Shown here: piece by piece, positions 1-31,357 of the stretch
Position numbering within the stretch: the first letter of the stretch is position 1
Layout of the letters: each line of letters starts with the position of its first letter
IMG/VR virus record: IMGVR_UViG_3300045135_000755
Location: 1-31,357 of that record
Length of the DNA stretch: 31,357 nucleotides
From: a virus
Direction: 5' to 3' (one strand)
Translations under genes and position numbers: made by a program
Notes under the pieces: generated by a model
What the model saw: the letters and a program-made list of their open reading frames with translations, nothing else
Told to the model about the DNA's origin: nothing
Databases searched by the model: none

Positions 1-38
1 AATTAACAACCTTTTTAAATTAATTTGTATTTGTTATA

Positions 39-51
39 CCCCCAATGGGGG
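39..51 (-). terminator. Weak hairpin downstream of the last gene
   Basis: The minus strand reads CCCCCATTGGGGG, a 5-bp all-G/C stem with an ATT loop in otherwise very AT-rich sequence, about 33 nt after the stop of the last ORF. No uninterrupted U-tract follows on the minus strand, so it is a weak candidate for a rho-independent terminator and could instead be an end-of-genome signal. Positions 1-83 contain no other gene that I can see. Confidence 0.35.
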
Positions 52-83
52 ATTTATTTGTAATTCTTATTAACAAATAGGGT

Positions 84-257
84 TCACAAATTTCTGTCAT
101 TTTTTAACGCTTCTTTCTCCCTCCAATACGGTTCACGCGTCTTAAACTCGATATAGTCGTCTACATAAGCGGGTAAATACTCCCAAACACGTAGACAACT
201 ATAGAAACTAACTGAATTAGCGGTACAAACCTTTAAAAACAGGATTAAAGACTCCAT
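84..257 (-). CDS. 57-aa small protein downstream of thyX
   Basis: This short reading frame runs from an ATG at 257 to a TGA at 84, and its start overlaps the last 13 nt of thyX out of frame. The product starts MESLILFLKVCTANSVSFYS, a hydrophobic first third that may be one membrane segment. An aromatic, charged tail follows with WEYLPAYVDDYIEF and then REPYWREKEA. The contrast between a hydrophobic head and a charged, Tyr/Trp-rich tail, plus the tight coupling to thyX, makes it look like a real gene rather than chance. I do not recognise a family with a known function. It may be a small inner-membrane protein. Confidence 0.6.
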   Translation of the reverse strand: MESLILFLKVCTANSVSFYSCLRVWEYLPAYVDDYIEFKTREPYWREKEALKNDRNL

Positions 258-877
258 ATTGCCTTTGAAATCAATGGAAACTGTTCTTCAAACACCCGTT
301 TAACGTCTTCTGCGACCAGTTTATGCTCTAATTGGGTACCATTAGCGGTACGGAGGTCAATATAGTGTATCCAGGAGCGTAAAGTACCGTTCATGTAGAG
401 TTTAGTAGGTGTTGCAAGAGGTAAGATGTCTCTAGCACATTCTTTAGCTACACCAGCATCCAACATCTCTTCATACAAACTTTCACCTAACTCAAATAAG
501 CTATTAATCTTAACCATAAAGTCTTTTACGGTATAGACATCTAGATCATCAACACTATTCTGCCTATTCTTTGTATCTTGTCTACGCAGCATAGGCAGTA
601 GAGCGTGTTTATCCACTTTAGCGTATCTTTGACTAAACTCTTGAAAACTAAAACTTCTATGTCTTAAGATTTGAGCAGCAACACTTCGGGTTGTCTCAAT
701 CTGTACACACATATTCACCATCTCAAAAGGTGACCAATGTTTATGTTTAATCAAATACCTAATCAAACGTTCTGACTCGGGGTTATCTTGATTATCAGGG
801 TTAGACACTCTAGCCATGTAGGCTATAAGTTTCTCAGCATCTGGAGTGGTATGTACTAATGATACTGTATGATACAT
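245..877 (-). CDS. thyX: Flavin-dependent thymidylate synthase ThyX
   Basis: ThyX methylates dUMP to dTMP using methylene-tetrahydrofolate, with FAD/NADPH as reductant. The 210-aa product is a normal full length. The ThyX signature RHR-x7-S is intact at residues 72-82 (RHRSFSFQEFS, followed by QRY). The C-terminal half keeps the family's substrate-binding region (ATPTKLYMNGTLRSWIHYIDLR, residues near 155-176, then TQLEH). The ATG at 877 fits the usual ThyX N-terminus, but no Shine-Dalgarno sequence precedes it; the leader instead reads CCACCTC. It lies downstream of terL across a hairpin-rich gap, and a 57-aa ORF overlaps its end. As a phage auxiliary metabolic gene it would boost dTMP supply, together with the ribonucleotide reductase at the other edge of the window. 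Confidence 0.95.
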   Translation of the reverse strand: MYHTVSLVHTTPDAEKLIAYMARVSNPDNQDNPESERLIRYLIKHKHWSPFEMVNMCVQIETTRSVAAQILRHRSFSFQEFSQRYAKVDKHALLPMLRRQDTKNRQNSVDDLDVYTVKDFMVKINSLFELGESLYEEMLDAGVAKECARDILPLATPTKLYMNGTLRSWIHYIDLRTANGTQLEHKLVAEDVKRVFEEQFPLISKAIWSL

Positions 878-1034
878 GTAAGAGGTGGTTTAACGTAGTT
901 GGTGGTAGTACTTACAGAATGTCCTTTCCCAGGGACATCTAGTAAAGAAGGAAGGAGTGTCGTTAGACACGAGTTCCTTCCTTCGCAGAAGTCGGGTCCA
1001 CCCTTCCCTCCTCCTGTATAGATGTGGGGTTAAG
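878..1034. other. Hairpin-rich gap between terL and thyX
   Basis: This 157-nt gap has no convincing gene. In minus-strand order it holds a purine run AGGAGGAGGGA, a GGGTGGACCC inverted repeat, a long GAAGGAAGGA/TCCTTCCTTC hairpin (947-984), and a second short hairpin, GTCC...GGAC, at 921-936. A 12-codon GTG frame follows the purine run but ends within the hairpin. The region probably ends late transcription after terL and may carry the leader or promoter of thyX. It is also a position where T7-like phages can carry packaging signals. Confidence 0.6.
947..984 (-). terminator. Two-part hairpin, likely terL terminator
   Basis: On the minus strand a perfect 10-bp outer stem, GAAGGAAGGA with TCCTTCCTTC, encloses an inner 5-bp stem GTGTC/GACAC with a TAAC loop. 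A 4-nt ACTC bulge lies on the 5' side. The sequence continues TTTACTAG, so the U-tract is short. The structure is strong and sits 50 nt after the terL stop, which fits termination or RNA 3'-end protection. Confidence 0.6.
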
Positions 1035-2759
1035 CTAAACCCAGTTAGGGACTGAGTTCTTTGTGTCGACTTTAGCTTGCTGTCTTTGCTCGTAATTCAT
1101 ACCCAAAACCATATGATTTGCAGAGGCTTGAGGGTCGTCAATAAACTCTGCTAACATTTGATTCCACTCCATACGTTTACGTTCTTTGATAGCTTCTTGG
1201 GCAGAGATACCCATAGCATCTGTAAAGTATTTAACACCTTGAGCTAAGGCATCTATTCTGTCGTCATGTTTAACTGCGCCTTTTTCACGACACATCCTAC
1301 TCATCTGGTAGAAGAGCATGTACATCAGTCGTTTTTCAGGGGCTTCATCGGGATTAGACTTGAAGTCCCATTCAATGACGGAACGATCGACGACGAGTCG
1401 GTGTTGATTAAGGACGGGTTCAAGGGCGTCAATGATTCGATCTTCTTTTCTAACATTTGCTCGGACTTCTTCAACATCAATTCTTTGGTTTGTTTGTTGA
1501 AGATGTTTGCGGAACAACTCGCTAACAATACCGTCGCCAAAGTTAGTTTCAATGACAAGCTTAGATACTTCATACTTTTTACAACCTTTTAGAATGTCCA
1601 GTAATGTGTTGTCTGAGTATCCGTCTCGGTAAGCACGCATTTCGTGCAAGTACAGGATACCGTTACGTTGGGAGAGATAAGCTGCTGTTGTTTCATCTGA
1701 GCCACGACCCGACGGGTCAATTGAGCAGATTGTTTCTGTGTAAGAATCCCATTCTCCTTGTAACTGCATTGGACTGTAGAAATAATCTCCAGGTAATCCG
1801 ACAATCGGTAAGTCTTTGATGACGTTTTGTGGGTCGGAGCACCATATGACGGACTCGGGAGCAGATTTAGGGTTAACACTGGTAACAACCAGATCAGAGC
1901 ATTTAAGTGGGAATTTGTCAGCATCACTAAGTGAGGTGTCTAGCATGAACTGTAACATGAAGTTCGACCGTCCCATGGACGCTTCACGTTCTATCAAATC
2001 TTCATTATCAAATCTATCATCCGTAACGTCCCATTTTTTAGCACCGTTATCGATGTCTTCTACCAATTGTGGAGCAAGTAAACCTTCATAGATTGTTGTC
2101 TTACGAGGGTAACGTGCAGGCCACACAAAAGGTTTATAGGAACGTTCTGCTAAACGTTTGTACACCGTAAATGTAGTCTGTGGTGTACCAAGGTACATAA
2201 TACGAGAGTCTTCCTTGGGTGTAAGGATAGACTCAGCTTCTGTACATAGTTGCAGTAACTTCTCTCTCATCAATTCCGTCATTGAGTTACCAGGAACTTC
2301 AATGTCGTCTAGAATCATTAAATCGGCGCGGCTTCCGGTTAGCTGTCCAGTGATGCCCACCGACTTTACGCTCGGTGCCTGGTGCGGGGAGCACATCACA
2401 TCGAAGCTTATCCTTGACCACCTTGCATCGTCTGACCTGGGGCGTAAATGAGAAAGCCATGGTGTTTCAATAATAAGTTTTTGTAGGAAGATAGACATAT
2501 TGTCGGCACGTTCTTTAGATGCCGAAATAATCATTATCTTTTTTTCAGCGTCATTAAAAAGCGTCCACAGAACAAAGGCTCCAGTAATCCAGCTCTTTCC
2601 CACTCCACGGAAAGCTTGTATTTGAAGACGCTTAGGTCCATGCTGAAGATAGTCTGCGATTGCATATTGTGCACGTGTTGGGTTAGGTAGGTCAAGCTGT
2701 GTCCACAAAGCCTGCAGAAACAGCTTAAAATCGCCTCTAAGGAGGTCTAAAGTATTCAT
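1035..2759 (-). CDS. terL: Terminase large subunit (T7 gp19-like)
   Basis: This is the packaging motor ATPase and headful/concatemer nuclease, which docks on the portal. The 574-aa length is close to T7 gp19 (586 aa). The N-terminus shows the T7 pattern, with LRGDFKLFLQALW then the Walker A RGVGKS at residues 51-56 and a Walker B with DLMILDDIE near 146-154. The RNase H-like nuclease half has SIDPSGRGSDET near 346, VIETNFGDG in the middle and a late DDRIDALAQG. The start ATG at 2759 gives the expected N-terminus. The preceding gene ends 45 nt upstream. terS lies about 1.3 kb upstream, separated by a basic protein and two nuclease-like genes. Confidence 0.97.
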   Translation of the reverse strand: MNTLDLLRGDFKLFLQALWTQLDLPNPTRAQYAIADYLQHGPKRLQIQAFRGVGKSWITGAFVLWTLFNDAEKKIMIISASKERADNMSIFLQKLIIETPWLSHLRPRSDDARWSRISFDVMCSPHQAPSVKSVGITGQLTGSRADLMILDDIEVPGNSMTELMREKLLQLCTEAESILTPKEDSRIMYLGTPQTTFTVYKRLAERSYKPFVWPARYPRKTTIYEGLLAPQLVEDIDNGAKKWDVTDDRFDNEDLIEREASMGRSNFMLQFMLDTSLSDADKFPLKCSDLVVTSVNPKSAPESVIWCSDPQNVIKDLPIVGLPGDYFYSPMQLQGEWDSYTETICSIDPSGRGSDETTAAYLSQRNGILYLHEMRAYRDGYSDNTLLDILKGCKKYEVSKLVIETNFGDGIVSELFRKHLQQTNQRIDVEEVRANVRKEDRIIDALEPVLNQHRLVVDRSVIEWDFKSNPDEAPEKRLMYMLFYQMSRMCREKGAVKHDDRIDALAQGVKYFTDAMGISAQEAIKERKRMEWNQMLAEFIDDPQASANHMVLGMNYEQRQQAKVDTKNSVPNWV

Positions 2760-2804
2760 AGGTACAATCTAGCGTGGAAGGGGTGGAAAAGGGCTTACAG
2801 GGGC

Positions 2805-3518
2805 TTATGGAAGTCTTATCTGCATACCAGTAAATAATGGGTCAACATCTACTGTACGACCACCGAATGGGTTGTCGTCACCTGGTAAACTAAAACCAGT
2901 ATCACTAATCATCGTAGAAGTATCAATAACTTCTCTAAAAGACATTCTAGCAGATCCTTTTGATGTTCTTAAATTAGTTCTGCTGGGTTTTTTTGACTCC
3001 ATAGATTGCAATTTTCTTTGAACAGCCTCGCCTTCTCTATGAATTTGTCGGTGCTGTGTTTCTGAAACAGGCATAATATTTTCAGCTGTATCGCCAAGAG
3101 GAATTCCAGCCTTTTCAAACCGTTCAAAATAAGTAGCAGCCCGAGCAGCGGTCATATCTAAAACAGCCTTGCCAGATAGAAACAAAGGTACAATATGATG
3201 CCCTTGTAAACCGCGTGAAGCTGCTGATGCCATTGCCTGCCCAAAAGCAGCTAAATTAGTACCAGGCGGTGTGCTTGCTTGCGCTAACCTTTGTCTAGCA
3301 CCGGCGCCGCGATTAACTTTTCTACTAGATGATTTTTCAATTGAACCTGTAGGAAATTTTTTAGAACCGTACTGTCTAATAATACGTTCTTCACCATCTT
3401 CAGGTACAAATCTAGTAATACCTTGCTCTAACGCAGCAGCTTTTGTTGCAGGTAAACCTTGCAACCGCTCTGCTTCAGTAGGAGGTCGCAGTTGTCGTTT
3501 TTTACTTTTAATAGGCAT
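2805..3518 (-). CDS. Putative HNH/EndoVII-superfamily nuclease, HH-type
   Basis: This 237-aa protein starts with a basic tail and carries a His-rich core, GHHIVPLFLSGKA, at residues 106-118. TAENIMPVSETQHRQIH follows at 144-160. The HH...N...H-x3-H spacing (H107 H108, N147, H156, H160) resembles the AHH/GHH-type branch of the HNH/EndoVII nucleases, in which the first His pair and the later His residues form the metal site. That is a motif match, not a confirmed family assignment. Its ATG overlaps the TAA of the HNH gene upstream (TAATG). It lies between terS and terL, so a role in genome cutting or packaging, or a homing or toxin-like domain captured by the phage, is possible. Confidence 0.65.
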   Translation of the reverse strand: MPIKSKKRQLRPPTEAERLQGLPATKAAALEQGITRFVPEDGEERIIRQYGSKKFPTGSIEKSSSRKVNRGAGARQRLAQASTPPGTNLAAFGQAMASAASRGLQGHHIVPLFLSGKAVLDMTAARAATYFERFEKAGIPLGDTAENIMPVSETQHRQIHREGEAVQRKLQSMESKKPSRTNLRTSKGSARMSFREVIDTSTMISDTGFSLPGDDNPFGGRTVDVDPLFTGMQIRLP

Positions 3519-3847
3519 TAAGCAATATGCTCCAATAAAACTTTTTCACGGAGCCTATTGACTCCAAATTTATACCTCATCCATTCAAGGACGTTGGCAC
3601 TTCCTTTCTCCTGATTACAACGGGTGCAGGCACATACGACATTCGTTGCGACATCCTGCCCACCGCGAGACCTAGGATGAACATGATCGATAGATAACTG
3701 ACTAAGGTCATAAGTTTTTCCGCAATAAATACATGTGTTGTCAAAATGTTCCTTAATAGAGCGCCTCCACAGGCGCTTGGCTTCTGGTGAGGTCATAACT
3801 ATTAAGTTGTAGAGGTAATCGTCAGGAGTAGGAAGTAACGGGGTCAT
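3518..3847 (-). CDS. HNH endonuclease
   Basis: This 109-aa protein has a classic zinc-stabilised HNH fold. CIYCGK (C39, C42) is the first Cys pair, and DHVHPRSRGGQD at residues 54-65 holds the catalytic His. N69 lies in ATNVV, and CTRCNQEKG (C74, C77) is the second Cys pair with the final conserved N and K. Small HNH nucleases next to terminase genes often assist the terminase in DNA cleavage during packaging in other phages, which is the favoured role here; a homing nuclease is the alternative. Its start overlaps the upstream stop in ATGA, so the two are translationally coupled. Confidence 0.9.
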   Translation of the reverse strand: MTPLLPTPDDYLYNLIVMTSPEAKRLWRRSIKEHFDNTCIYCGKTYDLSQLSIDHVHPRSRGGQDVATNVVCACTRCNQEKGSANVLEWMRYKFGVNRLREKVLLEHIA

Positions 3848-4080
3848 GCTCGGCCTTTACGTGCTCGGTTTTTGGATGCTTTTTCAAGAAATGTTTTACC
3901 ATTCTTTTTGTGTGAGACATCTTTACCGTCACCATTGCCATAGGTACCCCGTTTTCTGTTTTCTTTGTTTAGTTGAGACCGCTTAGCGATCTGCAGTTTA
4001 GATGAGTCGTACTTTTTTTGATACGACTTATAATTACCGTTAGCGTATTTAGCGCCGCTATATTTAGACGTTCGAGCCAT
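3844..4080 (-). CDS. Small basic protein between terS and HNH gene
   Basis: This 78-aa protein begins MARTSKYSGAKYANGNYKSY and is dominated by Lys, Arg, Asn and Gly, with no hydrophobic core. I chose the ATG at 4080 over one 10 codons upstream because GGAGG sits 4 nt before it. The start overlaps the end of terS by 17 nt. The composition suggests nucleic-acid binding or a disordered structural protein. I do not recognise a functionally defined family. Confidence 0.75.
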   Translation of the reverse strand: MARTSKYSGAKYANGNYKSYQKKYDSSKLQIAKRSQLNKENRKRGTYGNGDGKDVSHKKNGKTFLEKASKNRARKGRA

Positions 4081-4312
4081 GTAGCCTCCGATGCACAAGT
4101 TCAGGGTCAACTGTAGGCATCACTGCAGCCAGTTTACCAAGTGGATTACCGTCCATGGCGACACCGCTGATGTCATTTGTCTTAAGCCAGTCACAAGCTG
4201 CTTTTAGGTCTTGAGTAGTAGCCTCACCAGATTTGATACGGGCAAGGAACTCCTTTGTGACAAGGTTGTGCAACTCGTTGAACTGATCCTCAGTAGCCTT
4301 TTTCTTAGCCAT
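4064..4312 (-). CDS. terS: Terminase small subunit (T7 gp18-like)
   Basis: This 82-aa protein is the right size for T7 gp18 (DNA maturase A, 89 aa), which recognises concatemer DNA and recruits the large terminase. It begins MAKKKATEDQFNELHNLVTK and continues with EFLARIKSGEATTQDLKAACDWLKTNDISG. Such helices and the phrase 'lkaA.dWLk.ndI' are typical of small terminases in marine podoviruses. It overlaps the upstream gene by 8 nt. The assignment rests on size, helical pattern and genome position ahead of terL. Confidence 0.8.
   Translation of the reverse strand: MAKKKATEDQFNELHNLVTKEFLARIKSGEATTQDLKAACDWLKTNDISGVAMDGNPLGKLAAVMPTVDPELVHRRLHGSNV
4085..4089 (-). promoter_or_regulatory. Shine-Dalgarno site that sets the start at 4080
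   Basis: The minus strand reads GGAGGCTACATG. The perfect GGAGG core, 4 nt from the ATG, favours the internal start over the longer frame. Confidence 0.8.
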
Positions 4313-4559
4313 TTCGTAAAGCTATTTGGTCAAGTTTGTTTTCAATACGCACCATGTGATCTTCCATACGACTAAGTAGCTCAGATAATTCTGCTTTTTT
4401 GACATAATCATTAGCAACAGTCAGCTCTATACCATCTAGTCGTCGATCCAATGCACTGATACGTTCATGCACACTGTTTATTCGGTTGTGTAGTCGATTG
4501 TTTAAAGCTGCTCCAGCTGTGACTACTGCCACAACAGAAGTTACCAGAGCTTCAGTCAT
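4305..4559 (-). CDS. Holin-like or spanin-like membrane protein
   Basis: The 84-aa product has one N-terminal hydrophobic segment (ALVTSVVAVVTAGAAL, residues 4-19). A long charged helical region with heptad spacing follows (RINSVHERISALDRRLDGIE, then ELLSRMEDHMVRIENKLDQI), probably a coiled coil. This one-TM plus coiled-coil layout directly upstream of terS matches the place of the T7 holin gp17.5, and also resembles an inner-membrane spanin. It overlaps the genes on both sides by 8 nt. The lysis role is inferred from topology and position, not from a recognised motif. Confidence 0.65.
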   Translation of the reverse strand: MTEALVTSVVAVVTAGAALNNRLHNRINSVHERISALDRRLDGIELTVANDYVKKAELSELLSRMEDHMVRIENKLDQIALRNG

Positions 4560-5202
4560 TTGTCAGTGAAACGATAGGTACAATATCATTACATAATACT
4601 TCAACACGTGAACCAGGTCTAAATGTAAACCCAGTTCTCATAATTTCCGTACATTTAAGAGCACGAACAAGTTCGTAATCAAGACGCATCTTTTGTTCGT
4701 GTTTACGTGCAATAGCTTTGCAGGTTTCAATCATACCACCATCTAGTGGTACTGAAAAGTTCAGTTGTACGCCGTAGTTATTGCTACGTACGTACCCAGT
4801 GTAATCATGAGGAATAGTATCGTTGCCCATATAAAAGGGCGAGAATTGCATGGTAGTTCCATTACAACTATTATTACTTGCAAAGTATTGACGAGACGGT
4901 GCACCATTGTTTTGGAATTGAACCGCCTGATTAGTCACATTACCCGTAGCTGCTGCCACAGGATTTGATGTATTTTGAACCTTTGGTTCTTCGTTAGCAA
5001 ATGCAGGACTTACTGAGAGAAGACCGACAAGGATGTAGTGGTGGAGACCTGTTGGATGGTTTCGGTGACCAGACTGTCTTCGATTAGACCAGCTGCTCGG
5101 TTCACAATCTCTAGTTGAAATTGTTCCCCTGAATTTGTCACTGAATACGTTGTTGCTGTGTCTGCGATGTCTCCGCTGGGTGTTACGTTTGTGCCAGACC
5201 AT
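4552..5202 (-). CDS. Secreted Cys-containing protein, start uncertain
   Basis: The convincing protein starts near codon 54 of this frame with a signal-peptide-like stretch (HHYILVGLLSVSPAFA, cleavage before NEEPKV). A roughly 145-aa mature part with several Cys residues follows. I recall the mature part as a conserved cyanophage hypothetical family. The only ATG lies at 5202, 159 nt before the signal peptide, inside the upstream gene. The intervening codons read as a Arg/His/Ser-rich shadow with no ATG, GTG or TTG. The true start is therefore the distant ATG, a rare codon such as the ATC near 5030, or a frameshift out of the upstream gene. It ends 8 nt into the downstream holin-like gene. Confidence 0.65.
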   Translation of the reverse strand: MVWHKRNTQRRHRRHSNNVFSDKFRGTISTRDCEPSSWSNRRQSGHRNHPTGLHHYILVGLLSVSPAFANEEPKVQNTSNPVAAATGNVTNQAVQFQNNGAPSRQYFASNNSCNGTTMQFSPFYMGNDTIPHDYTGYVRSNNYGVQLNFSVPLDGGMIETCKAIARKHEQKMRLDYELVRALKCTEIMRTGFTFRPGSRVEVLCNDIVPIVSLTND

Positions 5203-5357
5203 GATGAATAATCGCCACCATAAACATTTGTCGCAATAGTACGATCAATATCAATAGTGGTAGTAGTAGTGGATTGCATCGAACCTTGAGTAAAGTTCGG
5301 TGTTACTTGTGCGGCTGCAGGGCTAGCCAACATCATTAACAAAATAAGACGTTTCAT
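5010..5357 (-). CDS. Small secreted protein with signal peptide
   Basis: The 115-aa product has a clear Sec signal peptide, MKRLILLMMLASPAAAQ, with an AxA cleavage site near residue 16. The mature domain is rich in Thr, Ser and Gly, and there is no lipobox Cys. The start ATG overlaps the upstream stop (ATGA at 5357-5354). Its last 64 codons are overlapped out of frame by the next secreted protein. I recall similar proteins in marine cyanophages but know no demonstrated function; export to the periplasm during infection is the inference. Confidence 0.8.
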   Translation of the reverse strand: MKRLILLMMLASPAAAQVTPNFTQGSMQSTTTTTIDIDRTIATNVYGGDYSSWSGTNVTPSGDIADTATTYSVTNSGEQFQLEIVNRAAGLIEDSLVTETIQQVSTTTSLSVFSQ

Positions 5358-5650
5358 TCTTCTTTCTTTTTAGGATCAGGAGGTTTAGGATTCGTTTTAC
5401 TGTTAGATGTAGTCAATCCAAAAGTCGCTAGTGCGCCTGTAAAGACAGAAGCTACAAAAGTAATATCACCACCGCTTTGTCCTTTTTTAATCATAGGCAA
5501 GTCAACGTAATTAAGAGTAATAATAAAACCACTCCATACGACAACACCTAAACGGACAAAAGTGCCAAGGATTTGCAATTCATCCTCAGTATTTTCCTTA
5601 ACTTTTTCTAGGAAACCTTTGGTTCCTTCTTTTTTGTCAACTTGCTCCAT
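5354..5650 (-). CDS. Small membrane protein with two hydrophobic segments
   Basis: This 98-aa protein has a charged N-terminus (MEQVDKKEGTKGFLEKVKEN). Two likely membrane segments follow (FVRLGVVVWSGFIITLNYV, and FVASVFTGALATFGL), with a Pro/Lys-rich cytoplasmic tail PKPPDPKKKEE. The topology would fit a holin or another membrane-anchored phage factor, but no family motif is recognisable. It overlaps the upstream proline-rich gene by 43 nt. Confidence 0.75.
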   Translation of the reverse strand: MEQVDKKEGTKGFLEKVKENTEDELQILGTFVRLGVVVWSGFIITLNYVDLPMIKKGQSGGDITFVASVFTGALATFGLTTSNSKTNPKPPDPKKKEE

Positions 5651-6090
5651 GTTTGTTTGAATACTGGTTTGAGTATCATTACAATGTATTTGAACAAAGA
5701 CGTGGCAGTCAGGGTGGCAACAACACTAATAAATGCTGTTGTAGCTGCTGTAGTCATGATCGTAGTCGTCGGCATTGGGACTTCAATGTCCGTAAATGGG
5801 ACTTGTATGATCTGAGCTTCAGGTGGTAAATCTATATTCGGTTTTGTAACCTGTTTTGTAGGATTAATGTTTTGATCCTTTTGTTCTTGCTTTTCCTCCT
5901 CTTGTGGAGGCTCATCTCCAACATCAATACCTTGAATACCAGGCGGTGGTCGAAGCGTGTTAGGAGGTACAACAAGTGGTTTGTAGCTAGGTAGCTCAGC
6001 TCGTGGTACCTCCAATACCGGAGGGGGCATAAACGGCGCTTCAGGGATCGCCAGGTAAGGTATTATAGGAGGATCAATCCAGGGGTCCAC
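5608..6090 (-). CDS. Proline-rich membrane-anchored protein
   Basis: This 160-aa protein starts at a GTG (6090), 17 nt inside the upstream gene. The first about 90 residues are proline-rich and acidic (DPWIDPPIIPYLAIPEAPFM, then PPQEEEKQEQKDQN). One hydrophobic segment is near residues 107-140 (MTTAATTAFISVVATLTATS, then YIVMILK), before a basic tail, KKKEPKVS. The design suggests a tail-anchored protein with an extended, flexible N-terminal arm. I know of no function. Confidence 0.7.
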   Translation of the reverse strand: MDPWIDPPIIPYLAIPEAPFMPPPVLEVPRAELPSYKPLVVPPNTLRPPPGIQGIDVGDEPPQEEEKQEQKDQNINPTKQVTKPNIDLPPEAQIIQVPFTDIEVPMPTTTIMTTAATTAFISVVATLTATSLFKYIVMILKPVFKQTWSKLTKKKEPKVS

Positions 6091-6241
6091 CGAACAAACC
6101 GCGTTCGATGAACTTCACTGCTTCATCATCGACAGTGTTGTCAGTTTGCTCAGCTAATTTGGCAAGCAGGTCTACGATCAAACGCTTGACTTTGTCAGAG
6201 TTGATAAACGAGAAAAGGATTGGACGGATAAGTGTGATCAT
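6074..6241 (-). CDS. 55-aa conserved-looking small ORF
   Basis: This frame runs from an ATG at 6241 to a TGA at 6074, with an ATGA start/stop overlap against the gene upstream. The product begins MITLIRPILFSFINSDKVKR. An amphipathic helical stretch follows (LIVDLLAKLAEQTDNTVDDE), and it ends AVKFIERGLFGGPLD. The coupling on both ends and the ordered composition support a real gene. I recall similar short proteins near cyanophage tail-fibre genes, but no function. Confidence 0.7.
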   Translation of the reverse strand: MITLIRPILFSFINSDKVKRLIVDLLAKLAEQTDNTVDDEAVKFIERGLFGGPLD

Positions 6242-6735
6242 TCTTCAGTAGGGGTAGGTTCAGGTGTAGGTTCTGGAGTAGGTTCAGGTTCAGGCAGTGG
6301 TTCCCACCGGCTGTACTCAGATCCAGTTACGTATTCAGCAAGGGCTGCAACGTCCTCGCAGGCAGTAATAGCAGTCTCCTTTTCGTTGCTAAGGGTGCGG
6401 ATCTCAGTACGACGGGTAAGTACATCAGCTGGGGCAGCAGTGCCACCCTCAGCTTGACGGACTACATACCAGTCAGTTTCACTAAGCATTTTGCCTGCAG
6501 TGTCTTTGACCTTTGCAATCCAAAGTTCTTTCAGTTGATCAAGATCTTTGGGGTTGTCAACTCCCCAATAAAAACGTTGATCCCAAGATTCCACGGGAAC
6601 ATCGGGGACTTCAATAATACCAATGGCTTGCTTTTCTTCCAGAGTGGTCAAGCGCAGCCAATTAGACGGATATTGTACTCCGTCGTGAACAAATGCCTTG
6701 TCATAACGCAAGGTCTTACCATCAAGTTGTAGCAT
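6238..6735 (-). CDS. Tail-fibre-adjacent protein with Pro-Glu-Thr repeats
   Basis: This 165-aa protein lies directly after the second adhesin gene. It begins MLQLDGKTLRYDKAFVHDGV and contains YPSNWLRLTTLEEKQAIGI, a phrase seen in small proteins that accompany phage tail fibres. Its middle is a helical segment rich in charged residues. The C-terminus is a low-complexity repeat, EPTPEPTPEPTPTEE. Position and the N-terminal pattern suggest a tail-fibre accessory or chaperone-like protein. The leader before the ATG (AACATTATTTACT) has no Shine-Dalgarno site. Confidence 0.65.
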   Translation of the reverse strand: MLQLDGKTLRYDKAFVHDGVQYPSNWLRLTTLEEKQAIGIIEVPDVPVESWDQRFYWGVDNPKDLDQLKELWIAKVKDTAGKMLSETDWYVVRQAEGGTAAPADVLTRRTEIRTLSNEKETAITACEDVAALAEYVTGSEYSRWEPLPEPEPTPEPTPEPTPTEE

Positions 6736-6750
6736 AGTAAATAATGTTAA

Positions 6751-9156
6751 TTAGCGTGCGCGGGCGGTTTTGAAGGGATGCTCAGCAAATGCGGCGTAGA
6801 TGTAAGAGGCGCCATTAGCGTTAGTGTCTCCATCAGTCCCTCGAAGCTTGAAACCATTTGAAAGAATATCTACTTTTTGAGTGTTACTTGCTTCTGCGTT
6901 GCTGGTGTTTGGCTCCAACGATAAATTGCTTAAATTGTCAACGTCTCTCGCAGTGTCGATGATAATCCAATCAGAAACGCGGGTAGTTGATTTAATTAGC
7001 AAGAACGAAGGTCTCATCCCGGTGTAGACGAAGGCTCCGTTGCTGCCACTTGTACCGGTGTACGAACCAAACGCGCTATAGCCTTCGACAGGTGCAAAGC
7101 AGTAGGCGATCATGTCGTCACCAGCTTGATAACTAGCGTTGCCGCCCGCACCGAGAGTAAAAACAGAATTGGTCGCAAGTGTGCTATTAAACTGCGCTTG
7201 GCTTGAATATGCAGCAGAGGTTGAATTAAGATTTATAGCTTCTCCTGAAGTAATATCTAGCGACTTGTGATACACAAGCCAATTTTGGCTTCTATCTCTG
7301 TTTTTAAAAATAGCAAAATTCATTGCAGCATTTAAGCCGTGCCCTACTGTCGCCCCAGCAACGTTGGTGCTTGTGTAACTAACAATCGAGAACCCAGCAG
7401 ACGCATTGGCGCGGACATTAGAAGTGATGCTGCCGTCAGTGTTGCTGACCGTTGACGTTCCAGCGTCCCATGCCCAAGCAACATGTGAATCACCCGAGGG
7501 ATAGTTGGTGACATTGGCTCCCACGTCATTGCCAAGCGTAAATCCGTTGGAATCAAATGAATTAAAAGTGCCAGTTCCGTAACCACTCCCCGAAGTCGTA
7601 ATTTCTGCATTAGTGCGATTAGAGCTAAGCAGCTTATTAGCTCCCCTGACAATATCAAATAATCCGTGGTGGTTTGCAGTTGCGCGGTTTTTAATCCATA
7701 CAAAATCAGGAGAAAAGTTGTAACCTGTTACAGCAAGTGTAGAGTTGTTTGAGGTATAAAGTTTTGCATCAAACGCCGTCGAACCATCGGCAATCGTTGG
7801 GTCCGGCAGATTCTGCGTGCAGAGTGACTTGAAGCCAGTTGGTGGCGTGTACGCAAATGGGCGTTGGCCGAAGTTAAAAATAGTGTCCCCGTTATAAGCG
7901 CCACTGCCTGATCTGCAATTTGCTGTCCACGCACCAGTGAGCCCTGTAACAACAGCGCTACCGCTGTTCATAGCAGAACCATTCTTGTAGAAATAAAGGT
8001 TGCCACCATCCATGTCCAGAGCGACACCAATTACGTCGCCTGACACAAAACCATCGACTGATGTTGTTGAACCGTTATGATAAAGCAGCCCGGAACCGGC
8101 GTTTCCATAAAGCGCATATTGCTGATCGTTTTCGCCAGGATAACTTGCAGCTTGTGGGCTGGTACTGCTTTCAATACCAGACATCGTATAGTCGGTGGCA
8201 GCCGTAAACTCCCAGTAAAATTTTCCACTGCTTGCATATAAAGTTCCAGTAGATCGACCAGAAACGCCGTTGCTTACTAAGTTGCCATTCGTTAAGGTTT
8301 GATCTTGATTCTTAAGCGGATTCAACGTGCAATAGTTGCCACCGTTATTACCAGACGCTGCTGTGTAATTCGTCGGCGTGTCGATTAGGCTGTCGTTGCC
8401 AGATCCTGATGCAACAGAAAGGTTATTGACCGTCCAGTCGTTACTTCCGGCAGCATCCGTTCCAAGTGCAGATGCGCTGCTGTTGTCGGAGAAGTCGAGG
8501 TGGAAGCCATTGGTGCCGTACGTTCCAGAATATGCCTTCGGCTGCCAAACACCGTTATCATCGTATTCACCAAAGTCAGTCGGCGCAAGTGCTTGACCGT
8601 CGATGAAGTGAACTTCTGCCAAGTAAGCATCTAATTCAACAGTTGAGTTGTAGAGTCGAATTCCAATGGAGTGGTTTGTAGTGCTGTTGATCGCATGACT
8701 GCCGTCTTGGGGTATATTCCCACCCGTATAGGATTGATCCACGCCGTTCACGTAGAGTTTTACTCGATCAGAAGCAGTGGCCTTAGTCGAATCAACAGAC
8801 CAAACAACGTGATACCAGGCACTTGTATCTCTAAATACAGCCGATGTAGCATTTATAATCTGTCCGCCACTGCCATCGTCATCTAGGTAAGACTGAAGTT
8901 GGTCGGAAGAATTAAAAGATAGCTGGGCAAATTCACTAAAACTTATTTCACACATGAACAACGCTTGCTGCACTCCTAGCTTGCTTCTTTTGACCCAACC
9001 ACTCCAAGTCCACGTCCTGCGATTTCCTTCAGACGACGGTGTCCTGGAAAGGTAGCTGGAATCGCCTGAGTTAAACCGCAGCGATCTGTCAATCTGGTAA
9101 CCAGCAGCCCCAGTTGCACCTGAGGCTCCGGCTAAAATATTATTAAATACTGCCAT
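6751..9156 (-). CDS. Tail adhesin with LamG-like and SPRY-like domains
   Basis: The 801-aa protein begins with a short N-terminal region. A concanavalin/LamG-like sandwich spans about residues 25-215 (RSLRFNSGDSSYLSRTPSSE, TWTWSGWVKRS, SAWYHVVWSVDS, VKLYVNGV). An SPRY-like module is visible near 305-435 (GKFYWEFTA, GDVIGVALDMDGGNLYFYKN). The last 350 residues are Ser/Thr/Gly/Asn-rich beta structure ending in KTARAR. Such modules bind sugars or proteins, so this is probably a receptor-binding or decoration protein of the tail. It starts 2 nt after the tail-fibre stop. Codon use looks richer in G and C than the flanking genes, which suggests a separate origin. Confidence 0.8.
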   Translation of the reverse strand: MAVFNNILAGASGATGAAGYQIDRSLRFNSGDSSYLSRTPSSEGNRRTWTWSGWVKRSKLGVQQALFMCEISFSEFAQLSFNSSDQLQSYLDDDGSGGQIINATSAVFRDTSAWYHVVWSVDSTKATASDRVKLYVNGVDQSYTGGNIPQDGSHAINSTTNHSIGIRLYNSTVELDAYLAEVHFIDGQALAPTDFGEYDDNGVWQPKAYSGTYGTNGFHLDFSDNSSASALGTDAAGSNDWTVNNLSVASGSGNDSLIDTPTNYTAASGNNGGNYCTLNPLKNQDQTLTNGNLVSNGVSGRSTGTLYASSGKFYWEFTAATDYTMSGIESSTSPQAASYPGENDQQYALYGNAGSGLLYHNGSTTSVDGFVSGDVIGVALDMDGGNLYFYKNGSAMNSGSAVVTGLTGAWTANCRSGSGAYNGDTIFNFGQRPFAYTPPTGFKSLCTQNLPDPTIADGSTAFDAKLYTSNNSTLAVTGYNFSPDFVWIKNRATANHHGLFDIVRGANKLLSSNRTNAEITTSGSGYGTGTFNSFDSNGFTLGNDVGANVTNYPSGDSHVAWAWDAGTSTVSNTDGSITSNVRANASAGFSIVSYTSTNVAGATVGHGLNAAMNFAIFKNRDRSQNWLVYHKSLDITSGEAINLNSTSAAYSSQAQFNSTLATNSVFTLGAGGNASYQAGDDMIAYCFAPVEGYSAFGSYTGTSGSNGAFVYTGMRPSFLLIKSTTRVSDWIIIDTARDVDNLSNLSLEPNTSNAEASNTQKVDILSNGFKLRGTDGDTNANGASYIYAAFAEHPFKTARAR

Positions 9157-9158
9157 AA

Positions 9159-12110
9159 TTAACTAAGGTTGAGAGTGGCAACAGCATGGATAGAACCAGT
9201 AGTACGGACGACGTAATCTACGCGATCAACGGATGAGGCAGCAGTTGTGAGTACCGGTGCAGTACCAGCAGCAAAGTCCCAAGAAGAACCCCAGGCAACT
9301 GTACGTGATCCGGTACCATCTTGCACAAGGAAGATAGAACCAGATTGACCAGCAGTCAGGTTGGTTGGGTTAGCAATGGTAGCGTTATGACCCAAGGTAC
9401 AAGTAAAGTTATTACTATCTGCAAAATCAGGTGTAATAGTAGTAGCGCTGGTTAGCGTAGTAATTTCACCTCGTTGTGCTGCAGTAAAGGTCTGAGCAGT
9501 GTCAGTTTTTGCAGTGTCAGCATCATATGCTTGAACATCTACACCAATCTCAAGGTTAACACCTTGTTTAAAGGTTGTTTCATTAGTGAAATTAAGACCG
9601 TCAAGATAAGCAAGACCAGCGTCATAACCTTGAACTGTAGATCCAATGTCATTATCTACAACAACATTAGAGCCTCCATTCTGAAGTGTACCTGTAAAGT
9701 TAGCAGTAGTATCGGAATAGGCAGCGTAACCAACTGTATCTACATAATTTTTAGTTGCAGCATCTTGTGCAGAAGTAGGGTCACCAAGATTAACAATTTT
9801 ATTAGTCAATGCATCTAGTTGACCACCAAGTTCAGGCGTTGTGTCAGTTACAACATCAAAGGCGTAGGAACCTGCGCTGAAGTTAATAAAACCAGTACGT
9901 TGGTCTACTTCAAAGAAGTCACCAATCTTAAATTTACCGTTGTGATCAGTAATAGCAGTCCATACTTTACCGTCGTTACTTTCAACAATTTGTTTAGTGT
10001 CGTCAGGTACACCGCCATTTTCCGGCAGTGCAGAGTAATCTGTACCGCTACCTACGTATTCCATAGTATGACCACTGGAAGCGATCATAGAACGAAGAAA
10101 GAAAGATACAGCAGCATCATCACTAACTGCACCGTTAAGACCTAGGTTTTCACTACGCTTGCTGGAATTAGGACGACTAATTGTAACAGTCCAGCCATTA
10201 CCACCTTCAGTGTCGGTACGTGAAGTAGCAGAAAGAACTGGGTAAGTTACACTATTAACAGTTACTAACATGTTACTAGCAGGTCTTTCCGTATCACCAA
10301 ACCATCCAGAACCTGCAGTAGGTTCGTTAATATTAAAGGTAATGTCACCACTGCTTGCAGCACCATCCACATTAGATGTAAAAATAGCGGACGTAGATTT
10401 ACCATCAGCAACCAGTGCTTCATCACCAAAGTCAGTGGTAGATGCAGCTAGGTTAGCTTGACCACCATTTAAAGTTTTAATGTGGTACTTGTTAAAGAAT
10501 GCGTAACTACTAGTTGCTTGGCAATAACCATTGTTAGTGACAAGAATACCAGGACCATTCAGACCAACGTGGGTGTAGCTATCTGCCACCATTGAACGCA
10601 ACGGTGATGCAGAATTAACAACAGAACCATCAACCAACATGCCACCACCAGTCGGTGCGGAATCAGTATCACCAGCCAAACCACCAGCAGGTGTGTTTGC
10701 ATTCAAGTTGCTGTTGTCAATTTCACTATCAGAAAAGTTGGTACAGTTTTGGATGTACGGTGATTTAGTAATAGTTGCGCCGCTATAGAACGCAAAGTTC
10801 CAACCTTGGGCAGTTGGCAAAGCAGCATCAACAGTGTTACCAGTACCTGAACCAGCCTTCATACCAGTCAACGTCAGGTTCTGAATAAACGAACCACTGT
10901 TTAATTCAAACAATGCGTGGTTACCATTACTTTGATCACCCTGTGTTGCAACAGTTGGATGTACAATACAGCTACGCAGTGCTTGTCCAATAATAGAAAC
11001 GTTTTTCTTTTGGATTTGAATAGGCGCAGCTTCTTGATACACACCAGCCGCTACGATTACTACACTACCATCACCGTAGGTAGCATCAGCGTTGATTTGA
11101 TTAATGGCAGCTTTAATAGTAGCTTTAGGGCGGCTAATACGGTGACCGTCATTACTATCATTGCCTGCGGTAGCGTCAACGTAAACAACTTTAGGTTGGT
11201 TAGTAAATGTACCACCAGATGTAATTGCAATCCAGTTACTACCATCCCAAACGGACAATGTTTTATCATCAGCAACATCTACCCAAACAGAACCTTTACC
11301 GATACCATTAGTTGTTGAGGGGGTTGCGTCTTGAACGTAGTTTTCAAACCGACGAATAGCAGCAAGAGAAGTAAAAACTTTATCGTCAGAACCGCCGTTA
11401 TCGTAATCAGCTTCTTGATCAGCTAGTTTAATTTGATCGGCATCTTTGATCTTATCAAAGTCAACACTATTGTCACTAAGACCAACTGTAATTTGACCGG
11501 AACCAGGTGTATCGTCTTGGACGTTAATACCATCAGCACCAATAATATCTACAGTCAGAGCAGAGTCAATTTTAGAATCAATGCGTGCATCGATTGCTTG
11601 AGTTGTTGCTACCTGATCATCATCCGAATCCCACGTTTCCGTAGAATAAACAGTTTCGTCAAATTTATTCCAATAATAGTTTTTGAGGTAAGTGTCTACA
11701 TCATCAGGAATGCCAACACAATTTGCCTCTTGAATAGCATAACGAAGTTGTTCAAAGTTTTTATTTAGGTCATCAGACCGGATAGCTGATCCAGGGTTAA
11801 ACAGAGCCCGGATGTCGTCAACTTTAGTAATCCGTCGGATTTTAACGTTGTCAACAGTAGGTTCACCAGGATCTGTAGGAGTAGCAGGGGATGGTGGAGC
11901 AGTCCCCGTAAACTCTACAATCGTTGGGTTGGCATCAGTAATCTGCCAAGGGTAGGTGGCATCTGTCGTAAGTTTTTCGTCGTATTCTTTTGTAGTTACG
12001 TTCCAGAAATAAACGTGTATTTCAGATTTAAATATGTACGGGAAATCAAAAGAGAATTGTGTCTTTGTCCCGTTTCCAGCTTGAATTGTTTGTACGTCAG
12101 TGCACGCCAT
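9159..12110 (-). CDS. Tail fibre (T7 gp17-like N-terminus, beta-helix middle)
   Basis: The first about 130 residues match the tail-attachment domain of T7 gp17 in style (MACTDVQTIQAGNGTKTQFS, FDFPYIFKSEIHVYFWN, then DDLNKNFEQLRYAIQEAN). A helical stalk and repeats up to about residue 300 lead into a pectin-lyase-like right-handed beta-helix. Its entry reads YVDATAGNDSNDG near 310, followed by PKATIKAAINQIN and VVIVAAGVYQE. The last third contains short coiled repeats (DAATKNYVDTVGY) and a C-terminal beta domain. At 983 aa it is much longer than T7 gp17 (553 aa), which fits a host-recognition fibre with an inserted enzymatic or binding domain. Confidence 0.92.
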   Translation of the reverse strand: MACTDVQTIQAGNGTKTQFSFDFPYIFKSEIHVYFWNVTTKEYDEKLTTDATYPWQITDANPTIVEFTGTAPPSPATPTDPGEPTVDNVKIRRITKVDDIRALFNPGSAIRSDDLNKNFEQLRYAIQEANCVGIPDDVDTYLKNYYWNKFDETVYSTETWDSDDDQVATTQAIDARIDSKIDSALTVDIIGADGINVQDDTPGSGQITVGLSDNSVDFDKIKDADQIKLADQEADYDNGGSDDKVFTSLAAIRRFENYVQDATPSTTNGIGKGSVWVDVADDKTLSVWDGSNWIAITSGGTFTNQPKVVYVDATAGNDSNDGHRISRPKATIKAAINQINADATYGDGSVVIVAAGVYQEAAPIQIQKKNVSIIGQALRSCIVHPTVATQGDQSNGNHALFELNSGSFIQNLTLTGMKAGSGTGNTVDAALPTAQGWNFAFYSGATITKSPYIQNCTNFSDSEIDNSNLNANTPAGGLAGDTDSAPTGGGMLVDGSVVNSASPLRSMVADSYTHVGLNGPGILVTNNGYCQATSSYAFFNKYHIKTLNGGQANLAASTTDFGDEALVADGKSTSAIFTSNVDGAASSGDITFNINEPTAGSGWFGDTERPASNMLVTVNSVTYPVLSATSRTDTEGGNGWTVTISRPNSSKRSENLGLNGAVSDDAAVSFFLRSMIASSGHTMEYVGSGTDYSALPENGGVPDDTKQIVESNDGKVWTAITDHNGKFKIGDFFEVDQRTGFINFSAGSYAFDVVTDTTPELGGQLDALTNKIVNLGDPTSAQDAATKNYVDTVGYAAYSDTTANFTGTLQNGGSNVVVDNDIGSTVQGYDAGLAYLDGLNFTNETTFKQGVNLEIGVDVQAYDADTAKTDTAQTFTAAQRGEITTLTSATTITPDFADSNNFTCTLGHNATIANPTNLTAGQSGSIFLVQDGTGSRTVAWGSSWDFAAGTAPVLTTAASSVDRVDYVVRTTGSIHAVATLNLS

Positions 12111-12115
12111 GTTGT

Positions 12116-15100
12116 TTAATAACGATTAGTTGGAATAGGCATAATGCCCTGTTCAGCACGTCGATCGTTTATCCTCTTAAGCATGATACGTTGATCAATC
12201 GCATTACGCATTTCAGGTTCTAGGTTTCTATATGCTAGTTCTTCTGCGGTTTTCTGTGCTTCACGTAGCATCATGTGGATCTGATCATACTTACCAATAG
12301 GTACTTCATCAGAACCAATAAATTGACGACGCATTGTTTTCAGTTCGTTAATGGTATTACGAGCTTCAGCTGTCTTGGCAATACGATTGATCTGTTTTCT
12401 AAAGAAACCCATACGACCCATTTCAGCATTTAATGCATTACGTTCATCTGCCATCAGATCAACGCCTTGACGTTTCTTAAATGCAGAAGATACATCATAT
12501 TCAATATCATACAAGAACTTCTCCTCCTTACTCATAGCTGGATGGATTTTTAAAGGAGAATAAGCGTTGTAGATACGTTGTAACATACTGTACTTATTAG
12601 GTGCTTCACCACTGACAGGACTAATAACAGTAGGTAGACGGTTTGTCTGATCAATTAGACCAATCATTTGGTTACGATTTACCAGCTGTTCAATGATGTT
12701 ATTGTTAAAGTCTTTAAGACCACCATCAAGAATCCTACCAAACTCATTACGAGCACCAGCAAGAGGAGCCAGTGAGTTAATTTGACCTGCAACCCAACGG
12801 TTAGCAGCGTATTCATTACCGCTTGCAACTTCCACCAAAGGACGTAATGCGGACAAGCCTGCATTGTCAGTCAATGCTGCACCTAAAATAAAGCTAAGCT
12901 TTTCAAATGCATTTTCAGTAGCAGCTTCACCAAGCATGTCGAAGTTATCAGCCACGTTAGCAACAGCTGCAACCCAGTTACTTAGACCAGGACCAAGCAA
13001 TTCATTGTACTCAAAACGTCGTCCATCAGGACCAACAACTGAACGTGGTTTGAAGTTGCTGTTCTTCATCCTTGCTGCGTTAAGCTGACGGTCAACAGAA
13101 CCATCACCAGTCACACTAAACAAACCATCACCAAACAGTTTGTCTTTAATAACACTACCAATCACCATAGAAGTAACAAAGCTGCCAATAGCCTTACGAC
13201 CAAGTGTACGGTTTTTAAGGTCAACAATAGTATTGATCTTTGCGATCTCATCCATATTGTCAAGCCTATGACCACGCGCTGCAAGGATACGATCCATAGA
13301 CTCAGGGTTTTCCATAAACGTCTGTACTGACGTATAAGCCAGTTCATTGACATCTTTTTGGAAAGATTTAAGAGGTGCAGGGATGTAGTCATCAGCAACA
13401 CGGACCATATTCATCATCGTTGTCGGGAACGTGAGGAATGGTGTCAGTCCGGGTAGCGTCTGGAGAAGACCATCAACTTGCTTACTAAGACCGGTGTCTA
13501 GGTTAAGTGCAATATCAGCGTTGCTGTATTTAACAGCCTTATCTTTAATAATACCACTAGCATCAAACATGCTGTTGTATTCAGCAGTAGCTAGTTGTTT
13601 AATTCTGTCAGGTGTAGCTGCTTCACCGAGACGTTCTAGCTCATCCATTGCACGGAACCGCGCCTGAGCGTTAGCCAAGGTAGCGCCAGTCCAAGCATCA
13701 AAACCAGTGAATAGGTTAGGTACCAGACGGAATACAGGATCAGCAGCCATAGCTTGCATATCCTCGTACATCTTGACTAGGAACTTAAACCCGTGCCTAC
13801 CACGTTGAGACTCTTGTTCAGCAATATAACGGTATTGATTAATTTTATCTTCCTGTTTAATAACAAGATCTAAACGAGATTGACCTTTAACAGCATTAGG
13901 GTTTTGTGATGCTTTCATAAACATCTTACCTGCATAAGGCAATGCTTTCTTTTGTGTGTCGAAGATTGCACTGTAAGCCATCCAACCGCGCTGTAGTGCC
14001 TTCATATCTTTATTGAGCATTGCACCACCAAAGTATGCTACAGGTTCTGCTATAAGACCACTAAGGTTACCATAGAGTGCTCTAGCAGCAGTACCTGGTG
14101 CAGACAAGAGGCTATTGAAATAATTAGAACGTACAGCCTGTGCAATGATGTTAGGTTGCTCAGGATTCGGATCGTAGATAGGACGGAAGTTTGTAAAGCT
14201 ATTAAGAATGTCTTCATTCATCTTAGCGATAGTATTAATATGACCATCGCTTAGCTCATACAATTCCAAGAACGAATCTAGAATGTCAGGACGATTCTCC
14301 TGCAACCACATCCAGTTTTCAGTAAACTTTTGACTATCAGTTTGGATTTGACGAAGTGCTATAGGATAGGACTCTTTAATTTCGTTAGCGATCTGTTCAG
14401 GAGTTTTAAACAAGTTTGCAGCACGCTCACCAAGAGCAGCAAGACCTTTCTTCTGAACAGTAAAGTAACGAGTAGAGCCGACCAATTGTTGCAGAAAGTT
14501 AATCTTATCTAGGATCTGTTCTTGAGCATTTTCAATAGAAACAGAACCACGGTTAAGACGCATACCTTCAGCAAGGTCAGCGATTTGACCAGCCATAGAC
14601 GTTGCAGTATATGCCTGAGCACGAGCAATATCCATACCTTGATATTCTTTTACCAAATTATTGATAGAACTAAGTGCATCTGTATAACCACTTGAAGTCA
14701 ATACTTCAACACCTGCTTCGTTCTTAACGATTTGGGGATCAAGCATACGACGCATGTCGTCAATAGTTGCAGACGGATCAAACAATTCTAAAACAAGATT
14801 ATCGGCAGCAGCTGCTACTTCATCTGAAGTTATGACAAAATCATCAGCAACCATGCCAACCCGATCAGCTTCTCTAAGTTGTTGTGCTAAACCAATTGTA
14901 ATCTCTTCAACACCACCAGGTGTTTCTATACCGTATTTAATTGCAGGTCCACTAATGAAGTTACTAAGACGACCGTAGACAGTATCTTTGTTGCTTTGGA
15001 TACGTGCAGCATCAATGCTAGCACCAACAATACCAAAGTCATCTACTGTACGCATTCCGGTTTCACGCCAGTCATATAGGTCATGAACACCTTTAAGGGG

Positions 15101-16129
15101 AATATTAGGGTCTGTTGTTTTGCTTAGGTTGTAATAACCAAGCTCGTCTAATGCCTCTTCCTGTTTAGCTACATATTCCATCATAGCTTCTTCAGGTACC
15201 TCACTAACAGGTTTAGGTTTGTTAGCAGCTAGGTACTTGACAGCTTGCTCAGATTCACCAACAATAACAGGAGGCTTACGAAAAACAGTCTGAACTTCAG
15301 ATACAGAAGCGTTGAATTTACTAGCAAATCCAACCATAGGTAACATAAATCCTAGGGCTAGATCTTCGTTAATGTTCTTTTGTCTTTTAAGATCTGGACT
15401 ATCACCGTCAAGAGTAGCAAAACTATCAGGAATATAATCCCATTGAGGTGGCAGTGCTTTCTTAACCATACCAGACAGGTTGTCACCTGTCTCATACTCT
15501 GAACTGATAGAACCAACAGCAACTGATGCACCTGCTTCAATACCACGATTACCAACAAATTTCATAAAAGAGGTATTACCAAGTTGGTTAATTTTAGCTG
15601 TTGGACCAAATTTGGTAACAGCTGCAGTCTGTGCTTTTGATGCTAACCCGCTAGCTGCCCCTTGAGTCAGCAAAGTAGGTAAAACAACTGAAGAAATTGT
15701 ACGGGTAGCTTGTGCTACTTCATCTTCATATTTTGTAGCTTTAGGGATTTGCAAACCAGTTTTTTGCAACAGGAAGTTAATACCATCAATAGTAGTGTCA
15801 ATAATACCCTGCCCTGGTGCACTAAGACGTTCTTTTACCTGCTGACCAGTTTCACCAATAGGTTGACCAAAATAGGTAAACCCTGAGAAGTCAAAAAGTT
15901 TAGTAGGTGGTTTTTCTGGTTTTTCACCCGTAGGTTGAGGCTCAGTTTCAACTGGTTCTGGTTGCACTGCCGTAGCAGCTTGTGCGACTTGTTGCTCAAG
16001 CGCCGTTTGAGGGGCTTCAAACCTCTGCTGGATCTCTTCGATCTGCTCATTAGAGAGTTGGGCCTGGCGCTCTTGCTCATCCAGCACAAAATCCTCACCT
16101 AAGTTGGAGTATTCTGAGGGATCTTTCAT
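12116..16129 (-). CDS. Internal core protein (T7 gp16-like)
   Basis: The 1337-aa length and its place before the tail fibre match T7 gp16 (1318 aa), the largest ejected core protein. The N-terminal 95 residues are Gln/Glu/Pro-rich and disordered. The rest is mainly helical, with hydrophobic or glycine-rich patches near residues 150-210 and 260-285. Unlike T7 gp16, I see no lytic-transglycosylase motif at the N-terminus. It ends in a basic helical region (MRRQFIG, IMLKRINDRRAEQG). In T7 the core proteins are ejected and form a channel for DNA across the cell envelope. Confidence 0.85.
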   Translation of the reverse strand: MKDPSEYSNLGEDFVLDEQERQAQLSNEQIEEIQQRFEAPQTALEQQVAQAATAVQPEPVETEPQPTGEKPEKPPTKLFDFSGFTYFGQPIGETGQQVKERLSAPGQGIIDTTIDGINFLLQKTGLQIPKATKYEDEVAQATRTISSVVLPTLLTQGAASGLASKAQTAAVTKFGPTAKINQLGNTSFMKFVGNRGIEAGASVAVGSISSEYETGDNLSGMVKKALPPQWDYIPDSFATLDGDSPDLKRQKNINEDLALGFMLPMVGFASKFNASVSEVQTVFRKPPVIVGESEQAVKYLAANKPKPVSEVPEEAMMEYVAKQEEALDELGYYNLSKTTDPNIPLKGVHDLYDWRETGMRTVDDFGIVGASIDAARIQSNKDTVYGRLSNFISGPAIKYGIETPGGVEEITIGLAQQLREADRVGMVADDFVITSDEVAAAADNLVLELFDPSATIDDMRRMLDPQIVKNEAGVEVLTSSGYTDALSSINNLVKEYQGMDIARAQAYTATSMAGQIADLAEGMRLNRGSVSIENAQEQILDKINFLQQLVGSTRYFTVQKKGLAALGERAANLFKTPEQIANEIKESYPIALRQIQTDSQKFTENWMWLQENRPDILDSFLELYELSDGHINTIAKMNEDILNSFTNFRPIYDPNPEQPNIIAQAVRSNYFNSLLSAPGTAARALYGNLSGLIAEPVAYFGGAMLNKDMKALQRGWMAYSAIFDTQKKALPYAGKMFMKASQNPNAVKGQSRLDLVIKQEDKINQYRYIAEQESQRGRHGFKFLVKMYEDMQAMAADPVFRLVPNLFTGFDAWTGATLANAQARFRAMDELERLGEAATPDRIKQLATAEYNSMFDASGIIKDKAVKYSNADIALNLDTGLSKQVDGLLQTLPGLTPFLTFPTTMMNMVRVADDYIPAPLKSFQKDVNELAYTSVQTFMENPESMDRILAARGHRLDNMDEIAKINTIVDLKNRTLGRKAIGSFVTSMVIGSVIKDKLFGDGLFSVTGDGSVDRQLNAARMKNSNFKPRSVVGPDGRRFEYNELLGPGLSNWVAAVANVADNFDMLGEAATENAFEKLSFILGAALTDNAGLSALRPLVEVASGNEYAANRWVAGQINSLAPLAGARNEFGRILDGGLKDFNNNIIEQLVNRNQMIGLIDQTNRLPTVISPVSGEAPNKYSMLQRIYNAYSPLKIHPAMSKEEKFLYDIEYDVSSAFKKRQGVDLMADERNALNAEMGRMGFFRKQINRIAKTAEARNTINELKTMRRQFIGSDEVPIGKYDQIHMMLREAQKTAEELAYRNLEPEMRNAIDQRIMLKRINDRRAEQGIMPIPTNRY

Positions 16130-16146
16130 TTTGTTTTAAAAAATTT

Positions 16147-18768
16147 TTATTGCAATTGATTAGCAATTCTTTCTCTTAAAGATTCGTAATTGCTATAAGG
16201 TGTCATAGAACCACTACCGCGGGCTGCAGGTGCCAGGAAATCAATTGATGAAATTGTACCATCTGCACTTTGTACACTACCAGTACCACCCTGTTTGCCA
16301 ATAATCTCACCTAAAGAGACATATTGACCAATTGATTGAGAAGGTTTATTTGGAAAATGGCTATACAAAACATCTACAGGTTCATTAGTAATTGGATCAA
16401 TCGATTCAATAACTAAATAATTACCATAACCAGACCCATCGGCGTTTACTTGGTAACCGATATCTTTTACAACACCAGGCAATACGGCTGGGAAGTTTTT
16501 ATCTTCAAAGAAAATATCAATGCCAGGTTGTCCTCTGTCAAAAGTAACTGAAGAAACTTGAGGAGCAAATTTTCTCAATGGTTGAAAAGGACTACCGCCA
16601 GGCATACTAAAACGTATTGGAAGTTGACCAGTAAACATAGCACCACCACGTCTGATCTGAGAATTTACATCAGATAAAAACAACTTCCGCATCGCAGGTG
16701 GTGCGCTATCAATCAGATCAGTTACAGGTGATGGAGTAAGTAGTGGTTTGTTAGCCCCAGTTTTAGCGTTATTTGCTTGACGTTGTGAGTTATAAACCTC
16801 ACTTGGTTTAAGATTAAACTGTTCAGCAAATTTAATAATACCAGGAGGATATTGTATAGCACCTGCAACAGCAGATGTGTAGGTAGCATCCATTTGTATA
16901 GAGGTAGCTAGAGAAAACGGTTTACTTACTACAGCTTCACCAGACTCACGAATCTGCTTATCAATAGAGGTCATCATCTCCGCCACTTCTCGATCAGAAG
17001 ATGCGATGTTAGGAAACACCGGACGGTTGAGAGCGCCTTGAGCGGGGTCCATATAAAAAGGACTTTTGTCATCCCCATCCTGACCAGCGTCAACCATTTT
17101 GTTGACTTCTTCTAGTGCTTTAAGTGGATCATTAGTTATTTTAAGCTGTTTAAGGTATTCACTTTCAAGACGAGCTTGCACCAAAAATGTTAAAGGACTG
17201 CCCTGATTTTCGTTAGGATCTATTTCAGTTAATTTTCTAGCAGTAGCTTTAAAACCCTTCTTAATCCCTAACGCTTCAGGTCCATACTTATTTAACTCCT
17301 GCTGTTCATAAGCAGCACGGGCTTTCTTTTGCAATGAAAGGTCTTGGATGCTATTAACAAAGGTAAGGTCAAGGTTGCCAAACCTAGTTTTTTCATCAAT
17401 TGTGTTTTCTACGATGTCCTTCTTTTTCTTAATAGCTTCACGTTCAATCGCTGCAATGACAGGAGGTACGGTCATACCTTTACCATGATAACGCTGCTTA
17501 ACAAGCACAGCAGCTTGCTCAGGGTTTTCGTCGTATGCTTGTTGAATTGAATCAATGTTAGCATCAACCCATGCGTTATCAGCTGCTTTCTTTAAAGCTT
17601 CGTCAGCGTCTACCTGTTTAACATATGCTTGCAGGCGTTTTTTAATACCAGCTTCCCATCGACCCGGCCATTGTTCGGCATAGCTTTTCCCATTATCCAG
17701 CAGATCAGGTGCTCCAGCAACAGCTTCTGAAATGTAAGGATTAGCAATTACATTTTCCTGATACCAATCATGAGCAGCTGCTACACCTTCTGAAATTTTA
17801 ATACGAGCAAAAGCGCCTGTAACACCTTCGACTGTACCAGTACCTGCAATATCAAAAGCTTGCTGCCTAATAAGTTCTTTTGCCTGTTTGATACCTTCTT
17901 TACTTGCAGATTCACGTTGAGCTTTATCGCTTTCATCAATTGCCTTATTAGCTTCAGAAAGGTACATAGGATCCGTAAATCCCATGTAAGCAGACACATC
18001 TTTACGAGTTTGCTGTTGCAACTGAGCCAGTAACTCAGGATTACTAAGAGCCTCGACACCACTAAATTTTTCACCGTTAGCACCAATAAAAGTTTTATCA
18101 GCGCTTTGGAGTCGTTTGTTTAGAACCTGGTTATAAAGTTGAACAGCAACTTTGTTATCATTTGCTTGTGCTGCATAACCTTTAAAACCGTGGTTACTAA
18201 TATAACCTTTATAGGTTTCGTATGGGTCTTCATTATTTAAGACACCATTAGCAGCTACATCAGCGTCTAAAGCTATACCTCCTGTAAGCAGCAACTGCTT
18301 TGCGTCAGTGTATTGTTCAAATGCTTCAGTAGAAATAGACTGAGCTGCAGAAGACAAACCAATAGCGGTTTGGTCTTTAATCATTTTAGCAGTACGTTCA
18401 GCAGCAACTTTAGCTGCTGTTTTACTAAACCCTACGATACTATCAATAATACTTTCTGTAGCAGCTGCGTTTGTTTGAGCTTGTTTTTGTGCCCCTTGAA
18501 TATCAACAAGCTTTTGCATACTCTCATTTTTGAGATTTTGCAATGCGATTTCTCGGTTTTGTTTAATAGCTCGCTCGGTGTAAGCAGCATTCTCTCCCAT
18601 TGCTTGGAGGTTTTTGTCGGCTTGTTCTTTTTCAGCGCGACGACGACGCTCCATGCCTTGGATAATCCGGTTGCTTTCTTCACGCATCCGGGAGATACCC
18701 TCTGTACTTAGTTGTTGTGCTCTAAAACCCCTGCGTTGTGCAGAGGGTCTGTATTGGATACGTGCCAT
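16147..18768 (-). CDS. Internal core protein (gp15-like) with degenerate M23 domain
   Basis: This 873-aa protein fills the gp15 position (T7 gp15, 747 aa). Residues 1-130 are coiled-coil and Ala/Gln-rich (MARIQYRPSAQRRGFRAQQL). The central part is helical. The last about 130 residues show a peptidase M23 fold: QPGIDIFFEDKNFPAVLPG, GYGNYLVIES, VLYSHFPNKP and GEIIGKQGGTG. The catalytic layout is altered. The usual first His is Q747, the Asp is kept (D751), the YSH His is H804, and the usual HLHF is SIDF (841-844). The fold may therefore bind peptidoglycan without cutting it. The gene start ATG follows an AT-only leader. Confidence 0.85.
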   Translation of the reverse strand: MARIQYRPSAQRRGFRAQQLSTEGISRMREESNRIIQGMERRRRAEKEQADKNLQAMGENAAYTERAIKQNREIALQNLKNESMQKLVDIQGAQKQAQTNAAATESIIDSIVGFSKTAAKVAAERTAKMIKDQTAIGLSSAAQSISTEAFEQYTDAKQLLLTGGIALDADVAANGVLNNEDPYETYKGYISNHGFKGYAAQANDNKVAVQLYNQVLNKRLQSADKTFIGANGEKFSGVEALSNPELLAQLQQQTRKDVSAYMGFTDPMYLSEANKAIDESDKAQRESASKEGIKQAKELIRQQAFDIAGTGTVEGVTGAFARIKISEGVAAAHDWYQENVIANPYISEAVAGAPDLLDNGKSYAEQWPGRWEAGIKKRLQAYVKQVDADEALKKAADNAWVDANIDSIQQAYDENPEQAAVLVKQRYHGKGMTVPPVIAAIEREAIKKKKDIVENTIDEKTRFGNLDLTFVNSIQDLSLQKKARAAYEQQELNKYGPEALGIKKGFKATARKLTEIDPNENQGSPLTFLVQARLESEYLKQLKITNDPLKALEEVNKMVDAGQDGDDKSPFYMDPAQGALNRPVFPNIASSDREVAEMMTSIDKQIRESGEAVVSKPFSLATSIQMDATYTSAVAGAIQYPPGIIKFAEQFNLKPSEVYNSQRQANNAKTGANKPLLTPSPVTDLIDSAPPAMRKLFLSDVNSQIRRGGAMFTGQLPIRFSMPGGSPFQPLRKFAPQVSSVTFDRGQPGIDIFFEDKNFPAVLPGVVKDIGYQVNADGSGYGNYLVIESIDPITNEPVDVLYSHFPNKPSQSIGQYVSLGEIIGKQGGTGSVQSADGTISSIDFLAPAARGSGSMTPYSNYESLRERIANQLQ

Positions 18769-18790
18769 AAGTTAATTATGCTGAATGAAT

Positions 18791-20053
18791 TTAATCGCCT
18801 GTTTTAGATTGATTATTATTATTGGTATTATTATTGGGATTCCAATTAATCGTAGATAAGGCACTAGCTCCAGCACCAATACCAGAGATAAGAGGTGCAA
18901 ATGTACTTACTTGTTGAGGCGGTGGTGTGTACCCAGGCTTAGCTTCCATGGGTTCGATAAAAGTACGCTCTGGTGGCGGTTCAGGGCGAGGATCATACGA
19001 CAAACGTTCGGGAAATAGCATCATACCAGCTCTAGTGTTAAGGTCAGCAATTTGACGATCAAGGCTGATCTGCTTTACATCGCGGAGAGTTTGATTGAGA
19101 GTGCTCTTCATGTTCTCTCTCATAACCTCAAGATTAAACTGAGCATCAGTTTCAGCATTTTTAATGGCAGCATCAATACGCTGTAGATTAAGACCAACAC
19201 CTGCCTCCTGCAAACTAGAATCGGCATTAAGTTCTGCCATCTGAACGGCAGCTTGTTTATACCTACCAGACAATTCAGATTCAAGTACCATCAAACCACG
19301 ATGTAATCCAGCCATGTTAGATTGCAAACTTTTGGCAGTAGATCTACCGGCCTGACCTGCAGCTTGAATACCGCCTTCAGAAATTAAATTTTTAACCATT
19401 TCAGCTTCTTTTGCTAAGGCACCTTGAGTCATCAATTGGTCAATAGTATTCTGAAAACCTACATTACCAAATGCTTGCCTAGAACGGATACCTTGTATTT
19501 TCTGAAACTGCTCTTGTCGATTGATATTTTGCTCAACATAGGTTTGTTTAAGCGCATCTTTCGATTGTCTGTGTTGAAATTGCTGTTGAATAAAAGCTTC
19601 TTGAATAGCATCTTGCTCTGCTTGAATACCTTGAACAGCCGCCTGGGCATTTAATCCAAGCTGTGCATTACCAATAGCTGTACTTTTTTGCCATTGTTTG
19701 AGTTGATTAAGATATTGAAAATCTTGAATCTCAGCACCACGTTCCCAATTTTTTATACTCTCTTTTATACTATAATCACGCATTGCTTTATAGTCTTTTA
19801 CTTGAGCATCAAAAACCGCTTTATTATATTTGTTTGTATCCTCAGCAATTTCTTCTGCCGCCTCTTGCTGTTCTTTATATGCTTTTTCAGCAGCAGCGTT
19901 TTGTGAAGACGCTTGCTGGGATCCCATGATACCTTTAAAAATGTTAAAACCAGCATTGGCTATTGCAAACCCTGTTAATGGCTCAAGCGCCATCTCCAGA
20001 CCAGACACAAACATCTGTTCGTCTAGGAGGTTATTACCTTTTGGATTGAACAT
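18791..20053 (-). CDS. Internal core protein (gp14-like)
   Basis: This 420-aa protein follows tail tube B and precedes the gp15-like gene, in the place of T7 gp14 (196 aa) but twice as long. Residues 30-50 are moderately hydrophobic (GFAIANAGFNIFKGIMGSQQ). A long Ala/Gln/Glu coiled-coil follows (AAAEKAYKEQQEAAEEIAED), and the C-terminus is Pro- and Asn-rich (PPPERTFIEP, NWNPNNNTNNNN). The start overlaps the upstream stop in TAATG and has a perfect AGGAGG site. In T7 the gp14 protein goes into the outer membrane during ejection. Confidence 0.85.
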   Translation of the reverse strand: MFNPKGNNLLDEQMFVSGLEMALEPLTGFAIANAGFNIFKGIMGSQQASSQNAAAEKAYKEQQEAAEEIAEDTNKYNKAVFDAQVKDYKAMRDYSIKESIKNWERGAEIQDFQYLNQLKQWQKSTAIGNAQLGLNAQAAVQGIQAEQDAIQEAFIQQQFQHRQSKDALKQTYVEQNINRQEQFQKIQGIRSRQAFGNVGFQNTIDQLMTQGALAKEAEMVKNLISEGGIQAAGQAGRSTAKSLQSNMAGLHRGLMVLESELSGRYKQAAVQMAELNADSSLQEAGVGLNLQRIDAAIKNAETDAQFNLEVMRENMKSTLNQTLRDVKQISLDRQIADLNTRAGMMLFPERLSYDPRPEPPPERTFIEPMEAKPGYTPPPQQVSTFAPLISGIGAGASALSTINWNPNNNTNNNNQSKTGD

Positions 20054-22587
20054 TAAGCCCTCCTATAGAATCGTGGAGAATAAATACCCTCCCACATCAT
20101 TGACACCAACGATACAGGGTATGGAAAATCACTTGTCACTTTTAATTCAAAATTAGTATTACGTTGATGAATTGGAACAATAAATTGTCTCTCATCTTTT
20201 ACAGGATTACTGTCAGCACTATACCGATCACCATCAGCTGTAGAGTCTACATTCTTCCATTCATTAGATCCATCGGCTTTTACTTTAAACCGGATAGCAC
20301 CAGTTCTACCAACAGAGAATTTAACTCGTGAAACAGTTAGAGAAGCAGTAAAGTCAGTTACAGTAGGTTGTGGTCGATAGTAAAACTTAGGTAGTGTTAC
20401 TTCAAAGTCATAACCATAACCAACGACAATACCATCAGCATAAGCAGTAAAGTTACCTTTGACTTCAAAGTATCGATAGTTTGTACTGGTTTCAGTACGT
20501 TCTTCTGCAGTAGCATAATAGCCAGCATCTGCATCAATTACAGCAGCTGTACCTACGTCTGCCTGAGGGACACTCAACAGCATAACAGCTTGCTTTTCAT
20601 CAATAGGTGTATATGGAACATAGATCTTGGTAAGATCATTGGTCGAGTCATACACCACCGCATCGACACCTACAGCAGGGCTGACGGGGCGTGTAGCCAT
20701 GTCTAGGCACGGATTACCCGTCATGCTAGTTGTCGTCGCTACAACGTCTCCTGTAGGGATTTGGTCTAGTACCACCTTACCAATGGTGTATTCATCCTCA
20801 TGTTGAGATACAATGATAACATCATCATCAATAATATCTACAGCTTGGATAGTACCAGGTAGTTGCCATTTAGTCCATGCTTGGAAAAGATCTTGTTCAC
20901 CATTATTATAGAACCTGTAAAGGTAGATATAAGATGAGGATCTATCTGTCAACATAAGAACAGAGTTTTGTGCACTGACAGCAAGACTATCAATAGTATC
21001 AGGAATCCACTCTAGAACTGTTTTACTGATGTCAACCACAAGTGGGCTTTGTTCAATCTCCCGCAGCTGTAAAGTAAATAACTTAGCGTAACCAGGAACT
21101 GTATTGACGAAAGCTGTTGTAGTACCGACATCCACAGGAGGAATGCTGGCATCCATCTCATAATTAGAGATAGCCCTGATAACTGTTGTTTTAGGTGTCA
21201 GTGTAGCAGCACTGGTAGAAAGCACTTGGAACTGCTGCCTAGCACTAAACAACAGAAGACCTTGTGGAGAAGGTAAGACATCAGTCAAGACAACAGGTCT
21301 AACACTAGCTACGTTCAGATCAACAGGATCAGCATCGGTCTGTGCTAAAGCAGATTTAACAAAGAAGTTAAACGAATCATTAGCCCTACCAAAGAAGATG
21401 TTATCCTCTGAAAGAGCACCAAACCTATTGTTGTAGAAAAATGTTGCTGTAATAGGATAACCAATGAACGAAGGGTTAGGACTGGTGTTATCGTCACCAA
21501 CCTGTCTTGCTGTCCAAGGGATTTGTTTAAAGGTAAATGTAGTAGCACCTGTGTTCTCTAGCTGATAAGGCATGGTAGCCGCATCGAGTCCAGGGGACAC
21601 ATCTCTAGCTACTGATTCTTTCCAAAACCCTTTGCCACGTGTACCGTTATATGCTTCGTACTCCAGATAATAATCATCATCTGCAGAACTGGTATTAGTA
21701 ACTTTTACATGGTGACCATTGAAAGATTCTGCAGGTAAATCACCAGAGTCTTTTACACTATCTTGAAATGCCTCAAGAGACAAGTTAGCAATACCACCTT
21801 TTCCTTCAATAGTAAATGCAAGAGGTGTACCAGTAGGTACTGTGTAATCTGTAACTACAGCATTTGTACCAGATGTACGTTTAATTACAAGACTATTTGC
21901 GTATGCCTCTATCGACCACACACCACTAAAGTCAGCATTGCTAGCAGACTGTTGTGCTGTAATTGTAGATACAATGTTGTCAACTAGATGGTGAGATGTG
22001 TTTACATTACCACTATCATAAACAAGGAAATCATCATATGTTGTAGTGCTCTGTGCTTCAACACTGATTTTGACACCTTGAATAGTAACAGAGTATTCGT
22101 CTGCTGTCAAGGATACTAATTTAATTGTACCTACAGAATTAGCAACATACGTACCATCTGCTTGCATTGCAGTGGTAACTGTTTTGTTTGTGATAACAGT
22201 AACATCCTGCACACTACGAAAGTGGTAGTCTGATTGCTTAGTACCAGTTAGGTAAGAAGCACCTTGGTTTGTTACTGTACAAAAGGTACCATCAGCTTTA
22301 GTCCATACATAAATGTTAGTACCTTTAATAGCACCAATGTAAGACCCTGCATCATCACGGTCAATAAAGAACCATGCAGCATCAGCTAGTTCTGCCTTTG
22401 TAAATGCATCACCGTTTGCTTTCTTAAGTACGTTAACATGCTCCATACCAGGTCTTTTAAGGAGACCATAGGTAGGATCAGGGTACCCATTAACGCACTC
22501 ACTAACCTGATTAATTAATTTTTTGTCATCATTCTGGCGGGATACACCACCAAGAAAATTAGGAGTTGTTTGAGTTACTGCTGGCAT
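20053..22587 (-). CDS. Tail tube protein B (T7 gp12-like nozzle)
   Basis: The 844-aa size and place after tail tube A match T7 gp12 (794 aa), the nozzle of the short tail. The N-terminus MPAVTQTTPNFLGGVSRQND and 'NQVSECVNGYPDPTYGLLKR' (residues 26-45) are the typical gp12 opening. The remainder is beta-rich, and YSPRFYRRA closes the protein. Its start overlaps the tail tube A stop. The ATG leader (CTACAACGCTA) has no Shine-Dalgarno site, so coupled translation from the preceding gene is likely. Confidence 0.93.
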   Translation of the reverse strand: MPAVTQTTPNFLGGVSRQNDDKKLINQVSECVNGYPDPTYGLLKRPGMEHVNVLKKANGDAFTKAELADAAWFFIDRDDAGSYIGAIKGTNIYVWTKADGTFCTVTNQGASYLTGTKQSDYHFRSVQDVTVITNKTVTTAMQADGTYVANSVGTIKLVSLTADEYSVTIQGVKISVEAQSTTTYDDFLVYDSGNVNTSHHLVDNIVSTITAQQSASNADFSGVWSIEAYANSLVIKRTSGTNAVVTDYTVPTGTPLAFTIEGKGGIANLSLEAFQDSVKDSGDLPAESFNGHHVKVTNTSSADDDYYLEYEAYNGTRGKGFWKESVARDVSPGLDAATMPYQLENTGATTFTFKQIPWTARQVGDDNTSPNPSFIGYPITATFFYNNRFGALSEDNIFFGRANDSFNFFVKSALAQTDADPVDLNVASVRPVVLTDVLPSPQGLLLFSARQQFQVLSTSAATLTPKTTVIRAISNYEMDASIPPVDVGTTTAFVNTVPGYAKLFTLQLREIEQSPLVVDISKTVLEWIPDTIDSLAVSAQNSVLMLTDRSSSYIYLYRFYNNGEQDLFQAWTKWQLPGTIQAVDIIDDDVIIVSQHEDEYTIGKVVLDQIPTGDVVATTTSMTGNPCLDMATRPVSPAVGVDAVVYDSTNDLTKIYVPYTPIDEKQAVMLLSVPQADVGTAAVIDADAGYYATAEERTETSTNYRYFEVKGNFTAYADGIVVGYGYDFEVTLPKFYYRPQPTVTDFTASLTVSRVKFSVGRTGAIRFKVKADGSNEWKNVDSTADGDRYSADSNPVKDERQFIVPIHQRNTNFELKVTSDFPYPVSLVSMMWEGIYSPRFYRRA
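20059..20064 (-). promoter_or_regulatory. Perfect Shine-Dalgarno before gp14-like gene
   Basis: The minus strand reads AGGAGGGCTTAATG, so AGGAGG is 5 nt from the ATG at 20053. This is one of the few clear Shine-Dalgarno sites of the structural block; most neighbours have AT-only leaders. Confidence 0.85.
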
Positions 22588-23462
22588 TAGCGTTGTAGGG
22601 TATGGAACGGCTTATATGGTCGGTAGAAGTTACCATGACTAGGAGACCCAAAGAAAGTATAGTCACCTTGGTTGCACTCATACTCCAAAGCTTGGGAACG
22701 TGTAACAGCTTCCTTCTGTTGCAGGATTTGATATTGATTGGCATCACCAATAATACGGCTAGACACAATAGCTGCAGCACGTGCAACGATGTATGCTTGG
22801 ATTGGTGCAGGAATACTTTCCCAATCAAAGTACCAAACAATATCTACATAGACAGTCTCCGCTGTCCATTTATAACTATGTGCTTTCTTGTCATATAGTT
22901 TACCTCCACGGAACACAGCATCCTTCTCAATGTTCTCAGGATAGCCCTGGTTTAGGTCCATCTGCAGAACATCGTCTGGGATGTTAATTTCGTTATTAGA
23001 ATCAGGTGTAATCTTATAATCAAATTCAGTATTATATGACCAGCCTTCTGCCTGTACTTCACGTGACACTTCTCTCAAAGTGTTGAGTGCAATCGCAACG
23101 TCCGGGTTGGTTTGGGTTTCAACTCTAGTTGTAACCTTATTTTGCGTTAGTGCTTGTGATGCAACAGTCTGTGAGATATTAATAGTATAAGTATATGTCA
23201 CAGGAGTAGTAGCTTGCTGCACACCAGCAACTGCAATAGAGGTACCAGTAGCTACACCTGTACCACCAATATATGTACCAACAGGAATGTTAGCAGTTTC
23301 AGTGGTTAGAGTAGTACCAGAAATAGAACCGACAAAACGGTCTACCTCATTGATTACAATAGTTTCTTCAGTTGTCAACGTGGTAACAGGAGCCTGACCA
23401 ACTGACGCCAGGATCTGATTAACAGCTTTAAGCTCAGTGGAGCCAGTAGTTAGGTAAGGCAT
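22587..23462 (-). CDS. Tail tube protein A (T7 gp11-like adaptor)
   Basis: This 291-aa protein forms the adaptor ring between portal and nozzle. The opening (MPYLTTGSTELKAVNQILAS) and the later LNTLREVSREVQAEGWSYNT with YKITPDSNNEINIPDDVL are hallmark gp11 motifs. It is about 95 residues longer than T7 gp11 (196 aa). The extra part lies roughly at residues 40-110 and is Thr/Val/Gly-rich, probably an Ig-like beta insertion. The gene follows the strong terminator after the capsid gene, as T7 gp11 follows Tphi. An AT-rich leader precedes the ATG. Confidence 0.93.
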   Translation of the reverse strand: MPYLTTGSTELKAVNQILASVGQAPVTTLTTEETIVINEVDRFVGSISGTTLTTETANIPVGTYIGGTGVATGTSIAVAGVQQATTPVTYTYTINISQTVASQALTQNKVTTRVETQTNPDVAIALNTLREVSREVQAEGWSYNTEFDYKITPDSNNEINIPDDVLQMDLNQGYPENIEKDAVFRGGKLYDKKAHSYKWTAETVYVDIVWYFDWESIPAPIQAYIVARAAAIVSSRIIGDANQYQILQQKEAVTRSQALEYECNQGDYTFFGSPSHGNFYRPYKPFHTLQR

Positions 23463-23496
23463 AATTGATAATGAGTATTATTCTCAATAAAGAATT

Positions 23497-23525
23497 AAAA
23501 AAAAGGAGCCTCCGAAGAGACTCCC
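23497..23525 (-). terminator. Strong rho-independent terminator after the capsid gene
   Basis: On the minus strand an 8-bp stem, GGAGTCTC / GAGGCTCC, encloses a UUCG loop and is followed by eight or more T residues. It begins 14 nt after the capsid stop. It corresponds in place to the T7 Tphi terminator after gene 10, which lets capsid mRNA exceed the downstream tail and core mRNA. Confidence 0.93.
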
Positions 23526-23538
23526 ATATAAGAATAGA

Positions 23539-24675
23539 TCAGAATGCAGCAGGCTTGGTAGCGGTGCCAGCAAACAGTTCCACAGCAGCAGCGGGATTCA
23601 GGTAGTCAGCACCCATGGCGAGACGACCCAGGATCACGTCGCCCTGGTAGATGGTGGACACGTCGCCACTGGTGACTTGCACCTGAGGAGCGATAGCTTC
23701 CACACAACCAGCAGCTTCACGCTGGAAGATCAGACCGCAGCTGTTAGCAAATTCGGTCTCTTCACCGTACTCGTTGTTGATACCGGTAACATCGTTAGCA
23801 GCATCTTCAACAGCTTCAGACACGAACGAACCGGTGTTACCAGGATCGGTAGTACCAGGGTTCGTGGCAGAACCAGTACCGTACTTAGTACCATACTGAG
23901 AGAAGAACGGAATGTTCATGGACTTGTAGATCTTGATACCAGCGATCTCAATAATTCCGTTACCGCTTTGCAGCGCAGTACCTTGAGTATCGCGGTTCAC
24001 CAATCCGTTAGTACCGATCGCTTGGATCAGTGCATAGTATTGGCGAGGGTTCAGAACACCCACACGACCGTCTTGAGACACACCCTTCTCATCGAGGGCA
24101 GCGGCAGCATCATAGAATGCGTCAACCAGTGCAGAATCGCTGTAAGCATCAGAAGCGTTGGTAGTAGTACCAACACGGATCTGAGTACCACCGGGCTCAA
24201 CATAGTTGGTCTTGGTGATAGGAGAAGCAGCACGTGCACCACGGGTGATAGCACGGAAGATCAGACGGTCATACTTTTGAGCAAGAGCGTAACCGATCTT
24301 ACGAGAGATCTCAGAGCGCATGTCGTAATGAGCAAGAGTCTCATCAAGATCATACAGGAATGCACTAGAGATCAGCAGATCATCGACCGTGATGGTCTTC
24401 TCGGCCACCGGAGGTGCACCGTTGGAATCACCCAGGATGCTGTTACCAGGAGTATGGTATTCAGCCTTGGTGTGACCAGTGTAGATGAACTGGAGAGACT
24501 TACCATTGGTCAGCGTACGACGCATAACCAGATCCCTAGCGATAGCATTATGCTGGAATCCTTTGAACATTTCTCCACTGAAAAGCTTCAAGTAGAGAGC
24601 GCGGGCGTCACCCGCAGAGTTAGATTGACCCGGACGCGTAAGCTGCGCGGGGTTTACAGAAGATTGAAAAGCCAT
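23539..24675 (-). CDS. Major capsid protein (T7 gp10-like)
   Basis: This 378-aa protein is the HK97-fold shell protein, placed between scaffold/psbA and the tail tubes. It begins MAFQSSVNPAQLTRPGQSNS and contains RALYLKLFSGEMFKGFQHNA and LISSAFLYDLDETLAHYDMR. The series is typical of podovirus capsid proteins, and the size matches T7 gp10A (about 344 aa) plus a loop insertion. The gene uses more G/C-ending codons than its neighbours, as expected for strong expression. The leader (CCCTATAAAATGG) lacks a Shine-Dalgarno site, and a strong terminator follows. Confidence 0.95.
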   Translation of the reverse strand: MAFQSSVNPAQLTRPGQSNSAGDARALYLKLFSGEMFKGFQHNAIARDLVMRRTLTNGKSLQFIYTGHTKAEYHTPGNSILGDSNGAPPVAEKTITVDDLLISSAFLYDLDETLAHYDMRSEISRKIGYALAQKYDRLIFRAITRGARAASPITKTNYVEPGGTQIRVGTTTNASDAYSDSALVDAFYDAAAALDEKGVSQDGRVGVLNPRQYYALIQAIGTNGLVNRDTQGTALQSGNGIIEIAGIKIYKSMNIPFFSQYGTKYGTGSATNPGTTDPGNTGSFVSEAVEDAANDVTGINNEYGEETEFANSCGLIFQREAAGCVEAIAPQVQVTSGDVSTIYQGDVILGRLAMGADYLNPAAAVELFAGTATKPAAF

Positions 24676-24705
24676 TTTATAGGGTTAAAATTTATGTATC
24701 CAAGC

Positions 24706-24719
24706 TTCAAACGTTTGAA
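24706..24719. repeat. 14-nt perfect palindrome in the capsid leader
   Basis: The sequence TTCAAACGTTTGAA is a perfect inverted repeat 31 nt before the capsid start. It could bind a dimeric protein. An AT-rich run (AAAAAATTTTT) lies just upstream in the minus-strand direction. Confidence 0.6.
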
Positions 24720-24742
24720 AAATTTTTTGTGGTCTATTCCCA

Positions 24743-24754
24743 CCGTCTAGACGG
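24743..24754. repeat. 12-nt perfect palindrome in the capsid leader
   Basis: CCGTCTAGACGG is a perfect inverted repeat upstream of the AT-rich run. It may be an operator or part of a structured leader. Confidence 0.55.
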
Positions 24755-24790
24755 CTAGAGGTATCGGCGTACCGGCTCTAACCAATGCAA

Positions 24791-24816
24791 GGGAGGTCCG
24801 ACTCTGAGGTGCCTCC
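24791..24816. repeat. GGGAGG/CCTCCC hairpin downstream of the 55-aa gene
   Basis: The stem GGGAGG with CCTCCC closes a 14-nt loop, 9 nt after the stop at 24825 in the minus direction. A TTTTT run lies only on the plus-strand side, so it is a poor terminator for the minus-strand genes; it may instead stabilise an mRNA end. Confidence 0.45.
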
Positions 24817-24824
24817 CAAGCTTT

Positions 24825-24992
24825 TTACAGAAGGTCTTTAAGACACTTCTTTTGTGCACGGCATTCGGCTTTCTTATCACCGCAATGACCGCACCGTTTA
24901 AATACAACCTGGTTATCGCCTGGCATCAACGGAGTGACGTTGGCTGTAACCTTACTAGATTGCATTGACTTAGCGCTTTTACGTGCTGGCAT
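24825..24992 (-). CDS. 55-aa Cys-rich putative zinc-ribbon protein
   Basis: This frame runs from an ATG at 24992 to a TAA at 24825. It starts MPARKSAKSMQSSKVTANVT and ends with CGHCGDKKAECRAQKKCLKD, giving the spacing C-x2-C-x6-C-x5-C. Four Cys residues (and one His) in a 17-residue tail are a plausible zinc-binding site. The leader CTTAATTAATT lacks a Shine-Dalgarno site. It starts 2 nt after the stop of the 38-aa ORF and lies between psbA and the capsid gene. I know no function; a small regulator or protein-binding peptide is possible. Confidence 0.65.
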   Translation of the reverse strand: MPARKSAKSMQSSKVTANVTPLMPGDNQVVFKRCGHCGDKKAECRAQKKCLKDLL

Positions 24993-24994
24993 AA

Positions 24995-25111
24995 TTAATT
25001 AAGAACAGTTTTTTTGTAGGCGGTGCCACGATAGCAAAGCTTCAACTCTTTTTCCTCGCGGATCATTTTGTTGTAAGCATTGATGATGTAGCGCTTTTCG
25101 AGATCAGACAT
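24995..25111 (-). CDS. 38-aa small ORF downstream of psbA
   Basis: This short frame runs from an ATG at 25111 to a TAA at 24995, and starts 18 nt after the psbA hairpin in the minus direction. The product begins MSDLEKRYIINAYNKMIREE, is highly charged and helical, and ends LKLCYRGTAYKKTVLN. The ordered composition (Y, I, E, K) and the next gene starting 2 nt later support it, but at 38 residues it may be spurious. No function is known. Confidence 0.5.
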   Translation of the reverse strand: MSDLEKRYIINAYNKMIREEKELKLCYRGTAYKKTVLN

Positions 25112-25128
25112 AGTTCGTACAGGATAAA

Positions 25129-25152
25129 CCTAAGCCCCGTTCCATGCTTAGG
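25129..25152 (-). terminator. Hairpin after psbA
   Basis: A 7-bp stem CCTAAGC / GCTTAGG closes a 10-nt loop, followed by TTTAT on the minus strand. A second small hairpin with a TTCG loop (CATCC TTCG GGACG) precedes it between about 25160 and 25173. The pair sits directly downstream of the psbA stop and probably ends or stabilises psbA mRNA. Confidence 0.7.
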
Positions 25153-25186
25153 CAACATGCGTCCCGAAGGATGAACGTACGAAAAA

Positions 25187-26263
25187 TTAGCCGATTGCTG
25201 GTGCAGTCAGTGCGACAGGAGTTGTCTCAGCTGCTGCCAAATCCAGCGGGAAGTTGTGAGCGTTGCGCTCGTGCATAACCTCAAAACCAAGGTTAGCACG
25301 GTTAAGAATATCAGCCCAGGTGTTGATCACCCGACCTTCTTTTTCAACAATTGATTGATTGAAATTAAATCCATTTAGGTTGAAAGCCATGGTAGAAACA
25401 CCAAGAGCAGTAAACCAGATACCAACAACAGGCCAAGCTGCAAGGAAGAAGTGGAGGCTACGGCTGTTGTTAAAAGAAGCGTACTGAAAAATAAGACGAC
25501 CAAAATATCCATGAGCAGCTACAATGTTGTAGGTCTCTTCTTCCTGACCAAACTTGTAGCCATAATTCTGACTCACTTCCTCAGTCGTCTCTCTAATAAG
25601 ACTAGATGTGACCAGACTTCCGTGCATAGCACTAAACAAGCTCCCACCGAATACGCCAGCAACGCCCAGCATATGAAACGGGTGCATGAGAATATTGTGC
25701 TCCGCTTGGAAGACAAGCATATAGTTGAAAGTTCCAGAGATACCGAGGGGCATCCCATCAGAAAAACTACCTTGTCCAAAAGGATATACCAGGAAGACAG
25801 CAGTGGCGGCAGCGACTGGAGCAGAGTATGCAACAAAGATCCAGGGACGCATACCTAGTCGATAGCTAAGTTCCCATTCTCGTCCCATGTAAGAAAAGAT
25901 ACCAAGGAGGAAATGGAAGACGACGAGCTGATACGGTCCCCCGTTGTACAGCCATTCGTCAAGTGTATTAGCTTCCCAAATTGGGTAGAAGTGTAGTCCG
26001 ATGGCATTGCTGCTCGGAACGACGGCTCCCGATATGATGTTGTTTCCATAAAGGAGGGAGCCTGAGACGGGTTCACGGATTCCATCAATGTCCACGGGTG
26101 GCGCTGCAATGAACGCCGTAATAAAACAAATGGTAGCGGCGAGTAGGCACGGAATCATAAGGATACCAAACCAGCCAACGTATAAACGGTTGTTAGTGGA
26201 CGTTACCCACGTACAGAAATCTTCCCACGATGAACGTTGAGAAGAGATTACAGAAGTTGCCAT
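25187..26263 (-). CDS. psbA: Photosystem II reaction-centre protein D1
   Basis: The 358-aa protein is a full-length D1, with five transmembrane helices. Conserved stretches include [36 protein letters not shown] and [10 protein letters not shown]. The Mn-cluster ligand region near the C-terminus is intact ([16 protein letters not shown], matching H332, E333, H337, D342 and A344 of standard D1), followed by a cleavable tail. Residue 129 is Glu (GREWEL), the equivalent of position 130, which in cyanobacteria marks the high-light D1:2 form. Phage psbA replaces turned-over host D1 so that photosynthesis and energy supply continue during infection. An AT-rich leader (TTTAATCAACT) precedes the ATG. 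Confidence 0.99.
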
Positions 26264-26305
26264 AGTTGATTAAATAAGTTGCCGTCCCACCCACCACATA
26301 TTCAA

Positions 26306-26644
26306 TTAAAACTTATACTTGGCGCCGACCTTAGTGCCGTAGCCATTCTCATCACCAGTAATGAATGAGACTTCACCGTAGACAGACAACGCATCGTTCA
26401 CGCTGTAAGAACCACCTGCTTTACCAGACAGTTCAATGTCACCGTCGGCACCGTCAGGAGCCAGCAGAGCAGGACCACCCTGCACATACCAGTTAGCACC
26501 TTCGTAACCAACGTGGACATCAGTAGCAGTGCCGGTGTAGTCAGATCCATAGAAACCAGAGTTGGCTTCGATGTTTGCGTAGGGACCAGCGATAGCGCCT
26601 TGAGCGCAGCCGAGGAGGAAACCGGCAGCAATAATAGATTTCAT
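26306..26644 (-). CDS. Small secreted beta-barrel-like protein
   Basis: This 112-aa protein has a signal peptide, MKSIIAAGFLLGCAQGAIAG, cleaved near residue 19. The mature part alternates polar and aromatic residues in beta-strand fashion (DYTGTATDVHVGYEGANWYV, DIELSGKAGGSYSVNDALSV). It ends with YGTKVGAKYKF, an aromatic C-terminal residue as in outer-membrane barrels. At about 93 residues it is too short for a full porin and may be a small barrel or periplasmic protein. It is coupled to the upstream lysozyme gene by an ATGA-type overlap. Function unknown. Confidence 0.75.
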   Translation of the reverse strand: MKSIIAAGFLLGCAQGAIAGPYANIEANSGFYGSDYTGTATDVHVGYEGANWYVQGGPALLAPDGADGDIELSGKAGGSYSVNDALSVYGEVSFITGDENGYGTKVGAKYKF

Positions 26645-27093
26645 TTTAATTTGTTTAGAAAAGTGTAAGAATAAGTTGTACGTTTACCGTGGACTCCCCA
26701 CCCTAACCAGTAATAGGCAGAGTTCATGTAGTAGTCTACGGTTTGATGATTAGTTTGAAATGCGTACAGGTCACGACGAAACCTCATCTCATCAATCATG
26801 TATTGTGTTTGACCTTTAAGAGATGATGGGTCACACTCATACTTTTTACAAAAAATGCCAAGACCATCGTAGCGATTCTTGCTAGTCCATTGGATTAGCC
26901 CGTAGCCACCACGAAGGCATTGGTCATAGGGCACAATAGCTCCACCTTCACATATGTTAGGAGTGAATTGCGACTCTTGCTGTATGTTACCCAGCAGCAC
27001 AGCCAGGGCAGTTTTGTCTGTTACTTCAGCAGAGTCCTGCAGTTGTTTCAATACATACTGTTGTGCGGGTGTGCAATCTGGGCATGTAATCAT
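26641..27093 (-). CDS. Tail-lysozyme-like muramidase
   Basis: This 150-aa protein matches the phage tail-lysozyme type. The catalytic-region pattern is GNIQQESQFTPN (likely catalytic Glu near residue 37), followed by GGYGLIQWTSKNRYDGL and a later YYWLGWGVHGKRTTYS. No signal peptide or membrane segment is seen, and it opens MITCPDCTPAQQYVLKQLQD. It could cut peptidoglycan as an endolysin in late infection, the likeliest role as no other lysin lies in the window, or act in the virion. Both ends overlap their neighbours. Confidence 0.85.
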   Translation of the reverse strand: MITCPDCTPAQQYVLKQLQDSAEVTDKTALAVLLGNIQQESQFTPNICEGGAIVPYDQCLRGGYGLIQWTSKNRYDGLGIFCKKYECDPSSLKGQTQYMIDEMRFRRDLYAFQTNHQTVDYYMNSAYYWLGWGVHGKRTTYSYTFLNKLK

Positions 27094-27239
27094 TTTTTCT
27101 TAGCAGTCTTAGCTGCTTTCTTAAATTGTGCGGCAGTAGGTGCTCCCTTGCTGCCAGCTTTGCGCATCTTTTCTCCACTACCAGCGGCGATCCGCTTGCG
27201 CTTGGCGTGGATGTTAGCATACAGTCCAGGTTTAGCCAT
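27090..27239 (-). CDS. 49-aa conserved basic cyanophage protein
   Basis: The product starts MAKPGLYANIHAKRKRIAAG and continues SGEKMRKAGSKGAPTAAQFK, ending in a Lys-rich tail. I recall this opening as widely conserved in marine cyanophages, with no function known. I chose the ATG at 27239 because the upstream gene ends 1 nt earlier; a longer frame to 27350 exists but overlaps that gene. It overlaps the lysozyme start by 4 nt. Confidence 0.8.
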   Translation of the reverse strand: MAKPGLYANIHAKRKRIAAGSGEKMRKAGSKGAPTAAQFKKAAKTAKKK

Positions 27240-27240
27240 G

Positions 27241-27399
27241 TCAAGCCTTACCCTTAAATCCATGTTTAAATGCTTTTGCCAATGGTGTACCATCCATTTT
27301 AGTTTTTCCAGGTGGTGTATAGGGACGACCACCTTTTTTCGGGTTTTCACCTTTAGGTGTCTTTTTTAGAACACCTTTCAAATAAGGATTAATTGCCAT
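27241..27399 (-). CDS. 52-aa basic small protein next to hli
   Basis: This frame runs from an ATG at 27399 (overlapping the hli stop in TAATG) to a TGA at 27241. The product begins MAINPYLKGVLKKTPKGENP and ends PLAKAFKHGFKGKA, so it is Lys/Gly/Pro-rich. It resembles the 49-aa protein that follows (shared 'Pro..Lys.Ala.Ala.Phe.Lys' ending), which hints at a common origin or nucleic-acid binding. No function is known. Confidence 0.7.
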   Translation of the reverse strand: MAINPYLKGVLKKTPKGENPKKGGRPYTPPGKTKMDGTPLAKAFKHGFKGKA

Positions 27400-27590
27400 T
27401 ACCAAATACCAGGGATAATTTGTCCAGTGATTGCATAAGCACCAAGAGCCGCCATGACGCCAAGCATAGCAAGACGACCATTAAGCTTCTCAGCCTTTTC
27501 ATTGTGTGTTTCAGTTACATCCATAATAGTCATAGGTGGTTCGATTGCATAGAGGTTCAGACGACCTCTGTCTTCAGTTACAGCAGTCAT
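27399..27590 (-). CDS. hli: High-light-inducible protein (Hli)
   Basis: This 63-aa single-helix member of the chlorophyll a/b-binding family has the signature EKLNGRLAMLGVMAALGAYA near residues 32-51. A phage-typical end, ITGQIIPGIW, follows. The helix binds chlorophyll or carotenoid and protects photosystem II assembly and repair from excess light. It is coupled to the scaffold gene upstream by a TGATG overlap and to the basic gene downstream. With psbA it forms the photosynthesis module of this phage. Confidence 0.97.
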   Translation of the reverse strand: MTAVTEDRGRLNLYAIEPPMTIMDVTETHNEKAEKLNGRLAMLGVMAALGAYAITGQIIPGIW

Positions 27591-28231
27591 CAGAATTGAA
27601 CATCAGAGTTTTCAAGACGACGCATCACATCACTGCGGTACGCCGGGTCACGATCATAGCGTGGATCGCTCATGGCTGCAACCAATTCCGCTTGACTCTT
27701 AAATGAATCGTCGGTATCAGCTGCACCACGCCCTGTAAGTGTCTGACCATCAGAGCCTACAGAGTCATTGTAGCGTGCTTGTAGTGCTTGGATAGCATAG
27801 TAAATAGCGTTAGCGTTACCAGAACCCATCACACCATCATACATTTCAATCTCCTCTTTGGAGAAGTTTTCTGCTGCCCAATCCAGCATAGACTTGTAGG
27901 CTTTATCACCACCTACCATGTCCATCAGCATTTCTGCTTGCTCTTCAGAGAGACCTTCGGGGTCGTCGTCTTCTGCTTGCTCTGCTTCTGGTTCGTCCTC
28001 TGCTGGCTCACCCTCGTCTTCGGTGGTTTGTACCTCATCACGTGGTTCTCCAAGTTTTTTCTGAAGTTCTACATAAGCTTGTTCAAGAGCCTGTGGATCT
28101 TTAAACTTACCAGCAAGAAGTGTTTGTTCTCCTTGCTCAAGAGATTCAGCAATCGCAAGAGACTCCTTTTCATCTGAGTTAAGAATCTCAGGATTAGAGG
28201 GAGTCTCATTCATTGTAAATGTTTCAGCCAT
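27590..28231 (-). CDS. Capsid assembly scaffold (T7 gp9-like)
   Basis: The 213-aa protein is in the gp9 position directly after the portal gene. It is highly acidic and helical, with Glu/Asp-rich stretches (EPAEDEPEAEQAEDDDPEG). It opens MAETFTMNETPSNPEILNSD and ends YDRDPAYRSDVMRRLENSDV. Scaffold proteins of this class are acidic in the middle with a short basic C-terminal helix that contacts the shell. It is smaller than T7 gp9 (307 aa). A 3-nt gap separates it from the portal stop. Confidence 0.9.
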   Translation of the reverse strand: MAETFTMNETPSNPEILNSDEKESLAIAESLEQGEQTLLAGKFKDPQALEQAYVELQKKLGEPRDEVQTTEDEGEPAEDEPEAEQAEDDDPEGLSEEQAEMLMDMVGGDKAYKSMLDWAAENFSKEEIEMYDGVMGSGNANAIYYAIQALQARYNDSVGSDGQTLTGRGAADTDDSFKSQAELVAAMSDPRYDRDPAYRSDVMRRLENSDVQF

Positions 28232-28234
28232 TCA

Positions 28235-29812
28235 TTATTGGGGGATAGGTGGTTGTTCTTGTTGCATCATCTGTTGCTCCATTTGCATCTCAGCTTGTGC
28301 TGCCTTTTGATCAACAGCTGCCATCTGAGGTGCCTGTTGCATTGCCATCATTTGTTGTTGCTGAGCCATTTGCTGTTGTTGTTCAGCTTGTAGCTCTTGC
28401 ATACTCTTCACAAGGTTGAGTACATCGATGCCGGAGGATGCAGCCAGACGTTTAATGACTTCATCAGGGTTGATGTATTGAGCAATAGCATCTGGACCCA
28501 TGGTTTGAGCAATGACAGTAAGAAATTGTGCAAGACTCTCACGATCTTGACCACGACCAAGGGCATTAATACCTGCTACAATTGTAGGTCGGACGACATC
28601 ACCCTTAGGTAAACGTGGAATGTCACCAGTCTTCTGTGCAATGTTAAGTTTGCGGTTTAGATATGGCACAAGTAACTCAACAGTCAACAGGGAGAAAAGT
28701 CCCCCAAGTTGTTGTTCCAGTTCAAGTTGTGTCATCCTAACTTCCTCAGCTGTAGTACGCTCACTGTCCCTCACATTGAGGATCAGGAATGCTTCGTTCA
28801 AACGTTGGGTCAATGATCCAATCATCTGATACGCAGTGGAGAAGTCAGCTGTCTTGCCTACCTGCACCACACCAATGTCATCAGGTCGACCTTGGATGAT
28901 CGCACCGTTACCTGCATTAGCAAGTGTCTGAGGTTTGGTTGTGGAGCTGGGGCTGACAGTAAATACTACCTTAGCAGCTGCAGCGGAGCCTTCGACGATG
29001 GCTTGTGACAGAGCTTCAAGTGACTTCAGGTCACCGATGAATTCTTCCACCCTACCACGTCCATAAACCTCTCCGTCTACAGTGTTGAATCGTAGCACAA
29101 GCCAGGGGTTAGCGTCAAGAGGTGCCTTGCCCATAGACTTGGGCAGGATCTTGTCGTACAGCTCTTGGTGCCATACAATTCTGTTGTTGTCGCGTTTGAT
29201 GTGGGTGTAAATAACACATTCATCATTTGGTTCGTCGGTGTTATCAACAACACCTTCTTTCATGAAATCTGGATAAATTTTTTTGACAATTTTTTTAGAG
29301 ATTGTCTCTTTTGTTACGATTTCAATAACATTACCGTTGCCATCTCTATCCACCACATAACGAGACAGTGGATAAAGCTTGAGCCCATCTCTACTCATAA
29401 AGATAAGGGCGTTTCCAGCTACTACAAGGTGCTTCAATGCTTGGTGAACGACAACACGATCACTGGACGCCGCAATGGCATCCATAATCGTACGTTCAAC
29501 CTTAGCAAACGACAAGTCAAGCTCAGATCTAATATCAGGACCAAGTTCTTGAGGGAGGTTAATATCGTTAACCTGCAATTTAAAGAAGCTGGTTTGTGGC
29601 GGTAGCAATGCAAGCATTAGTTTACTTGCAAGCGTCACCACACCCTTAGCTCCTACTGATTGCCATGGTGTTGTGAGTTTAAGAGCACTCTTAGTTGTGT
29701 GCTCATCCTCCCTAACAAGGTAAGGTAGAGTTAGATTGGCTGCTTGTCTAGCAGTGTTTAGAAACTGTGAACGGCTCGAAGACAATACATCGTATCGAGA
29801 TCTAGCAGTCAT
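28235..29812 (-). CDS. Portal protein (T7 gp8-like head-tail connector)
   Basis: This 525-aa protein is the size of T7 gp8 (535 aa), the dodecameric portal through which DNA is packaged and ejected. It begins MTARSRYDVLSSSRSQFLNT. Family phrases include LPYLVREDEHTTKSALKLTT and WQSVGAKGVVTLASKLMLAL, then LLPPQTSFFKL and VYGRGRVEEFIGDLKSLEA. The C-terminal 60 residues are Gln/Met-rich (QQQQMAQQQQMMAMQQA). The leader (TTAATTAACCTCTA) has no Shine-Dalgarno site. Confidence 0.95.
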   Translation of the reverse strand: MTARSRYDVLSSSRSQFLNTARQAANLTLPYLVREDEHTTKSALKLTTPWQSVGAKGVVTLASKLMLALLPPQTSFFKLQVNDINLPQELGPDIRSELDLSFAKVERTIMDAIAASSDRVVVHQALKHLVVAGNALIFMSRDGLKLYPLSRYVVDRDGNGNVIEIVTKETISKKIVKKIYPDFMKEGVVDNTDEPNDECVIYTHIKRDNNRIVWHQELYDKILPKSMGKAPLDANPWLVLRFNTVDGEVYGRGRVEEFIGDLKSLEALSQAIVEGSAAAAKVVFTVSPSSTTKPQTLANAGNGAIIQGRPDDIGVVQVGKTADFSTAYQMIGSLTQRLNEAFLILNVRDSERTTAEEVRMTQLELEQQLGGLFSLLTVELLVPYLNRKLNIAQKTGDIPRLPKGDVVRPTIVAGINALGRGQDRESLAQFLTVIAQTMGPDAIAQYINPDEVIKRLAASSGIDVLNLVKSMQELQAEQQQQMAQQQQMMAMQQAPQMAAVDQKAAQAEMQMEQQMMQQEQPPIPQ

Positions 29813-29822
29813 TAGAGGTTAA

Positions 29823-30752
29823 TTAAATTTTACTATAGCCAGCGGGGGCGCGATTAATTGCAGCAAGGTTAATACCTCTAGCTTGGGCAGTATTTGGGTT
29901 AGCATTGTATCCTGCTGAAGAGGTAGGTGTAATACCTTGTGCTACAACAGCAGGCCGACGCCGTGGGCGGCGGATGAAACCGCCTGTACCCATCTGGTCC
30001 CTAGGAGAACGTGCACCAATTCTAAAGTCAGGTGTCAGACCACCGCGAGCTGTGTTTTCTTGAGAGGTGCGGAAGGCAAGTTCTCTTTGCCTTTCTGCTT
30101 CTGCTTGACGGGCAGCCAGCTCTTGCAGGTAGTTCTCCTGTTCAGCTTTCATTGCGGCAAACTGAGCATCGTAATCAGGCATTTCAAAACTAAGACCAGC
30201 AATAGTATCTTCTAAAGCAGAAATTGTATCCAGAAGACCTTGATTAGGATCTGGTGCACCAGATGTAATGCTCGACTGGTCTAGATTTCCACCTAGAATT
30301 TCTTCAATCTCAGATTGGTATTGATTGGTAGGTCCGGGATCAGGACGACTACCGCCTCCACCTCCTCTACCACCACGGGTTCTACCACCACGGGTTCGAC
30401 CGTCACCACGTTGTTCGTAGTCACGCATCTGTCGTGCAAAGTCAGCACGCTCTGCACCACGTTTAATCTTCAGTGGTTCGTAGGTAGGTCTACGTGACCC
30501 ACGACGTTCTGTAGGTCTCCTTTCATAATCACGTACTGACCTACGGTAGTCACCAATGTTTCGGTTCTGAATTTTACGTAGGCTAACACCTTTCTTGGCA
30601 GCCTTACGGCCTTCCTTCTTACTAACCTTACCGTCGCGGGTAATCTTACTAATAAACTTTTGCCGCTTAGTAGGTTTTTTGGTTAATCTAATTTGACCTT
30701 TTGGCCCAAAGCTGACCTTTTTTCCTCTACTCTTTCCTCTTCGTTTAGCCAT
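29823..30752 (-). CDS. Arg/Lys-rich protein upstream of portal
   Basis: I place the start at the ATG at 30752, because it overlaps the upstream stop in TAATG and a GGAGGAG site precedes it; a longer frame begins at 30782. The 309-aa product opens MAKRRGKSRGKKVSFGPKGQ with a strongly basic region, then a Gly/Arg stretch, GRTRGGRTRGGRGGGGG, near residue 130. The middle is a charged coiled coil (KAEQENYLQELAARQAEAER), and the C-terminus is RRPRRRPA plus Asn/Ala-rich sequence. It may be a virion DNA-binding or tail-assembly protein like those in front of portal genes elsewhere. I cannot assign it to a family. Confidence 0.8.
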   Translation of the reverse strand: MAKRRGKSRGKKVSFGPKGQIRLTKKPTKRQKFISKITRDGKVSKKEGRKAAKKGVSLRKIQNRNIGDYRRSVRDYERRPTERRGSRRPTYEPLKIKRGAERADFARQMRDYEQRGDGRTRGGRTRGGRGGGGGSRPDPGPTNQYQSEIEEILGGNLDQSSITSGAPDPNQGLLDTISALEDTIAGLSFEMPDYDAQFAAMKAEQENYLQELAARQAEAERQRELAFRTSQENTARGGLTPDFRIGARSPRDQMGTGGFIRRPRRRPAVVAQGITPTSSAGYNANPNTAQARGINLAAINRAPAGYSKI

Positions 30753-30934
30753 TAGTTCTCCTCCATATATTTGATGACCCACTCAACGACACTACGTTGA
30801 CCAGATCGGTACATAATTTTCTCCATTGTATCGTCAGGTGTAGGGTTTGTGGGTGGAAAGGATTCTTCTAGTGCATGAATTAAACCTCGGGAGTTCATCC
30901 CAAGAACCTCAAGCATACTGGGGGAGGTTGACAT
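30752..30934 (-). CDS. 60-aa small protein after the reductase
   Basis: The reading frame begins at an ATG at 30934, inside the last part of the ribonucleotide reductase gene, and ends at 30752. It opens MSTSPSMLEVLGMNSRGLIH and continues ALEESFPPTNPTPDDTMEKI. It ends with YRSGQRSVVEWVIKYMEEN, a helix. Later ATGs (M7 or M13) are also possible starts. The frame is coupled to the next gene and helical at both ends. Function unknown. Confidence 0.65.
   Translation of the reverse strand: MSTSPSMLEVLGMNSRGLIHALEESFPPTNPTPDDTMEKIMYRSGQRSVVEWVIKYMEEN
30758..30764 (-). promoter_or_regulatory. Shine-Dalgarno that sets the start at 30752
   Basis: GGAGGAG lies 5 nt before the ATG (minus strand GGAGGAGAACTAATG), which makes this start preferable to the longer frame beginning at 30782. 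Confidence 0.8.
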
Positions 30935-31357
30935 TGCTATGCTCAAAGAAGGCGGGCATTCTAGCAGATTTAGTTGCGGACAATTCTGGGGCTTTGCCCT
31001 CATACATTAGCCGGTCGCTAGAATCCAGCCAAAATTTTTTGTCCAAATATTTATCGGTAGTATTAATACCTAGTGGTTGCATTACCCAATTGATAGTTGC
31101 CTTCCTGAGTTTATCAAGAGAAGGACTGATGTTATACCCCAACTCAGTATGAACCAGACTATTGGTAGCCACATGAATTTGTTCATCTCTGCTAATATCA
31201 GCGGAAACAGTTCTCATCCCAGCGTCACCATTAAAGCGGAAGAATGGTAGAAGAACGAAGAAAATCGCACGCTCAGCAACCATGGCTTTCGTGATCGTGT
31301 GATCTGGATGTGCCTCCCAAGCGGTCCTAAGCCGAAGGGCTTCCTTCTCAGCTTGCG
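30909..31357 (-). CDS. nrdB: Ribonucleotide reductase small subunit, C-terminal part
   Basis: The frame is open to the edge of the window, so the N-terminal part is missing; about 148 residues are present. The ferritin-like helices carry metal ligands: VAERAIFF holds one Glu, and SRDEQIHV is the E-x2-H type pair of class I beta subunits. The C-terminal NVNLPQYA tail is the type of flexible end that binds the large subunit. The enzyme makes deoxynucleotides from ribonucleotides for phage replication, with a di-metal-tyrosyl radical partner. It is placed ahead of the portal region, as in other marine podoviruses with an nrd gene. Confidence 0.85.
   Translation of the reverse strand, partial: QAEKEALRLRTAWEAHPDHTITKAMVAERAIFFVLLPFFRFNGDAGMRTVSADISRDEQIHVATNSLVHTELGYNISPSLDKLRKATINWVMQPLGINTTDKYLDKKFWLDSSDRLMYEGKAPELSATKSARMPAFFEHSNVNLPQYA

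Follow-up and report, generated by a model that had tools for sequence, protein, structure and literature searches.

A T7-like cyanopodovirus is represented by IMG/VR record IMGVR_UViG_3300045135_000755, of which all 31,357 nucleotides were analysed and are referred to here as the window. From the sequence alone, its internal core protein had been read as ending in an M23 peptidase fold that lacks zinc ligands. This raised the questions of whether the C-terminus has that fold, whether the incomplete site is a property of one phage or of a family, and what such a domain may do on an ejection protein.

Gene context and fold of the C-terminal module

The genes were arranged in the order nozzle (20053-22587; Phage_nozzle match, E=5.6e-171), 420-aa protein, 873-aa core protein, 1337-aa internal virion protein of phrog_6651, and T7-type tail fibre; the major capsid, psbA, and portal genes were upstream of this region. 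With the nozzle gene upstream and phrog_6651 downstream, the core protein was located between gp14-like and gp16-like genes, which in a T7-like cyanopodovirus is the place of gp15 (Table 1).

Table 1. Positions in the window of the core protein, its parts and site residues, and the adjoining internal virion protein
Feature	Position	Strand	Basis
873-aa gp15-position internal core (ejection) protein	16147..18768	-	ORF and gene order
Body, residues 22-713, almost all-helical	16630..18705	-	AF2 full-length model
Linker, residues 714-728, pLDDT < 50	16585..16629	-	AF2 full-length model
Zinc-less M23/LytM-fold module, residues 738-873 (~135 aa)	16150..16557	-	Pfam, AF2, structure comparison, hhalign
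Q747, at the place of zinc-ligand His 1 (Glu in cyanobacterial relatives)	16528..16530	-	Alignment
D751, zinc-ligand Asp, kept	16516..16518	-	Alignment
H804, catalytic His of YxH, kept; sole His of the window's domain	16357..16359	-	Alignment
I839, where HxH has its first (catalytic) His	16252..16254	-	Bridging alignment
S841, at the place of the second (zinc-ligand) HxH His	16246..16248	-	Bridging alignment
D843, at the acidic residue after HxHF; no zinc-ligand position	16240..16242	-	Bridging alignment
1337-aa gp16-position internal virion protein adjoining the core protein	12116..16129	-	phrog_6651, E=1.1e-221

The AF2 full-length model, of which only local features were used since its pTM was low (0.38), showed helix to residue 713, a low-confidence linker, and then a beta module. 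A mainly alpha-helical body is also expected of a T7 gp15-like protein, T7 gp15 being compared by description only. The body (residues 22-713) had no Pfam match and no recognised enzyme domain, and the gp16-position protein had no significant Pfam match and no recognised peptidoglycan-hydrolase domain. Searches of the 31-kb window, which is a genome fragment, for SLT, glucosaminidase, DPBB, and Amidase_2 gave no match.

The C-terminus of the core protein has an M23/LytM fold. Pfam PF01551 (M23) matched the whole protein at E=3e-4, below the curated cut-off, and the isolated domain at E=1.5e-5; it also matched each of the ten sequences in the first alignment and every one of the 36 full-length homologues. 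Comparison by hhalign with 24 canonical M23 domains of phages and cyanobacteria gave 99.3% (E=2.9e-20). The AF2 model of the domain (mean pLDDT 87, pTM 0.85) matched lysostaphin (VIA Z 13.2), LytM (12.6), SpoIIQ, EnvC, and DipM (each ~11), and the LytM domain of PrgK (8s0u; 8.3), Z differences within 1 being treated as ties. Structure prediction and HMM comparison, two of the checks proposed along with the sequence-only reading, both gave the M23/LytM fold that it had recognised.

Several other genes in the window were noted. A 150-aa phrog_512 protein near psbA (26641-27093) had a weak endolysin-family match (E=1.4e-5). Of two tail proteins, one carried SPRY and DUF7483 (6751-9156) and the other a T7-fibre N-terminus with, after it, a pectinesterase-like stretch that fell below the Pfam cut-off (9159-12110); these domain matches suggest a sugar-binding or sugar-cutting fibre. 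A small HNH endonuclease was encoded at 3518-3847, between structural and terminase genes.

State and conservation of the zinc and catalytic site

In canonical M23/LytM enzymes, HxxxD binds zinc through its His and Asp, and HxH through its second His; catalysis uses the first HxH His together with the YxH histidine. In the module, zinc ligand 1 was replaced by Gln, the second catalytic His by Ile, and zinc ligand 3 by Ser. Instead of the HxGxD motif of active enzymes, all sequences had QPGxD (once QSGxD); at HxH there was I839-x-S841, with no conserved His after H804, and the YxH histidine was retained as the invariant H804. The window's domain has no His besides H804, and no other His column is conserved in the family; a His-based zinc site is therefore absent, whatever the alignment. 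The module is thus a LytM fold without a complete zinc site, as in degenerate LytM domains.

The position of the HxH motif depended on relatives bridging the phage module and canonical M23 domains. Relatives with EPGLD, YAHLD, and STTGPHVSVDFF, and with the site pattern EPGLD...H...TTGPHVSVDFF, came from a profile search covering 390 cyanobacterial genomes. Profile comparison identified this EPGLD/HVSVDF family (L280-L284) as the same domain (E 1e-16 to 1e-20; hhalign, 99.56%). Its zinc ligands were replaced (Glu, Ser) and both catalytic histidines kept; zinc ligands were therefore lost in both groups, and the relatives differed from the phage module in having Glu at position 747 and in keeping the catalytic His of HxH. 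The relatives represent an intermediate state, which suggests a possible order of losses. When they were included, three MAFFT strategies agreed: H-x-H aligned with I839-x-S841, and the Glu after it with D843. hhalign of the phage and canonical profiles alone left this region unsettled, and the bridging sequences settled it. Without them, a local alignment put S841 and D843 on HxH and a global alignment did not; with untrimmed tails the region was misaligned and neither version was placed. A serine-type triad of S841, H804, and D843, and D843 as a replacement zinc ligand, were both dropped because D843 is not at an HxH position.

Conservation was assessed in 73 distinct domain rows, including the window, from IMG/VR scans and two isolate phages. 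Q747, D751, H804, I839, S841, and D843 were invariant in all 73, which are related sequences and not independent events. The five polar positions (Q747, D751, H804, S841, D843) were also invariant in a set seeded outside the site motifs; these seeds were chosen to avoid selecting QPGxD but are still family features, so that His-bearing intermediates could be missed. A chromosomal copy of the module in a Cyanobiaceae contig kept the invariant site residues too. Such invariance could also arise from residues kept for folding or assembly. Among the 36 full-length homologues, with overall identities of 21-49% to the window protein, every invariant column lay within the module, and the window and L003 shared 85% identity in the domain as against 41% in the body. 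The whole protein found no match as an IMG/VR query, whereas the domain alone did. By sequence comparison, the module is the most conserved part of a fast-evolving core protein. Each of 19 records tested had one M23-like match and no second M23.

The sequence-only reading had correctly assigned Q747 to the first His and recognised D751 and H804 as retained. Its account of missing zinc ligands holds for both zinc histidines (Q747, S841) and extends from one phage to the whole phage family, but its assignment of HxH to S841-I-D843 was two residues off. Whether other phages keep the site histidines missing here, which it had left to be checked, depends on the phages: none of the 73-sequence zinc-less family does, whereas they are intact in phages of filamentous cyanobacteria (A-4L, Pf-WMP4). 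The term pseudo-enzyme fits the family-wide replacement of both zinc histidines and one catalytic His, from which we infer inactivity.

Spread over unrelated proteins and enzyme partners

The 39 module domains formed one blastp cluster with 53-86% identity to the window, while the N-terminal parts of the same 39 proteins fell into five groups without mutual blastp similarity at E 1e-5: a large gp15-like group, a four-member group, the S-CBP2/L147 large proteins, L051, and a 452-aa protein (L080). As judged by blastp, the module is mobile, occurring on at least five unrelated N-terminal backgrounds. In the same protein, the 36 full-length homologues carried SLT (10/36), glucosaminidase (2/36), or SLT_3 (1/36), and a DPBB (RlpA-type) lytic transglycosylase domain was a further partner. 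About two thirds of the family, including the window protein, had no recognisable glycan-cleaving domain in the same protein. The SLT-bearing L026 aligned with the SLT-free body of the window protein at 27%, indicating that SLT was gained or lost in that lineage. The gp15-position protein of Synechococcus phage S-SRP02 (L272:7844-10750) was annotated as an amidase, yet had no Pfam match at 0.01.

A first scan of bacterial genomes with short peptide patterns found no copy of the module; later profile searches gave the bridging family and one chromosomal copy. A phylum-wide search with four bridging sequences gave nothing at E <= 1e-12 in what is a genome sample and not a measure of abundance. 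The chromosomal copy was in a chromosome-size Cyanobiaceae contig (G284:C1, 2.48 Mb) with a run of ejection-type genes (L264:13959-18324, L264:18330 to L265:3282, L265:3285-6746). The run contained a homologue of the gp14-position protein of S-SRP02, a 1184-aa protein with the zinc-less module and DPBB (RlpA-type), a large protein with similarity to proteins of MedDCM and Prochlorococcus phages, and one more gene, of 1153 aa. The nearby ORFs that were checked included no recognisable capsid family; the run may represent a prophage, a remnant, or an element that makes use of an ejection module.

The bridging relatives were found in tape-measure-like proteins and in M23-like/trypsin-like proteins, and one tape-measure protein from a cyanobacterial genome had phage tail lysozyme alongside the M23-like domain. 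Two proteins (L282:721-2610, L283:757-2574) combined the zinc-less M23-like domain with a trypsin-like protease domain; judged by eye, they also had a probable membrane helix at the N-terminus and a lysozyme-like stretch. In L280 (G458:C1:768169-771522), a 5295-aa open frame, the module had as neighbours a cell-wall-hydrolase-like domain and a stretch that looked lysozyme-like by eye; this frame is perhaps a giant prophage tape measure.

Possible roles and comparison with known systems

The best reading, to which we give a probability of about 0.5, is that the module serves virion ejection proteins or muralytic proteins as a non-catalytic part that docks onto peptidoglycan. The M23/LytM domain, catalytically dead, would be retained for binding; riding on the gp15-position ejection protein, it would leave the head with that protein at infection and dock onto the stem peptide of peptidoglycan, or onto a partner enzyme bound there. 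Docking would place the periplasmic tunnel and any neighbouring glycan-cleaving domain on the host wall. Ejection with the core protein, peptidoglycan as the ligand, and the absence of catalysis are all elements that we infer. Gripping of cell-wall peptide during ejection, the role first suggested for this domain, is plausible, with indirect support from the pairing with glycan-cleaving domains in part of the family and from analogy with the LytM domain of PrgK. Docking is preferred because glycan-cleaving domains neighbour the module in wall-crossing proteins, an argument that does not cover all members since most have no recognisable domain of this kind in cis. Domains of the degenerate LytM kind take peptidoglycan or partner enzymes as ligands. 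The degenerate LytM domain of PrgK adjoins a muramidase and binds peptidoglycan without hydrolysis (PMC11323569). Together with CHAP it also reduces muramidase activity (PMC11323569), so that, by analogy, binding need not be the main role.

The module may instead be a regulator, which would inhibit or activate a glycan-cleaving domain in cis or, in the manner of EnvC, NlpD, or DipM, target an amidase of the host in trans. EnvC and NlpD are degenerate LytM factors that activate amidases (PMC9662197), EnvC, DipM, and SpoIIQ were among the structural matches, and SLT, glucosaminidase, or DPBB neighbours the module in part of the family; many members, however, have no recognisable enzyme in cis, and contact with a host amidase is hypothetical, which leaves regulation a tentative alternative. 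Its specific form, a virion-delivered LytM factor activating a host wall amidase at the entry site, is unlikely; if true, the phage would open the wall with the host's enzyme and could do without a hydrolase among its ejection proteins. As tentative as regulation in general is a structural reading, in which the fold would serve assembly, for example by contact between the gp15- and gp16-position proteins, with the portal, or with packaged DNA, and would have no peptidoglycan role. Core and ejection proteins do form large assemblies (PMC8954989), invariance also fits an interface, and in S-CBP2 and L147 the module is inside a different large protein. The same module nevertheless occurs on unrelated proteins, one of only 452 aa, and its relatives are in tape-measure and trypsin-like proteins of cyanobacterial genomes, for which shared assembly partners are unlikely.

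The five invariant polar positions in 73 sequences, and the several module-bearing phages without another hydrolase among the families searched, would also fit a domain that still cuts, with Q747, D751, S841, and H804 forming another metal or hydrolytic site. This is very unlikely: the second catalytic His position is Ile throughout the phage family, and we know of no M23 enzyme with a Q/D/S/H-type alternative site. The loss of three of the five site residues could be taken as decay of a functionless remnant, a view made extremely improbable by the module being the most conserved part of the protein, with invariant replacement residues and a spread across unrelated proteins.

Neither degenerate LytM domains nor M23 domains in phage core proteins are new. 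The claim of novelty for gp15-like core proteins does not apply to intact M23, known there from A-4L and Pf-WMP3/4, and stands for the zinc-less version, of which, as of a conserved zinc-less M23 family across cyanophage ejection proteins, no description was found in the literature searched (few subscription journals covered). The presence of a fixed, mobile zinc-less module on ejection proteins suggests selection in the ejection machine for recognising or controlling the wall, and not only for cutting it. The module bears on how short-tailed cyanobacterial phages cross peptidoglycan and, as a small ~135-aa domain with invariant residues, is directly testable. It also calls for caution in automatic annotation of module-bearing proteins as M23 peptidases.

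Synechococcus phages S-CBP4 (AGK86641) and S-CBP2 (AGK86746) had the same module, 57-60% identical to that of the window and unchanged in its site residues, both proteins being annotated as hypothetical; in S-CBP4, an SLT domain precedes the module, and in S-CBP2 the module is within a 1051-aa protein with an unrelated body. In T7, gp16 carries the wall-cutting domain, and domains of this kind are exchanged between gp15- and gp16-like proteins (PMC8954989). As in the window, A-4L and Pf-WMP4/Pf-WMP3 carry M23 on the internal protein that separates the tail tubular proteins from the next large virion protein; their HxGxD, H, and HxH are intact and the domain is internal, whereas that of the window is C-terminal. 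Intact M23 was found in the equivalent internal protein of A-4L, Pf-WMP4, and seven further phages of filamentous cyanobacteria, and the A-4L protein is within the solved pre-ejectosome (9k2v). EnvC, NlpD, and DipM share the degenerate LytM fold with the module and are cellular division regulators. PrgK differs as a Gram-positive conjugation protein (pCF10) with another domain order, and its likeness to the module, as far as shown, is structural (Z 8.3) and not one of close sequence relation; its LytM domain (8s0u), beside an SLT-type muramidase, is likewise a LytM fold without zinc motifs in a DNA-delivery machine.
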